Origin: Sphingobacteriales bacterium TSM_CSS
GTDB lineage: Bacteria; Bacteroidota; Bacteroidia; Chitinophagales; UBA2359
Assembly: GCA_002212985.1 (NCBI GenBank)
Contig: NBMY01000110.1
Span: forward strand, 1 to 64,000
Length of the DNA stretch: 64,000 nucleotides
Direction of reading: 5' to 3'
Positions 1 to 64,000 of this stretch are shown piece after piece. Within the stretch, counting starts at the first letter, position 1; each line of letters opens with the position of its first letter. Under the pieces are notes generated by a model. The model saw only the letters and a list, made by a program, of their open reading frames with translations, was not told the DNA's origin and did not search any database. Position numbers and translations under genes: made by a program.

Positions 1-28
1 ATTTCTTATCTCACTGATTATCAATGAG

Positions 29-187
29 TTATCTCGCTGAACTGTCAAAGTCAGGAAAAACGGTGCCGTACAACGCCAAAAACTGCTCATAAACCGGTAG
101 ATGTGTTAAAAAACGCTCCGTCGGGCGCAAAACAGGTAGGGGCGTAGTATCGGTCTGTGTTCTTGCTTCACATATTAGAGGCACGAC
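29..187 (-). other. Possible 3' gene remnant downstream of the alcohol dehydrogenase operon
   Basis: A 52-codon open stretch on the minus strand ends at a TAA and has a stop directly upstream, with no ATG. Its translation ends in VYEQFLALYGTVFPDF and a few more residues, which has the look of the C-terminus of an FGGY-type sugar kinase, but the match is too short to trust. It lies 35 bp beyond the stop of the alcohol dehydrogenase, in the same direction. It could equally be chance. Nothing else is recognised in positions 1-222. Confidence 0.18.
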
Positions 188-222
188 TCAAAAATTGTCC
201 GGAAAGTAATAATGGCTTGGTA

Positions 223-1371
223 TTACAACGCCTTTAGGTACAGTTCTTTAAAATCTTGCCGGCTTACCGGTTTGGGGTTGTTGGGGTGGGCAAAATCGGC
301 AAAGGCAAGGTCGGTCAGGGTTTCTATATGTTCGGGCAGTACGCCTATTTGGCGCAGTTTGTGCGGTATGTTAATGCGGCTGTTTAATTCAAACAGGTAT
401 TGCACAACGGCTTGCCCTGTTTCTTCTTTTAGTTCCAATGTGCGGGCAATGCGCCGGAATTTGTGTTCAAAACCGGCAATGTTAAACTCCATGCCGTAGG
501 GTATGTTTACCGCATTAGCCAGCCCGTGGTGCGTATCGAGCAATGATGAGAGCGGGTGCGCCAAAGAATGCACCACACCCAACCCTTTCTGAAACGCAAT
601 GGCACCCATCATAGAACCCAGCAACATTTTGCTGCGTGCTTCCGGCGTAGGGTTGTTTACCGCATCGGGCAGGGCTTCATGTATGAGAGTAATGCCTTCT
701 AAGGCAATGCCTTCGCAAATGGGGTGCGGCATTTTTGCCAAAAAGGCTTCCATATTGTGGGTAAGGGCATCCATGCCGGTGGCAGCGGTAACGGCCGGGG
801 GCAGGTCGTAGGTGAGTTCGGGGTCGGCAAATACAATTTTTGCCAGAAGTTTGGGCGAGAACAGTATTTTTTTCTGATGGGTAACATCATCGGCAATAAT
901 GGCGCTGCGTCCTACCTCGCTGCCCGTGCCCGATGTGGTGGGAATGGTAACAAAGTGCGGCACTTCATTGGTTACATATACATCGCCGCCAATAAGGTCG
1001 TCGTATTTAAACAGGTCTTCGCGGTGGTGTACCCTAAGCACAATGGCGCGTGCTACGTCTAAGGCTGCGCCGCCGCCAATGCCTACTATGCAATCGCGGC
1101 CGGTATTATCCCAAACATCGGTTCCTTTATACACATCAGATTTTACCGGGTTTTTGTGAATATCGGAAAATACTTCTGCCGTTAAGTTGTTGGCGGTCAG
1201 GTTTGCGATTATTTTTTTGAAAAAGGGCAGTTGCGCCACTATGGCATCTGTAACAATAAGCGGGTTTTTCAGCCCGTTTTGTTTAAGGTAGGCGGGCAGT
1301 TCGCTTGCCGCGCCAAGGCCAAACCTTATGGTAGTGGGGAAATTGTATTGGTAAATACTGTTGAAAGTCAT
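223..1371 (-). CDS. Iron-containing alcohol dehydrogenase, group III
   Basis: A 382-residue protein, full length for the Fe-ADH family, which interconverts alcohols and aldehydes with NAD(P). The nucleotide-binding loop GIGGGAALD lies at about residues 97-105. The four expected metal ligands are D201, H205, H268 and H282, with the same spacing as in FucO, so the enzyme should be active. It is the last gene of a minus-strand operon, 49 bp after a glutamine-synthetase-like ligase and downstream of an ethanolamine-type permease. In that setting the likely substrate is an amino alcohol or its gamma-glutamyl derivative, such as gamma-glutamylethanolamide. The substrate is inferred from neighbours only; the family assignment is secure. 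Confidence 0.93.
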   Translation of the reverse strand: MTFNSIYQYNFPTTIRFGLGAASELPAYLKQNGLKNPLIVTDAIVAQLPFFKKIIANLTANNLTAEVFSDIHKNPVKSDVYKGTDVWDNTGRDCIVGIGGGAALDVARAIVLRVHHREDLFKYDDLIGGDVYVTNEVPHFVTIPTTSGTGSEVGRSAIIADDVTHQKKILFSPKLLAKIVFADPELTYDLPPAVTAATGMDALTHNMEAFLAKMPHPICEGIALEGITLIHEALPDAVNNPTPEARSKMLLGSMMGAIAFQKGLGVVHSLAHPLSSLLDTHHGLANAVNIPYGMEFNIAGFEHKFRRIARTLELKEETGQAVVQYLFELNSRINIPHKLRQIGVLPEHIETLTDLAFADFAHPNNPKPVSRQDFKELYLKAL

Positions 1372-1420
1372 GTTGAAAATGCTGTTTTAGGATGGTTGTT
1401 AAATGGTTTATATTTTTTTA

Positions 1421-2779
1421 TTAAATTATTTCAAAATAGCGTTTCATTTCCCAGTCGGTAACTGCTTTGGCAAATTGCCGCCATTCCCAAAGTCGGGTTT
1501 GGGTAAAATGCTGTACAAAACCGGCGCCAAAGAGTTCCTTGGCCACTTCGGAGTTTTGCATTTGCAGGGTAGCTTCGTAGAGGTTTTGCGGCAGGGTTCC
1601 GTTGCTGATATCGCGGTAGCCGTTGCCCACCGTGGCGGGTTGCAGCAGTGGCAGTTGGTGCCTGATGCCGTACAGACCCGATGCAAGGCAGGCAGCCATG
1701 GCTAAGTAGGGATTTACATCGGAACCTACCACGCGGGTTTCTAACCTTGCCGCTTTTTTACTTCCCGAAAGTATGCGCAGGGCTACGGTTCTGTTGTCGG
1801 GCGCCCACGTTAAGGTGGTTGGCGCCCATGCGCCTTCTACTAAGCGTTTGTAGCTGTTTACCGTAGGCGCTACCATTGGTAAAATATGAGGCAGGCAGTA
1901 AAGTTGTCCGGCAACATAGTGTTTCATGATTTGGCTCATGTGCAGTGGGTCGGAGCTATCATAAAAAAGATTGGTTTTGGCATCGGCATCCCAGAGGCTT
2001 TGGTGTACGTGGCCGCTGCAACCGGGCAGGGTTTCGTTCCATTTTGCCATAAAAGTGGACATAATGCCATGTTGGTAGGCAATTTCCTTTACCGCCGTTT
2101 TAAAAAGTGTGGCGCGGTCGGCTGCTTCCAATATGGCCGAGTAGGTGATGGCTGCCTCATATACGCCGGGGCCCGTTTCGGTATGCAGCCCTTCCAATGG
2201 AATATTAAATTGCTGTAACCCGTCAAACAGGTGCGACATAAAATCGTTTCGCAACGTACTGCGCAAAATAGAGTAGCCAAACATGCCGGGCGTAATAGGA
2301 GCAGGGTTTCGGAACCCTTTTTCTTCCAGGGTTTGCGGGGTTTCGGCAAAGTTAAACCATTCAAATTCCTGGGCAAAGAAGGGGAAAAAACCATCGGCAA
2401 GGCATTGTTGCAGTACGGTTTTCAGCAGGTTTCGGGGGCATACGTACAGGGGTTGGTTGTTTTCGGCAACCAGATCGGCCAGAAAAAAGGGTTGGTTGTT
2501 TTCCCAGGGTATTTTGCGGTAGGTATCGGTATCTATTTTAACCGGCGCATCGGGGTAGCCGGTATGCCAGCCGGTAAACTGCACATTGTCGTAAGCCACA
2601 TCGGCCATATCCCAACCAAAGGTAACATCGCAAAAACCCATACGGCTTTCGAGGACGGAAAAAAACTTGTCGGTAGAAATATATTTTCCGCGCAATATGC
2701 CGTCCATATCGGCAACTGCCAGTTTTACCCTTCCCGAAGGGTGTTGCCTTATTTCGTTCAGTATTTCGGATAAAGCCAT
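1421..2779 (-). CDS. Glutamine synthetase family ligase, probable gamma-glutamyl-amine synthetase
   Basis: A 452-residue protein of the glutamine synthetase superfamily, close to the length of PuuA/GlnA4-type enzymes. Seen are the N-terminal beta-grasp part, the ATP/metal-site segment GCSGHVHQSLWD (the usual HxHxS core), the loop NRTVALRI and the C-terminal VVGSDVNPYLAMAA. Family members near amine transporters ligate glutamate to putrescine, ethanolamine or other amines instead of ammonia. It sits 46 bp after an ethanolamine-type permease and 49 bp before an iron alcohol dehydrogenase. That context argues for gamma-glutamylethanolamide (or polyamine) synthesis over nitrogen assimilation. No GlnB/PII gene is nearby. 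Start ATG at 2779 agrees with the family N-terminus. Confidence 0.88.
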   Translation of the reverse strand: MALSEILNEIRQHPSGRVKLAVADMDGILRGKYISTDKFFSVLESRMGFCDVTFGWDMADVAYDNVQFTGWHTGYPDAPVKIDTDTYRKIPWENNQPFFLADLVAENNQPLYVCPRNLLKTVLQQCLADGFFPFFAQEFEWFNFAETPQTLEEKGFRNPAPITPGMFGYSILRSTLRNDFMSHLFDGLQQFNIPLEGLHTETGPGVYEAAITYSAILEAADRATLFKTAVKEIAYQHGIMSTFMAKWNETLPGCSGHVHQSLWDADAKTNLFYDSSDPLHMSQIMKHYVAGQLYCLPHILPMVAPTVNSYKRLVEGAWAPTTLTWAPDNRTVALRILSGSKKAARLETRVVGSDVNPYLAMAACLASGLYGIRHQLPLLQPATVGNGYRDISNGTLPQNLYEATLQMQNSEVAKELFGAGFVQHFTQTRLWEWRQFAKAVTDWEMKRYFEII

Positions 2780-2825
2780 GGCGATAGGTAGTTTTTTATG
2801 TTAGTTATTGCCGGTTTTGTTGTAG

Positions 2826-4151
2826 TTATGCGGTTTGCCGGGCGTTTTTTGCAATGCGGTATATAAGAAAAGGCACCACCATTGTGCTTGCGTAAATAAG
2901 CGCCAGCAGCGGGTTACACCAGCACATGGCCAGTAATGAAAAGGCAGCTATAAAAAAAGCCGTAAGCGGAAACCATGGGTAAAATGGCACTTTAAACGGT
3001 CGAGGCATTTGGGGTTTTTGGCGGCGCAATTGCAGCAGCGCCAACATGGAAACCACATACAACGTAAGCGCCCCGAAAACCGAAATGATAATAATTTGCC
3101 CTGTTTTACCGGTAAGCAGCGCTAAAATGCCTACAGCCATATTGGCCAGCAGGGCGTTGGCAGGTGTATGAAAACGGGGCGAAACAATGCCCAATACAGC
3201 CGGCAGGTTTCGGGCCTTGCCCATTTCGTAGGTAGAGCGGCCCGCCGCCAGCAGCAGCCCGTGAAACGAAGCTACCAGCCCAAACAAACCAATGGTAATG
3301 AGCAACCGGTACATAAGGTGGTTGCTGCCGGTAATATGTGCCAGCGCTAAGGGCAGGGGAGAGTCGGAAGTTTCGCCGCCGGTGCCGTTTTTATATACAA
3401 TGGCTTCCCAGCCTGCCACGCCTGCCGATGCGGTAAAAACCAAGGCACACAAAGCCACTAAGGTGGCTATGGCCGAGCCAAAGCCGATAAGAATATGCCG
3501 TTGAGGGTTTTTGGTTTCTTCGGCAACGTTGGCAACGCCTTCAATGCCCAGAAAAAACCAAATGGCAAAGGGTATGGCTGCCATAGCCCCGCCCCAGCCG
3601 GCCGGAAAATGGTTGTGCTGCAGGTTGGCAATTTCAAAATGCGGCAGGGTAAGGGCGGCAAACAACAGCAACTCCGCAACGGCAAAAATGGTAATAAAGG
3701 TTTCGAAAGTGGCGGCAGCCTTTACCCCGTAAATGTTAAGGGCGGTAAACAACACATACACCACCACGGCGCAACCCAACACAGAAATGCCCGGAAAAAA
3801 AGCATTCAGATATGCGCCAATGGCAAAGGCAATAGCCGGCGGTGCAAAAATAAACTCAATGGTTTGCGCCCAGCCGGCAATAAACCCTATGTTGGGTCCA
3901 AAGGCGGTAAAAGCATAGTCGAACCCGCCGCCGGCTTTTGGTATGGCGCAGGCAAGTTCGGCATAACTGAAGGTAAAGGTTACATACATGATGGTAATAA
4001 AACAGGTGGCAATGGCCATGCCCAACGTGCCGCCTTGCTCCAACCCCAAATTCCAGCCAAAATACATGCCCGAAATAACATAACCTACTCCCAAACCCCA
4101 CAACATAAACGGGGTAAGCGCCTTATCTAAATGACCACCGGCTTTGTCCAT
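2826..4151 (-). CDS. APC-superfamily permease, ethanolamine permease type
   Basis: A 441-residue integral membrane protein with about twelve hydrophobic segments. The N-terminal helix carries GLGVGYVISGMYFGWN, typical of the ethanolamine permease branch of the amino acid/polyamine/organocation superfamily, and the segment AIPKAGGGFDYA is conserved in APC carriers. It is the first gene of the operon with the glutamine-synthetase-like ligase and iron alcohol dehydrogenase, and a -7 box lies 42 bp upstream. It would import ethanolamine or a similar amine for gamma-glutamylation in the cytoplasm. The superfamily is certain and the ethanolamine specificity is likely, but another amine or amino acid remains possible. 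No microcompartment eut genes are present. Confidence 0.85.
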   Translation of the reverse strand: MDKAGGHLDKALTPFMLWGLGVGYVISGMYFGWNLGLEQGGTLGMAIATCFITIMYVTFTFSYAELACAIPKAGGGFDYAFTAFGPNIGFIAGWAQTIEFIFAPPAIAFAIGAYLNAFFPGISVLGCAVVVYVLFTALNIYGVKAAATFETFITIFAVAELLLFAALTLPHFEIANLQHNHFPAGWGGAMAAIPFAIWFFLGIEGVANVAEETKNPQRHILIGFGSAIATLVALCALVFTASAGVAGWEAIVYKNGTGGETSDSPLPLALAHITGSNHLMYRLLITIGLFGLVASFHGLLLAAGRSTYEMGKARNLPAVLGIVSPRFHTPANALLANMAVGILALLTGKTGQIIIISVFGALTLYVVSMLALLQLRRQKPQMPRPFKVPFYPWFPLTAFFIAAFSLLAMCWCNPLLALIYASTMVVPFLIYRIAKNARQTA

Positions 4152-4192
4152 AGCAGCAAGTTGTTTAATGTGCAGGGTTTATTACCGTGCAA

Positions 4193-4200
4193 CAAAGGTA
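4193..4200 (-). promoter_or_regulatory. -7 box TACCTTTG for the permease-ligase-dehydrogenase operon
   Basis: On the minus strand TACCTTTG matches the Bacteroidota -7 consensus TAnnTTTG exactly and predicts an untranslated leader of roughly 35-40 nt before the permease ATG at 4151. A clear TTG at the -33 position with a 19-nt spacer was not found. The gap 4152-4484 is a divergent promoter region; nothing else was recognised in it. Confidence 0.5.
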
Positions 4201-4432
4201 TAAAAATTACCCGAAGCAAAACCGCCGTTTTTAAAACAAAACACAGAGTAAGGGCGGTAAATACTACTCAAAACATGTTGTAAGGGGTGCAAGGGTGGGG
4301 CAGAGGCGGTAACAAACGGCGCAGAACATTAGTGTAACGATTTTTAATGGGTTATGTGAAAATATTTCTATTGATTTTGGGTAAATTCAGGATGAATTCT
4401 GTGCACACATAGCAACCACCACAAAAAAAGAG

Positions 4433-4440
4433 TACATTTG
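4433..4440 (+). promoter_or_regulatory. -7 box TACATTTG for the gene at 4485
   Basis: TACATTTG matches TAnnTTTG and lies 44 bp before the ATG. The upstream A-rich stretch has no convincing -33 TTG. Confidence 0.4.
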
Positions 4441-4484
4441 TTTCGTTAATAAACCATTTCAGGCAACTTTAAACTGTTTGAACT

Positions 4485-6074
4485 ATGGCAGGTTATTCAA
4501 CCGATTTGTTCGATCTCGTTAAAACGCTTACGGTTAATGAAAAAGCATATTTTAAAAAATATGCCTACAAACAGCAATCCGATGCCAGGGAAAACCCTTA
4601 CCTGCGGCTGTTTGATGCCATTGACAAACAGGAAACCTATGATGAGGAAAAGTTGGTGAAAAAATTTGCGAAAGAAAAATTTGCCCAAAAGTTTTCGGCT
4701 GCAAAGAACTATCTGTACAACCTTATTTTGGATTGTTTGGCCATGTACGATACCAACAGCGAAAAACTACGCCATAAACTGAGGCAGCAAATTAAGCAAA
4801 TTGAAGCGCTGATTGATCGCGGCTTAATGGAACAAGCCATGAAAAAGGTAGAAGCTACCCGAAAACTGCTGCACCCCGATAACGTAATAAACCAATATAG
4901 CTGGCATATTGAACTCATAAACCTGCAATTGGAAATAATGCCCTATAAAACCGAAACACATGATGAGCGTATGAAACTGCAATACGAAAAAAGCCATCTT
5001 TTATCGGTTATTGCCAATTCGCAGGAGTACTACAACCTTTATTTACACTCCCTGCACCTGTTAAACCAAACCGGCTATACTCAATTGGAAAAACATGGTA
5101 AACAGGCCGAAACGTTTCAGGATATTATTTCGCACCCGTTATTGGCAGATATTAACCTTGCCTTGTCGTTTAATGCAAGGCTGTTTTACTGCAATACCTG
5201 GTTTAACTACTACCTTTGGAATGCCGATTACCACAAAGCGCTGCATTTTGCACAGCTTCAGGTAGCGCAGTTTAGTACAGAGGCCTTGCAGTTGAGCAAT
5301 GTGCAAAAATTGATGGTGTCTTACAAAGGAGTGCTCATGGCGCTTACCAAACTGGAAGATTACGACCAATTTGATGAAACCGTGAGGGAAATTGAGAATT
5401 GGAACCTCCGTTTTGCTGATAAAGTAACCCCCGAAGCGGTAAACACACTCATGGATGCCGTTTATGGTTCTCCGTTTGATGCTTATTATAACCAAAAGCG
5501 CTATGCCAAGGCATTTAACCTCATTCCCAACATGCGGCAATACTTGGAAAACAGGTTTGCCCAACGTTTTAAGGGCAACAACATACACTATACCCTGTTA
5601 ATTGCGGCGCTTAATTTTTATGCCGGCAACCTGAACCAAGCTTTAACCGAGTTGGAGGTTGTACTGAACGACAAAGACCTGGAAACCGTGCCTATTACCC
5701 ACTGCACCGCCCGAATTTTACACCTGCTCATCCATTTTGAACTGAAAAACGACCTGCTGCTCGAATCTCTGGGCAGGGCTACCTACCGGTTTTTGTATCA
5801 GTACGAATCAAATTATCAGGTAGAATCGCTCATCATACGGTTTATGCGCAACGCCTCGCAAATTGCCAATGCTAAGGAAATGACCGAAGCCCTTAAAAAA
5901 CTGCGCGAAAAACTGGAACCCTTCCTTTCCGATGAGTTTGAAAGGGAAGCTTTTGCCCGTTTACATTACTTAGACTGGATAGACAGCAAACTAAACAACT
6001 GCACCGTTTGGGAATGGACAGAAAAACAACATACAAAACGGATTGTGGCGCAAAAAACAGCATTAAAAATATAA
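4485..6074 (+). CDS. Conserved helical protein of unknown function, TPR-like
   Basis: A 529-residue soluble protein with no signal peptide and no membrane segment. It is rich in Leu, Glu, Lys and Tyr and reads as a long series of amphipathic helices, compatible with a TPR-type solenoid. The N-terminus (LFDLVKTLTVNEKAYFKKYA) and repeated YNLYLHSL/LLIHFEL-like helices suggest a scaffold rather than an enzyme. No catalytic motif was recognised. It is transcribed alone and divergently from the amine operon. The function is unknown; I am confident only that it is a real gene, from its length and codon use. Confidence 0.82.
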   Translation: MAGYSTDLFDLVKTLTVNEKAYFKKYAYKQQSDARENPYLRLFDAIDKQETYDEEKLVKKFAKEKFAQKFSAAKNYLYNLILDCLAMYDTNSEKLRHKLRQQIKQIEALIDRGLMEQAMKKVEATRKLLHPDNVINQYSWHIELINLQLEIMPYKTETHDERMKLQYEKSHLLSVIANSQEYYNLYLHSLHLLNQTGYTQLEKHGKQAETFQDIISHPLLADINLALSFNARLFYCNTWFNYYLWNADYHKALHFAQLQVAQFSTEALQLSNVQKLMVSYKGVLMALTKLEDYDQFDETVREIENWNLRFADKVTPEAVNTLMDAVYGSPFDAYYNQKRYAKAFNLIPNMRQYLENRFAQRFKGNNIHYTLLIAALNFYAGNLNQALTELEVVLNDKDLETVPITHCTARILHLLIHFELKNDLLLESLGRATYRFLYQYESNYQVESLIIRFMRNASQIANAKEMTEALKKLREKLEPFLSDEFEREAFARLHYLDWIDSKLNNCTVWEWTEKQHTKRIVAQKTALKI

Positions 6075-6095
6075 GCAATTCGCTGCCCGGCTTTT

Positions 6096-6932
6096 TTATA
6101 AAGGCACTGCCACATTACCTTCAAAAACCGGTATTAACCCCAGTTGTTGCGCTTTTTCAAAAAGGGTATTTACAGCAAGCAGCCCTTTTTCGCCTAAGTT
6201 AAGTGAGTATTGGTTTACATACAGTTGTATGTGTTGCATCATAACCGCCTCGTCCATTTCCTGTGCGTAGGAGCGCACGTAGGGCATGGTTTCGGCGGGG
6301 TGGTCAAAGGCGTATTGCACGCTTTGGCGCAGCAGGCGGTCAACCTGCTGTTTAAGGTGCAACGGCAGGTGGCGTTGTATGGCAATGCCGCCCAATGGTA
6401 TGGGCAGTTGGGTTTGGGTTTCCCAAAACTCACCCAAATCGGCAATTTTTACCAGCCCCCGGCTTTGGTAGGTAAAGCGGTTTTCATGAATAATCAGCCC
6501 GGCATCAGCCTTGCCACTGATAACGGTGTTTTCAATTTCCGAAAACAGCATAACATGTTTGTTGGTTGCCTGCGGGTACGCCAGTCCAAGCAAGAAATTG
6601 GCGGTGGTATATTTACCCGGTATGGCAATTTGGGCAGCATTTACTTCTGTTGTGGTTAAAGGTTGTTTGGCAATCAGCAGCGGGCCGCAGTTGTTGCCAA
6701 GGGCGCTGCCGGCGTTCAGCAGTTCGTAGTTGGGCAGCAAATGCCCCAAAGCATGGTAGCTGAGTTTGGTAATGTGCAGGCTGTTGGCAAATGCGCGGCG
6801 GTTCAGTTCTTCTACATCGGCTATAACGGGGGTAAACCGCAGGTTGCCGGTATCAATTTTACCATTGACCAAAGCATCAAATAAAAACGTATCATTAGGG
6901 CAAGGCGAAAAACCAAGCGTTAGTGTTTGCAT
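6096..6932 (-). CDS. mqnD: 1,4-dihydroxy-6-naphthoate synthase (menaquinone, futalosine route)
   Basis: A 278-residue protein that converts cyclic dehypoxanthine futalosine to 1,4-dihydroxy-6-naphthoate in menaquinone biosynthesis. It is a solute-binding-protein fold with the family N-terminus LTLGFSPCPNDTF and the hinge segment GLIIHENRFTY. The ATG at 6932 is chosen because it places MQTLTLGFSPCPND at the usual start; an in-frame GTG at 6956 would add eight untypical residues. It is divergent from the GNAT gene, and no other mqn gene lies in the window, so the pathway genes are scattered. It implies menaquinone-based respiration via futalosine rather than the classical Men pathway. Confidence 0.93.
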   Translation of the reverse strand: MQTLTLGFSPCPNDTFLFDALVNGKIDTGNLRFTPVIADVEELNRRAFANSLHITKLSYHALGHLLPNYELLNAGSALGNNCGPLLIAKQPLTTTEVNAAQIAIPGKYTTANFLLGLAYPQATNKHVMLFSEIENTVISGKADAGLIIHENRFTYQSRGLVKIADLGEFWETQTQLPIPLGGIAIQRHLPLHLKQQVDRLLRQSVQYAFDHPAETMPYVRSYAQEMDEAVMMQHIQLYVNQYSLNLGEKGLLAVNTLFEKAQQLGLIPVFEGNVAVPL

Positions 6933-6995
6933 GAAAGAAGGTGGTGATGAAGGCACAAAAATCGGTTTTTTTCGGGGTAATTTGACAAAAAAGCC

Positions 6996-7003
6996 TAATT
7001 TTG
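6996..7003 (+). promoter_or_regulatory. -7 box TAATTTTG for the GNAT gene
   Basis: TAATTTTG fits TAnnTTTG. Transcription from it would begin near 7008 and give a leader of about 40 nt before the ATG at 7049, which excludes the upstream TTG at 7001 as a start. Confidence 0.4.
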
Positions 7004-7048
7004 TACAATAGAATTATCCGAAATTTCCATCATTCCCTCCATTTTCCT

Positions 7049-7531
7049 ATGCAAATTAACATCAGAAAAGCAGAAAAGCCCGATTTGCCTGCCGCCTACC
7101 GCCTCATTTGCGAATTGGCGCTGTTTGAAAAAGCCCCCGAAGAAGTTACCCTTACCCTTGAACAGTTTGAAAAAGACGGGTTTGGACCGCAACCGCTGTA
7201 TTTTATGCGCGTTGCCGAAATAACCCTGCCCGATGGCAGCGCCGAAATTGCCGGCATGGCCTTGTTTTTCTTTTGCTACTCTACCTGGAAAGGTAAAATT
7301 TTATACCTCGATGATGTTATTGTTACCGGGCAGTACCGCGGGTTGGGCATTGGAAAATTGCTGATTGACGAAGTTTTTAAATTTGCCAAAGAACAGCAGG
7401 TAAATCAGGTGCGCTGGCATGTGCTGGATTGGAACACACCCGCCGTTGAGTTTTATAAAAAACTTGGCATGAAACTGGAGCCGGAGTGGGTTACCTGTAA
7501 ATACACCAAAGAACAAATTGAGGCGTATTAG
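7049..7531 (+). CDS. GNAT family N-acetyltransferase, diamine acetyltransferase-like
   Basis: A 160-residue GCN5-related acetyltransferase. The acetyl-CoA pyrophosphate loop is QYRGLGIGK and the C-terminal part reads VRWHVLDWNTPAVEFYKKLG, as in the spermidine/spermine acetyltransferase (SSAT) branch, which also carries the ILYLDDVIV strand seen here. The likely reaction is acetylation of a small amine or polyamine with acetyl-CoA in the cytoplasm. ATG 7049 is preferred over an in-frame TTG at 7001 because the family begins with a strand like INIRKAEKPDLP. It is transcribed alone. The fold is secure; the substrate is not. Confidence 0.88.
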   Translation: MQINIRKAEKPDLPAAYRLICELALFEKAPEEVTLTLEQFEKDGFGPQPLYFMRVAEITLPDGSAEIAGMALFFFCYSTWKGKILYLDDVIVTGQYRGLGIGKLLIDEVFKFAKEQQVNQVRWHVLDWNTPAVEFYKKLGMKLEPEWVTCKYTKEQIEAY

Positions 7532-7666
7532 GTAAAACAAAAGGCAGCCAAAAAGTACAAACACAGGGTTATAGCCTTTAGCCTGCATACACAAAGCAAA
7601 GGGGTTAAGCAATTCCTTGCAAGCGCTGCAATTTTATGAATGAAGGGCAAACCGGCAATGTAAACC

Positions 7667-9001
7667 CTATTTTGCTTCTTCGGGAGCCGGAATTTTCCAG
7701 CCGCGCGACTCATAAAATAAAGTCATAAAAATACGGGCGGTTTCTTCGTTTTTAAACAAAGAGGCCGGGTCTTCGGGGTTGCAGCAAATGCTCATAGCTT
7801 TGTCAAACGGGGTGTCTGCCTTTAGCAGTTCGACATTGGTGAGATTTCTTTCTATGAGTTTATGGGTGCTAAGCGGCTCATAAGGCAGCTTAAAAAGGTT
7901 AAGTATTTTAAGCAACAGGCTTCGGGTGGTGGCAATGGGGTAGCTTTCTACCAGATGGTTCCACGAAAACTGCGGGTTTTCTACATACGATTCCTGAGAA
8001 AGGTAATTTCGGAACGAGTTGATAAAGCGGGGATTTCCGGTTTCAATAAAAAATACGGCAAAGGCAATATGGCTGAGCGTATAGGCATTGCGCGATATGT
8101 GCATGGCAATTTCCGATGTATGAGGAACCATGCCGCGGAACTGAAACCGAAAAACGTTCATAAAGAAACCCAACAGCGGCACGTCTTCGGCTTGTACGCG
8201 GGTGCGCATTCTTTCGTACCGGCGTTTAAAAACATAATTTCCCAGCGCTTTCGACAGGTGGAAATCGGTATGATAGATAATCCAAAGCAGCCTGAAAAGG
8301 GCGTCTTTGTTGGGTTCGCGCTTTATTTTTTCAAGCCATTGGGCCGATTCTATGCTGTGAATCCAGTTGCGCAGTTCTGCCTGATTAAGTTGTAACAGTT
8401 CCCAAAGTACGCGGTTAAGTTCTATCAGGTTGTAGCGTTCCAGAAAATCCTGCACAGGCAGTTGAAACACCATATTGGTAATATCGTCGGCAATTTTGTG
8501 GTATTGCTCGTTATTTTGCTCAATACCCAGCCTTTTAATTTGTTTAATAAAAGGTAAAAAGCCTCGGCTAAGCGGAATTTGCACTTGTGCAGGTAAATCT
8601 ACATCGGCAATAATTTTGTTTACCAGCACTTTATGTGCAGCAGGGGCAATATTTACTAAGTTGTGCGACAGCAAAGACAAATCGGTTAGTTTTTCCTTCT
8701 GTACATCAATTACCTCTACCATGTATTTGGCTATGGTTTGCAGTTGTAATTTTTGTAATTCTGTAGTGTAAACTTTACTGAAACTGGACAACAACCTGCC
8801 AAAAAGCGAAACAGCAGGTTTAAAATCATGATACAACTGTTCAATTTTGGGTTTGCTGTTGAGCAATTGTATAAAATCTGCCACTCCCTTTGCCGATTTG
8901 GCGTTTTTCCATCTGCAACTGTATAGCAGGTTGGGCAGTTGGTTAATGTCGGGATATTGGCTAAGATCGGTTGTAGTTGGGTCGTAATTGATAACGGGCA
9001 T
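7667..9001 (-). CDS. Uncharacterised helical protein
   Basis: A 444-residue protein of unknown function, starting at the ATG that begins MPVINYDPTTTDLSQYPD; an in-frame GTG at 9061 would add 20 hydrophobic residues unlike the rest. The protein is soluble, helix-rich and basic in the middle (RRYERMRTRVQAEDV), with no signal peptide and no metal or nucleotide motif that I recognise. The C-terminus FYESRGWKIPAPEEAK is acidic-basic and flexible. It lies downstream of a tRNA gene on the same strand but has its own gap, and converges with the GNAT gene across 135 bp that show nothing else. The gene is real by length and codon use; no function is offered. Confidence 0.78.
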   Translation of the reverse strand: MPVINYDPTTTDLSQYPDINQLPNLLYSCRWKNAKSAKGVADFIQLLNSKPKIEQLYHDFKPAVSLFGRLLSSFSKVYTTELQKLQLQTIAKYMVEVIDVQKEKLTDLSLLSHNLVNIAPAAHKVLVNKIIADVDLPAQVQIPLSRGFLPFIKQIKRLGIEQNNEQYHKIADDITNMVFQLPVQDFLERYNLIELNRVLWELLQLNQAELRNWIHSIESAQWLEKIKREPNKDALFRLLWIIYHTDFHLSKALGNYVFKRRYERMRTRVQAEDVPLLGFFMNVFRFQFRGMVPHTSEIAMHISRNAYTLSHIAFAVFFIETGNPRFINSFRNYLSQESYVENPQFSWNHLVESYPIATTRSLLLKILNLFKLPYEPLSTHKLIERNLTNVELLKADTPFDKAMSICCNPEDPASLFKNEETARIFMTLFYESRGWKIPAPEEAK

Positions 9002-9229
9002 AGGTTTTAGCTGGTTAAAATGGTTATAAATTGCAAAGCAGCGCAAAAATATTGCCAACACAGGTTAAACACAAAAATAGCAGGGTGGTTAATAAAAAAG
9101 CCTGTTTTTTTGTATTTGCCGGTTATTAGTGTTTTGCTGCAACAAATATACAGGCAAAGATGGTATAAAAGTTGGTGTTTTTGAGCTTAGTGTAGTTTTT
9201 TTTCTGTTGGTGATAATGGTGCAATAAAA

Positions 9230-9263
9230 AAACCTTGATTATTGCAAAAGAATAATCAAGGTT

Positions 9264-9264
<1 letters not shown>
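9230..9264 (-). terminator. Intrinsic terminator of the tRNA gene
   Basis: A perfect 14-bp inverted repeat (AAACCTTGATTATT and its complement) around the 7-nt loop GCAAAAG is followed on the minus strand by a run of T. It begins at the encoded CCA end of the tRNA, so it terminates that transcript. The rest of 9002-9229 shows no feature. Confidence 0.85.
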
Positions 9265-9340
<76 letters not shown>

Positions 9341-9426
9341 TCAAAATTCAGGTGCGAAGTTAAGGTATATTTTAGAAATAAAACAAACGGTGAGGCAAAA
9401 TAATTCATCGGGCGGTTTTATTTTTT

Positions 9427-11469
9427 TTAGAGTCTTATTTCGTTTACGCCAATTACGCCTGCATTAGGCCGGTATTGGTTATAGTCATTCAAATCGGTAA
9501 TGGCGTTCAGGTTGCAGTCGCCGGGTAAATAATTGGTATTGAGGAGGTAGTCGGTAAAATATCGGTTAAAATCGGTATGGTTAATGATTCCGTCGGCATT
9601 TAAGTCGCCGGCAAACAAGCCAAACACGTTATTTCCCAAGGCAACGGTTTGGTTGCTGCCAAATTCGGCGCCGGAGGTGGTAAAGTTAATTGGGTTGGTG
9701 TTGTTGGGCACTACTTCGGGTTGGCGGCTCATTACGGCTAAGTGGTTGCGGTGTCTTGCCACAATAAAATAAGCGCTGTTGTTGGTGAGCGAGAAAAATT
9801 TTACCCCGTTTGGCGTAGTGCCATCGGCATCTGTTACTTGTCCGTTGCTCAATAGCAAGCCGGCGCGTCTTTCAACTATTGCTCCGGTGGCGGGGTCTCT
9901 GGCTTCCAGCAGCACCCAATCTACTGTGTTTGGCAGAAAGTTTTGAGCCGCCCCCACGGTTTCGGTACCATTATAAAACCAGGGGGCTGCCTGATAGGGT
10001 TGCGTAACCGGCAAAGCGCCCGATGAAAGCAGAGAGGTGTTCATTTGTCCGGTAGCCGGGTTATAGGCACCCTGCAACATAAGCAAGACCGATACGGTTA
10101 ATCCGCCGCAGGGGTTTACGGTTACGGTTACTGCATCGGAGCCGGTGCAGCCGCTTGCGTTGGTAACAGTAACGGTGTAGGAGGCAGTGGCGGCAGGTGT
10201 TACCGAAACAGAGGCGCCGGTTAAACCGTTGCTCCAGTTGTAGCTGTTGCCGCCGCTTGCGGTAAGGTTGGCTGTTTGTCCGTTGCAGATAATCTGGTCG
10301 GGGCCGGCATTGGCGGCAGGGGAGGCGTTAACCGTAACCAATACGGCGTCGCTGGCGGTGCAGCCGTAGGCATTAGAAACGGTTACTTTGTAATTGGTGG
10401 TTTGCAGGGGTGTTACCTGTATGGTTTGCCCGCTTTGCCCGCTGTTCCACGCGTAGGTGGCGCCGGTAGGCGCGGCCGACAGGGTTACGGTGGTGCCGGC
10501 GCATACGGTTTGGTCGGGTCCGGCATTGGCAACAGGTGTGGCGGCGCTGCAGGAGGTGGCGGGCACCTGATAGGTAAAGCCGCTGCCGGTGGCAAGCAGG
10601 TTCTGAAAACCGGTCCATGCGGTGCAATTGTCTTTCATGTAGGTGTCGAGCCAGGGTATAAGGGCATCGAACATTTTTTGATGCTGTACCGAAAGCGACA
10701 CAAAAGGTCCCCACCCCCCGAAAAGGCAAGATACCCCCTCACCAAAATAGCAGAGAGTGGCGTTGCCGTTGGTAAACTGGCAGTGTGCAGCGCCGGTTAT
10801 TTCGTAGTAGGCTTTGCAGTTGGCGGCAATATTTTGGTACATGGGTATCTGGTGGTCGCCTACCGGGGTTACACAATCTTCGGTGCCGGAAATAACCAAT
10901 GATGGTACAGCAATGGAAGAAGAAGCGTTGATGGCCGAAGGGTCGGTATCGGCAGCGGCAAGGCTTACTAGGGTGGTAATATTGGCATTGCCCGATGAAG
11001 CCGCCAAATGAGCTGCCCCGCCACCCATAGAATGCCCCATAACTGCCGATTTAGGAGCCACCTTGTTGAAAAAAATGGAACCTGCATTGGCATTTTCGGC
11101 TTGCATGGTATTGACCAAAAAAGATAAATCGCCCCCAAAATTTCCATGATTGGGCGATAACGAACCTTCTGTAGTAGGGAAAACCATGATATATCCCAGC
11201 GGAACCAGCGTTTCCCACAGGTGAGAGTAAGAATCGTAGGTAATTTGAAAGCCATGCCCAAACACAATTACAGGGAACTGCCCGCTTGCCACGGGCACAT
11301 CGGCACCGGCGCTGTTGGCCGGGTAGCGTATTTGCACACCAATGTTGCGGTTTCTTGCCGCATCAAAAAAAGTGGCAGATTTGGTGCCAATTTGGTACGG
11401 CTGTGCGCTTAGGCTGTTTGCTGCAAATAGCAATGCCAGAACAAATGAGAAGGCGGCATTCAATTTCAT
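9427..11469 (-). CDS. Secreted alpha/beta hydrolase with two Ig/PKD-like domains and a dockerin-like C-terminus
   Basis: A 680-residue secreted protein. Residues 1-22 form a signal peptide ending in SLSAQ. Residues ~25-300 are an alpha/beta hydrolase of the chlorophyllase/dienelactone-hydrolase/cutinase-like group: HG at 72, nucleophile S147 in GHSMGGG, acid D198 in SGTEDC, and H229 in GAAHC. Two PKD/Ig-like repeats (~316-470) follow, each starting ANAGPDQ. A C-terminal part contains two dockerin-like calcium loops, GDLNADGIINHTDFNRYF and GDCNLNAITDLNDYNQY. It probably hydrolyses an ester in the periplasm or outside the cell. No canonical type IX sorting domain is evident, so how it is exported or attached is open. 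A -7 box lies about 70 bp upstream. Confidence 0.87.
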   Translation of the reverse strand: MKLNAAFSFVLALLFAANSLSAQPYQIGTKSATFFDAARNRNIGVQIRYPANSAGADVPVASGQFPVIVFGHGFQITYDSYSHLWETLVPLGYIMVFPTTEGSLSPNHGNFGGDLSFLVNTMQAENANAGSIFFNKVAPKSAVMGHSMGGGAAHLAASSGNANITTLVSLAAADTDPSAINASSSIAVPSLVISGTEDCVTPVGDHQIPMYQNIAANCKAYYEITGAAHCQFTNGNATLCYFGEGVSCLFGGWGPFVSLSVQHQKMFDALIPWLDTYMKDNCTAWTGFQNLLATGSGFTYQVPATSCSAATPVANAGPDQTVCAGTTVTLSAAPTGATYAWNSGQSGQTIQVTPLQTTNYKVTVSNAYGCTASDAVLVTVNASPAANAGPDQIICNGQTANLTASGGNSYNWSNGLTGASVSVTPAATASYTVTVTNASGCTGSDAVTVTVNPCGGLTVSVLLMLQGAYNPATGQMNTSLLSSGALPVTQPYQAAPWFYNGTETVGAAQNFLPNTVDWVLLEARDPATGAIVERRAGLLLSNGQVTDADGTTPNGVKFFSLTNNSAYFIVARHRNHLAVMSRQPEVVPNNTNPINFTTSGAEFGSNQTVALGNNVFGLFAGDLNADGIINHTDFNRYFTDYLLNTNYLPGDCNLNAITDLNDYNQYRPNAGVIGVNEIRL

Positions 11470-11540
11470 ACAGGGTAGGTTATTGATTTAACAAAAAAAA
11501 CAGGAAACGTGGTTTGGTTGAGGCGAGGTTAGCAGGCTCG

Positions 11541-11548
11541 CAAAATTA
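11541..11548 (-). promoter_or_regulatory. -7 box TAATTTTG for the secreted hydrolase
   Basis: TAATTTTG on the minus strand fits TAnnTTTG and would give a leader of about 65 nt. No clear -33 element is present at the right distance. Confidence 0.4.
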
Positions 11549-11702
11549 GGGTTTTTTTGAAAAATTGCGTATATTTACAAATGCGCAGGTAAAAAAGTGT
11601 TTTTTCAACAATATATTATGCCAAACTCTATTTGCCCTGCGTGGTTGGTAGCCTTAGCCGGCAACCCCGCACAGGGGCAGCAGCAGCCATTGGATCATTA
11701 TT

Positions 11703-13409
11703 TTAGCCGTTCATTCGGGCCAATACAATATTGGTAATTATTTGTTCCTGTTCTTGTGCTGTTTGCAGCATTTGCAGGGCGGCGGTCGTTTTTTCATCGG
11801 CAAAACGGCGGTCTTGCAGGTCTTTGGCATTGGTCAGCACGTTGAGGCAGGCGCCCTTAACGGCTGCCAGGGCGCAGGCGGCGCCCACGCCCGCATCAGA
11901 TACCGAATTGGGGTTTCCTTCCAGCGCCATGGCTTTTATTACCTCCATGCTTTGCAACGCCAGTTGCATTACCCTGAACGGTGTTTGAGTGGCGTATTGG
12001 GTGGCCAGTTCTATGGCTTGGGTACGGGCAACTTTTTCGGCATTGGTTTGTTTGGGCAGGCGTACTGCATCAATAATACCATTAAACGCGCGGGTATCTT
12101 CATCTACCATCAATAAAAGCTGGTTTTTAAGCGCCTGCCCTTTTTCGGCCCAATCCGAAAATTCTTCCCAACGCTCGTCCCAGCCGCGTTTGTGGGCCGA
12201 AAGGTTGGCTACCATGGTGGCCAGCGCTGCGCCCAACGCCCCCAGATATGCCGCCACAGAGCCGCCACCGGGCGCCGGCAATTCGGAAGCGGTTTCGTTG
12301 CTAAATGCTTTGAGCGATAAACTTACCAGCGGTGCGGGGTTGTTTTCCATGTCTTCCAGCACATATTCAATAATTTTTTTTCGCGGGTCAAAAGGGGCAA
12401 GGTCGTGCAATCCCAGCGATTTAACCGCAATTTTTACCAGTTCCTCATCCGGCACACCCACCGACCGCTGTTGCTTGCGCAGGAAATACTTGCCGGCATC
12501 GAGCATGGCTTTTAGGGGCACCAGCCCTACAATTTCGGAGCCGGTAACCCGTATGCCCCGTTCCTGTGCGCTTTGGCAAACCTCTTCAAAAGCCACATGA
12601 ACCGGAGTAATGCTTATATTGGTAAGGTTCATTGAAATTTGGGCAATGCCATACTCCTCAATGTACCAGCCAATGGCTTTGACCGATTTTAGTACTCCCG
12701 GCCGGCGGAGGGGTTCGCCGTTTTCGTCGCGCAGAATTTCGCCGGTAATGGGGTTGCCTTTGCGCAATACCCGGCCGGCTTCGCGCACATCAAAGGCTAT
12801 GGCATTGGCGCGCCGCACAGAGGTAGTATTGAGGTTAATGTTGTATGCCACCAGAAAATCGCGGGCGCCAATAGCGGTAGCGCCGGTTTTGGCTACCAAC
12901 GGGGTAAATTGTGCAGGCCCGAAATCGGGTATCCAATCGGGGTTGGTTAGTTTTTCGGGCAATCCTTCATATTCGCCGGCTCTTACGGTAGAAAGGTTTT
13001 GCCTTTCGGGCGTTGAAGCAGCAGACTCATAAAGGTACACCGGAATTTGGAGTTCTTCGCCCACGCGCTGCGCAAGTTTTCGGGCATATTGGGCAGTTTC
13101 TTCCATGGTAATACCCGAAACAGGTATGAGCGGGCACACATCGGTAGCGCCAAAGCGGGGGTGTTCGCCCTTGTGTTTGCTCATATCTATGATTTCCGAT
13201 GCTTTCCGGATAGCCAAAAAGGCAGCCTGCACAACCGCTTCGGGAGTGCCTACAAAGGTTACCACGGTTCGGTTGGTGGCTTTTCCGGGATCAATATCGA
13301 GCAGTTTCACCCCTTCTACGCTTTCAATTTGGTCGGTAATTTGTTTTATGACCAGCATATTTTGCCCTTCCGAAAAATTGGGCACACATTCTATAAGTTG
13401 CTTGTTCAT
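11703..13409 (-). CDS. ftcD: Bifunctional glutamate formimidoyltransferase / formimidotetrahydrofolate cyclodeaminase
   Basis: A 568-residue fusion. Residues 1-~330 are the formimidoyltransferase, starting LIECVPNFSEG with the active-site region HKGEHPRFGATDVCPL, which moves the formimino group from formiminoglutamate to tetrahydrofolate. Residues ~360-568 are the all-helical cyclodeaminase with ELPAPGGGSVAAYLGALGA, which releases ammonia and gives methenyl-THF. This is the last part of histidine degradation, in the cytoplasm. The two-domain form matches vertebrate FTCD and many Bacteroidota. No hut genes flank it; hemB lies 60 bp upstream on the same strand, which may reflect loose co-transcription only. 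Confidence 0.95.
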   Translation of the reverse strand: MNKQLIECVPNFSEGQNMLVIKQITDQIESVEGVKLLDIDPGKATNRTVVTFVGTPEAVVQAAFLAIRKASEIIDMSKHKGEHPRFGATDVCPLIPVSGITMEETAQYARKLAQRVGEELQIPVYLYESAASTPERQNLSTVRAGEYEGLPEKLTNPDWIPDFGPAQFTPLVAKTGATAIGARDFLVAYNINLNTTSVRRANAIAFDVREAGRVLRKGNPITGEILRDENGEPLRRPGVLKSVKAIGWYIEEYGIAQISMNLTNISITPVHVAFEEVCQSAQERGIRVTGSEIVGLVPLKAMLDAGKYFLRKQQRSVGVPDEELVKIAVKSLGLHDLAPFDPRKKIIEYVLEDMENNPAPLVSLSLKAFSNETASELPAPGGGSVAAYLGALGAALATMVANLSAHKRGWDERWEEFSDWAEKGQALKNQLLLMVDEDTRAFNGIIDAVRLPKQTNAEKVARTQAIELATQYATQTPFRVMQLALQSMEVIKAMALEGNPNSVSDAGVGAACALAAVKGACLNVLTNAKDLQDRRFADEKTTAALQMLQTAQEQEQIITNIVLARMNG

Positions 13410-13469
13410 TTTTATGGGTACAGATATGACAGTGAATAGTAAAATTAATTGGCAGCAATATTATTTGGG

Positions 13470-14444
13470 TTACAGCCAGCCGTTTTGCAGTATATCTTTG
13501 GCGTGGTAGGTAATAATAATGTCGGCACCGGCGCGGGCAAATGCGGTCATGTTTTCCATAACAATGCGGGGTTCATCAACTAATTTGGCTTGTGCGGCGG
13601 CCTTTACCATGCTGTATTCGCCCGAAACGTTGTAGCAGGCAACGGGCAGGTTGGTCTGTTGTTTAAGTTGATGAATGATATCGAGGTAGGCCAGCGCGGG
13701 TTTTACCATAAGAATATCGGCGCCTTCCTGTTCATCGAGCAGGGCTTCGCGCAGGCTTTCGCGCGCATTGCGAAAATCCATTTGATAGCCCTTCCGGTCG
13801 CCCGATTGGGGCGAGGAATCGGCCGCTTCGCGAAAGGGTCCGTAGTAGGCCGATGCGTATTTAACGGCATACGACATGATGGCAATGTTGGAGAAGCCGT
13901 TTTCGTCGAGTGTGTTTCTGATATACCCTATGCGCCCGTCCATCATATCCGACGGTGCCACCATATCGGCGCCTGCTTCGGCATGGGTTAGGGCCATTTG
14001 CGATAAGATGTCCACACTTTCATCATTGAGTACGAGGCTGCCGGCCAATACGCCGCAATGCCCGTGAGTGGTGTAGGCACATACACACACATCGGTCATA
14101 AGGTAAAGGTCGTTGGCAAATTCGGCCTTCAGGCGGCGCAGGGCGGTAGGAACCGAGCTGTTGTGGTCGTGGCTGCTAAGCGCCATATCCGACTTTGCAT
14201 CGCCGGTTCCAAAAATGAGTAGTTTATTAATGCCCAGTTTCAGCCATTGTTCGGCATGGCGCACCAGTTCATCGGGCGAAAAATGGTAAACGCCGGGCAT
14301 GGCCTGTATGGGGTGTTGAATACCCGAACCTTTGCATACAAAACAAGGGTACACCAACATATTGGCCGAAAGGCGGGTTTCGGCTACCATATTGCGCACT
14401 ATGGCATTGGTTCTCAGGCGGCGGGGTCGGTAAGGCAGGTTCAT
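13470..14444 (-). CDS. hemB: Delta-aminolevulinic acid dehydratase (porphobilinogen synthase)
   Basis: A 324-residue enzyme that joins two 5-aminolevulinate molecules to porphobilinogen in heme biosynthesis. The two active-site lysines are K195 (SYAVKYASAYYGPF) and K248 (ILMVKPALAYLD). Residues C120, C122 and C130 in DVCVCAYTTHGHCG form the three-cysteine zinc site, so this is the zinc-dependent type. Length and N-terminus (YRPRRLR) are normal. It is followed by ftcD and preceded by a thioesterase on the same strand. The upstream heme gene hemL is also in this window, about 31 kb away, so the pathway is not clustered. Confidence 0.96.
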   Translation of the reverse strand: MNLPYRPRRLRTNAIVRNMVAETRLSANMLVYPCFVCKGSGIQHPIQAMPGVYHFSPDELVRHAEQWLKLGINKLLIFGTGDAKSDMALSSHDHNSSVPTALRRLKAEFANDLYLMTDVCVCAYTTHGHCGVLAGSLVLNDESVDILSQMALTHAEAGADMVAPSDMMDGRIGYIRNTLDENGFSNIAIMSYAVKYASAYYGPFREAADSSPQSGDRKGYQMDFRNARESLREALLDEQEGADILMVKPALAYLDIIHQLKQQTNLPVACYNVSGEYSMVKAAAQAKLVDEPRIVMENMTAFARAGADIIITYHAKDILQNGWL

Positions 14445-14474
14445 GTTATCAGTTGCGGGTGATTTGGTTTACTT

Positions 14475-14900
14475 TTATACCACAATCATGGTGGCGGTGG
14501 CTTTGGCAAAAACTTTTTTTTGGTTATTTACCCACCCAAAAATTTCGCTTTCGCAAAAGTGCAATTTGGCGCCGGACTTGTCAACGCGGCCGTGGGCATA
14601 GAGTACGTTGGCGGTGGCGGGTCGGTAATACACCACTTTTATTTCGGCGGTAACCACATGAAGATTGGGGCTAATAAGGGTAAAGGCAGCAAAACCGGCA
14701 ACGGTATCGCACAGGGTGGTCATAATGCCGCCATGCGCAAAGCCGTTTTGCTGCCGATGGTGGTTTTGCATAACAAGTTGCCCCTCTACCACGCCGGGGG
14801 CCACCCTGGTTACTTCAAAACCGATAAAGTGCATAAAATGATTTTGCTGCATCATTTTTGCCACTTTTTCTGCCACAAAAGGGTCATCTAATTCAAACAT
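14475..14900 (-). CDS. PaaI-type hotdog-fold thioesterase
   Basis: A 141-residue hotdog-fold protein of the PaaI group, which cleaves acyl- or aroyl-CoA thioesters. The central helix carries the family signature: QQNGFAHGGIMTTLCDTVAG, where HGG and the following D/T residues form the active site, and the strand AEIKVVYYRPA follows. ATG 14900 is preferred; translation from 14960 would add 20 hydrophobic, cysteine-containing residues not found in the family. The gene starts only a few bases after a -7 box, which makes a leaderless transcript possible. It lies 30 bp upstream of hemB in the same direction and may be co-transcribed with it. The substrate is unknown. Confidence 0.85.
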   Translation of the reverse strand: MFELDDPFVAEKVAKMMQQNHFMHFIGFEVTRVAPGVVEGQLVMQNHHRQQNGFAHGGIMTTLCDTVAGFAAFTLISPNLHVVTAEIKVVYYRPATANVLYAHGRVDKSGAKLHFCESEIFGWVNNQKKVFAKATATMIVV

Positions 14901-14904
14901 GACA

Positions 14905-14912
14905 CAAAAGTA
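14905..14912 (-). promoter_or_regulatory. -7 box TACTTTTG abutting the thioesterase start
   Basis: TACTTTTG on the minus strand matches TAnnTTTG and ends 4 nt before the ATG at 14900, so transcription would begin at or next to the A of the start codon. No TTG was found at the -33 position. Confidence 0.35.
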
Positions 14913-15021
14913 GGGGCATTTTGTTTGTAAAAAGCGTAAAACAAAATAATTTCGCACCAAGTTTACAATTTGGTTGTAAAAAAATACTATTATTGCCCCT
15001 GTTTAACACAAAGCTCTATCT

Positions 15022-15600
15022 ATGAACACACTTCGACTGGTATTGAACCTTGCGCTGATTGTGGTAATTGCCTTGCTGGCTTACCTGTTAATTGCCTCCA
15101 TACAGGAACCCATTACGTTCCAGAAAGAGAAAGCCAAGCGGGATGCGGCGGCAATTGAACGCTTAAAGCAAATAAGAGGCGCACAACTGGCCTTTAAAGG
15201 CAAGTACAACCGCTATTGCGGTAACTTTGACTCATTGATAAACATGGTAAAAACCGATAGCTTTGAGGTAATTAAAGTTATAGGTGACCCGAACGACTCT
15301 ACGGTGGTGGTTAAGAAAGAAGTATCGAAAAAGGCAATGATAGACTCATTGTTTGCCGGTAATGTGAAAGCTGCCGAACAAATGCCCATTGTTCCTTTTG
15401 GTAAAAACAACGAGCGGTTTAGCATACAGGCTACTAAAATTACCAAAAGCAACACCGAAATTCCGGCCTTTGAAGTATCGGCGCCGTTAAAGGTAATCTA
15501 CTCGGGTTTGGCGGGCAAATACTATGCCGACAAATATCACGACAACATGCGGGTGGGTTCTATAACAGACGGAACCACCACCGGCAGTTGGGATAAATAG
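15022..15600 (+). CDS. Membrane-anchored protein of unknown function, pilin-like topology
   Basis: A 192-residue protein with one N-terminal hydrophobic segment (LALIVVIALLAYLLIASI, residues ~9-26), a short charged stretch, then an amphipathic helix and the segment RLKQIRGAQLAFKGKYNRYC. This order, long hydrophobic helix followed by a helix ending in a Tyr-rich KGKY turn, resembles type II secretion pseudopilins, but there is no prepilin peptidase site before the helix. The remainder is predicted to lie in the periplasm. It is divergent from the thioesterase and followed by a strong hairpin. It looks like a conserved Bacteroidota protein; no function is known to me. Confidence 0.78.
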   Translation: MNTLRLVLNLALIVVIALLAYLLIASIQEPITFQKEKAKRDAAAIERLKQIRGAQLAFKGKYNRYCGNFDSLINMVKTDSFEVIKVIGDPNDSTVVVKKEVSKKAMIDSLFAGNVKAAEQMPIVPFGKNNERFSIQATKITKSNTEIPAFEVSAPLKVIYSGLAGKYYADKYHDNMRVGSITDGTTTGSWDK

Positions 15601-15630
15601 CGGCAGCGCTGTTTTGCATTCGGCAAACCT

Positions 15631-15663
15631 ATACGCAACAAGGCGCCGGGCCTTGTTGCGTAT
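15631..15663 (+). terminator. Strong hairpin after the pilin-like gene
   Basis: A perfect 13-bp inverted repeat, ATACGCAACAAGG and its complement, encloses the 7-nt loop CGCCGGG. No T run follows on either strand, so it may be a factor-dependent terminator or a 3' stabilising structure. Confidence 0.6.
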
Positions 15664-15689
15664 GGCTATTTAATAAATTGGCAACGCCA

Positions 15690-15697
15690 TACATTTG
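15690..15697 (+). promoter_or_regulatory. -7 box TACATTTG for the DUF3822-rsmD-coaD genes
   Basis: TACATTTG matches TAnnTTTG. It would start transcription near 15702, just before an out-of-frame ATG at 15709 and the TTG start of the DUF3822 gene at 15722. Confidence 0.4.
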
Positions 15698-15721
15698 TTA
15701 ACCCTAAAATGAACCCCTCCC

Positions 15722-16582
15722 TTGTCGAACGATTTGAACAATATACAGGTTAACCACCAAATTAAAGCAAAACACTTTGGGCACAACGGCTCCGAAAACC
15801 AGCATCTTGCCGTTTATGTGGGGAACGATGAATTGTCTTTTACCATTGCTGCCGATGCCGGCAACACGGTGCAGTACATGAAATCTTACCGGCTGAAAAA
15901 TGCCTTTAATTATTTTGCCTACAAAATGATGCTAACCGACTTGCTGGAGCAGGAAGACCTGTTTAAAAACAAGTATGCCAAAATCAGCATCGGGTTAAAT
16001 GCTGCCAACTATACTTTAGTTCCGAACAAGTATTTTGACCTTAGCAGTGCCGAAAAGTACTACGACTTTAATTTTTCGAACGATGGCAACGGTAAAATTA
16101 TGGCCAACTTAGTAGAAGGTTACAACTGTTTTGTAGTATTTGCCATAGATTTTCAACTGCTCGATTCCTTTACCGAAGTTTTTGACCAGTTTACCCTGCA
16201 ACATGCCGTTAGCTACCTTTTGCCGGCATTACCCCAGCCGCCGCCCGAAGAAAAATACCTGTATGCCAGCGTACAGAAAAACCACTTTGATTTGGTTTGT
16301 TTAGAGGGTAACCGCCTGTTGTATTGCAACTCATTTGCCTGTATTACCCCGGCCGATTTTTTATATCACCTGCTCAATGTTGCCAAACACAGCGGCTTAG
16401 ATGCGATAAAAGATAATTTTGTGCTTTTGGGCGATATAGCCGCCGACCAGCCTGCTTACAGGCTTTGTAAAAAATACCTGCCCAATATTGCCTTTGGCAG
16501 CCGTCCGGAAGGTAAAAACTATTGTGCCGAACTGGATATTATTGCCCGCCACCAGCATTATAACCTGTACTGCATACGGTAA
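15722..16582 (+). CDS. DUF3822 family protein
   Basis: A 286-residue soluble protein of the Bacteroidota family DUF3822, often found directly upstream of rsmD. Seen are the N-terminal strand HLAVYVGNDELSFTI and later ISIGLNAANYTLVP, a layout like an actin/ribonuclease-H-type fold, but no catalytic role is known. The only in-frame start near the 5' end is TTG at 15722. An ATG 13 bp upstream is out of frame and would need one base removed from the run of C (15713-15721). The gene is 32 bp upstream of rsmD and probably co-transcribed with rsmD and coaD. Confidence 0.8.
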   Translation: MSNDLNNIQVNHQIKAKHFGHNGSENQHLAVYVGNDELSFTIAADAGNTVQYMKSYRLKNAFNYFAYKMMLTDLLEQEDLFKNKYAKISIGLNAANYTLVPNKYFDLSSAEKYYDFNFSNDGNGKIMANLVEGYNCFVVFAIDFQLLDSFTEVFDQFTLQHAVSYLLPALPQPPPEEKYLYASVQKNHFDLVCLEGNRLLYCNSFACITPADFLYHLLNVAKHSGLDAIKDNFVLLGDIAADQPAYRLCKKYLPNIAFGSRPEGKNYCAELDIIARHQHYNLYCIR

Positions 16583-16614
16583 TAAACGCAGTAGCGGAAA
16601 GAAACCAATTTATT

Positions 16615-17160
16615 ATGCGCATTATTGGAGGCAAATACAGCGGACACCGTTTTTACCCGCCTCAAAAAATACCGGCACGCCCCACTACCGATATTGCTAA
16701 AGAGGGTTTGTTTAACATACTGTACAATAATTTTGAGTTTGAAAGCATGAAAGCCCTCGACCTTTTTGGCGGAACGGGCAGCATTAGCTACGAACTTGCC
16801 TCGCGCGGGTGCCCCAACATTACCACTGTGGAGATTGACAGTCAAAGCGCCCGTTTTATAGCCCAAACCGCGGCGGCATTTCAGTTTGGAATTAAAGTGG
16901 TAAAAACCGATGTGTTTAAGTTTATAGAAACTTGTACGGAACAATACCTGCTTATATTTGCCGGCCCGCCTTATCCGCTTAAAAATATTCCCGATATACC
17001 CGAACTCATTTTTAAACATCGGTTGTTGTTGCCCAACGGCTGGTTTGTGCTGGAGCATAACCCGCAACACAATTTTGAAAACCACCCCCATTTTTTGCGG
17101 CAGCGCAATTACGGAACCACCATATTCAGTATCTTCGGGGCCAATTTACCCACCGATTGA
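16615..17160 (+). CDS. rsmD: 16S rRNA (guanine(966)-N2)-methyltransferase
   Basis: A 181-residue Rossmann-fold methyltransferase of the RsmD family, which methylates G966 of 16S rRNA. The N-terminus MRIIGGKYSGH and RPTTDIAKEGLFNIL are family hallmarks, and the SAM loop is LDLFGGTGSISYE. Motif IV, normally (D/N)PPY, reads AGPPY here: residue 117 is Gly (codon GGC at 16963) instead of the catalytic Asp or Asn. Everything else, including the C-terminal strand EHNPQHNFENHPHF, is intact. It stands between a DUF3822 gene and coaD, 3 bp from the latter. The family is certain; activity is in doubt because of the motif change. Confidence 0.92.
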   Translation: MRIIGGKYSGHRFYPPQKIPARPTTDIAKEGLFNILYNNFEFESMKALDLFGGTGSISYELASRGCPNITTVEIDSQSARFIAQTAAAFQFGIKVVKTDVFKFIETCTEQYLLIFAGPPYPLKNIPDIPELIFKHRLLLPNGWFVLEHNPQHNFENHPHFLRQRNYGTTIFSIFGANLPTD

Positions 17161-17163
17161 AAT

Positions 17164-17637
17164 ATGGAAAAAATAGCAGTATTTCCCGGCTCTTTCGACC
17201 CCATAACCATAGGACATACCGATATTATTACCCGCGCACTACCGCTTTTTGACAAAATAGTAGTAGCTATTGGTAAAAACTCCCAAAAAAAATACCTCTT
17301 CAGCCTGGAGGAACGATTGCAATTTATACAAGAGGTTTTTGAAGAACAACCACGGGTAACCGTTGCCGCCTACGAAGGGTTAACCATAACCTTTTGCCAG
17401 CAAATTAAGGCCAACTACCTGTTGCGGGGCGTTCGGTCTGCTCCCGATTTTGAATTTGAACGCAACATTGCCCAATTAAACCAAACGCTTGCCCCCGATA
17501 TTGAAACCGTACTTTTTATTTGCCGGCCGCAATACTCGCACATTAGTTCTACCATTGTGCGCGAAATTATTATACATAAAGGCAATGTAAAAAGTTTTGT
17601 GCCCAAGCCGGTATTAACCCTTTTACAAAGCCGGTAA
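17164..17637 (+). CDS. coaD: Phosphopantetheine adenylyltransferase
   Basis: A 157-residue nucleotidyltransferase that adenylates 4'-phosphopantetheine, the penultimate step of coenzyme A synthesis. The first ATP motif is GSFDPITIGHTDII (T/HxGH), the substrate segment is LLRGVRSAPDFEFE and the second ATP motif is SSTIVREI, the ISSTxxR equivalent. Length is normal for bacterial CoaD. It follows rsmD by 3 bp, a pairing conserved in many bacteria, and is followed 71 bp later by a cysteine desulfurase gene. Confidence 0.96.
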   Translation: MEKIAVFPGSFDPITIGHTDIITRALPLFDKIVVAIGKNSQKKYLFSLEERLQFIQEVFEEQPRVTVAAYEGLTITFCQQIKANYLLRGVRSAPDFEFERNIAQLNQTLAPDIETVLFICRPQYSHISSTIVREIIIHKGNVKSFVPKPVLTLLQSR

Positions 17638-17708
17638 AACCCGGTTAATAACGTATGCTTTAAGCCGTACAAGCTAAATTGTCAAAACTTATTAATTCGT
17701 TTTTGCCT

Positions 17709-18869
17709 ATGATTTATTTCGACAATGCCGCCACTACCGCGCTCCATGCCGGGGTTTTGGAAGCCATGATGCCTTACCTCCAAAACAATTACGGTAACCC
17801 TTCTTCCATACACGCTTTGGGGCGCAAAAGCCGCGCCGCCATTGAAAAAGCGCGCAAAACAGTGGCAAAGCATTTGCAGGCATCGGTAGGCGAAATATTT
17901 TTTACATCGGGCGGTACCGAATCAACCAACACTGCACTTTGGGGCGCTGTCCGCAATTTGGGGGTGCAACATATCATCAGCTCACCAACAGAGCATCATT
18001 GTGTGCTGCACACCATTCATGCCATTGAAAAATACCACCCTGTACAAGCCCATTTTTTACCCCTGCTGCCCAACGGGCATGTAAACCTGCAACGACTCAA
18101 CGAACTGCTGACCATTTTGCCGCCCGGCAGAGTGCTTGTTTCGCTCATGCACGCCAACAACGAAATTGGCAACCTGCTGCCGCTACAAACCGTATCGGAA
18201 ATATGTGTGAAACACAACGCTTTGTTTCATACCGACACCGTACAAACATTCGGATATTATGCCATTGACCTTAGCCGTATTGCCATTGATTTTCTTACCG
18301 GCTCGGCACATAAATTTCATGGGCCAAAAGGTATCGGCTTTTTGTACATAAACCACCGCCACCACATAGACTCTATGCTTCAGGGCGGCTCGCAGGAGCG
18401 AAACATGCGTGCCGGAACCGAAAACCTGTACGGCATCGTGGGCTTGGGCGCCGCAACCGAACTGGCCTACGCCAACTTGGAAACCGACAGCCGGCATATT
18501 GCCATGCTTAAACAGTATTTTATGCAGCAAATTAAACAGGCCTTGCCGCAGGTTACCTTTAACGGCGACGCCGAAGGACAGTCGCACTATAAAGTGCTGA
18601 ATATTGGGTTTCCGCCCGAATTACAAGCCGATTTGCTACTGCTCAACCTCGATATTGCCGGCATTTGCGCATCGGGAGGCAGTGCCTGCAGTTCTGGTGT
18701 GGACGTAGGTTCACATGTGTTGCAGGCGCTTGGCGTACATCCGCAAAGCGTCAACATCAGATTTTCGTTTTCAAAATACAACACCATTGCTGAAATTGAT
18801 ACTGCTATAGAAACTCTTTGCAATGTATTAAGAAAGGCAGCAACTAAACCGGCACCCCCTCTTGTTTAA
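17709..18869 (+). CDS. Cysteine desulfurase, NifS/IscS type
   Basis: A 386-residue PLP enzyme that releases sulfur from cysteine as an enzyme-bound persulfide for Fe-S cluster or thio-modification pathways. It starts YFDNAATTALHAG, binds PLP through the lysine of TGSAHKFHGPKG, and has the active cysteine in SGGSACSSG, the long-loop form of class I enzymes. ATG 17709 fits the family start; a TTG at 17679 would add ten residues. No iscU, sufB or tRNA-thiolation gene is next to it, so whether it serves Fe-S assembly or tRNA thiolation is not shown. The family call is firm. Confidence 0.93.
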   Translation: MIYFDNAATTALHAGVLEAMMPYLQNNYGNPSSIHALGRKSRAAIEKARKTVAKHLQASVGEIFFTSGGTESTNTALWGAVRNLGVQHIISSPTEHHCVLHTIHAIEKYHPVQAHFLPLLPNGHVNLQRLNELLTILPPGRVLVSLMHANNEIGNLLPLQTVSEICVKHNALFHTDTVQTFGYYAIDLSRIAIDFLTGSAHKFHGPKGIGFLYINHRHHIDSMLQGGSQERNMRAGTENLYGIVGLGAATELAYANLETDSRHIAMLKQYFMQQIKQALPQVTFNGDAEGQSHYKVLNIGFPPELQADLLLLNLDIAGICASGGSACSSGVDVGSHVLQALGVHPQSVNIRFSFSKYNTIAEIDTAIETLCNVLRKAATKPAPPLV

Positions 18870-18925
18870 ACCTGCCGACTTTAATTTAAAAGCGTTTTAA
18901 TGCCGGTAAAGTAAACCCCGTTTTT

Positions 18926-18933
18926 TATCTTTG
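18926..18933 (+). promoter_or_regulatory. -7 box TATCTTTG upstream of the DUF983 gene
   Basis: TATCTTTG matches TAnnTTTG. The leader to ATG 18999 would be about 60 nt. The -33 position shows no TTG. Confidence 0.4.
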
Positions 18934-18998
18934 CATCCGCATTATACAACTGCCAAATTGCCACAAGCTAAATTCAGTAACACTGCAACAAAAGGCCA

Positions 18999-19385
18999 AT
19001 GTTGAAATTCTTTAAAATACTAAAGGCCGTTATTCTGCTTAAATGCCCTGCCTGCTTTGAGGGGCATTTGTTTAAAAACCCCCACCTCTTTAACCTTAAA
19101 GAAATTGCCGACATGCCCGCCCATTGCCCCTGTTGCGGGCAAGATTTTGTAGTTGAAACCGAATTTTACTACGGAGCCATGTTTGTAAGCTATGCCCTAA
19201 CAGCGTTGCTTATGTTTTTAGTAATGGGTTTAGACATTTTATTTTCGGGATACCTCTATTTTAAAGAATTGCTTCTTTATATATGCCTCCTGCTGCTTGG
19301 CTGGACCTATTGGTTCAGGGTTTCAAGGGCAGTTTGGCTGGCATTTTATATTTATTGGTTGCAACCCTATCGTGATAAAAACTAA
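18999..19385 (+). CDS. DUF983 family membrane protein
   Basis: A 128-residue protein with two CxxC-type pairs, LLKCPACFEG and AHCPCCGQDF, followed by two hydrophobic segments (~65-87 and ~88-108). This zinc-ribbon-like head with a two-helix membrane tail is the DUF983 layout, common in Bacteroidota and often linked with cytochrome oxidase gene regions elsewhere; no such genes are here. The function is unknown, perhaps metal or thiol handling at the membrane. It is a single gene between a cysteine desulfurase and the giant adhesin, with its own -7 box. Confidence 0.85.
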   Translation: MLKFFKILKAVILLKCPACFEGHLFKNPHLFNLKEIADMPAHCPCCGQDFVVETEFYYGAMFVSYALTALLMFLVMGLDILFSGYLYFKELLLYICLLLLGWTYWFRVSRAVWLAFYIYWLQPYRDKN

Positions 19386-19435
19386 CTAAGCATCAAAAAA
19401 CACATACAAACGCCGTATTTATCAAGTTATAAGCC

Positions 19436-19443
19436 TATCTTTG
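19436..19443 (+). promoter_or_regulatory. -7 box TATCTTTG for the giant adhesin gene
   Basis: TATCTTTG matches TAnnTTTG and would begin transcription near 19448, giving a ~40-nt leader before ATG 19490 and only ~12 nt before the in-frame TTG at 19460. It therefore supports the ATG. Confidence 0.45.
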
Positions 19444-19489
19444 TAGCTGTTCCTGATAGTTGAAAATATTGCCCGAAAATCAAAATACA

Positions 19490-22400
19490 ATGAAACATAC
19501 TGCATTTTTACCCCAATGGATAACCCTGTTATTGCTTGTAACCCTTGGCATGGCAGGCATGAAAGCGCAAAACCTGGTACCCAACAACGGATTTGAAGAT
19601 TTTACCAACTGTCCGGCAGGTTTAAACAGTATAGGGAATGCCGACAACTGGGTTTCGGCAACCGATGGCAACCCCGATTTTTTCAACACCTGTGCCGACG
19701 GTATTAGCGGAGCCGATGTACCTGCCAACTTTTATGGGGTACAGCAGCCCCTTGAAGGTAACGGTTATGCTGGTTTTCTGGCCTATTCGCCCGATAACTC
19801 GCGCGATTATGTGTCGGTACAACTTACCGAGCCGCTTATTCCCGGCAAGGCTTATTGTGTTTCGTTCCATGTAAGCCTGGCAGATTTTACCTATTTTGCC
19901 GTTGAAAACATCGGCCTGTATTTTTCGGCATCGCAGGTAAATGTTACCAATGGCGGTTTGTTTCTGGGCTATACCCCTCAAATTTTAAATACCTTTGGAC
20001 CCATAACCGATAAAACAGACGGCTGGGTTACCATTAGCGGAACCTATGTGGCAAGCGCCCCTTACCAATGGATTACCATTGGCAATTTTGCCAGCAATGC
20101 CAACAGCAATGTACAGGATTTAACCGTGCCCGGCATTACCGGCCCTTTGTCAACACAGGCATACTATTACCTTGACGAAGTGGCTGTTACCGAATTGCCC
20201 GATATTGAAGTAAACATCAGCCCGGCACAGGTACTTTGCGAGGGCGGAGAGGTAACCCTTACCGCATTGGACGGAGGCGACACTTATACATGGGCCGCAC
20301 AATCTGATCCGTTTACCATACTCAGTACCGAAAACTCCCTCACAACCACGGTTACCAATACGCAAAGTTTTATTGTTACCGCCCAAAGCGGTTTTTGTAC
20401 CCGCCAAAAAAATGTTACCGTACAAGTGGTAGCCCCTGCTCCCGAAGTTGATTTTACCTATAGCGCTGCCTGTACGGGCGGCCTTACCCTTTTTACCGAC
20501 CTATCTTCCAACGTTGCGCCCGGCTCTTTGTATGAATGGGATTTTGACAACGACGGACTTGCCGATGCCTTTACCTTTGGCGGTGCAGCTTATTCTTTTC
20601 CGACATCGGGCTTGTACCCGGTAAAACTTACCGTATATGCCTTTGGCGGCGCCTGCCAAATTGAAAAAACGGTTATCGTAGAGGTTTCAGATAATTGCAA
20701 CCCCTGTCAAAACCCCAATGATGTGGCCAATTTTGTACCCAACCCGCAAATGGAGTTTTATGCCGCCTGCCCCGACGGGCTGGGCGATATTACACTTGCT
20801 GCCCCGTGGTTCTCGCCCACATCCGGCTCTACCGATTATTTCAACGCCTGCAATACAGGTAACGCCGATGTGCCCAATAACAGCTTTGGCAGTTCGCCGG
20901 CGTTCGACGGAAACGGCTACTTGGGTTTCTTTGCTTATGGCAACAATTACCGTGAATATGCCAGCGTGCACCTTGCACAACCCCTAACCCCTGGTCAAAC
21001 CTATTGTGTTAGTTTTCAGGTACGGCTGAGCAGTTTATCGGGTAAAGCCATTGATAACATTGGGTTGTATTTTTCTACCGACTCCATTGGGCTGGTAACA
21101 CAAGCGCCGCTCTATCTCACCCCCGATATCAGCAACACACCCGGCAATATTTTAGACGACCTTATGGGTTGGGTAACCATATCGGGCAACTATACACCCA
21201 CCACACCGGTGGCTTGGCTTACTATAGGTAACTTTGCCGATGATGCCACTACCCAATGGGCAAACATGCCATCGCCCGCGCCGGCTTTAACCGGTTTTGG
21301 CTATTATTACCTCGATGATGTGGTGGTAACACCCGTGCCCGATTTGCTGGACACCAATTTTTACCTTACCTGTACCAATACGGTTACCACCCTTATAGCC
21401 AACAACAATTTCTGCGCTTATGAGTGGATAGACCTTGCCAACCCCGGCGTTGTGCTGGGAACTTCACAGGCCTTGGAAGTGCAAAGCCCGCAGGCGGGTG
21501 TAAAGCAATATGTGGTTACTGCTCAATACGGACACTGCGCTGAAAGCGAAATTGTTACCGTGCAGTTTAATGCCCCGCCCTCTGTAGGTTTTACCGTGTT
21601 GGAAAATTGTGCAGGCGGCGCCACCATTTTTGCCGATACTTCGCTTAATGTGCTGCCCGGCGCGCTCTATGAATGGGATTTTGAAAATAATGGCGTAGTA
21701 AACAGCAACGCAACTTCCTTTGTTGCCCATATTTACGACACACCCGGCAACTATACCGCCAAACTTATCGTTACCAACCCCGGCGGCTGTAAAGACTCTA
21801 TGCTTTACCAAATAACCATTACAAACTGTAACCAGTCTTGCAACAACAACAACGTGGTGCAAAACAACAGCTTTGAAACCGGTGTTTGCCCCAATGGCCT
21901 TGGACAGGCAGATTCACTTGACTTTTGGGAAACACCCGGAAGCGGGCTTTGCGCGGCTTTCTCAAACCAATGCCTTAATGTTGTGCTGCTGCCGGTGGTA
22001 GAAAACCCCAACGGCTCGCATACCTTTACTATAAACATGACCAACCTTTGCCCGCAACATTTTGTGTTCGCCTCCTTTGAACTTTCGGTCGGAGCAACCG
22101 TTGAGTCGCCCATTAATGGCAACTCCTACAATGGCGCACATGGTATTTACCTCGTTTCGCACCCTGTTTTGGCGCCGTTTAATTCTATCTTGTACTTTGA
22201 CCCCAACGGGACCAACAACGGCTTTTCTGACGGTGAAACTGAAACTTTTGAGTTTACCCTTGCCGCCGGTGTACCGGTGCCCAATACCATGCAATTTCTG
22301 GTGCAGCTAAGCAACAGCCTTTCGTTTGTGGGCAGCATTTCTACTCAACTTACCACTTGTCTGGTGGCCGATTGGTACTCTACCTGCTCCGGCAGCCCCG

Positions 22401-25400
22401 AAGTTGGAGTGCCCCAAAATGCCTATGGCTCGCAATTGCCGTTTGAAGGCAATGGTTATGCCGGACTTACCACCTACAGCAATTTACCCGATTTGCGCAA
22501 TCAATACATTTCTACCCATTTAAACCAGCCACTGGTGGTAGGGCAAACCTACTGCGCCACCATGTATGTAAACCTGGCCGACAGCAGCCGTTATGCCGAT
22601 ACCAACCTGGGCATGTATTTCTCTACTGCCGCCATAAATGACGACCTTGCCCTTGCCGAACCGCCGCAGGTTTATAATCCGCAGGGCAACTACCTCTTTG
22701 ATAAAGAAAACTGGGTGTCAATTACCGATACCTTTACCGCTACGCAGCCCTACGAATACATAACCATTGGCAACTTTAACCTGAACCCCGATGTGCCTGT
22801 TCTGGTAGGCGGCAATGCCAGCGGTTTTGCCTATTATTATATTGACAATATTGTTGTTAGCCCGCTTACCGTAGAAGCGCCTGCCGATACCGTTGTTTGC
22901 GAGGCTACCACGCTTACCCTTACCGCCAACACCAACACCTGCGAAACCTACTGGTACTTAGCCAATGCTCCCAATACCGTGCTGAGCATTAACAACACAC
23001 TTCAAATTACGGCAAATGATACGGCAACTTACGTGGTAGCCGGTAAAAACGGAGATTGCACCCTTACCGATACAGTAACCGTATTTACCAAACCCCTGCC
23101 TGTTGCCGAAGCCGGCAGTCCTGTTAGCGTTTGCCTTGGCGAAACGGTACAGGTAACGGCCACCGGCGGCGATGCTTATGCCTGGATACCCATGCCCAAT
23201 ACCTATATCAGCGATACATCGGTGGCTAACCCCTTTGTTGCCGGCTATATACTGGATAATTTCTACTTTAAAGTAATTGTTACCGATAACACTACCGGTT
23301 GTCAGTCTATTGACTCGGTTTTGGTTAAAACCCTGCAATTGCCCACCGCCAATATTGTAAACCCCGATACGGTGTATCTTTGCTCTGGTGATACCATAAG
23401 CCTGGGTGCAACGGGTGGTGTTGGCGGCGGCCCTAATGGCATACCCTATTTGTGGGAACCTTCGGCCAATATTGCCGGCAGCAACACCATAGCCAACCCG
23501 CTGGTTACTGCCACCGATACCTCGGTGCTTACCGTAACGGTAACCAATACCTATACCGGCTGCATTGATTCTGCCGCAGTAGTACTTATCCCAAGAGCGC
23601 CCTACCAAACCGAAGCCGATACCATAACCATTTGCACCGGCGACACTGCCGTACTTGCCCCAACACTTCCGGCGGCAAATCTGATTAGTTACTCCTGGTC
23701 GCCGGCCTTTAACCTTTCGGCAACAGATGTGCCTAACCCCACCACCTTTACCAATACCGGTCTTACTTACACCTTAACCTATACCGATGATTTGGGTTGT
23801 ACCGGGCAATCAACGGTGCTGGTAAGGGTTATACCGCGCCCCAATGCCGGCAACGATATACAAATTTGCGAAGGTGGATCGGCGCAACTCTTTGCATCGG
23901 GTGGCGGTTTGTCTTATTCATGGTCGCCTGCGGGCAGCCTTAGCAATGCCTCGGCACAAAACCCCATTGCCTCCCCCTCAGAAACCACCACCTATACCGT
24001 AACGGTAATTTACCCAAACGCCGAAGGTTCGGGGTGTGCCAATACCGATAGCGTAACCGTATTTGTAAACAGTGCCGGCTTTGCCTTTGCCGGTAATGAT
24101 GTAGTGGTTTGCCAGGGCGAAAGCGCCCAGTTAAACGCTATTGGCGGTAACAGCTACCAATGGTCGCCTGCCGAAGGGTTGAGCGCTACCGATATTGCCA
24201 ACCCCATTGCCAGCCCCGCCGCTACAACACTATATACCGTAACCGTTACCAACGAAGTAACCGGCTGCCAGTCGGTTGATGATGTGCAGGTTGCGGTAGA
24301 TACCCCCGAAACACCCGTCATTAATAATGCCGACGGACAAATATATTGTGCCGACCCGCTGGTGCCTCTGCAAATCTGCTATTCGGTATCCTATGACGGT
24401 TGCGCACCGCTCATTCCCAACGTTGTTACCCAACTTAGCAGCAATGTTACCTTTAACGCTCCTGCCTGCTTTACCTACACTTCGGCATTTGCCACCTCAA
24501 GAACCGATACCATTACCTTGCAGGTATGTGCCGGTAGTTCGGGCTGCAGTCAAATTACCGCCGTAATAGTTAATTGCGATAGCCCCCCGGTTTGGCTGCA
24601 ACAGGCACAAAGCATTGGTACCTGTGTAAACAATCCTGTTTCTTTTGAACTGCCGCCGTCTTTTGATGCCGACGGCAGCGAAGATGTGCTTACTTACTCG
24701 GCGGGTGCGGCAGCTAATGGCACAGTTGTTCTTAACGGCACCACAGCCACCTATACCCCCGATGCAGGTTATACCGGAAACGACTTTTTTGAGCTTTATG
24801 TGTGCGATGCCCTTTATCCAACCGGTCAGTGCGACACCTTGTTTGTGGTGGCAACCGTTTTGCCTAACAGCGCTCCGCAGGTTTTTGACCAAACCATAGA
24901 GGTGCCATACCAAACCGCTACCAATATATGCCTGAACATTACCGAGCCCGACGGACAGGGAACCTCTTTGGCGGTTGTAACACAGCCGGTCAACGGAACT
25001 ATTGATATTCTGAACGGAACCTGCCTCATTTATACGCCTGACAACAGTTATTCGGGCAGTGATTTTGCCGTTATCAGCGTATGCGATCCATGCGGGCTTT
25101 GCTCTTTTGCCGAACTGTTTTTTAACGTGCTTCCCAAACCCAATGTGCCGCCCGTTTCGCCCGATATTTTGGTAAATATACCCTACAACACCACACAGGA
25201 AATTTGCCTCAATGTATTTGACGAAGATGGCGACCCCGCAACCACCCAACTGGTAAGCGGCTCGGTAAACGGAACGTTGGTCATTAACTCTGCCGCCAAT
25301 TGCATTACCTTTACCCCCGATGCCGATTTTTCGGGCGTAAACGTGGTGCTGGTAAACGTTTGCGACGGCATTTCGGGGTGCGACCAGGTAACCATTACAC

Positions 25401-28400
25401 TTAATGTGTTGCCTGCGCCCAACCTTCCGCCTATCGTAAACAATGTGAGCGCTACCACTGCCTATAACACACCGGTATTTATTTGCCTTGGCATTGTAGA
25501 ACCCAATGGCAACCCATACAGCGTTAGTGTGGTAGATTTTCCCGATTTTGGCACGACCGCTCAGCCGGTAGCAGGCTGTTTTATTTACACACCCATTAAC
25601 TACGAGGGCACCGACAGTATTGGCGTACTTGTTTGCGACAATCTGGGTGCCTGCTCAACGGCCACCATTTATCTGAACGTGTTGCCCCAAGCCAACCAAC
25701 CGCCCATAGTACCCGATATTACAGTGGTGGTTCCTAATGCTACGCTGCCGGTTGTTGCCTGCCTCGATATTGTTGAACCCGACGGCGATAACTATACCAC
25801 TGCCATACTGAACAACGGCATTTACGGCTCGGCAGAGGTAAATAACCCCGATTGTTTTACATACACACCGGGGCCGCAGTTTACCAACTTTGATATAGTG
25901 CAGTTTAATGTTTGCGATGAGGGCGGCGCCTGCGAGTTGGTGAATGTATACTTTGTAAGTAATGCCCCGCCGGTAATTAACAACGTTACCTTAACCACTA
26001 CCCAAAATGTGCCGGTAAATGTTTGCCTTACCATTACCGACCCCGAAAACGAAGCAGTTACCTTAACCATACTTGGCAGTACACCGCAAAACGGAACGGC
26101 TGTAATTACTAACGACACTTGTATTTTGTACACCCCCAACCCGGATTATGTGGGCAGCGACCAAATTTCGGTACAGGCCTGCGACATAAATGGCAATTGC
26201 AGCCTTGGAACCATAAGCATTACCATTCAGGAACAGCCCAATCAGCCGCCTGTTATTGGCAATACGTTCTCTACCACGGCGTTTAATACTGCCATAACGG
26301 TGTGTATGCCCGTAACAGAACCCGATGGCGATGAATTCAGCACCAATTTCGGGAGCAGTAATTTCGGGTCGGTTATTCCGCTGAATGACACTTGCTTTAC
26401 TTATATACCCGGCCTTAATTTTTCGGGATCTGATGGCGTTACCGTTACCGTTTGCGATGTTTTTGGCAGTTGCAGCAGCGCAACCGCTTTTATTACCGTG
26501 TTTGATAACCTGCCGCCCAGCGCCGATAACGTTGTAGTGGCTACCAACGCCGGACAACCTGTGGAGGCATGTATTGACCCCACTGACCCCGAAAACGATG
26601 CCACTGCCATTACCATAACCGCACCGCCTGCTAACGGAACGGCCCTTATTACCAACAACAGTTGTATTTCTTATGTGCCCGGCTCCGGTTTTGCCGGTAC
26701 CGATGTGGTACAACTGCAACTGTGCGATGTGTTTGATAACTGTGTAACAGTTACGGTGACTATTATAGTAAATTCTGTGAATGTAGCACCTGTTGTTACC
26801 CCTGTTGCATCTATTGTTACTACTGTTGGTGCAGATGAAACAGTGTGTATTACCGCCACAGACCCCAACGGCGACAACCTTACTTATACCATCATCAATG
26901 TATCGCCCAATGTGGGTACGGCCGTTATGGATGGAAACTGCCTGAACTTTGAAGCCCCGCAATCGGGCACCGGTAGTATTGACGTTACGATACAGGTTTG
27001 CGACGATGGGGTACCTTCGCTTTGTTCTATTGTGGTGGTAACTTTTATACTCAATTATCCGCCTACAGCGCCGGCCGAAACAGTTACCATTCCTCAAAAT
27101 ACGCCTTCAACGGTAGTATGCCTTACCATAACAGAACCCGAAAGCAACGATTATACCTTAGATATTACCAACGGGCCGCAAAACGGCAACGCTGCCTTAG
27201 ATGATAACTGCCTGGTTTACAGCCCCGACCCGCTGTTTGTGGGCACCGAAACCATTGTGATTACCATTTGCGATGAATTTGGCGAATGTTCTGCCACTAC
27301 CGTAACCATTAATGTAACTGATGCCCTGCATGCCGATGACGACACCGCCTCAACTGAGGATAACGTGCCGGTGGTAATACCGGTACTGAACGGCGATGTA
27401 TATCCGGCCGATGGCACTTCTACGGTATCGCTTACCAGCGGACCTGCATCGGGCAGCGTAACGCTTAACCCCGACAACGCGTTTATCTACACCGCCACCC
27501 CCGGCTTTACGGGTACCGATACCTTCTATTACCAAATTTGCCACCCGGTATTGTTGTGTGATGAGGCTATGGTGGTAGTAACCGTAACCAATGCCTTAGA
27601 CGCCTTTAATGACCTTGACAATACCACATTTGCCGATATATCGGTTAATATTCCTATTCTGGCAAATGATGTATATCCGAATTTAACCAACCTTACCATT
27701 ACCATCATTAACGAAGGCGATGTAAACGGGTTTGTAAGCCAAATTGGCACAACGGGTGTGTTTACCTACCTGCCTGCATCGGGCTTTACCGGTATTGACA
27801 CTTTCCTCTACGTTATCAGCTATCCGAATTTGGGCAGCGATACCGCAATGGTGGTGGTAAATGTAACCGAAGCCCCACAATACCCCAATGCTGCCAATGA
27901 TGCCGCAACTACCCAAATTAATATTGATGTGGTGATTGATGTTTTGGGCAACGATACCAACCCGCTGCCCGGCAATTTAACCGTAGTGAGCATTGCCGAT
28001 GAACCCAATAATGGAACCGCCACCATTAATATTGACCAAAGCATAACTTATGCCCCCAATAGCGGCTTTTATGGCATAGACTCCTTTACCTATGTTGTGT
28101 GTAACCCCAACTTTGGCAACGGGCAAACCATTTGCGATACCGCAACAGTGGTGGTTACCGTAGAAAACCCCGCAGCCTGTGTGCCCAAGGCTTACGGTGC
28201 CATTTCGCCTAACGGCGATGGTAAAAACGACTATTTTGTAATTGAAAACTTAGATTGCAACGGGTATGAAAGTAACGAATTGGTTATTTTTAACCGATGG
28301 GGCAATATTGTATTTGAAGCAGAGAATTACGGTGCCGCTAACTGGTGGGACGGCACATTTAAAGAAAGCGGAAACATGGTTCCCGATGGTACCTATTTCT

Positions 28401-28462
28401 ATATTTTGAAAACCAAAACAGGTGGCGTTGAATTGCAGGGTTACTTAGAGGTAAACCAGTAA
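19490..28462 (+). CDS. Giant multidomain surface adhesin with gliding-motility-type C-terminal sorting domain
   Basis: A 2,990-residue secreted protein. The signal peptide ends near GMKAQ. Three related modules of ~210 residues start near residues 27, 409 and 788, each with a pattern like NGYxGFxAY...YxSxxLxxPLxxGxxYC and AIDNIGLYFS; they look like carbohydrate-binding jelly rolls. Ig-like and PKD domains (WDFDN, WDFEN) separate them. About six short Ig/PKD repeats (~1127-1600) follow, then thirteen ~90-residue cadherin-like repeats (~1700-2895), nine of them with four conserved cysteines. The end (~2897-2990) is a CHU_C/gliding-motility C-terminal domain: SPNGDGKNDYF, FNRWGNIVFEA, DGTYFYIL. 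It should leave through the type IX system and act as an adhesin or stalk. It is transcribed alone. Confidence 0.93.
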   Translation: MKHTAFLPQWITLLLLVTLGMAGMKAQNLVPNNGFEDFTNCPAGLNSIGNADNWVSATDGNPDFFNTCADGISGADVPANFYGVQQPLEGNGYAGFLAYSPDNSRDYVSVQLTEPLIPGKAYCVSFHVSLADFTYFAVENIGLYFSASQVNVTNGGLFLGYTPQILNTFGPITDKTDGWVTISGTYVASAPYQWITIGNFASNANSNVQDLTVPGITGPLSTQAYYYLDEVAVTELPDIEVNISPAQVLCEGGEVTLTALDGGDTYTWAAQSDPFTILSTENSLTTTVTNTQSFIVTAQSGFCTRQKNVTVQVVAPAPEVDFTYSAACTGGLTLFTDLSSNVAPGSLYEWDFDNDGLADAFTFGGAAYSFPTSGLYPVKLTVYAFGGACQIEKTVIVEVSDNCNPCQNPNDVANFVPNPQMEFYAACPDGLGDITLAAPWFSPTSGSTDYFNACNTGNADVPNNSFGSSPAFDGNGYLGFFAYGNNYREYASVHLAQPLTPGQTYCVSFQVRLSSLSGKAIDNIGLYFSTDSIGLVTQAPLYLTPDISNTPGNILDDLMGWVTISGNYTPTTPVAWLTIGNFADDATTQWANMPSPAPALTGFGYYYLDDVVVTPVPDLLDTNFYLTCTNTVTTLIANNNFCAYEWIDLANPGVVLGTSQALEVQSPQAGVKQYVVTAQYGHCAESEIVTVQFNAPPSVGFTVLENCAGGATIFADTSLNVLPGALYEWDFENNGVVNSNATSFVAHIYDTPGNYTAKLIVTNPGGCKDSMLYQITITNCNQSCNNNNVVQNNSFETGVCPNGLGQADSLDFWETPGSGLCAAFSNQCLNVVLLPVVENPNGSHTFTINMTNLCPQHFVFASFELSVGATVESPINGNSYNGAHGIYLVSHPVLAPFNSILYFDPNGTNNGFSDGETETFEFTLAAGVPVPNTMQFLVQLSNSLSFVGSISTQLTTCLVADWYSTCSGSPEVGVPQNAYGSQLPFEGNGYAGLTTYSNLPDLRNQYISTHLNQPLVVGQTYCATMYVNLADSSRYADTNLGMYFSTAAINDDLALAEPPQVYNPQGNYLFDKENWVSITDTFTATQPYEYITIGNFNLNPDVPVLVGGNASGFAYYYIDNIVVSPLTVEAPADTVVCEATTLTLTANTNTCETYWYLANAPNTVLSINNTLQITANDTATYVVAGKNGDCTLTDTVTVFTKPLPVAEAGSPVSVCLGETVQVTATGGDAYAWIPMPNTYISDTSVANPFVAGYILDNFYFKVIVTDNTTGCQSIDSVLVKTLQLPTANIVNPDTVYLCSGDTISLGATGGVGGGPNGIPYLWEPSANIAGSNTIANPLVTATDTSVLTVTVTNTYTGCIDSAAVVLIPRAPYQTEADTITICTGDTAVLAPTLPAANLISYSWSPAFNLSATDVPNPTTFTNTGLTYTLTYTDDLGCTGQSTVLVRVIPRPNAGNDIQICEGGSAQLFASGGGLSYSWSPAGSLSNASAQNPIASPSETTTYTVTVIYPNAEGSGCANTDSVTVFVNSAGFAFAGNDVVVCQGESAQLNAIGGNSYQWSPAEGLSATDIANPIASPAATTLYTVTVTNEVTGCQSVDDVQVAVDTPETPVINNADGQIYCADPLVPLQICYSVSYDGCAPLIPNVVTQLSSNVTFNAPACFTYTSAFATSRTDTITLQVCAGSSGCSQITAVIVNCDSPPVWLQQAQSIGTCVNNPVSFELPPSFDADGSEDVLTYSAGAAANGTVVLNGTTATYTPDAGYTGNDFFELYVCDALYPTGQCDTLFVVATVLPNSAPQVFDQTIEVPYQTATNICLNITEPDGQGTSLAVVTQPVNGTIDILNGTCLIYTPDNSYSGSDFAVISVCDPCGLCSFAELFFNVLPKPNVPPVSPDILVNIPYNTTQEICLNVFDEDGDPATTQLVSGSVNGTLVINSAANCITFTPDADFSGVNVVLVNVCDGISGCDQVTITLNVLPAPNLPPIVNNVSATTAYNTPVFICLGIVEPNGNPYSVSVVDFPDFGTTAQPVAGCFIYTPINYEGTDSIGVLVCDNLGACSTATIYLNVLPQANQPPIVPDITVVVPNATLPVVACLDIVEPDGDNYTTAILNNGIYGSAEVNNPDCFTYTPGPQFTNFDIVQFNVCDEGGACELVNVYFVSNAPPVINNVTLTTTQNVPVNVCLTITDPENEAVTLTILGSTPQNGTAVITNDTCILYTPNPDYVGSDQISVQACDINGNCSLGTISITIQEQPNQPPVIGNTFSTTAFNTAITVCMPVTEPDGDEFSTNFGSSNFGSVIPLNDTCFTYIPGLNFSGSDGVTVTVCDVFGSCSSATAFITVFDNLPPSADNVVVATNAGQPVEACIDPTDPENDATAITITAPPANGTALITNNSCISYVPGSGFAGTDVVQLQLCDVFDNCVTVTVTIIVNSVNVAPVVTPVASIVTTVGADETVCITATDPNGDNLTYTIINVSPNVGTAVMDGNCLNFEAPQSGTGSIDVTIQVCDDGVPSLCSIVVVTFILNYPPTAPAETVTIPQNTPSTVVCLTITEPESNDYTLDITNGPQNGNAALDDNCLVYSPDPLFVGTETIVITICDEFGECSATTVTINVTDALHADDDTASTEDNVPVVIPVLNGDVYPADGTSTVSLTSGPASGSVTLNPDNAFIYTATPGFTGTDTFYYQICHPVLLCDEAMVVVTVTNALDAFNDLDNTTFADISVNIPILANDVYPNLTNLTITIINEGDVNGFVSQIGTTGVFTYLPASGFTGIDTFLYVISYPNLGSDTAMVVVNVTEAPQYPNAANDAATTQINIDVVIDVLGNDTNPLPGNLTVVSIADEPNNGTATINIDQSITYAPNSGFYGIDSFTYVVCNPNFGNGQTICDTATVVVTVENPAACVPKAYGAISPNGDGKNDYFVIENLDCNGYESNELVIFNRWGNIVFEAENYGAANWWDGTFKESGNMVPDGTYFYILKTKTGGVELQGYLEVNQ
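24590..28170 (+). repeat. Thirteen tandem ~90-codon cadherin-like repeats within the adhesin
   Basis: The translated repeats share a start around APP(V/I), an acidic (T/E)EPDGD-like loop, an NGTA(V/L) turn, (C)xxYTP and a final VCD..GxCS strand. Repeats 2-10 each keep four cysteines in the same order; repeats 11-13 match the tandem-95/VCBS style (NDVYP, GxDTFxY) and lack most of them. DNA identity between units is low, so expansion is old. Confidence 0.85.
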
Positions 28463-28484
28463 TCTGTGTAAAAATACCCAATGC

Positions 28485-28530
28485 AAAACCCCGGACTTTG
28501 CAAATAATAACTTGCAATGCCGGGGTTTTT
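28485..28530 (+). terminator. Intrinsic terminator of the adhesin gene
   Basis: AAAACCCCGG pairs with CCGGGGTTTT, with an inner TTGCAA/TTGCAA pairing, and five T follow. It sits 23 bp after the adhesin stop. The remainder of the 350-bp gap to fbp holds one possible -7 box and no gene that I trust. Confidence 0.85.
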
Positions 28531-28646
28531 CTTTCACAGCCGCGAACAAATGAAACCCGAAGTAACTTTTAACGCACGCATTTTCGCCGTCATAACATTC
28601 TACAAGTTTAGCGGGCGGAAATTGTGTAAAATTACCGTTCTGTACT

Positions 28647-28654
28647 TATATTTG
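28647..28654 (+). promoter_or_regulatory. Possible -7 box TATATTTG upstream of fbp
   Basis: TATATTTG fits TAnnTTTG with a TTG 22 nt upstream (28622-28624), slightly longer than the usual spacer. It would leave a leader of ~150 nt before fbp. Confidence 0.3.
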
Positions 28655-28812
28655 TTGCGGTATTGCGCAACCACTGGCCGCTGTTTTTCAACTTACAGGA
28701 GAGAAATAGCCTTTTTACCCGAAATCTGAAAAAGGAATTGTTGCGGTGTGGCGGCATAGCGTTTTTGCAAAAATGATTACCCTATTTCTAACCTCATAAA
28801 CAGTTTTTTGTA

Positions 28813-29856
28813 ATGATACACCATACCATTAAGCATAAAGTTACTACGCTTGGCGGTTTTATACTGGAAGAACAACGAGCTTACCCTTGGGCTACAGGCG
28901 AGTTATCGGGTTTGTTGCGCGATATGGGTTTTTCGGCCAAAATCATTAACCGCGATGTAAATAAGGCCGGACTGGTAGATATTTTGGGCGCTACCGGCGA
29001 CAACAACATTTACGGCGAGGAGGTAAAAAAATTAGATATTTTTGCAAACAAGCAGTTTTTATATTCACTTCAAAATAACGGTGAGTGCGCCGGTGCGGCA
29101 TCGGAAGAAAACGACGATTTTATTTCGTTTCCTTCGCAGCCCAAAAGTTCACAAAAATATGTGGTTTGCATAGACCCGTTAGACGGCTCGTCAAACATAG
29201 ATGTAAACGTATCAATAGGTACCATATTTGGCATTTACCAACGCATTTCGCGGGGTGGTCCATGTGTGGAGTCGGATTTTTTGCAGCCGGGCAATAAACT
29301 GGTGGCAGCGGGCTATATTATTTACGGTTCGTCAACCATGTTTGTTTATACAACGGGGCAATCGGTAAATGGGTTTACCTACGACCCTACCATAGGCGAG
29401 TTTTGCCTTTCGCACCCCGATATTAAAATACCCAGGCAGGGTACTATTTATTCTGTGAATGAGAGTTATAAATACAAGTATGCACAGGCCGTAAATGATT
29501 TTATAGAATATTGCAAACAGATTGATAAAGAAACCGGACGGCCGTACAGTTCGAGGTATGTGGGTTCTATGGTGGCCGATTTTCACCGCAACCTGATTAA
29601 GGGCGGCATATTTTTATACCCGGCTATGAAAGGGCACCCACACGGCAAATTGCGTTTGCTGTTTGAGTGCAACCCGCTGAGTTTTATTGTAGAAACCGCC
29701 GGCGGAAAAGCTACCAACGGCAAAGAGCGCATTTTAGATCTGGTACCCGAGAAGTTGCATCAGCGAACACCCATTTATATTGGTTCGGAAGACATGGTGA
29801 ACAAAGCAATGGAGTTTTTAAATGCAAAAGAAGAAATAGCAACCATCGGAACTTGA
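28813..29856 (+). CDS. fbp: Class I fructose-1,6-bisphosphatase
   Basis: A 347-residue enzyme that hydrolyses fructose-1,6-bisphosphate to fructose-6-phosphate in gluconeogenesis. The metal-site signature DPLDGSSNIDVNVSIGTIFG lies near residue 120, and the substrate segments YVGSMVADFHRNLIKGG and LLFECNPLSFIVETAGG are intact. The regulatory N-terminus is shorter than in vertebrates, as usual for bacteria. It is followed 29 bp later by a small secreted protein on the same strand. Soluble and cytoplasmic. Confidence 0.96.
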   Translation: MIHHTIKHKVTTLGGFILEEQRAYPWATGELSGLLRDMGFSAKIINRDVNKAGLVDILGATGDNNIYGEEVKKLDIFANKQFLYSLQNNGECAGAASEENDDFISFPSQPKSSQKYVVCIDPLDGSSNIDVNVSIGTIFGIYQRISRGGPCVESDFLQPGNKLVAAGYIIYGSSTMFVYTTGQSVNGFTYDPTIGEFCLSHPDIKIPRQGTIYSVNESYKYKYAQAVNDFIEYCKQIDKETGRPYSSRYVGSMVADFHRNLIKGGIFLYPAMKGHPHGKLRLLFECNPLSFIVETAGGKATNGKERILDLVPEKLHQRTPIYIGSEDMVNKAMEFLNAKEEIATIGT

Positions 29857-29885
29857 GAAAACTTATTTAATCCCTGAAATTAGCC

Positions 29886-30599
29886 ATGAAATTGAAATTT
29901 ACAGCCATAACAGCAGCCATGCTGCTAATGGGTATGGTGTTTACCGCCTTTACCATACGCCTTCCTATACAGCGATTGCAGGCAGCTATTACCACCAAAC
30001 AGGTAAAAAACGGACAATCGACTACGGTGAAGGCTACCTTGTATTACACAGCCGGCGGTAAAATGGTTACCCGCTTTACCCAACCACATGAGTACATTTT
30101 GTTGAGCAACAGCAAAGGCGAATACAAAATTTACGATCCCAAAACCAATACTGTTGAGCAAAGTCAAAATGCCGCTTTCAGTACCGATGTTACCTATTTC
30201 GGACATTTTTTAAACAACCGCTCCGGCGATATGGGGCTGCGCAGTTTGGGGTTTGCATTGCAACAAACCCGCTTTGATGAAGGCGCTATGATTACGGATT
30301 GGAAACCGCAGTTGGTAGATGCTGATGCGCCTTTTTATGTAGAACTGGTACACGAAAACGGCGAGCCAATCTTTATAGGCTATAAAGATATTGGTGGCAA
30401 ATACCTGCGCAAGGTGTTTTTTTACAACTACCAAAAAATACAACAGGTAAACCTGCCCCTTACTATTACCGATATTAACTACCTTGCCAACGGCGACAGC
30501 ATTGTGGGGCGCACACAATATGCCGATGTGCAGGTAAACGAAAATGCCACCGGCAGCTACTTTGATTTTAAAATACCGCAAAATGCAAGGCTGAAGTAG
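29886..30599 (+). CDS. Secreted protein, possibly LolA-like fold
   Basis: A 237-residue protein with an N-terminal signal peptide (AITAAMLLMGMVFTAFTI). The mature part has alternating beta strands such as GGKMVTRFTQPHEYILLSN, then GEYKIYDPKTNTVEQ, as in the half-barrel of LolA/outer-membrane lipoprotein-sorting proteins, but sequence similarity is weak and the assignment is inference. It would act in the periplasm. It lies 29 bp after fbp on the same strand and converges with the SGNH gene of the acylation pair. No catalytic residue was recognised. Confidence 0.72.
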   Translation: MKLKFTAITAAMLLMGMVFTAFTIRLPIQRLQAAITTKQVKNGQSTTVKATLYYTAGGKMVTRFTQPHEYILLSNSKGEYKIYDPKTNTVEQSQNAAFSTDVTYFGHFLNNRSGDMGLRSLGFALQQTRFDEGAMITDWKPQLVDADAPFYVELVHENGEPIFIGYKDIGGKYLRKVFFYNYQKIQQVNLPLTITDINYLANGDSIVGRTQYADVQVNENATGSYFDFKIPQNARLK

Positions 30600-30649
30600 C
30601 GCAGTTTGAATGCCTGTAAAAAACAATTGGATTGCCCTCCAATGCATGT

Positions 30650-31678
30650 TTATTTCGGTGGAAAGGTTGTTTGGCAATGGTAAATAGAATCAAGTATGGC
30701 ATTGGCTACATGAGGACGGTAGTGCGACTCTTCGTAGTAGTTCTGGATTTGACAGGTAAATTCGTTTTCGCCCGAAAAGTCATAGAGCCGGTTTCCAAAT
30801 AAAATATGTAATATTTGCTGGTCGGCAGTTGAAAACTTAACTTGGTCGTATAAAGGGCTGATTATAATTTTGTAATCGGTATGGTGGCGTTCAAAGATGT
30901 TCTTAATATCGTGCAGCATTTGTACATGTCTTGGCTGAATGAGGTTTGCGGTATCGGTTCTTTGTCCCGGTGAGGGGTAAAAAACGGCGGCTTTGTTTTT
31001 GTAATAATGCCGGGGGGTAATACTCAATTCATGGTCAAGGTCGTCATACAATACCTCGTTAGTTATGGGGTTAAAGGAAATTCTACTGAACATAATATAG
31101 AGCGAAGTACCGGGGCTGAACTGTCGGGTGAAGAAATACCTCAGATAATGATAAAGGAATTTAGGGTTAAAAAAGTCTTTTACAAAAACAAGATAGTAAT
31201 CAATATAACTGCCTCCCGAAATGGCTGGGTGGCTGATGTATATATGGCTATCGGTTTTGGTGTTGCGTTCATCAAAGGCTACGTTATGGCATAATATTAC
31301 CAATGCGTTGCTAATAGCAGCGCCCTTTTTATGCAGAAAAGTCAGTTTGTTTCGTATTCCGAAAACGGTTTCGCCGCTTGCATCAAAGGAAAATGGGCTG
31401 TCGTTTGGCTGAAGGTAATTTTTCCACTCCGATGGTTTAAAGGCATTGGAGCGCGAACTGCCAAAAATAAAAGAATTGTAGTGGTATTTGTTGTAATTTT
31501 TGAGAAAAGTTTCGGTGGAAATAAATTCGCGGTTAAGTGTTGCAACAGGGTAGGAGTAGTTTTGGTATTGGTGAACAACCCTGAAGGGGTCAAGTGACAG
31601 AAAAAGCGCTATGCCCACAACTGCATACAGTAAAACAGGCAGTAAGAACAAGAGCGTATCGGACAGGTATTGTTTCAT
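30650..31678 (-). CDS. Membrane-anchored SGNH-like partner of the MBOAT acyltransferase
   Basis: A 342-residue protein with one N-terminal membrane segment (LLFLLPVLLYAVVGIALFL) and a periplasmic domain. FIFGSSRSNAFKP (S74/S75) fits the block I serine of DltD/AlgJ-type SGNH proteins, and the late EESHYRPHVAN fits the block V acid-histidine pair. Such proteins move or attach acyl groups brought by an MBOAT partner. ATG 31678 lies 2 bp after the MBOAT stop, giving translational coupling; an earlier in-frame ATG at 31762 would overlap the MBOAT gene by 80 bp. The role in O-acylation of an extracellular polymer is inferred from the pair; the acceptor is unknown. Confidence 0.8.
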   Translation of the reverse strand: MKQYLSDTLLFLLPVLLYAVVGIALFLSLDPFRVVHQYQNYSYPVATLNREFISTETFLKNYNKYHYNSFIFGSSRSNAFKPSEWKNYLQPNDSPFSFDASGETVFGIRNKLTFLHKKGAAISNALVILCHNVAFDERNTKTDSHIYISHPAISGGSYIDYYLVFVKDFFNPKFLYHYLRYFFTRQFSPGTSLYIMFSRISFNPITNEVLYDDLDHELSITPRHYYKNKAAVFYPSPGQRTDTANLIQPRHVQMLHDIKNIFERHHTDYKIIISPLYDQVKFSTADQQILHILFGNRLYDFSGENEFTCQIQNYYEESHYRPHVANAILDSIYHCQTTFPPK

Positions 31679-31680
31679 GA

Positions 31681-33117
31681 TTAAAACTGGAAATAAATGA
31701 AGGGTTGTTGCTTTGCGCCAAAGAGGTAAATGAGTGCAATTAAAGTATAATAAAAACACCAACGGGTAAAGCGGGGTTTTTGGAGCAGGGTTTTTTCAAT
31801 TGCAAAAGACTCCTCTCTTCCGTTCCATTCAACAGCAAGAAAGAAGAGCAGGAGTAGCAATAAATGCACCGGAAGTATTTGAGGCACTTTGAATAAGCTG
31901 TAGGAAAAAATACCGCCGATATAGTTGAATGCCTGTTCTATGTTGGCCGCTCTGAAAAAAACCCATGCAAGCAGCGTAAGACAAAAAGTGCTGAGCATTT
32001 GCCAAAGTTCAAATGGCGAAGGAAGCAGGTTGTTCTCGGCAACTATGGTAAGGTGGGTTCTGTTTTTACCCAACAGCAGCAAGGGTAAAAAATACAGGGC
32101 ATTAACCGTTCCCCATGCAATGAAAGTCCAATTTGCGCCATGCCAGAAACCACTTAGGAGAAACAGAACCATAATGTTTCGTAGTTTGGCAAGTGTAGTA
32201 CCCCGGCTGCCGCCCATTGGTATATAAACATAATCTCTAAACCATGTAGAAAGTGAAATATGCCATCTGCGCCAAAATTCGGCTATATCTCTTGAAAAGT
32301 AGGGATAAGCAAAGTTTCGCATAAGGGTAAAGCCAAACAACCGGCCGGTTCCAATGGCAATATCGGAGTAACCCGAAAAATCGCCGTAAATCTGAAAAGC
32401 AAAAAACAAGGCTCCCAGCAACAGGGTACTGCCTCCGTAAACATCGGGCTGAGCAAAAATTTTATCGGCATAAACGGCACAATTATCAGCAATAACCATT
32501 TTTTTAAATAATCCCCAAAGTATTTGCCGCATACCTTTAGCGGCCTTATGGTAGCTAAAAACCCTTTGCGTATAAAATTGCGGCAACAGGTTGGCAGCCC
32601 TTTCAATAGGCCCGGCTACCAATTGCGGGAAAAAACTGACAAAAGCGGCAAAATCAATAAAATTACGGGTAGGCGCAATTTTTTTTCTATACACATCAAT
32701 GCTGTAACTAAGCGTTTGGAAGGTATAAAAACTAATTCCTACCGGCAATATAATCTGAAGGGTGCTTAAATGCAGGTTACACCCCAACAATGTAAATGCC
32801 TGCACAAAATTTTGAACAAAAAAGTTGTAGTATTTAAAGAAAAAGAGCAACCCCAGGTTACCGGCAATACTGGCGGCAAGCAGCATGTTGCGGCGCAACC
32901 TGTTGGTTTGATGTTGCAGGGCAAGCCCCACTATAAAATCGAGCAGGGTACTCACAAACATAAGCGAGAGAAAACGCCAGTTCCACCAACCATAAAAAAC
33001 ATAACTTGCAACAAGAAGGATAAAATTTTGCAAACGCAGGCCATATTTAGCCGCTGCCCAAAAAAGTGCAAATACAATTGGAAGAAAGACAGCAAAGTCG
33101 AGCGAGTTGAAAGGCAT
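31681..33117 (-). CDS. MBOAT family membrane O-acyltransferase (AlgI/DltB/PatA-like)
   Basis: A 478-residue membrane-bound O-acyltransferase with about eleven hydrophobic segments. The conserved block FWRRWHISLSTWFRDYVYIP and the catalytic histidine in SGFWHGANWTF are intact. It passes acyl groups, usually acetyl, across the inner membrane to an SGNH partner, here the next gene. The pair resembles AlgI-AlgJ or PatA-PatB and probably acetylates a surface polysaccharide. Its promoter region contains a MITE immediately upstream of a -7 box, so expression may be altered. The N-terminus PFNSLDFAVFLPIVFALFW is standard for the family. Confidence 0.93.
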   Translation of the reverse strand: MPFNSLDFAVFLPIVFALFWAAAKYGLRLQNFILLVASYVFYGWWNWRFLSLMFVSTLLDFIVGLALQHQTNRLRRNMLLAASIAGNLGLLFFFKYYNFFVQNFVQAFTLLGCNLHLSTLQIILPVGISFYTFQTLSYSIDVYRKKIAPTRNFIDFAAFVSFFPQLVAGPIERAANLLPQFYTQRVFSYHKAAKGMRQILWGLFKKMVIADNCAVYADKIFAQPDVYGGSTLLLGALFFAFQIYGDFSGYSDIAIGTGRLFGFTLMRNFAYPYFSRDIAEFWRRWHISLSTWFRDYVYIPMGGSRGTTLAKLRNIMVLFLLSGFWHGANWTFIAWGTVNALYFLPLLLLGKNRTHLTIVAENNLLPSPFELWQMLSTFCLTLLAWVFFRAANIEQAFNYIGGIFSYSLFKVPQILPVHLLLLLLFFLAVEWNGREESFAIEKTLLQKPRFTRWCFYYTLIALIYLFGAKQQPFIYFQF

Positions 33118-33184
33118 GAAAAGCTGCGTGGTTTAATTTTTGGTTAGTACAGCAAGCTAAGCAGCAAGAGAGTTGCTCCACTTG

Positions 33185-33192
33185 CAAACATA
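33185..33192 (-). promoter_or_regulatory. -7 box TATGTTTG of the MBOAT-SGNH pair, adjacent to the MITE
   Basis: TATGTTTG on the minus strand fits TAnnTTTG, ~68 bp before the MBOAT ATG. The left copy of the MITE target duplication starts directly upstream of it, and the -33 position now lies in the MITE end. Confidence 0.4.
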
Positions 33193-33200
33193 CAACTTTT
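33193..33200. repeat. Left target-site duplication of the MITE, CAACTTTT
   Basis: Identical to 33397-33404 on the other side of the element; the perfect copy suggests a fairly recent insertion. Confidence 0.85.
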
Positions 33201-33396
33201 GTAACTATTTAGGTGCTCTTAATTGATTGATAATCAACGCTTTGTAAAATTTTTTGTTGTCGAAATTATTAAAAACCAAGCACATTTTCGTTTTTCTGTT
33301 GCGAATCTTTCAACAAAAATACTGTTTTGTTAAACAGAAAGCATCGAAATGTTCATTTAAATGCAAAATTATCAAAAACGGCACCTAAATAGTTAC
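33201..33396. mobile_element. 196-bp MITE with 16-bp perfect terminal inverted repeats and 8-bp target duplication
   Basis: GTAACTATTTAGGTGC (33201-33216) is repeated as its exact reverse complement at 33381-33396. Both ends are flanked by the direct repeat CAACTTTT (33193-33200 and 33397-33404). The interior is AT-rich and has no open reading frame, so the element is non-autonomous. GTAA ends with 8-bp duplications are features of the IS66 family, so that transposase group is the likely mover; this is inference. No partner IS copy is present in the window. Confidence 0.85.
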
Positions 33397-33569
33397 CAAC
33401 TTTTACTGTTGTTTGGCAATTTCAGGCAGGTTAAATGCTGCCGTTCATGAGATAGTGAATGCGTAGTAGCACCTTTGTTGGCGATGTACTTAGCTACCCC
33501 TTTCATTTTGCCGTAAAAACCGCAAGGGCTGGCATAGCATACAATTACCTTGCGTTTAAACGCTTGAGG
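33393..33569 (-). pseudogene. Coding-like stretch cut by the MITE
   Basis: A 58-codon open stretch on the minus strand reads KVIVCYASPCGFYGKMKGV and continues with plausible protein composition to a stop made by the MITE end. Removing the MITE and one target copy leaves the frame open for about 19 more codons. It has no start except an internal ATG at 33506. It may be a remnant of a small gene or a dispersed repeat, or chance. The other sequence between 33405 and 33646 shows nothing else. Confidence 0.25.
33397..33404. repeat. Right target-site duplication of the MITE, CAACTTTT
   Basis: Second copy of the 8-bp target sequence, directly after the right inverted repeat. Confidence 0.85.
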
Positions 33570-33646
33570 TTAGAACGCTACAAGCCAAAATATCGAGATT
33601 CAGTCAGTTCTTAAGAAGTTATATTAGCCAATGTTCCATACTGCTG

Positions 33647-33676
33647 TTGTTTATTTGCACAGTTCTGTTATCTTTG
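33647..33676 (+). promoter_or_regulatory. Promoter TTG-N19-TATCTTTG for the transglutaminase-like gene
   Basis: TTG at 33647-33649 and TATCTTTG at 33669-33676 are separated by exactly 19 bp, the Bacteroidota sigma-ABfr consensus. Transcription should start near 33681, which leaves almost no leader for an ATG at 33684 and ~25 nt for the ATG at 33708. Confidence 0.65.
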
Positions 33677-33707
33677 TGCTGCCATGTGCAGATGTTTGGC
33701 TTGGGTG

Positions 33708-35255
33708 ATGCGCAACTTTTATTATTGTTTGGGTACCATGTTTGTTGTATTGCAAATGTTTTGCAAAGGAAGCCCGGCACCGCAATTGGGTAAGCATACC
33801 GCATTAACCCTGCAAGAGGTGAATGTGCAAACCGAGGCAGCGCAACCACAAAACATGGCATTTGTTATTGAAAACAGCAGCAGTGATAGCGCCGTTTTTC
33901 GGTTAAAGGTAAATGGTAATTTATTTTATGATGTTGAAGAACTTGTAAAAGCTATTGAGCAATTGCCCGATACTCGCAAGGGCAACCCCGACTATGAAAA
34001 AGCCTGGCAGTTGGTAAGCAACGGTATAGCCTTTTACCACCCGCTTACAGAGTCCGCATGGCAGCATAACCCCCTGCTGCTGTTTAACTCAATAGGTTTT
34101 GGGCAATGCGATGATTTGGCGATTACACTGGCACAACTTTGGTCAGCTATGGGTTACCAATCGCGCGTTTGGGGTTTAAACGGACATGTAGTGCCCGAAA
34201 TTTATGCCAATAACCGGTGGCAAATGTACGACCCCTCTTACAGGGTGTATTATACCATATCTTCGCAAACTAATTTAGTTGCATCGGTAGAAGACCTTGC
34301 AGGTAATGCCGCTTTGGTAACCGGGGGCGGCAATCTTTTCCCGTTTAATACTGCTTCCGATGCCCGTGTTCAGTTTTTCAGATTTTCGGCTGTTGTTGCC
34401 AAACGCTATAGTTCGGTAAAAGATAACTACCTTATTCCGTCTCAAAATTACCAATTCCGAAACCTGCCGTTGCCGCCGCCTTTTACACTTCCGCCCAAAT
34501 CAGAACTCATGTTTCCGGTACTTGTTGACAGCGCTGTGAGTAATACACCGCTTACCGAAATAGCCTATGCACAAGCCATGCTTACCCTGCCGGCAAATAC
34601 CAAAGGCATTGTTGCAGAGCAACCACTGTTGCTAACTGCTATTTTTGGAAAGGGCAGGCTAAAAATTGGCAACCAGGTAAAAGAATTGCCCCAAAATTTT
34701 CTTGAACAAAAAATTGATTTGGATAGCCTGCAAAAGCAACAGCCCGAAATTATAGAAAGCAGCACACCGGTTAAACTGGTTTACCTTATTAACTGGCACT
34801 TGGTTAAGCCGAAAAACAACAACTATGTTAGCTTTAATGGAAAAAATGTAAAATTGTGCAACATCAGGCTTGCCACTGTTCCGGAAGGTCTGCGGGTAAG
34901 CCGGCAAATAACCCTGCCCGTAAATGCACGCGTATCCCAAACCAATTATGCACATTTTATTTCGTGCCGGTTTTTGTGGCAGGATAAGTTGCAAAACTCA
35001 ACCTCGGTATCGGATTTGCTGGAAGCAGTGCAAATTTTTTATGCCACAAACCCCGTTTATACTGATTTGGAGAAAGCACAATATTACGAACTTACAAAAA
35101 CCAACCTGTGCAAATTGCTAAATACGGCTACTGCCGCTAAAACCGAAGATTCCCTGCTAAATTTATGCAAAAACGGGCATTTTGAATTTTTACTTTCCCT
35201 TTTTATTACTTTGCAGGCAGATAAACTGCATCAATTACTTGAAACAGCAGGATAA
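33708..35255 (+). CDS. Secreted transglutaminase-like cysteine protein
   Basis: A 515-residue protein with an N-terminal signal or anchor segment (FYYCLGTMFVVLQMFC). The transglutaminase-like core has the Cys-His-Asp triad in order: C134 in GFGQCDDLAITLAQLW, H160 in GLNGHVVPEIY and D175 in WQMYDPSYRVYY. Such domains act as peptidases, transglutaminases or transacylases; here the target is unknown. A long C-terminal part (~260-515) shows beta-rich then helical composition without recognised motifs. ATG 33708 is preferred from the promoter position, with 33684 the alternative. Between the MBOAT-SGNH pair and a second SGNH gene, it probably works on the cell surface. Confidence 0.8.
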   Translation: MRNFYYCLGTMFVVLQMFCKGSPAPQLGKHTALTLQEVNVQTEAAQPQNMAFVIENSSSDSAVFRLKVNGNLFYDVEELVKAIEQLPDTRKGNPDYEKAWQLVSNGIAFYHPLTESAWQHNPLLLFNSIGFGQCDDLAITLAQLWSAMGYQSRVWGLNGHVVPEIYANNRWQMYDPSYRVYYTISSQTNLVASVEDLAGNAALVTGGGNLFPFNTASDARVQFFRFSAVVAKRYSSVKDNYLIPSQNYQFRNLPLPPPFTLPPKSELMFPVLVDSAVSNTPLTEIAYAQAMLTLPANTKGIVAEQPLLLTAIFGKGRLKIGNQVKELPQNFLEQKIDLDSLQKQQPEIIESSTPVKLVYLINWHLVKPKNNNYVSFNGKNVKLCNIRLATVPEGLRVSRQITLPVNARVSQTNYAHFISCRFLWQDKLQNSTSVSDLLEAVQIFYATNPVYTDLEKAQYYELTKTNLCKLLNTATAAKTEDSLLNLCKNGHFEFLLSLFITLQADKLHQLLETAG

Positions 35256-35340
35256 GTCCATCCACTTTTTATGTAAGCAGCCTTTTTAAATGTTTGAACC
35301 AATTATGTAGTAACCTTTGCCAACAATTTTATTTGCCCGC

Positions 35341-36540
35341 ATGTCTATGAAAAAAATAACATTTCCCGCCATCGGTTTATTATGTTTTACCCTTTTGGCG
35401 CTTTTTATTACCCCCCTTTACCTGAACGTCGGTTTTTGTAGCGGAGTATGGGCATTTTTGAGGGTAGCAGCGCTTGCTGTTTCTTGGGCAAGTGGGGCTT
35501 TATGTATAGTTAATATGCACCGGTTGCGGTTTTCTGAACCGGTAATAGGTTGCGCCTTATTCATGCATGCTATATTTACAATATTTATATTATTGGAGGT
35601 GTTTTTTATGTATTATCCTTACACATTCGTGTCGGGTAAAACTTTAAGTTCAAAACTTTGGGTAAAATGGTACTGGCATACCAACAGTTTAGGCTACCGC
35701 GATGAAGAAGTGCGTTTGCCCGAAGCCAACAGCACCTGCAATATTGTAGTTGCAGGCGACTCTTTTACTGCAGGAGTAGGTATAAATCAGCCCGAAATGC
35801 GGTTTACCAATGTCTTGCAAAGTAAATTGCCTGCCGGGTATCGCGTATTTAATCTGGGGGTTCCCGGAGCAGACACACCCGATGAATACCAAAATCTGCT
35901 TAACTTTCCGGCAAGGGCCGACCTTATAGTACTGGTGCATTATGTTAATGATGCAGAATATCTTACAAAAATACCAGACACAACATCTGCAAAGCCACAG
36001 GTTAAAAACAAGAAGGAAGAATGGTTTTTAGTTAAGCAATCATTTTTCATTAACTATATTTATTATAAATCAATGGAATTAATGCAAAAATGGCAATTTG
36101 CCGCTCATTTCAAAAACCAAAATGCCTCTTTATATGAATACCTGTGCAGCAATGAAAGCACCCGTCAATTATCGGAAACCTGTTTTATTCAGCCGGCCTG
36201 CATGGAAAAACATTTGCAAAACCTTCATCGGTTTGCAGATTATGCTAATGAGCAATGCGTTCCGCTTGTTGTTATTTTATTTCCTAAATTAACCAACGAT
36301 TTTATTGATTTTAGCAACACCTATATTAACAAGCCCATAACGGCGCAGTTGCAACTATGGGACATAGATGTGTTTAATGTATATGAAATAGCCAGAGTGT
36401 TACCGGAATACAAACGGCGAGTAAACCGCAGCGACTATCATCCAAGCGCCCTGTTACATACAACAACAGCTAGCAGGTTTAATGATTTTTTGCAATTGAA
36501 CCATATTTTGCCTTTAGACTGCCCTGTCGCAGGAAATTAA
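35341..36540 (+). CDS. Membrane-bound SGNH/GDSL hydrolase
   Basis: A 399-residue protein with two to three N-terminal membrane segments (up to ~residue 92) and an SGNH hydrolase domain. Block I is VAGDSFTAGVG (S141), block II is NLGVPGADTPDEY, block III is VHYVNDAEY and block V is RSDYHPSALLH, the DxxH pair. The full catalytic set is thus present. It is likely an esterase or acyl transferase for a cell-surface polymer. The gene follows the transglutaminase-like gene by 85 bp on the same strand. Start ATG 35341 follows a non-ATG open stretch; ATG 35347 is equally possible. Confidence 0.85.
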   Translation: MSMKKITFPAIGLLCFTLLALFITPLYLNVGFCSGVWAFLRVAALAVSWASGALCIVNMHRLRFSEPVIGCALFMHAIFTIFILLEVFFMYYPYTFVSGKTLSSKLWVKWYWHTNSLGYRDEEVRLPEANSTCNIVVAGDSFTAGVGINQPEMRFTNVLQSKLPAGYRVFNLGVPGADTPDEYQNLLNFPARADLIVLVHYVNDAEYLTKIPDTTSAKPQVKNKKEEWFLVKQSFFINYIYYKSMELMQKWQFAAHFKNQNASLYEYLCSNESTRQLSETCFIQPACMEKHLQNLHRFADYANEQCVPLVVILFPKLTNDFIDFSNTYINKPITAQLQLWDIDVFNVYEIARVLPEYKRRVNRSDYHPSALLHTTTASRFNDFLQLNHILPLDCPVAGN

Positions 36541-36549
36541 AAGGCGAAC

Positions 36550-37485
36550 TTAGCTGTTTGTTTGGCGGGAAGGCGCAAAATGGTTAAAAACGGTTGCCAC
36601 CCTGTTTTTTATGCCAACTGTTACGCTATATGCAACAAGCCACAGAAAATAAAAAATGTTAACATAGTACACCAACATAGCCAACACAATAAACGGCAAA
36701 ACAATAGACATTGCCATGCGCACACCGGCGTGCAGTAAAATCAACAAAAATCCGTAACCCCAGGCAAAGCGCTTGTTAATAACTGCCAGAAATGCAAACA
36801 ATTCAATACCTAAAGCAAAGGCAGTTAAAACCATCAGCAGTTTGGGGTGGGCTAACATCCAGTTGGCAACGGTTTGTGCCCATTCTGTGTTAGAAAGGGT
36901 AAAACCTTTCAGTTGAGAATGTGCCATATTAAATGATGCTTTCAATACATGTATTGGCAAGTTTTGTGTTTGGGTTACCCATGTAAAATGACTGTCCTGC
37001 AATTTGGTAGTACCCGACAAAACATAGATAGCGGCTATAGCCGCCACACTAAACTGCACCCTGCTTTTAGCCAGTTCCTGCGTGTTGCCCGAATAAAGCA
37101 AATAAGCAAGCAACTGCACTACCGGAATGGTAAACAAGACTTCCAACCATAGCAAGTGACCGTTTGAGTCAGGTATAACACATAAAAGAAAAACTAAGAT
37201 CGATAGGGCAGATAAGGTAGCGATCATCCATTTTTCGTTTAGGTATAGTATAAGTAAGCCGGTTATTACCAGCAAAACCCAATGCGGATACTTTAGCAAC
37301 AGTGTGCAATCTACAAAAAGGCAGATACTTTCGGGCAAAGGCACCACTACGTAGTTAAAAACAACTACATAAGCAAGGGAAAAAATAAGGACTGCAAAGC
37401 CCAGTTTTTGGAAGAACCATTCCCTGTATGTGTAATTGTTTGAAAAATAATTAGTCCATAGTTTTTTCAAAGATGAGTTCTTCAT
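36550..37485 (-). CDS. HTTM-like integral membrane protein
   Basis: A 311-residue protein with about eight hydrophobic segments. AAIYVLSGTTKLQDSHFTW, a helix followed by a polar loop with K and W, resembles the segment of HTTM-domain proteins, the family related to vitamin K-dependent gamma-carboxylase. This link is tentative. Its gene overlaps the next upstream gene by 35 bp on the same strand, so the two are translated together. It converges with the SGNH gene across only 9 bp. The likely location is the inner membrane; the substrate is unknown. Confidence 0.68.
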   Translation of the reverse strand: MKNSSLKKLWTNYFSNNYTYREWFFQKLGFAVLIFSLAYVVVFNYVVVPLPESICLFVDCTLLLKYPHWVLLVITGLLILYLNEKWMIATLSALSILVFLLCVIPDSNGHLLWLEVLFTIPVVQLLAYLLYSGNTQELAKSRVQFSVAAIAAIYVLSGTTKLQDSHFTWVTQTQNLPIHVLKASFNMAHSQLKGFTLSNTEWAQTVANWMLAHPKLLMVLTAFALGIELFAFLAVINKRFAWGYGFLLILLHAGVRMAMSIVLPFIVLAMLVYYVNIFYFLWLVAYSVTVGIKNRVATVFNHFAPSRQTNS

Positions 37486-37870
37486 TTTTCCGGGCGTTGT
37501 TGTTTTGCATGAAAAAATGTACGCGGTATATTCGAAGTGCTTTCATGGTCAGCAGTTCGGGTTTAATGTTATCTGAAAATGCATTGAGCATATCCTGTCC
37601 AACAATGGCCAATTGTTCTTTGGTTTCTTTTCCGTAAACAAATTGGTGTTTATTCAGCGTTCTGCCATATTGGTTAGACAACAGCCCCCGTAACCCGAAG
37701 TGGAGGCTGTCTAAAGGAATGTTGTTTTCATCAGTAATATAGAAGGTGTACACCTCGTTTGGAATGGTACTAAACATATCATACCGGGCAAACGGGAAGT
37801 GGTCTCCTACCGTTTTACTAATAACAATGTACAAAGCAATTATTAAAAAGGGAACCGTTTTCTTAACCAT
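37451..37870 (-). CDS. Small membrane-anchored partner of the HTTM-like protein
   Basis: A 139-residue protein with one N-terminal hydrophobic segment (VPFLIIALYIVIS) followed by FPFARYDMFST, a motif like the YPF..YPMFS seen next to or inside HTTM proteins. The rest is a predicted periplasmic domain with strands such as EVYTFYITDE and RIYRVHFFMQN. Its 3' end overlaps the start of the HTTM-like gene by 35 bp, which suggests a two-subunit complex. No enzyme motif was recognised. The region 37871-38078 upstream has no further gene. Confidence 0.7.
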   Translation of the reverse strand: MVKKTVPFLIIALYIVISKTVGDHFPFARYDMFSTIPNEVYTFYITDENNIPLDSLHFGLRGLLSNQYGRTLNKHQFVYGKETKEQLAIVGQDMLNAFSDNIKPELLTMKALRIYRVHFFMQNNNARKNEELIFEKTMD

Positions 37871-38078
37871 GTTGATTTAGAATTAGTACTTAAAATGTTT
37901 ACAGAGCAGGTGTAATGCAAGCTGTATGAACCACAAAGGGAAAGCCAGACAGACAAAAAAAGTGAAAATCTGAGCTTACTTTCACGCAATATTGCAATGG
38001 AAAATCGGTAAAAACAAGCAGGTGCGCAATTTTTATTGCAAATTTTTTTTTTACTGACTATTCAATGGCTTTTGTTTC

Positions 38079-38086
38079 TAACTTTG
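38079..38086 (+). promoter_or_regulatory. -7 box TAACTTTG for the methyltransferase gene
   Basis: TAACTTTG fits TAnnTTTG; transcription would start near 38091 and include a nested inverted repeat before the start codon. No TTG at -33. Confidence 0.4.
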
Positions 38087-38106
38087 CTTTTTCAAAAAAC
38101 GGTTTA

Positions 38107-38177
38107 TCCCGGAAGCTCGAAGGGCAACACGACATTTGTTTATTTATAGAAAATGTCATGTTTTAGACTTTCCGGGA
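38107..38177 (+). repeat. Nested inverted repeats in the methyltransferase leader
   Basis: TCCCGGAA (38107-38114) pairs with TTCCGGGA (38170-38177), and inside it GACATTT (38131-38137) pairs with AAATGTC (38151-38157) around a 13-nt AT-rich loop. In RNA this gives a two-tier stem upstream of the proposed start. Confidence 0.5.
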
Positions 38178-38194
38178 CACTATACAACTTTAAA

Positions 38195-39034
38195 ATGCAA
38201 TGCAACAACATGTTTGAAAAGCTGAAAGATAAATTTTTCAACCTGAAAAACAGTGTGAAAGATGTAGAACGATATTATGATACATGGACTGACCGTTATT
38301 TGGAGGCGGGCGATAATTTAATAGAGGCATTCAGAACGAAAGACACCACCGAGCTGCTTAATTATTATATGAAAGCCGCCGGCATGAAAAGTGGGATGCG
38401 GTTGTTAGATGCAGGTTGTGGTGTATGTGGTCCCTCTATTTATTTTGCAAATCAATTAGATGTTCAAATTGATGCTGTTACCATATCTAAAGTACAGATT
38501 GATATTGCCCGAAAGTTAATTGAAGAAGCCGGTGTAGGCCATAAAATTACTTTGCAAAGAGGTGATTACCATTTTCTAAACAATTTGTATCCAGAGAACA
38601 CTTTTGATGGTGTTTTTTTTCTTGAATCATTAGGACATGCCGAAAACCCTGCAAAAGTTATAAAAAATGTATTTCCCGTTTTAAAACAAGGTGGCTTTTT
38701 GTATATAAAAGATTTCTTTTTGAGGGAAACGGATAATAAAGCAGGTAAAAAAAACATAGAAACTGTAAGAAATAATATAAATAGATTATATGCTTATAAT
38801 ACCCTTGAATTGCACGGGGTACTTACGGCAGCGCGAAAAACTGGGTATAAAATTATATTTATTAAATCACCCGAATTCGTTGATGATATCAGTGAACGGG
38901 TTAGGTTTGAGCAGGTAAATGATATTAACATCTTCGGCGGGCTTCCCGAATTTATTCCAAATGATTGGTTAGAGTTGAAGTTTCGGAAAGATGAAAATTA
39001 TAATGCCAATTTTTACCCTCAATTTAACACATAG
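38195..39034 (+). CDS. Class I SAM-dependent methyltransferase
   Basis: A ~279-residue methyltransferase of the UbiE/sterol-tocopherol methyltransferase-like group. Motif I is LLDAGCGVCGPSIYFA, the post-I acidic loop is IDAVTISKVQIDIARKL and motif IV/post-II is FDGVFFLESLGHAENP, with VLKQGGFLYIKDFF after it. The N-terminus (VERYYDTWTDRYLEAGDN) fits enzymes that methylate small amines, lipids or quinols. Start is taken at ATG 38195; ATG 38210 is as good, and ATG 38153 falls inside the leader hairpin. It converges with the first PhyH gene and may act in the same pathway. The substrate is unknown. Base composition is more AT-rich than in the flanking housekeeping genes. Confidence 0.87.
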   Translation: MQCNNMFEKLKDKFFNLKNSVKDVERYYDTWTDRYLEAGDNLIEAFRTKDTTELLNYYMKAAGMKSGMRLLDAGCGVCGPSIYFANQLDVQIDAVTISKVQIDIARKLIEEAGVGHKITLQRGDYHFLNNLYPENTFDGVFFLESLGHAENPAKVIKNVFPVLKQGGFLYIKDFFLRETDNKAGKKNIETVRNNINRLYAYNTLELHGVLTAARKTGYKIIFIKSPEFVDDISERVRFEQVNDINIFGGLPEFIPNDWLELKFRKDENYNANFYPQFNT

Positions 39035-39058
39035 TTATCTTTTTATTTTGTATCCTGA

Positions 39059-39931
39059 TTAAAATTTTACAAACTTTGATTTTAATCTCTGCCATAGAGA
39101 TGGTTTTGTCGTATGGTAAAGGTTTTTTAGTTGCACAGGATTTAGTGTAGGGAAAACGTAATTTTCGATTTCCTTTATCTTGGGGTAGTTTGGACGACTT
39201 CCGATATTAAAATGACTGTAAAAATGGTCGTCTATTTCAAATACTTCAATAATATGATTGCTGTTGTAATAGTGGTGAAGCGCTTGCGCTTCGTGCGGTA
39301 TCAATAACATGCCGGCAACAATTCTTGGTTTATTGGTAAGATTGGGCGGTGAGGCATGTACAAGCCGGTGGTCATGAAACAGGACTTCTCCCTTTTGTAC
39401 TTTTAATTCAGTTAAATAGTTTTTGTTTATGGTATCTCTTAACCCATCTAAAGGAGAGGGAAAGTGCGGGCTACCTCTTAGTACATCAAAAAGTAAATGG
39501 CTGCCTTTCATGGCCATAAATGGTCCATTGTTCGAAGTAATATCCATAAGCGGAAGCCAGAAATTAACCGAAGTGTAAATGGTTTCGTCAACAATTGTCC
39601 AATCTTGGTGTACGGTTAGGTTGCTCGTTTCCCCCGATTGTTTTACCAAAAAGGTTCCTCCTAAGGGGCGGTAGCTATCAAGATAAAGATTGGGAAGTTG
39701 CCCGCAAATGTTGCGCACACCCTCATCAACGGTCGTTTTATATGTTGTGTTGTTGCTATACAGGCTGGCATAAAAACCCTCATGAATGCCGGAATTGGTG
39801 GTGTAGTATAGTTGTAGAAGTTCTTCAATAACTTGGGTGTCGGGAATTGGTAATATAATGTAACCATCGGCTTCAAACCGTTGTTGGTGTTCATCATTTT
39901 TAAATACTCTTCGCTTTATGGGAGGCATCAT
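39059..39931 (-). CDS. Phytanoyl-CoA dioxygenase (PhyH) family protein, third PhyH copy of the cassette
   Basis: A 290-residue Fe(II)/2-oxoglutarate dioxygenase-like protein. The iron ligands fit HxD in TVHQDWTIVDE and the distal H in FHDHRLVHASPPN, with R in the following KPRIV for 2-oxoglutarate. GPFMAMKGSHLL and GEVLFHD are typical family turns. It should hydroxylate a small or lipid-like substrate. It is the last gene of a minus-strand cassette (Wzt-type ATPase, PhyH, sulfotransferase, PhyH, PhyH), 94 bp after the preceding paralogue, and converges with the methyltransferase gene. All three paralogues share the HQDW(T/S)xVDE segment. Confidence 0.88.
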   Translation of the reverse strand: MMPPIKRRVFKNDEHQQRFEADGYIILPIPDTQVIEELLQLYYTTNSGIHEGFYASLYSNNTTYKTTVDEGVRNICGQLPNLYLDSYRPLGGTFLVKQSGETSNLTVHQDWTIVDETIYTSVNFWLPLMDITSNNGPFMAMKGSHLLFDVLRGSPHFPSPLDGLRDTINKNYLTELKVQKGEVLFHDHRLVHASPPNLTNKPRIVAGMLLIPHEAQALHHYYNSNHIIEVFEIDDHFYSHFNIGSRPNYPKIKEIENYVFPTLNPVQLKNLYHTTKPSLWQRLKSKFVKF

Positions 39932-40025
39932 GGTGAAAACGTTTTTGGAAATAACAAAGTTGTAGGTAATTAATAAACAGGAGAAGTTGTGCGTATTTAT
40001 CAGATAAAATTAGTAGAAAGATGTT

Positions 40026-40907
40026 TTATTTGAATGTTAATAAATTTTTAATTTTTTGGATAAAACTTTTGCGCTCCCTGTTATCTGCAACAATAAGGGC
40101 TTCTAACAAAGGAACGGTATCGACATTAGTGAAATTAGGGTTGTCAAGTTGTATGGTTTCTAAGTATTTTGCCGATTTAGGTATTGTGTATTTTCCGTAT
40201 GTGTATTGATTGAAAAAATCGGGAGTTATTTCATATTTTTCAGTTTGTTGCGTTTCGGGGTTATTGAAATAGTGTAAAAGCTGTATGCCTTTGGGCACTG
40301 TTAGCGCGGTTATGGCAAGCCTTATTGCATCCGATTGGTTGGGTGGAGAGGCATGTATTAACCTGTGGTCAAAAATTATAATTTCTCCCGGTTTCATTGG
40401 TAAATAAGTGAGGTGGTCAAATGTCATATTGGTAACATGGTTAAAGGCCGACGGAATAAGCGTACCCCTTATAACCGAAGGCAGTTTATGGCTACCTTTT
40501 AAAACATACAATGCACCATTTTCTTTGTTTACCGGTACTAACGGAAACCAGATATTTACCGAAGCATATTGAGTTTCATCTACAATTGTCCAATCTTGGT
40601 GTGGTGGCATGTAACTGTTCTCGCTACGTTTTTTGGTTACATAGGTAGCAGTTATAGAGATATAGTTATCCAAATATTTTTCAGCAATTTTATTTGCTAT
40701 TGCACTTATAGCTTCAAAACTTTTTTGTTTATAAGAACCGCTGTCGGAGTAAAGGCTGGCAAAAAAGCCTTCATTATTTACTTCGGGCAGGCATTCATAA
40801 TTGTATTTAAGTGTATTGATTTCTTCAGTGCCAAGGGCATCTAACAATACATAGCCGTTAGCTTCAAACTCCTTTTGCAAGTGGGGCAACTTAAAAACCG
40901 GCTTCAT
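40026..40907 (-). CDS. Phytanoyl-CoA dioxygenase (PhyH) family protein, second PhyH copy of the cassette
   Basis: A 293-residue PhyH-type Fe(II)/2-oxoglutarate oxygenase. Iron ligands fit HQD in PPHQDWTIVDE and the H of FDHRLIHASPPN; the R of AIRLAIT would hold 2-oxoglutarate. ATG 40907, which begins MKPVFKLPHLQKEFEANGY, matches the N-termini of the two paralogues; the longer frame to 41063 would overlap the sulfotransferase gene by 128 bp. It follows the sulfotransferase by 28 bp and precedes another PhyH gene. The substrate is unknown but is expected to be shared with the sulfotransferase. Confidence 0.87.
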   Translation of the reverse strand: MKPVFKLPHLQKEFEANGYVLLDALGTEEINTLKYNYECLPEVNNEGFFASLYSDSGSYKQKSFEAISAIANKIAEKYLDNYISITATYVTKKRSENSYMPPHQDWTIVDETQYASVNIWFPLVPVNKENGALYVLKGSHKLPSVIRGTLIPSAFNHVTNMTFDHLTYLPMKPGEIIIFDHRLIHASPPNQSDAIRLAITALTVPKGIQLLHYFNNPETQQTEKYEITPDFFNQYTYGKYTIPKSAKYLETIQLDNPNFTNVDTVPLLEALIVADNRERKSFIQKIKNLLTFK

Positions 40908-40935
40908 GGCTTTGGATAAATTGAGTTTAAAAAAA

Positions 40936-41844
40936 TTATTTTTCGATAAGGTAATGGTGCAAGTAGTTGTTGTATTCTTGTATTTTTTTGAGTATAGTTG
41001 CTTTATTTGCAAATGCAGACAGGTAGTCATCGGGAAAAGAAAGTGGTTGGGTTTGGCTTTCATTGAATTTTGAGAGCAATTTAATCAAACGGCTTTTTCC
41101 GTTATTTGATATGTTTTTAACATTTAGCTTGTAAAACCGCTCTGCCAACCAATTGGGCAATAAGCCGGATAATGTTGCGGCTCTTTGTGAAATAACCAGC
41201 CGCCAATGTAGGTGTAAGCCGCTTAAAGAAGGGTTTACCCTATGTGCCGGAAAAGGCAGTGAATTTATACCCAGTTTTTGCTCAATATGGTGCAAAAAGC
41301 TGCTGCTGCTTTCTTGTAAGAGTTCATATGGCAATATAATCATGTTATTATTTGAAAAATATTTTGTGTATAGGGTTATTAAATAATCGTAGTCCCAAAA
41401 ATCAATCAACAAGGGTTTAAATCGGGTAAGAAAAGTAGGGAAAGGTAAAATACCCCCCACTTTTATATATTGCGAATAAGCTGATTTAATTACCGATTCG
41501 AACCCTCGGGTAATTATTAGCACCATAGAATTTGGCATTATGGCATGTAGCCATTGGCAAACTTTTTCTTGGTGTTCTTTTACAGGGTAAGGGGTTAATT
41601 CAGCGCCTATTAACTTAACCGGACCTTTCCAAAAACTAAGGTCTTCGTGGCTTGTAACAAAATAAACCGGACCTGACACATCTTTTAAGGTATGCATAAA
41701 CGGGTATGCGTCCATAATGTTAGTAAAGCCGCCAATTCCATATTGCTCGTAAACCAGTTGCGGATGCGCCGTAAACCAGTTATGCAGGAATGTGGCACCG
41801 GCTTTTCCATACCCTACATGGATTAATGATTTGTAATGGTTCAT
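40936..41844 (-). CDS. Sulfotransferase family protein
   Basis: A 302-residue protein with the PAPS-binding fold. The 5'-phosphosulfate loop is VGYGKAGATFLHNWF near residue 10 and the 3'-phosphate segment is IITRGFESVIKSAYSQYI, with the R and S that contact PAPS. The C-terminal half (~200-302) is basic and helical. It would transfer sulfate from PAPS to a glycan, lipid or hydroxylated small molecule. Its ATG overlaps the stop of the upstream PhyH gene in ATGA, so the two are translationally coupled, which ties hydroxylation to sulfation. No PAPS synthesis genes are in the window. Confidence 0.85.
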   Translation of the reverse strand: MNHYKSLIHVGYGKAGATFLHNWFTAHPQLVYEQYGIGGFTNIMDAYPFMHTLKDVSGPVYFVTSHEDLSFWKGPVKLIGAELTPYPVKEHQEKVCQWLHAIMPNSMVLIITRGFESVIKSAYSQYIKVGGILPFPTFLTRFKPLLIDFWDYDYLITLYTKYFSNNNMIILPYELLQESSSSFLHHIEQKLGINSLPFPAHRVNPSLSGLHLHWRLVISQRAATLSGLLPNWLAERFYKLNVKNISNNGKSRLIKLLSKFNESQTQPLSFPDDYLSAFANKATILKKIQEYNNYLHHYLIEK

Positions 41845-42749
41845 TTTGTATACCTAAATACATATTGCAAAAGGGTAGTGAGCGGCTGCTTTTTGCGGTT
41901 CGGTTTAATGTTGGGGAAGTGATTGCGCAATACAGCAAATACAGTTTTTTTATCAAGCGGCTTGTAGTTGGTATTAATTTGTCCGGCGAGGGAAAGGGTA
42001 GTGGGGCGTTTACCGTTGTAAAACTCCCTTACGCCATTATAAAAAAAATTTTTATCAATTTGATAAATGTCTATTACATTTCCGTTTTCTTCAGGATTTT
42101 GATAGTAATGAATAAGGGGTATGTATTTAGGAAACAAACCCGAAACAGCGCTTACCCGAACAGTATTGGTAAAATTGGGTTTAGAACCATGAAATAGGTT
42201 AAGCGCATAGATTACACATTCTCCGGCTTTCATGGGCAGCGTTGTTAAATAGGGTTCCAGTTCTTCGTCAAAATCAAGATATACAGACGGAATGGTAATA
42301 GAACGGTAGGTCTTAAACAATTTATGGCTGCCTTTTATAACCTGTAAAGCTCCGTTTTTTTCATCTACATCAATTAAGGGACACCAGATACTACAGGCGG
42401 TAAAACGGCTTTCATCAACGGTACTCCAATCTTGGTGCAAGGTAGAGGCGCTATCGGGCCCGGTGCCTTTTACCAAAAAAGTACCCATGCCCAATTCATG
42501 CCCTTCGAGCAAGTGATCTAAATGCTTGTTAAACAAATGGCGAATAGTGGTATCTACAATCATATTGTTCTCGCGCACATCGTCATGTATATTGGAGTAT
42601 ATACCTTTGAGGTTTTTTGGGCAAATGCTGTCGAAAAGATTCTGTAATTGCATTATTTCCTCCTTTGCCAGCAAGGGCAGAATAACATACCCATTTGTGT
42701 CAAAAGATTGTTGTAGAATGGGGTCTTTAAACAACCGGTTATTATTCAT
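41841..42749 (-). CDS. Phytanoyl-CoA dioxygenase (PhyH) family protein, first PhyH copy of the cassette
   Basis: A 302-residue PhyH-type oxygenase. HxD is in LHQDWSTVDES and the distal H in LNLFHGSKPNFTN, followed by R in TVRVSAV; GALQVIKGSHKL is typical of the family. Compared with the two paralogues, the DHR(L/I) before the last histidine is replaced by ALNL, so its pocket may differ. Its stop overlaps the sulfotransferase start by 4 bp. It lies 82 bp after the Wzt-type ATPase gene. Coupling with the sulfotransferase suggests that its hydroxyl product, or the same substrate, is then sulfated. Confidence 0.87.
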   Translation of the reverse strand: MNNNRLFKDPILQQSFDTNGYVILPLLAKEEIMQLQNLFDSICPKNLKGIYSNIHDDVRENNMIVDTTIRHLFNKHLDHLLEGHELGMGTFLVKGTGPDSASTLHQDWSTVDESRFTACSIWCPLIDVDEKNGALQVIKGSHKLFKTYRSITIPSVYLDFDEELEPYLTTLPMKAGECVIYALNLFHGSKPNFTNTVRVSAVSGLFPKYIPLIHYYQNPEENGNVIDIYQIDKNFFYNGVREFYNGKRPTTLSLAGQINTNYKPLDKKTVFAVLRNHFPNIKPNRKKQPLTTLLQYVFRYTK

Positions 42750-42831
42750 GGCTTGTGGTTAAAAAAATGGACAAATTTGCGGTGTAAATAGCTGAAAAAT
42801 GTTTTACCATTTGTATTGGCAGTGTTTGCCT

Positions 42832-44109
42832 TTAAGTTAATGCCCTATGGCAGTAAATGGTATCATGGTATAGGATGGGCATGGAGCCTCGGTTAAACAA
42901 TTCGGTTGGAGTAAGGGTAGTTTCTGAATATTGTATTTCAAAGGTAACAGCGCTTTCTATTTTACAAAAGTAGGGCATTTTTTTGTTTTCAAAAAATAAA
43001 AGCACAACGCTAAACAGACCTCTGTTTAGGAAAAACGGTTTAATGATGCAACTTGCTTCGTATAAATCGGGTTGTTGCTTGCCGGTATTGTCAGACAAAA
43101 AACCAAGCGCTGTTTGTTTTTTTTCGGTAACTACACTCAAAAATACGTCGGCACAGTTTATAGGTTCAATCAGTTGGTACTGCAACGTAATTGCAATGCG
43201 GTCTTCAATAAATATGGGTTCGTGGTAGTTTTTGCCTTCTGCCTTTACCCCAATTTGCATTAGTTTTACTTTACTGTTGCCGGGAGCAATTTGTGGGTTG
43301 TTCCAACAGATAAAATGTTTTTGGATAATTTGCCCCAGTTCTGCCAGTCGGTATTTATATATTTCTTCATTAGGGTCGCCTGTGCTTAATATTTGACCTT
43401 TTTTTAAAACAATTACCCTGTTGCATATTTGCGATATGGTTTCCATGTTATGGCTTACTATTAAAATAGTGCGTCCTTTATTGAGATAGCTTTTAATGGC
43501 ATTGAGCGATTTTTCCTGAAATGATATATCGCCAACCGATAGTACTTCGTCAATAATCATAATTTCGGCATCTAACAGCAATGATACCGAAAATGCCAGC
43601 CGTACCTGCATGCCACTGGAGTAGTGTTTTATAGGCGTGTCAATAAAATTTTCTACTTCGCTAAAAGCCACTATTTCATCAAACCTGCGCTTTATTTCTT
43701 TGCGGGTCATGCCCAACAGTGCGCCATTCAGATAAATGTTTTCGCGCCCGGTTAATTCGGGATGAAACCCGGTGCCTACTTCAAGCAAGGATGATATTCG
43801 CCCGGAAATGGTAACTTTACCCTTTGTGGGGTGGGTTATTCTGCTCAATATTTTTAACAAAGTGCTTTTGCCGGCGCCATTGCTGCCTATTATGCCCACA
43901 TTTTCGCCTTCGGCTACGGTAAAAGATACATCCTGCAGGGCCCAAAAGTTAGTATCGTCTTCGGTGGGTGGGAGGGTAACGCTGTTTTTATTGCTTCCCA
44001 ACAGGTTTTTAACCCCATTTACAATTGTTTCCTGAAACCCTGTTTTGTAATAACTGCCTTTATTGAATTGCTTGTAAACTCCTTCAACTGTAATAACGTT
44101 TTTGCTCAT
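42832..44109 (-). CDS. Polysaccharide ABC transporter ATP-binding protein, Wzt type
   Basis: A 425-residue ABC ATPase with an extra C-terminal domain. Walker A is GIIGSNGAGKST, the signature is HYSSGMQVRLAFSVS and Walker B is LLDAEIMIIDEVLSVGD. The N-terminal part matches the O-antigen/teichoic acid exporter subfamily (VSFTVAEGENVGIIG). Residues ~255-425 form a beta-sandwich like the Wzt_C substrate-binding domain, which reads the modified end of a glycan chain. The membrane partner (Wzm) is not in the window. It heads a minus-strand cassette with three PhyH oxygenases and a sulfotransferase, suggesting that it exports or recognises the product. Confidence 0.9.
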   Translation of the reverse strand: MSKNVITVEGVYKQFNKGSYYKTGFQETIVNGVKNLLGSNKNSVTLPPTEDDTNFWALQDVSFTVAEGENVGIIGSNGAGKSTLLKILSRITHPTKGKVTISGRISSLLEVGTGFHPELTGRENIYLNGALLGMTRKEIKRRFDEIVAFSEVENFIDTPIKHYSSGMQVRLAFSVSLLLDAEIMIIDEVLSVGDISFQEKSLNAIKSYLNKGRTILIVSHNMETISQICNRVIVLKKGQILSTGDPNEEIYKYRLAELGQIIQKHFICWNNPQIAPGNSKVKLMQIGVKAEGKNYHEPIFIEDRIAITLQYQLIEPINCADVFLSVVTEKKQTALGFLSDNTGKQQPDLYEASCIIKPFFLNRGLFSVVLLFFENKKMPYFCKIESAVTFEIQYSETTLTPTELFNRGSMPILYHDTIYCHRALT

Positions 44110-44292
44110 AAGCAGCGCCGCGTAAATGGTAGCGGGTGCAAGTTACTAAGAAAATTCTTTAGGGTGGTACAAGATGCGGCATATTTTGAATGCCCAAACA
44201 ATTTTGCCAACCGGTTGGGCTGTATGCCATTGCCCCAATGTAGTATCCTGAATTACCCTGTTTGTAATCAAATAAGTATTGGGCAAAAGGTA

Positions 44293-45357
44293 TCAGGCTG
44301 TTGGTTCGGCATCGGGGTTTACCAGTGTTTCTATCAGCAGTTCTTCGGGTATAACCTCGCAGGGCAGGGTTACGGTAAAAATGCAGCCGGTAGGCAGGTT
44401 ATCGGTAACCCTTATAGAGCCGTTGTGAATTTCGGTAAGTTGTTTTACCAAATACAAGCCCAGCCCGGTGCCTTTGGTTCTGCGCGTATCTTCGTTGCCA
44501 ATGCGGTAAAACTTCTTAAAAATCTTACCTTTTTCTTTATCCGTAACGCCCGGCCCGTAGTCAATTACCCTGAAAAATGCCTGTTTGTTATCGGTTTTTA
44601 GCGATACCAATACCGGTGTATCTGCGGGTGAGTATTTAAGAGCATTTTCAATGAGGTTAATTACTATAGAAGCAACAGCCATGCGGTCGCCGTTTATATA
44701 AATATCGGGGGTAATGTCGGCGGTAATTTGCCTTCCTATGGCAAAGGTATCTTTGGTTTTTTGTACTGTTTCTGCTACCAATTGCGAAAAATCAAACTCA
44801 TCGGGCGACAGACTGATGGATTGGTTTTCTATTTTGGCTGCCATGAGTATATTTTCCACCAGCGCCTGCAGGCGGTCGGCATCTTTGAGCGAGTTGTTGA
44901 GCAGTTTTTTTTGCACGTCGCGGTCTAAATTGCCACGCTTAAGCAGGGTTTCCAGCCCCAGCCGTATGCCCGCTACGGGCGATTTTAGCTCGTGGGTAAT
45001 AGATAGCAGGAAATTTCGCTGCTGTCGGTTAAGCATTATTTCAGATTGTATGCCGGTATGCAGTTGGTAGGTTGCCAGTCCTATGATGAGCAGAAAAACA
45101 AACCCTTCGGCCAAAATCATGGCTCTTTTTGCAATTAAATCGCGGTGGGCGTTTTTATAGGTGGCGGCATTTACTACTTCTTCGGGGTTAAGGTTGTTTG
45201 CTTTGTAAACAACTTTTTCTTTTTCAACGGTAATGTCGAAAATGGTTTGCAGGTTGTTTATATGAAACCAGGTCCACCATGAAAAACAGGCAACCACATA
45301 AACCACCAACACATAAAAAATAACCAGCGGTCGAAAAAACTGCTTGAATTTGGGCAT
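44293..45357 (-). CDS. Sensor histidine kinase
   Basis: A ~354-residue membrane histidine kinase. Two hydrophobic segments (~10-30 and ~78-98) flank a short periplasmic loop. The HisKA segment is ITHELKSPVAGIRLGLETLL with the phosphorylated H, and the ATPase part has IENALKYSP (N box), DYGPGVTDKEKG (G1) and GTGLGLYLVKQL (G2). There is no HAMP or PAS domain. ATG 45357 is chosen because a full consensus promoter covers the non-ATG extension to 45462. No response regulator gene is in the window, so the partner is elsewhere. The stimulus is unknown. Confidence 0.9.
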   Translation of the reverse strand: MPKFKQFFRPLVIFYVLVVYVVACFSWWTWFHINNLQTIFDITVEKEKVVYKANNLNPEEVVNAATYKNAHRDLIAKRAMILAEGFVFLLIIGLATYQLHTGIQSEIMLNRQQRNFLLSITHELKSPVAGIRLGLETLLKRGNLDRDVQKKLLNNSLKDADRLQALVENILMAAKIENQSISLSPDEFDFSQLVAETVQKTKDTFAIGRQITADITPDIYINGDRMAVASIVINLIENALKYSPADTPVLVSLKTDNKQAFFRVIDYGPGVTDKEKGKIFKKFYRIGNEDTRRTKGTGLGLYLVKQLTEIHNGSIRVTDNLPTGCIFTVTLPCEVIPEELLIETLVNPDAEPTA

Positions 45358-45432
45358 ATAAGTGGCAGGCAAAGTGTAGGGTAGCAATACGTTTTTTGGG
45401 GCGCTCAAAACAGGTATAATACCTTTTAAGTT

Positions 45433-45463
45433 CAAAGGTAGTTTGAGTTTGCCATATTTCAAA
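45433..45463 (-). promoter_or_regulatory. Promoter TTTG-N19-TACCTTTG for the histidine kinase gene
   Basis: On the minus strand TTTG (45463-45460) and TACCTTTG (45440-45433) are exactly 19 bp apart, a full match to the Bacteroidota housekeeping consensus. Transcription would start near 45428, ~70 nt before ATG 45357. Confidence 0.7.
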
Positions 45464-45542
45464 TAATGGCGAAGGCTATTTTCTTTTTTTCACATTTTTT
45501 TATGTAAAAATGGAATATCTGGCTTTTCGCAGGTCGGTTTTT

Positions 45543-46835
45543 TTATCCTAAAACTGCATCAAAACACCGGCAAATGATTTGTTGTGCCGCTTGAAGGTCT
45601 GTTTCGGAATGGGCAGCCGATACAAACCCTACTTCGTATCCCGATGGCCCGAAATAAACGCCGTTTTGTAAAAGCAGTTGGTAAAGCCGTTTAAAAGAGT
45701 CCATTTTGGCGGCGTCAATCTGGTCTGCGCTATATACGTGGGGGCTTCGGGTAAAGGCAATCCAGAAAATAGAGCCTATGGCAAACAACTGCACCTCATA
45801 GCCTTTAGAGGAGCAATGTTGGTTAATATATTGTACAAATGCCTGTGTTTTGGTTTGAAGGTTTTCATAGAAACCGGGCTGAAGGCATTGTTGCAGTTGT
45901 GCAGCGCCGGCGGCCATGGCTACGGGGTTGCCCGATAGGGTTCCGGCTTGGTAAACGGGCCCGTCGGGGGCAATAAAACGCATAATTTCTTTACTGGCTC
46001 CGTAAGCACCTACGGGCATTCCGCCACCAATAATTTTACCAAAGGTTATAATATCGGGCTGAATGTTGTAATAGCCGGCCGCACCTTCAAAACCCACTCT
46101 AAAACCCGATATGACCTCATCAAAAATAAGCAGGGCATTGTGTTGGGTGCATAAAGTGCGCAGCAATTGCAAATAGGCGGTATCTTGCAGCAGCAGCCCG
46201 TTGTTGGCGGGTATGGGTTCTATGATTACCGCCGCCACCTGATTGGGGTGCATAAGAAAAGCCTGCTCCAGCGCAAGGCGGTTGTTGAGTGGTATTACAA
46301 TGGTTTCGCGGGCAAAGGCATCGGGCACACCTGCCGATGATGACTCGCCAAAGGTTACTAACCCCGAGCCGGCTTTTACCAGCAGGTGGTCAACATGACC
46401 ATGGTAGCAACCTTCAAATTTTATCACCTTGCTCTTGCCGGTATAGCCCCTTGCCAACCGAACCGCAGACATAACGGCCTCAGTGCCCGAACTTACAAAG
46501 CGTAGTTTTTCTATAAAACGGTGGTTTTGCAAAATGAGGCTTGCCAGGTCTAACTCATACTGCACCGGTGTGCCAAAGGAGGTGCCTTTTTCTACGGCTT
46601 CCATAATTTTGCTTCGTACTTGAGGGTGGTTATGCCCCAAAATGAGCGGACCCCATGAGCAACAAAAGTCAATGTACTCGTTGCCATCGGCATCGTATAT
46701 GCGGCAGCCGTTGCCGCGTTCCATAAATATGGGTGTTCCGCCAACCGATTTAAACGCCCTTACCGGCGAGTTTACCCCGCCCGGAAAATATTGCAGTGCC
46801 TGTTTGTACAGTTGTTCCGATTTTGTGTAATTCAT
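45543..46835 (-). CDS. hemL: Glutamate-1-semialdehyde 2,1-aminomutase
   Basis: A 430-residue PLP enzyme that turns glutamate-1-semialdehyde into 5-aminolevulinate for heme. The PLP lysine is in TFGKIIGGGMPVGAYG, and YCS..WGP/LILGHNHP near the N-terminus and KFEGCYHGHVDHLLVKAG are family segments. Length and start (YTKSEQLYKQALQYFPGG) are normal. With hemB also present, the organism uses the C5 (glutamyl-tRNA) route to heme. The gene is single on the minus strand, with a microrepeat tract upstream. Confidence 0.96.
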   Translation of the reverse strand: MNYTKSEQLYKQALQYFPGGVNSPVRAFKSVGGTPIFMERGNGCRIYDADGNEYIDFCCSWGPLILGHNHPQVRSKIMEAVEKGTSFGTPVQYELDLASLILQNHRFIEKLRFVSSGTEAVMSAVRLARGYTGKSKVIKFEGCYHGHVDHLLVKAGSGLVTFGESSSAGVPDAFARETIVIPLNNRLALEQAFLMHPNQVAAVIIEPIPANNGLLLQDTAYLQLLRTLCTQHNALLIFDEVISGFRVGFEGAAGYYNIQPDIITFGKIIGGGMPVGAYGASKEIMRFIAPDGPVYQAGTLSGNPVAMAAGAAQLQQCLQPGFYENLQTKTQAFVQYINQHCSSKGYEVQLFAIGSIFWIAFTRSPHVYSADQIDAAKMDSFKRLYQLLLQNGVYFGPSGYEVGFVSAAHSETDLQAAQQIICRCFDAVLG

Positions 46836-46852
46836 GGATTAAATGTTTTTTT

Positions 46853-46952
46853 GGGGTATAGGGTATAAAGTATAGGGTATAAGGTATAAGGTATTTTCTA
46901 CCTGCTACCAACTACCTTTTACTTTCTACCAGCTACTTTCTACAAGCTACCT
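46853..46952. repeat. Two adjoining microrepeat tracts between hemL and rnr
   Basis: Positions 46853-46895 are built of GGGTATA/AAGGTATA units; 46898-46952 are built of CTACC/CTACT-type units spaced about seven bases (CTACCTGCTACCAACTACC). The first reads as the near complement of the second in style (TATACC against GGTAGC). The 245-bp gap 46836-47080 contains no gene. Confidence 0.7.
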
Positions 46953-47080
46953 GCCCATACAACGCTTACCGCATAAACACACAGGCAGAAGTACTGGTTT
47001 TACCAAACGGGTAACAGTTTTGTAAAAATGATGCGTGCTTGCAAATAGAGGGCAATTTTTCGGGTTGTTTTTATGGGCTG

Positions 47081-49261
47081 CTACGCCACTTCAAAATCTA
47101 TGGTGCGGGCCAGCAAATCGGTGCTTACTACGCGCACGCGAACTTTTGCGCCCAGTTGATAGCGTTTACCCTTGTTATAGCCAACAAAGGCATGCTGTTT
47201 TTCATCAAAAAAGTAGGTGTCGTCAATAACAGAGCTTATGCGCACCAGTCCTTCGCATTTATTGTCTGAAAGTTCAACCCAAAAACCAAAATTGGCCACG
47301 CCCGAAATTACCCCTTCAAACTCCTGCCCCAGCCGTTCCGACAGGTATTCAACCTGTTTGTATTTAACCGATTCGCGCTCGGCTTCCATGGCTTTGCGTT
47401 CCATAATAGAGGTATGCTCACATTTTTTTTCCAGTTCATCCAGATTGCGGTTAAGGGTGGTTTTGTCGGTGAGATATTGGTTCAGAATGCGGTGTACCAT
47501 TACATCGGGGTAGCGCCTTATGGGCGAGGTAAAGTGCGTGTAGTGGGTAAAAGCCAGTCCGTAATGTCCAATGTTGTGGGTAGAGTAGGCCGCTTTTGCC
47601 ATAGAGCGTATGGCAAGGGTTTCCAGCAGGTGCTGTTCGGGTTGTCCTTGTACCTGTTGCAGCAGTTGGTTGAGCGATTGCGAAATTTGTTCGGGAGTAT
47701 CAATTTTCAATTCATAGCCAAAATCGGCGGCTAATCGTTTAAATTCAACCAGTTTTTCAATATCGGGCAGGTTGTGGGTGCGGTTTACAAACGGCACCTT
47801 TTCCGGACGTGTGTTTATAAAAGTTGCTACCGAGCGGTTGGCCAGCAGCATAAAATCTTCAATAAGGCGGTTGCTGTCGTGCATTACCTTTACCATCACC
47901 TCTATGGGTTTGCCGGTTTCATCAAGCACAAATTTCACTTCGTCGCTGCCAAAGTCAATAGATCCTGCAGTCATGCGTTTGTTGCGCAGTATTTTGGCCA
48001 GGTTGTTCAAGGTTTGCAGTTCGGCGGCAAAATCGCCTTTTCCGGTATCTAAAATATCCTGTGCTTCGGCGTAGTGAAAGCGGCGTATAGAGTGGATAAC
48101 GGTTTTGCCAAACCATTGTTTTACCACTTCGGCCTCGTTGGTCATTTCAAAAACGGCCGAAAAACAGAGCTTGTCTTCATTGGGGCGAAGCGAGCAAACT
48201 AAGTTGGAGAGTTTTTCGGGAAACATAGGTATTACGCGGTCAACCAAATAAACCGATGTTGCGCGTTTATAGCCTTCTTTGTCAAGAGCAGTGCCTTCGG
48301 TTACGTAGTGGGTAACATCGGCAATATGTACGCCAATTTCCCAGTTGCCATTGGGCAGTTGTTGTACAGACAGGGCATCGTCAAAGTCTTTGGCATCAAC
48401 AGGGTCAATGGTAAAGGTGGTAATGCCTTTAAAACTGCGCCGGCGGGCAATTTCTTCGGGGTCAATGGCATCGGGTATTTTTTCGGCCTGTTCTACAACA
48501 TCCTCCGGAAATTGCAGCGGAAAGCCTCGGTTTGCCACAATAGACAGCATTTCGGCGTTGTTTTCGCCCGGCATTCCCAATACTTCCACAACTTCGGCAA
48601 TGGGTTTTTTACCATCTTCGCTCCATTCTGCAATGCGCACCAGCACTTTATTGCCATCTTTTGCCCCGTTTATTTTTGACATGGGCAGGTAGAGGTTAAG
48701 GGGCAGGTTGGTATCGGGAATAAAAAGGGCAAATTTGGAAGATATTTTTACTATACCGGTAAAGACCGATTTGCTGCGCTCAACAATTTCTACCACCTCA
48801 CCCTCCGGCCGGCGGCTGCCGCGGCGCATACCTACGCGAATTTTTACGCGGTCGCCGTCAAATGCGCCTTTTAATCTGGCGGCCGGCACATAAATATCGC
48901 GTTCAGAGTGTTCTGATACAATGTAGGCATTGCCGGTGCTGGTCATATCAACCGTTCCTTCAATGAGTTTGCGGGAGGTATTGCCCGATTTTGCGGTTTC
49001 CTTGCCGGCCGGTTCCCCATCTTTACCGGGGGTTAGCTTAAAGCGGTTGCCTTTGTTGCGGGTAATTTGGCCTTTTTGGCAAAGGTTGTTGACCGCTTCT
49101 ACTATTTCTTCGGCCTCATAAGAGCGCCGGCCAACCTTGCTGTGTATGGCTTTGTAGCCATAGGCATAGGCAGGGTTGTTGGTAAATATTTGCAAAATGC
49201 GCTGTTCTAAAGATTGGGGGCGTTTGGTACCCCCATTTTTTTTGTTTCGTTTATTTGTCAA
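47081..49261 (-). CDS. rnr: Ribonuclease R
   Basis: A 726-residue 3'-5' exoribonuclease of the RNase II/R family. An N-terminal winged-helix part (EQRILQIFTNNPAYAYGYKA) precedes two cold-shock domains, the RNB catalytic domain with DPVDAKDFDDALSVQQL (the four Asp metal site), and a C-terminal S1 domain (EFEGVISGVANFGFWVEL). This is the whole RNase R layout; RNase II lacks the helix-turn-helix head. It degrades structured RNA and takes part in RNA quality control. Only one rnr is seen. A TAnnTTTG box lies about 50 bp upstream. Confidence 0.96.
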   Translation of the reverse strand: MTNKRNKKNGGTKRPQSLEQRILQIFTNNPAYAYGYKAIHSKVGRRSYEAEEIVEAVNNLCQKGQITRNKGNRFKLTPGKDGEPAGKETAKSGNTSRKLIEGTVDMTSTGNAYIVSEHSERDIYVPAARLKGAFDGDRVKIRVGMRRGSRRPEGEVVEIVERSKSVFTGIVKISSKFALFIPDTNLPLNLYLPMSKINGAKDGNKVLVRIAEWSEDGKKPIAEVVEVLGMPGENNAEMLSIVANRGFPLQFPEDVVEQAEKIPDAIDPEEIARRRSFKGITTFTIDPVDAKDFDDALSVQQLPNGNWEIGVHIADVTHYVTEGTALDKEGYKRATSVYLVDRVIPMFPEKLSNLVCSLRPNEDKLCFSAVFEMTNEAEVVKQWFGKTVIHSIRRFHYAEAQDILDTGKGDFAAELQTLNNLAKILRNKRMTAGSIDFGSDEVKFVLDETGKPIEVMVKVMHDSNRLIEDFMLLANRSVATFINTRPEKVPFVNRTHNLPDIEKLVEFKRLAADFGYELKIDTPEQISQSLNQLLQQVQGQPEQHLLETLAIRSMAKAAYSTHNIGHYGLAFTHYTHFTSPIRRYPDVMVHRILNQYLTDKTTLNRNLDELEKKCEHTSIMERKAMEAERESVKYKQVEYLSERLGQEFEGVISGVANFGFWVELSDNKCEGLVRISSVIDDTYFFDEKQHAFVGYNKGKRYQLGAKVRVRVVSTDLLARTIDFEVA

Positions 49262-49309
49262 GACTTAGGTAATTTGGGTGAGTTGATTATGTGTTTGTTT
49301 GGGTTGAAG

Positions 49310-49317
49310 CAAAGTTA
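49310..49317 (-). promoter_or_regulatory. -7 box TAACTTTG for rnr
   Basis: TAACTTTG on the minus strand fits TAnnTTTG, with TTTG 22 nt further upstream; the leader would be ~43 nt. The gap 49318-49613 to the next divergent promoter shows no other feature. Confidence 0.4.
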
Positions 49318-49613
49318 CAAACTATAACAATTTATCTGGCAAAAGTAAGCGGGTAAAACGGCAAAAAGTTCCGTTCGGGTCGGTTATAGACATTTGGATG
49401 GGGCTGTAAAGTATTGTTTTCTGACCATTTTATGGGATAAAAAGCAATTTTTTCAAGAAAAATCACCCTCAGAAAATGCGCCTGATTTTTACCTCGCTTA
49501 TATTGTAACCTACTGAAAATCAAGAAGTTGGAAAAAAAATTGTTTTGTTTTCGGGTTCAGTAAAACTTGAAAAACAGGTTTTTTTTGGTTCGTTAGGGGG
49601 CATTGGCGTACTG

Positions 49614-49621
49614 TATCTTTG
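49614..49621 (+). promoter_or_regulatory. -7 box TATCTTTG for the two small secreted proteins
   Basis: TATCTTTG matches TAnnTTTG; transcription would begin near 49626 and give ~50 nt before ATG 49676, excluding the TTG at 49619 as start. Confidence 0.45.
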
Positions 49622-49675
49622 CATCATCAAACAAAACAAAAAACATTTTTCAAAACTTTTTTAAAAAATTGCACT

Positions 49676-50263
49676 ATGAAAACCAGTTTCTTTTCTCTCG
49701 CCGCCGCAGTTGTTTTTGTATTAGGTTCTTTCGTTTTTAACGCCAACGTACAGGCTCAGGATTACGATTGGTCGCAAACCCCCGAAGCGCAACAAATGTA
49801 CAACGACCTGATGAACACCGTAAACCAAACTTACGACAACACCTACAACCAAAGTATGCAAGATGCCCAGCAAATTATGGATCAGCAAAAAATTGATGAA
49901 CAGCGCTACTACAACGAGTTAATGGACATGGTAAACCGCACTTATGAAGAAACCTATACCCAGTACATGCAACTGTTTAACCAAATTATTGCAGATGCCA
50001 ACGCCAACGCCAAAGTAATTGAAGCCCAACTGATTGCGCAGGGACAAGCAGTTTACCAACAGGCGCTGGCAAGCGGATATGCCGATGCAGTAGCACAACA
50101 AATGGCCGTTTCTACCGTTGGTAACATTGCCAGCACTAACAACATTACCAACTCCTTTGGGCATGACCTTACCATGAAAATTATGAACAACTGGCCCAAC
50201 GGCAGCGGCGCACTCTACAAATATGCCGATGGCTCTGTTGGCAACTGGGCTACCCGATATTAA
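49676..50263 (+). CDS. Small secreted Gln/Tyr-rich helical protein
   Basis: A 195-residue secreted protein with a clear signal peptide ending NVQAQ. The mature part is mostly helical and rich in Gln, Tyr, Asn and Met, with repeated phrases such as MNTVNQTYDNTYNQ and MDMVNRTYEETYTQ about 50 residues apart, so it contains an internal duplication. The C-terminus (GHDLTMKIMNN...GNWATRY) is different. No family is recognised. It is 72 bp upstream of another small secreted protein on the same strand, likely one transcription unit. Signal peptide and codon use make it a confident gene; function is unknown. Confidence 0.8.
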   Translation: MKTSFFSLAAAVVFVLGSFVFNANVQAQDYDWSQTPEAQQMYNDLMNTVNQTYDNTYNQSMQDAQQIMDQQKIDEQRYYNELMDMVNRTYEETYTQYMQLFNQIIADANANAKVIEAQLIAQGQAVYQQALASGYADAVAQQMAVSTVGNIASTNNITNSFGHDLTMKIMNNWPNGSGALYKYADGSVGNWATRY

Positions 50264-50335
50264 TAGGCTCACTAAAAAACAAACAATTCTCTTTTAAAAA
50301 CAACTTATTCAACATTGTAAAACACAAGAAACACC

Positions 50336-50875
50336 ATGAAAACATACAGCATTCAAATTGCAGTTCTCTCTCTCTTTGTTTTAGTATCATTGTCCATACA
50401 GGCGCAACCTATGAGTATAAACGGAAAAAATGGTAATAACAACAATGCCGATGCCAAAATGCCCATGAGCATAAACGGACCTAAAAGTAATGCCAAAATG
50501 CCTATGAGCATCAACGGACCCAAAAGCAATGCTCTGTACGGCTTCTTTCAGGTGGGCAACCAAACAGCCCAATTCAGTTTGCAAACCGGCGACAATACCC
50601 TGCAAATTCCGGGCGCACAGGCCAAATTTAAAGCGGTTATTTCCGATGATTTTCAACTCATGAAATTGGAGGACATGCTCCGCGACGACCTTAAACCCGT
50701 TACCATTACCCCAACCGGCACACCCGAAAGTTATACCGACCCCGGCAGCGCTCATTTTTATGCATTGGCTATACCCACAGCAGACGGTAAAGTAGTAAAA
50801 GGCATTTTGGCCATAGGAATTGGCGAAACCAACCCCTTTAACAAGTTACCCGACCCGCTGCCGTATTGGTGGTAA
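50336..50875 (+). CDS. Small secreted protein with a tandem PMSINGPKSN repeat
   Basis: A 179-residue secreted protein. Signal peptide residues 1-23 end in SIQAQ. A 13-residue unit, AKMPMSINGPKSN, is repeated twice (residues 40-65), preceded by a shorter, diverged PMSINGKNGN. The remainder (~66-179) is a beta-rich domain (GFFQVGNQTAQFSLQTGDN) ending in LPYWW. No family is recognised. It is the second gene of a pair with the Gln/Tyr-rich secreted protein and is followed by a strong terminator. The pair may be surface or matrix components; this is speculation from signal peptide and composition only. Confidence 0.8.
   Translation: MKTYSIQIAVLSLFVLVSLSIQAQPMSINGKNGNNNNADAKMPMSINGPKSNAKMPMSINGPKSNALYGFFQVGNQTAQFSLQTGDNTLQIPGAQAKFKAVISDDFQLMKLEDMLRDDLKPVTITPTGTPESYTDPGSAHFYALAIPTADGKVVKGILAIGIGETNPFNKLPDPLPYWW
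50453..50530 (+). repeat. Two 39-bp in-frame tandem repeats
   Basis: The two copies encode identical 13-residue units but differ at several third positions (for example ATA/ATC, CCT/CCC, AGT/AGC), so the peptide is conserved while the DNA has drifted. Confidence 0.8.
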
Positions 50876-50921
50876 CCCCCGATGCTCAAAAAAATAGGAT
50901 CTCAACTTTCTCCTCAACAAT

Positions 50922-50961
50922 ACACCCCCGGATTAATCATATCCGGGGGTGTTGTTGTTTT
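50922..50961 (+). terminator. Intrinsic terminator after the small secreted pair
   Basis: ACACCCCCGGAT (50922-50933) pairs perfectly with ATCCGGGGGTGT (50941-50952) around a 7-nt loop, followed by a T-rich tail. Confidence 0.85.
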
Positions 50962-51126
50962 AACACCCTTGCCGGCAAACTGTTGCTTCGGGGTAATATA
51001 GAGCATCATATCCGGTGCTATTGTAAATACTGCAAGGGCAACCGTTTCCAACTTTTACCCTGTTTGATTACTTGCATAAGCCCCCGCGCGGTAAGCCCTT
51101 TATTTGTAAGCAATTTGTGTAAAAAA

Positions 51127-51493
51127 TGTGGATAAATAACAAGCCGCTCTGTGTATAACCTGTGGATAACAGGTTAGGAAACCGTAGCCGCAGAGCAACG
51201 GGTAAAAAGGCTGTAAACCTGTTAATTATAAGTTGAGTTAATTATTACTTCGTAAATACTTGATAATGAGTTGGTTAACATAATATCAATTTGCTTTGAA
51301 CTTGCAAATTTTACCACCCGAATTTACTAACAGGAGTGCCAAAATTATTAACAAAGTTATTAACAGGGCAATTTTTGAATTGTCATAAAGTGGAAAACCC
51401 TGTGGATAACTATCTTGAGCGGTGGAAAAAAAGACCTAAAACACCAAGTTTTGCTCCAAACCCTTACCTACTCTGGCTTTGTCTTGTGGATAT
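51127..51493. other. DnaA-box cluster in an AT-rich gap upstream of dnaB: candidate replication origin or DnaA-regulated region
   Basis: Three perfect DnaA boxes TGTGGATAA, all in the same direction, lie at 51127-51135, 51161-51169 and 51401-51409. Two one-mismatch copies are at 51150-51158 (TGTGTATAA) and 51485-51493 (TGTGGATAT). Between them (51215-51400) the DNA is very AT-rich, with runs of TTAATTATT and ATTATTAAC that could unwind. The gap 50962-51820 has no convincing gene. The position directly upstream of dnaB allows either an origin or DnaA control of dnaB. No dnaA, dnaN or gidA gene is near. A possible -7 box TATATTTG is at 51536-51543. Confidence 0.45.
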
Positions 51494-51820
51494 TTATAGT
51501 TGGCCGAAAATGGCAGTTTTTACCGTTTTTACCGGTATATTTGCATACCAATCCGATAGGAAAAAGCAGATGTATCATGCTGCACCAAACCGGTTTGGGC
51601 AGTTATGCCCCGGTTGCATAAAATTTAAAAAACCATGGGTGAAGTCAAAAACGCTTTTTTTGCGTTTACGTAAAAACAGTTGTTGCAAGTGCACCAAATG
51701 CCCCGTGTTTTATGTTTATGTTCTATAAGCAACCCATAGCTATTACCTTACTGCCTTTGGAGGCAATAAAACTAACCATATTTTTTAAACCCCGGCCCTG
51801 CCACCCCAAAAATCATTGTC

Positions 51821-54379
51821 ATGCCCGAACAAGACGAAAACCTTAAATCGCCGCGAAACAAAACCAATACCGGCCGAAACCAAACCGATTTATCGAGTTT
51901 TGTATTTGATAAAGTACCACCGCAGGCGCTCGACCTGGAGGAAGTGGTGTTGGGTGGTATGATGCTTGACCGCGATGCCGTGGCCGAAATTATAGACATA
52001 CTTAAACCCGATAGTTTTTACCTTGAAGCACACCGCCATATATACCAGGCCATATACGACCTGTTTGGCAAGGCACAACCCATTGATATTATTACGGTTT
52101 GCGAACAACTGCGTAAAAACGGTAAATTGGAAGCGGCCGGCGGCCCGTATTATGTTTCTAAACTTACCAACCGCGTGGCTACTGCTGCCAATATTGAACA
52201 CCACGCCCGTATTATTTCCGAAAAATTTATTTTGCGTGAACTCATCAAATCTTCCACGCAGGTAGTGCAAAATGCCTACGAAGAAACAACCGATGTGTTT
52301 GACCTGCTCAACACTGCCGAACAATCTTTGTTCTCCATTACCGAACAAAACCTGCGCCGGAGCTACGACAAAATGAACACCCTCATTGCTCAGGCTATTA
52401 AAAACTTAGAAACGCTTAAAGAACACAATACCGAAGGACTTACCGGCGTGCCAACGGGTTTTCCGGCCTTAGACCGCCTTACATCGGGGTGGCAAAAGTC
52501 CGATTTGATCATTATAGCAGCAAGGCCGGCAATGGGCAAATGCCTTGGAAAGGGCACCAAAGTATTGATGTATGATGGTACACTGAAAAATGTTGAAGAT
52601 ATAATAGCTGGCGATTTGCTGATGGGTGATGATTCAACCCCAAGAACTGTGTTGGGAATAAACACAGGAAGAGAGAATATGTATTGGATACATCAAAATC
52701 ATGGTATTTCATACCGGGTAAATGAATCGCATATTCTTTCATTGAAGAGAAGCCGCAGTGGAGCCAATCATAAACATGGTGATGTTCTTAATATTGCCGT
52801 GCGTGAATATTTACAACAATCCGAGAAATTTAAAACTAATTACAAGGGTTATAAAGTTTCTGTTGAGTTTGATGAGAAGCCACTGCCAGTTAATCCCTAT
52901 TTCCTTGGGTTATGGCTTGGTGACGGTCATTCATATAGTTCACGAATTACAAACACCGACAACGAAATAATAGACTTTCTTGGTGTGTATGCTGAAGAGT
53001 TGGAACTGGAATTAGTGGAAGACAACCAGAAAAACAAAACACCAAACTATGCTATAACTAAAAACATGCGTGGAAAACAAAAGTTCTTTTCTATACAAGG
53101 TCAACTGCGTGGGTTAAACCTGCTTGAGAATAAGCATATACCTCATATATATCTTGCAAACACAAGTGAAAACAGGTTGCAATTACTTGCGGGATTAATT
53201 GATTCTGACGGGCATTACAATAAGGAATTTAATGTTTATGAAATTACCCAGAAAAATGGGCGACTTGCCCGCGATGTCAAATTTCTATGCGATTCACTTG
53301 GTTTTAAAACTTCACTTGTAAAGGAAATAGCGCAAATAACAGAGCGCAATTTTGAATCTGATGCTTTTAGAGTTAGGATAAGTGGTGATATTGAAAAAAT
53401 TCCCACCCGCATTGAAAGAAAAAAAGCAAGAACAAGAAAATCTATTGTTGATTGGAGACATACAGGAATCACCGTTGAGTTTGATAAGGTTGATGATTAT
53501 TATGGTTTTGAAATTGACGGGAACAGGCTGTTTTTATTGGAAGACATGACAGTTACACACAATACGGCTTTTGTACTATCGGTAGCAAGAAATGCGGCGG
53601 TAGATTTTAAACGGCCGGTAGCTGTCTTCTCACTCGAGATGTCGAAACTGCAATTGGTAAACAGGCTTATCTCTGCCGAAACCGGCCTGGCATCTGAAAA
53701 ACTGCGACGCGGCGATTTACAGCCTTATGAGTGGGTGCAACTTACCTCAAGGGTTGACCGCCTTTCGGAAGCGCCCCTTATTATTGACGATACGCCCGCC
53801 ATTAACCTCTTTGAACTTCGGGCCAAATGCAGGCGTTTTAAAATGCAGCACGATATACAACTTATCATTATAGACTACCTGCAATTAATGAGCGGAACCA
53901 GTGCCGATAAAAAGAACTTTAACCGGGAACAGGAAATCAGCAACATCTCGCGCACGCTTAAAACCATTGCCAAAGAGTTAGATGTGCCGGTTATTGCTTT
54001 GTCGCAGCTAAGCCGCGCCGTAGAAACCAGAGGCGGCGATAAACGCCCGCAACTGGCAGACCTGCGCGAATCGGGAGCCATTGAACAAGATGCCGATTTG
54101 GTGCTGTTTTTGTACCGTCCCGAATATTACGGGCTGGAGTACGACGCCGACCAGCAACCCACCCGCGGAATTGCCGAGGTTATTATTGCCAAACACCGCA
54201 ACGGCCCGCTCGATACCGTGAAACTGAAATTCATAGGGCAGCATGTGAAGTTTGAAAACCTGGAAATTGACCCTGTAAAAGGCAACGAAGTAGAACCCAT
54301 TGGCGATATTATTATTAGGGGATCCAGAACCGGCTACAATAACGGAGGTAGCATAGATGATGAGGAAGTGCCGTTTTAA
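51821..54379 (+). CDS. dnaB: Replicative DNA helicase DnaB, interrupted by an intein in the Walker A motif
   Basis: An 852-residue precursor; after removal of a 341-residue intein the helicase is 511 residues, normal for DnaB. The N-terminal primase-binding domain (PPQALDLEEVVLGGMMLD) and the RecA-type ATPase are complete: IIIAARPAMGK, then after the intein TAFVLSVARNAA, SLEMSKLQLVNRL and LIIIDYLQLMSG (Walker B). The intein splits the P-loop between K240 and T582, so the protein cannot bind ATP until splicing. DnaB unwinds DNA at the replication fork. The gene stands alone, downstream of the DnaA-box cluster. Start ATG 51821 follows typical DnaB lengths. Confidence 0.97.
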   Translation: MPEQDENLKSPRNKTNTGRNQTDLSSFVFDKVPPQALDLEEVVLGGMMLDRDAVAEIIDILKPDSFYLEAHRHIYQAIYDLFGKAQPIDIITVCEQLRKNGKLEAAGGPYYVSKLTNRVATAANIEHHARIISEKFILRELIKSSTQVVQNAYEETTDVFDLLNTAEQSLFSITEQNLRRSYDKMNTLIAQAIKNLETLKEHNTEGLTGVPTGFPALDRLTSGWQKSDLIIIAARPAMGKCLGKGTKVLMYDGTLKNVEDIIAGDLLMGDDSTPRTVLGINTGRENMYWIHQNHGISYRVNESHILSLKRSRSGANHKHGDVLNIAVREYLQQSEKFKTNYKGYKVSVEFDEKPLPVNPYFLGLWLGDGHSYSSRITNTDNEIIDFLGVYAEELELELVEDNQKNKTPNYAITKNMRGKQKFFSIQGQLRGLNLLENKHIPHIYLANTSENRLQLLAGLIDSDGHYNKEFNVYEITQKNGRLARDVKFLCDSLGFKTSLVKEIAQITERNFESDAFRVRISGDIEKIPTRIERKKARTRKSIVDWRHTGITVEFDKVDDYYGFEIDGNRLFLLEDMTVTHNTAFVLSVARNAAVDFKRPVAVFSLEMSKLQLVNRLISAETGLASEKLRRGDLQPYEWVQLTSRVDRLSEAPLIIDDTPAINLFELRAKCRRFKMQHDIQLIIIDYLQLMSGTSADKKNFNREQEISNISRTLKTIAKELDVPVIALSQLSRAVETRGGDKRPQLADLRESGAIEQDADLVLFLYRPEYYGLEYDADQQPTRGIAEVIIAKHRNGPLDTVKLKFIGQHVKFENLEIDPVKGNEVEPIGDIIIRGSRTGYNNGGSIDDEEVPF
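52541..53563 (+). mobile_element. Intein (341 residues) with LAGLIDADG homing endonuclease inside dnaB
   Basis: The intein starts with C241 (block A, CLGKGTKVLMYDG), has a block B with NESHIL, two LAGLIDADG helices (FLGLWLGDGHS and LLAGLIDSDGHY) and ends with block F/G YYGFEIDGNRLFLLEDMTVTHN-like sequence, closing with His-Asn. The next extein residue is Thr. All splicing residues (Cys1, His-Asn, +1 Thr) are present, so it should splice. Its DNA is more AT-rich than dnaB and uses AGA for arginine often (as in PRTVLG, GREN), unlike the host exons, which argues for horizontal arrival. Confidence 0.95.
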
Positions 54380-54426
54380 CCCCCGAAAGTACGCAAATAA
54401 GCATTGCAGCCTTTGTGCAAAACAGC

Positions 54427-54463
54427 AACACCCCCAACAAACAACCTGTTTGCCGGGGGTGTT
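54427..54463. terminator. Hairpin between convergent dnaB and eno
   Basis: AACACCCCC (54427-54435) pairs with GGGGGTGTT (54455-54463), with an inner AAACA/TGTTT pairing. The side facing eno is followed by T-rich sequence. It probably serves eno and perhaps both genes. Confidence 0.6.
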
Positions 54464-54484
54464 CAAGTAAAAAAGAAAACAGGT

Positions 54485-55771
<1,287 letters not shown>

Positions 55772-55813
55772 TTATTTATTTTGGTAAATATTTTGGTTTC
55801 AATTAGGTTTTGG

Positions 55814-56569
55814 TTACCCGGTTACCGGGGGCAGGGTTCGTGCATAGTTTCTGAAAAAACTTTGCCATTTCATTTTCAGCACGCCCAATGCCGCTTCTTT
55901 AAAAATGCCGGTACTCATTTTTGAAACGCCGTGAATGCGGTCGGTAAACGTAATGGGGACTTCGGTAAGTTTAAAGCCCAAACGCCATGCGGCAAATTTC
56001 ATTTCAATCTGAAATCCGTAGCCTACCGACCTTATTTTGTTGAGGTTAAGGGTTTCCAGCACTTTTCGGGTATAACAAACAAAGCCGGCCGTGGTATCGT
56101 GTACGGGCATCCAGGTAACCATGCGCACATAAACAGAGGCACAGCGCGAAAGCAGGATGCGGTCGAACGGCCAGTTTTCTACCTGCCCGCCTTTTACATA
56201 ACGCGACCCGATGGAAATATCGGCGCCACCCGATGCACAGGCATCATACAGGCGGGGTAAATCATCGGGGTTGTGCGAAAAATCGGCATCCATTTCAAAA
56301 ATATATTGGTAGTTTTGTTGCAAGGCCCATTTAAAGCCGTGAATATAAGCGGTTCCAAGACCCAGTTTTCCTTGCCGCTCTTCAAGAAACAGGCGCCCCG
56401 CGTATTTTTCAGACATGAGTTGCTTTACCACACCCCCTGTGCCGTCGGGTGAGTTGTCGTCAATAATGAGCAGGTGAAAATCTTTGTCCAGCGAAAAAAC
56501 TTTTTCTACCATGGTGGCAATGTTTTCCCGTTCATTATAGGTAGGTATGAGCACAATACTGTCGGACAA
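55814..56569 (-). CDS. Polyprenol-monophosphomannose synthase-like glycosyltransferase (GT2)
   Basis: A 251-residue GT-A fold family 2 glycosyltransferase. IVLIPTYNERENIATMVEKV opens the domain, the nucleotide-sugar site is LIIDDNSPDGTGG and the metal DxD is MDADFSHNPDDLP, with ISIGSRYVKGGQVENWP later. Dpm1-like enzymes attach mannose, or another sugar, to polyprenyl phosphate on the cytoplasmic face. It lacks the C-terminal membrane segments of longer relatives, so it is the soluble type. It lies between eno and a DnaQ-like exonuclease gene on the minus strand. The sugar is not certain. Confidence 0.9.
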   Translation of the reverse strand: MSDSIVLIPTYNERENIATMVEKVFSLDKDFHLLIIDDNSPDGTGGVVKQLMSEKYAGRLFLEERQGKLGLGTAYIHGFKWALQQNYQYIFEMDADFSHNPDDLPRLYDACASGGADISIGSRYVKGGQVENWPFDRILLSRCASVYVRMVTWMPVHDTTAGFVCYTRKVLETLNLNKIRSVGYGFQIEMKFAAWRLGFKLTEVPITFTDRIHGVSKMSTGIFKEAALGVLKMKWQSFFRNYARTLPPVTG

Positions 56570-56617
56570 GGCAGAAGGAGTTGAGAGTGTTTTAAAAAGC
56601 GTTGTGAAGGTAAAACT

Positions 56618-57400
56618 CTACCGGCTTATTTTAAATTTCATGCTCAGTTTAATTTCGGTAATTTTTTGCTTGGTATCGAGCATAAAATCACTTTTCATTA
56701 TCCAGTCGTAGTATTGGGGTTCATCTTTAAACACGTCTTCTACGGGTCGGCCTTTGTGTTTGCCAAAGTTAAACTTTACAATTCCGTCTTCGCGAATAAG
56801 CCTTCTGCCCGAGTCGACAAAAGTTTGGTCAGATGAAAACTCGTGCAGGTAGTCCACATTCGGCGCCAGGGTGTCTTGGTACAGGTTTAGCTGTCCCAAT
56901 AAAACTTCGTAGGTGGCCAGCACATCGGCTTCGGCGCTGTGGGCGTTTTGCAGGTCTTTGTTGCAGTAAAATTTATAGGCGGCGGCCAGGTCGCGGCGCT
57001 CCATTTTCTGAAAAATTCTGAAAACGTCAATAAACTTTCGTTTTTCGTTTCTGAAGTCAATATTGACCCGCAAAAATTCTTCGGTAAGTATGGGCACGTC
57101 AAACTGGTTGGAGTTATAGCCCGCAATATCGCTGTCTTTCAAAAACTCATACAGTTCAGAGGCTACCTGTTCAAAAGTGGGGGCATCTTTTACATCGGCA
57201 TCGTAAATGCCATGAATTTGTGATGCCTGTATAGGAATGGGTATGGTGGGGTTTAGTCGCAGGGTTTTAATTTTTTTGTCGCCGTTGGGCATCAGTTTTA
57301 GGATACTGATTTCCACAATGCGGTCGGTGGCCAAGTTTACCCCGGTGGTTTCTATGTCAAAAAAGGCCAAAGGTTTGTGTAATGTAAGCATAAGAGGCAT
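56618..57400 (-). CDS. DnaQ-like 3'-5' exonuclease with C-terminal DUF3820-type domain
   Basis: A 260-residue protein. Residues ~10-175 are a DEDDh exonuclease: FFDIETTGVN (DxE), a middle Asp in YNSNQFDVPILTEEF and the final NAHSAEADVLATYEV (H and D). Residues ~200-255 carry FNFGKHKGRPVEDVF and YYDWIMKSDF, the DUF3820 signature often joined to such nucleases. It trims DNA or RNA 3' ends, perhaps in repair. ATG 57400 or 57391 is chosen; the frame is open to 57508 but that would overlap the mpl gene and add a non-family stretch. The gene is 52 bp after mpl. Confidence 0.9.
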   Translation of the reverse strand: MPLMLTLHKPLAFFDIETTGVNLATDRIVEISILKLMPNGDKKIKTLRLNPTIPIPIQASQIHGIYDADVKDAPTFEQVASELYEFLKDSDIAGYNSNQFDVPILTEEFLRVNIDFRNEKRKFIDVFRIFQKMERRDLAAAYKFYCNKDLQNAHSAEADVLATYEVLLGQLNLYQDTLAPNVDYLHEFSSDQTFVDSGRRLIREDGIVKFNFGKHKGRPVEDVFKDEPQYYDWIMKSDFMLDTKQKITEIKLSMKFKISR

Positions 57401-57452
57401 TGTTAAAGTGGTAAAGCGGGGTAAAAACCGGCAAAAAACCGGAAACGGCGCT

Positions 57453-58823
57453 TTATAAAGTATTTCCGGTTGCAAATTTAGCAATATTGGCAATATTAAT
57501 ACCCCCAAAATTACCCGAACTCATTAAAAGCAGGTCGGTTTGTTCAAAATTGGTTTGCAGGAGTTGGTTTTCCATGTCTGTGGGGTTGGTAAAGACCAAC
57601 AGGTTGGGGTGGTTAAAATAGTGCTGTATTTCTTGCGGTTTCAGGGGTGGCAGTTGTTTTATGGCAAGGGTTTGGGGGTCGTAAAAAACCATGGCCATGT
57701 CGGCGTTTTGCAGGGTATGGTGGTATTGGGGCAAAAAGTGGTGGTTAAGGCTGCTGTAGGTGTGTAGTTCGAGGCAGGCTATGAGGCTGCGGCCGGGGTG
57801 CAGCGATTTAAGGGCGTGGGTAGTGGCTTTTACCTTTGAAGGTGCATGGGCAAAATCTTTATACACACTGCATCGGGCCGATTTTGCCACCAATTCGAGG
57901 CGGCGGGCAGCGCCGGTAAAACCCGAAATGGCTTCAAAAAACTGTTCATCGGGTATTTGCAGGCAGTTGCAAACGTTTTTTGCCCCCATAAGGTTTTGCA
58001 GGTTGTGCTGCCCGAAAATTTGCAACGGTATATCTGTTCCGTTCCATTGCAGTTGACAGCTATCATTGTGCGGGTTTACCCGGTAAGGCGGGGTTTGGTA
58101 GGGCAGCAGGTTTAGTTGCGGGTGTTGTTGTGCAATATGGCGCAGGTTGTCATCTTCGGCATTATATACCAATGTGCCGCCGGGTTCAATGGTTTGGGCA
58201 AAGAGGGTAAATTGTTGCAGGTATGTTTCAAAAGTTGGAAACACATTCATGTGGTCCCAGGCAATGCCGCTAAGGAGGGCAATATGAGGTCGGTAGTACA
58301 AAAACTTGGGTTTAAGGTCAACCGGAGATGACAAATACTCATCACCTTCAATTACAATGACCTTTGCCGATGCGCTTAACCGCACCGATTCTGCAAATTC
58401 GGGCAATTTTGCGCCTACAACATAGTCGAAATCTGCCCCGAAATGGCGCAAAACATGCATTACCATAGAAGTTATGGTAGTTTTACCGTGGCTGCCGCCA
58501 ATGACCACGCGCGTTTTATCTTGCGCATGCCGGTAAATAAATTCGGGGTAAGAAAGCACCGGTACGCCCAATTGTTGTGCCCGCAGCAGTTCGGGGTTGT
58601 CTTTTTTTGCGTGCATCCCTAAAATAACGGCATCGGGCAAGGCGTTTATTTTTTCGGGAAACCACCCAAATTCATCGGGCAATAAACCCACATTAAACAA
58701 ATTGGTTTTTGCAGGGTCAAATATTGTATCATCAGAACCGGTAATCTGGTATCCTTGTTGTTGCAGTGCTATGGCCAACTGGTGCATAATGCTTCCGCCA
58801 ATGGCAATGAAGTGTATTTTCAT
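57453..58823 (-). CDS. mpl: UDP-N-acetylmuramate:L-alanyl-gamma-D-glutamyl-meso-diaminopimelate ligase-like Mur ligase
   Basis: A 456-residue Mur ligase family enzyme that re-joins UDP-MurNAc with a recycled tripeptide in cell-wall recycling. The N-terminus MKIHFIAIGGSIMHQLAIAL matches Mpl rather than MurC, the ATP loop is IGGSHGKTTITSMVMHVL, VIEGDEYLSSPVDLKPKF is the Mpl-type metal segment, and YKDFAHAPSKVKATTHALK is typical of the C-terminal domain. Family length is normal. ATG 58823 is favoured; the frame is open to 58880 but starts there with a hydrophobic extension. It overlaps no other gene and is followed by the exonuclease gene. Confidence 0.9.
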   Translation of the reverse strand: MKIHFIAIGGSIMHQLAIALQQQGYQITGSDDTIFDPAKTNLFNVGLLPDEFGWFPEKINALPDAVILGMHAKKDNPELLRAQQLGVPVLSYPEFIYRHAQDKTRVVIGGSHGKTTITSMVMHVLRHFGADFDYVVGAKLPEFAESVRLSASAKVIVIEGDEYLSSPVDLKPKFLYYRPHIALLSGIAWDHMNVFPTFETYLQQFTLFAQTIEPGGTLVYNAEDDNLRHIAQQHPQLNLLPYQTPPYRVNPHNDSCQLQWNGTDIPLQIFGQHNLQNLMGAKNVCNCLQIPDEQFFEAISGFTGAARRLELVAKSARCSVYKDFAHAPSKVKATTHALKSLHPGRSLIACLELHTYSSLNHHFLPQYHHTLQNADMAMVFYDPQTLAIKQLPPLKPQEIQHYFNHPNLLVFTNPTDMENQLLQTNFEQTDLLLMSSGNFGGINIANIAKFATGNTL

Positions 58824-58977
58824 ACAGGGTATTGTAAATATTGCTGCAAAGTAAGGCAAAAACAACGGTAAAGCAGCCAATTTAAAACCAAAATGTTTTA
58901 TGATTGGTTATACACTAAACAGGAAGTTAATATCGTTTTTGAAATAGTTTTATTAACCATAAATTTTCCGATTAGTA

Positions 58978-59130
58978 ATGAAAAGACTTTCTTTTGCAAA
59001 ACAAATGGGCGCAGCAACGCTCGGTTTGCTTTTCGTGTTTACGCTTTTTACCTCTTGCCACAGAGGCTATGGTTGCCCGGGACACATTACCAAAGCCGAA
59101 CAACCCGTAACCATAGAACAAGATTGTTAG
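58978..59130 (+). CDS. Very small lipoprotein (50 residues)
   Basis: A short gene starting ATG 58978: a basic start (MKRLSFAKQMG), a hydrophobic segment and the lipobox LFTSC at residues 23-27, then RGYGCPGHITKAEQ and a short acidic tail ending in DC. It fits the family of tiny Bacteroidota lipoproteins with a YGCPG motif, which is conserved but of unknown function. It lies alone between mpl and the nuclease-like lipoprotein gene and is followed by an intrinsic terminator 33 bp downstream. The lipobox and terminator make it a likely real gene. Confidence 0.75.
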   Translation: MKRLSFAKQMGAATLGLLFVFTLFTSCHRGYGCPGHITKAEQPVTIEQDC

Positions 59131-59162
59131 TATAGTTAAATTATACTTGTGCTTAAGTTTAT

Positions 59163-59203
59163 AAACAGCAATTTGCCTTAACAGGCAGGTTGCTGTTTTT
59201 TTT
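59163..59203 (+). terminator. Intrinsic terminator of the small lipoprotein gene
   Basis: AAACAGCAA pairs with TTGCTGTTT, with an inner GCCT/AGGC stem, and is followed by eight T in total. Confidence 0.85.
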
Positions 59204-59212
59204 GTGCCCGGT

Positions 59213-60100
59213 TTATTGATTGTATATGTTGAAATGAAATCGACAAAATAGCGGTAAATGGTCAGACAAGGGTAACGAGTCAATGCCATTTAAAGTAAAC
59301 CGGTTGTCATCGCCCCGCCTGAATTCAACGGGCAGGAGTTCAATTTGGGAACTGCTGCGGTAAAAAATTTTGTCAATACCTTCACAATTATAACCGCTTT
59401 CAAGGGGTTGGCAATCTTTCAGACTTTCGCCATAGGCAGGTATGCTATCGTTTCTTACCAGTTGCACCCAAACATCGGTAAAGCCCAGCGCCTCAAATGC
59501 CCGTATGGTATCGGCTTCGCGGGTATAGCGGCTGTTAAAATCGCCCATTACTACTACGGCCTGCCCTTGCGAATGGACTTGAATGTAATTGCACAATTGC
59601 CTTATATTGCTTCTTCGGGCTTCAAAATCCTCATCAGTGCTGCCGGCATCGCAGTGTACGTTGTAAAAATCAATGAACGCGCCGTTTAAAATTTCAATTT
59701 GCGAATAGCTGAACCCTTTTGGTGTAAGGCAATCGGGCCCGAAACAATCTACCCACGCCTGCCGTATCAGGTTCTGTATCGGGAAATCGGAAAACGTATT
59801 CAGCCCGTCGCCATTGGGCACACAGGGCATGGGCTGGGTAACATAGGGGTGCGTGTTGTAGAGCAGCAGCGAGTCGTGGTAACAAAAGTCTTCCTGCACA
59901 TGCACTACGTCAAATTCATTGAGCAGCGGGCTTATAAGCGAGGTATATAATGCCGGGTGCGATGAGGAAATGCCTTCGGGCAGGCCGGCAACGTTGTAGG
60001 AAAGAGTGGTAAAATAACCCGATATAGGCTTTGTTTCATCTGAACAGGAGGCCGTAAGGAAAATAAAGAGTAATAAAATTAAAATGCGGAAATGCAACAT
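59213..60100 (-). CDS. Lipoprotein of the endonuclease/exonuclease/phosphatase superfamily
   Basis: A 295-residue protein with a lipoprotein signal peptide (lipobox LTASC, residues 16-20). The superfamily signatures are spread as expected: YNVAGLPEG, VVHVQEDFCY (metal Glu), DFYNVHCDAG (catalytic His region), VMGDFNSRY (Asp-x-Asn) and LPLSDHLPLFCRF (Asp-His). These enzymes cut phosphodiesters in DNA, phospholipids (sphingomyelinase-like) or inositol phosphates. A lipid-anchored surface form points to scavenging outside the cell. The substrate is unknown. It faces the small lipoprotein gene convergently. Confidence 0.88.
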   Translation of the reverse strand: MLHFRILILLLFIFLTASCSDETKPISGYFTTLSYNVAGLPEGISSSHPALYTSLISPLLNEFDVVHVQEDFCYHDSLLLYNTHPYVTQPMPCVPNGDGLNTFSDFPIQNLIRQAWVDCFGPDCLTPKGFSYSQIEILNGAFIDFYNVHCDAGSTDEDFEARRSNIRQLCNYIQVHSQGQAVVVMGDFNSRYTREADTIRAFEALGFTDVWVQLVRNDSIPAYGESLKDCQPLESGYNCEGIDKIFYRSSSQIELLPVEFRRGDDNRFTLNGIDSLPLSDHLPLFCRFHFNIYNQ

Positions 60101-60248
60101 TGGCTAATTTTGTTTGAATTGGAAAAAAGCAGCCCGATAGTAACCGGCAGCCTGCTTGTTTGAGTATTTGTTTTGCAATTTTACCGATTTTTAAGGTAAT
60201 TTGCACCGGTATTGCCCATACAAAAAGCAATCTGCCTCAACTTTATAC

Positions 60249-61193
60249 ATGCAACACGTTGAAATGTTTGAAAACCGGCTGGCCAAACGCTACCGGCATC
60301 TTAAAAAATGGGCAAAGCGCGAAGAAATTACGTGCTACCGCCTATATGACCGCGATATACCCGAATTTCCGTTTTGCATAGATTTGTACGGAAATAAAGT
60401 GTATTTTGCCGAGTTTGAACGCGCCAATGCCCGTACCGATGCCGAACAAGCCGAGTGGTTACAGCAGTGTGTGTTGGCCTGCTGCCGCGTATTAGACTTG
60501 CAACCGCAAGATGTTTACCTGCGCCAACGGCAGCAGCAAAAAGGCAGCCAGCAATATGAACGCATTTCGGACAGGCAAAGCCGGCTTATTGTGGAAGAAA
60601 ACGGGCTTCGGTTGATGGTAAACCTCACCGATTATTTAGATACCGGCTTGTTTTTAGACCACCGCATTACCCGCGGCATGGTAGCCGCCGAAGCACAAAA
60701 CCGGCATTTTTTAAATCTCTTTGCCTATACCGGCTCTTTTACCGTGTATGCTGCCGCCGGCGGTGCGGACTCAACGCTTACACTCGATATGTCGGCTACT
60801 TACCTGCAATGGGCGCAGGATAACATGCGGCTCAATGGTTTTATTCAGCAAACCCACCGCTACACGCAGGCCGATGTGCTGCAATGGATTAACCAACCGC
60901 CGCCAAAATTGCCGCCTTTCGGGTTGGTGGTGCTCGACCCGCCTACTTTTTCTAACAGCAAGCGTATGAAAGGCATTTTTGATGTGCAAAGAAACCATGC
61001 AGCGCTTATTGGTAAAGTGCTGCAACTCATAGAAAAAAACGGTGTGCTGTATTTTTCTACCAATTACCGCCGCTTTAAACCCGATTTTTCCCTTCTTCGG
61101 GCTGCCCAAATTGACGATATAACCGCCAAAACCCTGCCCGAAGATTTTAAACAGGGCAAGCCGCCGCATGTTTGTTTCAGGCTGGTGAAATAG
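60249..61193 (+). CDS. SAM-dependent rRNA methyltransferase, RlmK-like (stand-alone half of RlmL)
   Basis: A ~314-residue methyltransferase matching the C-terminal RlmK domain of E. coli RlmKL: MFENRLAKRYRHLKKWAKRE, then VNLTDYLDTGLFLDHRITR, the SAM loop FLNLFAYTGSFTVYAAAGG, TLDMSATYLQWAQDN and the catalytic DPPTFSNSKRM. RlmK methylates G2069 (N7) of 23S rRNA. Here the RlmL (G2445) half with its THUMP domain is absent from the protein and from the neighbouring sequence. ATG 60249 is used, with 60264 the alternative nearer the family start. It is transcribed alone. Confidence 0.9.
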   Translation: MQHVEMFENRLAKRYRHLKKWAKREEITCYRLYDRDIPEFPFCIDLYGNKVYFAEFERANARTDAEQAEWLQQCVLACCRVLDLQPQDVYLRQRQQQKGSQQYERISDRQSRLIVEENGLRLMVNLTDYLDTGLFLDHRITRGMVAAEAQNRHFLNLFAYTGSFTVYAAAGGADSTLTLDMSATYLQWAQDNMRLNGFIQQTHRYTQADVLQWINQPPPKLPPFGLVVLDPPTFSNSKRMKGIFDVQRNHAALIGKVLQLIEKNGVLYFSTNYRRFKPDFSLLRAAQIDDITAKTLPEDFKQGKPPHVCFRLVK

Positions 61194-61260
61194 CCTTGCA
61201 ATAGTTTAAACCGGGCAAAATGCCATGCCGGTTATTTGGTAAGAATAGGCGTTTTGCCGG

Positions 61261-62202
61261 TTAGCTTCCCGCCGTTGGGTTGGTGGTAAAACTGCCAATT
61301 AAATCAATTTTTCGTATCAGGCCTATACCCTCGTTTTGCTCTACAATGCTAAAGTAGCGCAGGGCAATTACCACCATGGCAACCACATTTACTATAACTG
61401 CCACAATGGTATAAAGCAATCCAAGCACCGGTATCAGAAACAGGGCTTCGTCCCATGAAAACATATCAATTAGAAAAATGGCGCCGCCGGTAATAAAGGT
61501 AGGAATTAAACCGGTTATAGAAAACGAAATGAACAAGGTAATGGTGTACAGCCACAAAGTAGAAAGCCAGTTGCCCGAAATTAGCTCAAAACAGCGCTTT
61601 ACCGATGCAATGAAACCTTTTCGCTCAACCAGCCTGACTATGTAAATAAAAGACAGCGCCACAAACGGGTAGGTAAGCAGCATCAGCAGGACTATACTGC
61701 CCAACACACCCAGCACAGGGGTTAAATCGGCCAGGCCAAATACCATTGCCATGCCTGCTGCCAGCGCCAATGCAAGTGCAAAAATTGCCACTACCAGCAG
61801 CACATACAAGAAAAAAGTGGTAGAAAGGTAAATGCCTATATTGCGGTAAACCTGCCCGGCCAGTTCTTTTACCGTTATTTGCCCGTAATCGGGCCGTTTT
61901 ATGTACAAAATAAGCAGTTCATAAATAACTGCCAACAATACCACTGCCCCCAGCATCACCAGCACCGAAAACAGGTAAGAAATGCCCATTGCTTCAAACC
62001 CCTGGCTAAAATTAGAACTTGCACCAATTACCACTGCCAAAACAACATAATAGCCCACTAAGCCAGTTAAAAAAAAGGGCATGGCAATAATGCCAATTCC
62101 TTTTGTAAGCAGTACAATGTTTTGCCTTATAAACACATTGGCTGCGCTTAAGGTTTCGCTCATATTGCGCACTTTCCGGAATACGATTTTTTCGGGATCC
62201 AT
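61261..62202 (-). CDS. Integral membrane protein of unknown function
   Basis: A 313-residue protein with about six to seven hydrophobic segments. RKVRNMSETLSAANVFIRQN at the start, a long SFIYIVRLVERKGFIASVKRCFELI and a final FSIVEQNEGIGLIRKIDLIG are conserved-looking, charged cytoplasmic parts. The layout recalls the glycerophosphodiester-phosphodiesterase membrane domain and YciC-like membrane proteins, but no enzyme domain is attached. It lies 80 bp after the pullulanase gene on the minus strand and converges with the RlmK-like gene. No function is assigned. Confidence 0.78.
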   Translation of the reverse strand: MDPEKIVFRKVRNMSETLSAANVFIRQNIVLLTKGIGIIAMPFFLTGLVGYYVVLAVVIGASSNFSQGFEAMGISYLFSVLVMLGAVVLLAVIYELLILYIKRPDYGQITVKELAGQVYRNIGIYLSTTFFLYVLLVVAIFALALALAAGMAMVFGLADLTPVLGVLGSIVLLMLLTYPFVALSFIYIVRLVERKGFIASVKRCFELISGNWLSTLWLYTITLFISFSITGLIPTFITGGAIFLIDMFSWDEALFLIPVLGLLYTIVAVIVNVVAMVVIALRYFSIVEQNEGIGLIRKIDLIGSFTTNPTAGS

Positions 62203-62282
62203 GCAGCAGGTGGGTTTGGTTTAGGGTGGCAGTGTACCCCGGCATAGGGCAATTTTTAAGCCCTTACCTAAGTTGGTTGGGG

Positions 62283-64000
62283 TTATTCTTCGGCCAATAT
62301 AAGCGCCGATATGGGCGGCAGGGTTGCTTTTTTGCCTTTCATTTTCTTTTTGGCCTTCAGGTCAACCGTCCAATCGTTCACTACAATTTTCCAGTCGCCT
62401 TCGGGCAGGGTAATTTCGGACTCTTTGTCGTGGTTGCCGTTGAACAGCACCAAAATAGATTTCCATTTATCGCCGTTGGCGTTGTTGTCTAAGGTGTAGC
62501 CCACCACATTGGGCTGGTTAATGGTAAGGAAATGCAGGTTTTGCGCCAGCATTTCGGTAGTAGGCATGTGGAAAGCGGGGTGAGCCTTACGCAGGGCAAT
62601 AAGGGCGCAGTGGTAATCAAACAGTTGTTTATATTGCGTTTTTCGGTGCCAGTCAATTTGGTTAATGGCATCGGGCGATTTGTAGGAGTTTTCCACGCCG
62701 TTTTTGGTTCGGGTCATTTCTTCGCCGGCGTGCAAAAACGGTATGCCCTGCGAGGTTAGCACAATGGTATTGGCCAAACGGTGCATCAGCAGGCGTTGTT
62801 CATCAGAGTCGGCAGCGTTGGAAAGCAGCAGGCGGTCGTACAGGGTGTGGTTATCGTGGCAGGTAACGTAGTTAATGCATTGCGTTGGAGCGCCGGCCCA
62901 ATAAGCGCTGGAGTAGTTAACCTTGCCATAGTTTACCTGCGGGTGCTGGGTGGCAGCCACAATGCCAAATTTAATGGTTTCTTCTTTGCCATCGGCGCCG
63001 CTTACAAAGCCTTTTTCATCATGTACAAACACGCTGCCTTTCAGCCCGTCGCGCAGGTCGTCGCTAAAGGCGGCTAATTTGGGTACGCGGTAAATGTACT
63101 TTTTAACCGGCCGCTGGTCTTCGGGCAGGGGAGTGCTGCCGCCGGTCCAACCTTCGCCATACACAAAAATGGTAGGGTCAATGGCATCTAAGGCTGCCCG
63201 CACCTGATTCATGGTTTCAATATCATGAATAGCCATCAGGTCGAACCGGAAACCGTCAATATGAAACTCCGAAGCCCAGTATTTTACCGATTCCACAATC
63301 ATTTTGCGTACCATAGGCCGTTCCGATGCCGTTTCGTTGCCGCAAGCCGATGCGTTTGAAAACCCGCCGCTTTCGTTTTGTCGGTAGTAGTAGCCGGGCG
63401 CTAATTGTTCAAAATAAGAATCTTGCGTAAGCCCGGTATGGTTATACACCACATCTAAAATTACCCTTACGCCGGCGCTGTGCAGGGCTTTTACCATTTC
63501 TTTAAACTCTTTTATGCGCACACTGCCGTCGTAGGGATTGGTGGCATAAGAACCTTCGGGCGTGTTGTAGTTAAGCGGGTCGTAACCCCAGTTATATTGT
63601 GGTTCATCAAGGCGGGTTTCGTCTATGGAGTTATGGTCAAAAGCGGGCAGAATATGCACATGCGTAACGCCAAGCTGCGCAATGTGGTCTAAGCCTGTTT
63701 TTTCGCCCTGCGGACTTTTGGTGCCTTTTTCGGTTAAGCCCAAATACTTGCCTTTGTGTTCAATACCCGAATTGGGGCTTACAGAAACATCGCGCAAATG
63801 CAGTTCGTAAATAACAATATCCTGAAACCCGTTCAATGGCGGGCGTTTGTCTTTATCCCAATTGGCGGGGTTGGTGGTTTTAAGGTCAACCACCATGCCG
63901 CGTTTACCGTTTACCCCAACGGCTTTGGCATAGGGGTCGGGCACTTCTTCTAACCACTTACCGTCTATTTGGGTTTGAAAGGCATAGTATTTACCCTTTT
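62283..64000 (-). CDS. pulA: Type I pullulanase, 5' end outside the window
   Basis: At least 571 residues of a GH13 pullulanase, which cuts alpha-1,6 branch points in pullulan and starch. Conserved regions in order: DVVYNHTG (region I), DGFRFDLMAIHD (region II with the nucleophile Asp), VYGEGWTGG (region III with the acid Glu) and TCHDNHTLYDRL (region IV); NWGYDPLNYNTPEGSYA is the pullulanase YNWGYDP motif. A C-terminal beta domain ends SALILAEE. The reading frame stays open to 64000, so the N-terminal CBM48-type part and any signal peptide lie beyond. It would help use starch or glycogen. Confidence 0.93.
   Translation of the reverse strand, partial: KGKYYAFQTQIDGKWLEEVPDPYAKAVGVNGKRGMVVDLKTTNPANWDKDKRPPLNGFQDIVIYELHLRDVSVSPNSGIEHKGKYLGLTEKGTKSPQGEKTGLDHIAQLGVTHVHILPAFDHNSIDETRLDEPQYNWGYDPLNYNTPEGSYATNPYDGSVRIKEFKEMVKALHSAGVRVILDVVYNHTGLTQDSYFEQLAPGYYYRQNESGGFSNASACGNETASERPMVRKMIVESVKYWASEFHIDGFRFDLMAIHDIETMNQVRAALDAIDPTIFVYGEGWTGGSTPLPEDQRPVKKYIYRVPKLAAFSDDLRDGLKGSVFVHDEKGFVSGADGKEETIKFGIVAATQHPQVNYGKVNYSSAYWAGAPTQCINYVTCHDNHTLYDRLLLSNAADSDEQRLLMHRLANTIVLTSQGIPFLHAGEEMTRTKNGVENSYKSPDAINQIDWHRKTQYKQLFDYHCALIALRKAHPAFHMPTTEMLAQNLHFLTINQPNVVGYTLDNNANGDKWKSILVLFNGNHDKESEITLPEGDWKIVVNDWTVDLKAKKKMKGKKATLPPISALILAEE

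What the first reader, a model, noticed from the sequence alone, without database searches (positions are those of the whole stretch)
33193..33404. A fresh MITE with GTAA ends and 8-bp target duplication
Perfect 16-bp inverted repeats and a perfect 8-bp duplication (CAACTTTT) define a 196-bp element with no gene. GTAA ends with 8-bp duplications point to an IS66-type transposase (established trait of that family). No such transposase is in the window, so its mover should be elsewhere in the genome.
Basis: partly seen in the sequence, partly recalled or inferred. Interest (0 to 1): 0.6.

Follow-up and report, generated by a model that had tools for sequence, protein, structure and literature searches.

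The report
Young MITE mobilised by IS66-type transposase
This is a 196-base parasitic DNA element with no gene of its own, recently copied to at least 17 places in this bacterium, almost certainly by the enzyme of an IS66-type insertion sequence in the same genome; it is a clear but fairly ordinary example of a known kind.

Summary
Window 33201-33396 is a 196-bp element with perfect 16-bp inverted ends (GTAACTATTTAGGTGC) and a perfect 8-bp duplication, CAACTTTT. It is the only such structure in the window, and none appeared in 50 shuffles. The genome holds 17 full copies (97-100% identical). Fifteen have perfect, mutually different 8-bp duplications; the other two are a 7-bp match and a copy cut by a contig start. 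A sister species has two more copies, but lacks the element at the two sites compared, including the window's own. It is a young MITE family.

The genome carries pieces of a single-ORF, ISBst12-type IS66 element whose ends are GTAACTATTTAGGTAC. One end abuts a transposase N-terminus. The other encodes its C-terminus, with the stop codon inside the repeat. One copy lies between two contigs (C160 and C39) that show the same 8-bp duplication and are adjacent in the sister species. A complete relative elsewhere (466 aa, PF03050) also has an 8-bp duplication. The central transposase part is missing from the fragmented assembly. An ISL3 rival, suggested by a 34-bp match, was rejected: its own end lies inside an old MITE copy. 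Ordinary, but well resolved.

The parts
33201..33396 (+). MITE (family A), 196 bp, no ORF, 28% G+C
33201..33216 (+). left terminal inverted repeat GTAACTATTTAGGTGC
33381..33396 (-). right terminal inverted repeat, perfect complement of the left
33193..33200 (.). target-site duplication, left copy CAACTTTT
33397..33404 (.). target-site duplication, right copy CAACTTTT
33471..33525 (-). degraded relic of a second MITE family (family B) with similar GYAACTATTTAGGTRC ends; at least 40 copies in the sister species. Not part of the element itself

Best explanation
A young, non-autonomous miniature transposable element (MITE). The transposase of an IS66-family element of the single-ORF ISBst12 type, with ends GTAACTATTTAGGTAC, binds and cuts the shared 14-16 bp terminal repeats and inserts the 196-bp unit into AT-rich intergenic DNA, duplicating 8 bp. 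Shown: the copies, the TSDs, empty sites, the IS66 element with matching ends, and its own 8-bp TSD. Inferred: that this transposase, rather than another with the same end specificity, moved the MITE; that an intact copy exists; and the chemistry, since the sequence does not tell copy-paste from cut-paste.
For: Structure. Copies: 17 full copies in the genome at 97-100% identity; 15 perfect 8-bp TSDs, one 7-bp match, one cut by a contig start; two more copies in sister species G001 with perfect TSDs. Empty sites: with element and one TSD removed, L003 aligns to G001 C68 across the junction (227 bp in the filled query against 23 bp, difference 204 = 196 + 8), and the window site aligns to G001 C163 through the junction. 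Mover: C68, C160 and C72 carry GTAACTATTTAGGTAC followed by a transposase N-terminus (PF20042). C159 and the shared right end on C39/C108/C145 encode the C-terminus, with the stop codon inside the TIR, 65% identical over 48 aa to the complete IS66 transposase in L093, which is PF03050 at 4.4e-31 and flanked by ATTAAAAA on both sides. C160 and C39 show the same TSD CATTATTT on either side of the IS, and their joined flanks match one continuous stretch of G001. Eight of 19 MITE copies share 20 of 20 outer bases with the left end of the C68/C160 IS. Published ISBst12-type ISDge4 has ends GTGACTACTCAGCA/GTAACTGCTCAGCA and an 8-bp repeat (PMC12898284).
Against: No PF03050 match anywhere in the 87%-complete, 173-contig assembly, so no intact transposase is in hand. 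The MITE interior is unrelated to the IS beyond 14-20 bp, so it is not a simple internal deletion of it. The majority MITE type differs from the IS end at position 15 (G for A). Activity was not tested.
Confidence: 0.88

Rival explanations
1. The mover is an ISL3-family element, which also makes 8-bp duplications: 34 bp of the MITE left end match (94%) a sequence beside an ISL3 transposase remnant on contig C35.
For: C35:2832 reads GCAACTATTTAGGTGCTCTTAATTTATTAATAATCA, next to a PF01610 C-terminal fragment (4.7e-16).
Against: The ISL3 fragment has an ISL3-type end of its own, GGTTCTTCCG, 23 bp from its stop codon and 38 bp inside the MITE-like sequence; the ISL3 element of L128 also ends in GGTTCT/GGCTCT shortly past its stop codon. 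The divergent MITE on C72 continues ATAATCAGTG past that point, so ISL3 apparently inserted into an old MITE copy. This ISL3 type was found in 1 of 199 genomes of the order, and no ISL3 in sister species G001, which has the MITE.
Confidence: 0.03
2. The mover is a different transposase with the same end specificity (another IS66 lineage or an unrelated family) that is missing from the assembly or has since been lost.
For: The assembly is incomplete (87%); family-B MITEs in G001 have related but not identical ends (GYAACTATTTAGGTRC / GTACTTATTTAGGTY), so more than one IS of this end type may have existed in the genus.
Against: An IS66 element with the right ends and the right TSD length is present and recently inserted in the same genome; no second one is needed.
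Confidence: 0.08
3. A repeat kept for a host function (terminator, small RNA or regulatory hairpin) rather than a transposable element.
For: All 17 copies lie between ORFs and the RNA folds unusually well (z = -4.6).
Against: Exact boundaries, a different 8-bp TSD at each site and clean empty sites show transposition; folding is dominated by the TIRs; no terminator-like site and no Rfam match; absent from G002.
Confidence: 0.01

Closest known systems
Prokaryotic MITEs (reviewed in PMC10969869)
   Same: Under 500 bp, TIRs, TSDs in young copies, AT-rich, intergenic, stable hairpin, no gene
   Different: Nothing essential. The review's held text does not name IS66.
IS66 family, ISBst12 group (for example ISDge4, PMC12898284)
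   Same: End motif GTAACTxxTxAG, 8-bp duplication, single-ORF transposase in the partner IS
   Different: The MITE encodes nothing and shares only the outer 14-20 bp with the IS
MITEPsy1 / ISPsy2 (Pseudomonas syringae, PMC3189936)
   Same: Short gene-less element sharing terminal repeats with a resident IS
   Different: 4-bp duplication and a putative IS5-type partner; unrelated sequence; transposition shown by experiment there, not here

Membership tests
MITE | under about 500 bp, no transposase gene | tested here: met
   196 bp; no ORF of 80 aa or more overlaps it
MITE | terminal inverted repeats | tested here: met
   16/16 bp
MITE | multicopy with target-site duplications | tested here: met
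   17 copies, 15 perfect 8-bp TSDs, plus 2 in a sister species
MITE | empty site in a relative | tested here: met
   Window site and L003 site in G001
MITE | autonomous partner with matching ends | tested here: met
   IS66 ends GTAACTATTTAGGTAC on C160/C39, C68, C72; intact ORF not assembled
IS66 family (the partner IS) | PF03050 DDE transposase | tested here: inconclusive
   N-terminus (PF20042) and C-terminus present and homologous to a PF03050 protein; the central part is missing from the assembly
IS66 family (the partner IS) | GTAA ends and 8-bp TSD | tested here: met
   CATTATTT on both sides of the C160/C39 copy, empty site in G001
IS66 family, ISBst12 group (the partner IS) | single transposase ORF, no tnpA/tnpB | tested here: inconclusive
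   The transposase starts about 196 bp from the left end and stops in the right TIR; relative L093 has a single 466-aa ORF; the middle of the G000 IS was not seen
ISL3 family (as mover) | MITE ends equal the ISL3 ends | tested here: not met
   The ISL3 end is GGTTCTTCCG, inside the MITE-like sequence
MITE moved by IS66 | mobilisation in trans by that transposase | not testable with these tools
   Needs a transposition assay

The most novel reading that the evidence does not exclude
A so far unnamed MITE/IS66 (ISBst12-type) pair. Sister species of this genus have each amplified a different MITE family (A in this genome, B in G001) with nearly the same ends, so one end specificity has been exploited in turn by unrelated gene-less interiors.
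Probability: 0.55. Interest if true: 0.35.

Novelty: new member of a known kind. Interest (0 to 1): 0.25.

Why it matters
It gives a clean natural pair of a gene-less element and its likely transposase for IS66, a family whose transposition is described as insufficiently characterized (PMC12898284). No paper on IS66-driven MITEs came up in the open literature searched here. Identical copies, precise boundaries and empty sites make it a practical substrate for testing what the IS66 transposase needs at its ends.

Tried and rejected
ISL3 as mover was considered seriously after the 34-bp match on C35, and rejected on anatomy. A search for an intact IS66 transposase by PF03050 in the genome found none. 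The named genome collection gave only one close complete relative. The MITE is absent from plasmid records and its left end from viral contigs. No Rfam match. Papers combining IS66, MITEs and '8 bp': none.

Full report
Observation. The window reads CAACTTTT (33193-33200), GTAACTATTTAGGTGC (33201-33216), its exact reverse complement at 33381-33396, then CAACTTTT again (33397-33404). A scan of the whole window for perfect inverted pairs of at least 12 bp with perfect 8-bp flanking repeats found only this one, and none in 50 shuffles. No ORF of 80 aa or more overlaps it. G+C is 28% against 45% for the window.

Copies. The genome (G000, 4.49 Mb in 173 contigs, 87% complete) holds 17 full copies, plus divergent or truncated ones on C147, C72 and C35. 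Together with two copies in a sister species (G001), the 19 copies form only five sequence types at 97.4-100% identity. Two linked sites (15 and 129) split them 11 to 8, which suggests two source lineages. The 8-bp flanks are perfect duplications in 15 of the 17 and in both G001 copies. L010 has a 7-bp match, and L009 is cut by a contig start, with its three visible bases agreeing. The 17 perfect TSDs are all different and 24% G+C. All 17 copies in G000 lie between ORFs rather than inside long ones. Species G002 (99% complete) has none.

Empty sites. At the L003 insertion, G001 has 23 bp where G000 has 227, a difference of 204 = 196 + 8, and the flanks align through the junction. With the element and one TSD removed, the window's own site aligns through the junction to G001 C163. 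These are insertions of exactly one element plus one duplication, absent from the sister species.

The mover. A search for the 16-bp end found further places with GTAACTATTTAGGTAC. On C68, C160 and C72 it is followed within about 200 bp by the N-terminus of a transposase (PF20042). Other ends (C39, C108, C145, C159) read GTAACTATTTAGGTACAGAGAATCC; inward from there, C159 encodes ...CFRTLKGVQAYARINSFVPTVRKHGLNAFYELVNIFNRNIPTYRILCT-stop, with the stop codon inside the repeat, 65% identical to the C-terminus of a complete IS66 transposase in a Bacteroidota MAG (L093). That relative is a 466-aa single ORF (PF03050, 4.4e-31), with left end GTAACTACTTAGGTAC and ATTAAAAA on both sides. Contigs C160, C68, C108 and C39 break inside the IS, as expected of a repeat collapsed in assembly, and the middle of the transposase is not held. 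C160 ends with CATTATTT before the IS and C39 begins with CATTATTT after it; the joined flanks match one continuous stretch of G001 C74. So the IS66 element itself inserted recently here, with an 8-bp duplication. The published ISBst12-group element ISDge4 has ends GTGACTACTCAGCA/GTAACTGCTCAGCA and an 8-bp repeat (PMC12898284), matching this end type.

Relation of MITE to IS. They share the outer 14 bp at both ends, and 20 of 20 bp at one end in the eight copies that carry A at position 15. The interiors are unrelated, so the MITE is probably not a simple deletion derivative of this IS.

Rival. On C35, 34 bp of the MITE left end adjoin an ISL3 transposase remnant. The ISL3 end proper (GGTTCTTCCG) lies 38 bp inside, 23 bp from the stop codon; the ISL3 element of L128 likewise ends in GGTTCT/GGCTCT shortly past its stop codon. 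The C72 MITE variant continues past that point. The simplest reading is ISL3 inserted into an old MITE.

A second family. A different MITE-like family (B, about 170-185 bp, ends GYAACTATTTAGGTRC / GTACTTATTTAGGTY) has at least 40 copies in G001 and only a few plus fragments in G000. Several of the copies inspected by script or by eye have perfect 8-bp duplications (L106, L110, L118, L120, L122, L126), others one mismatch. A relic of it lies at window 33471-33525, beside the element in question.

Verdict. It is a new member of a known kind. Shown: a young MITE family, precise transposition with 8-bp duplication, and an IS66-type element with matching ends in the same genome. Inferred: mobilisation in trans by that transposase, and the existence of an intact copy.

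Noticed in passing
window 33471-33525; L051:3795-3990; many G001 loci (L099-L126): Second MITE-like family (B) with similar ends; at least 40 copies in sister species G001 at 84-92% identity to the query, mostly fragments in G000. Several copies have perfect 8-bp duplications.
   Followed up: partly
L049:1966-4035 (contig C72): A remnant of the IS66 left end and transposase N-terminus, a 380-aa ORF of unknown function, and a divergent MITE-A copy, together bordered by two GTAA-type ends but without matching 8-bp flanks.
   Followed up: partly
L050:2832-3072 (contig C35): A truncated ISL3-family element apparently inserted into an old MITE-A copy; this ISL3 type was found in 1 of 199 genomes of the order.
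   Followed up: yes
L053:470-543 (contig C145): A solo right end of the IS66 element, about 66 bp; the 8 bp after it (TAAATATT) also occur a few bases upstream of its inner breakpoint, possibly a one-ended insertion or chance in AT-rich DNA.
   Followed up: no
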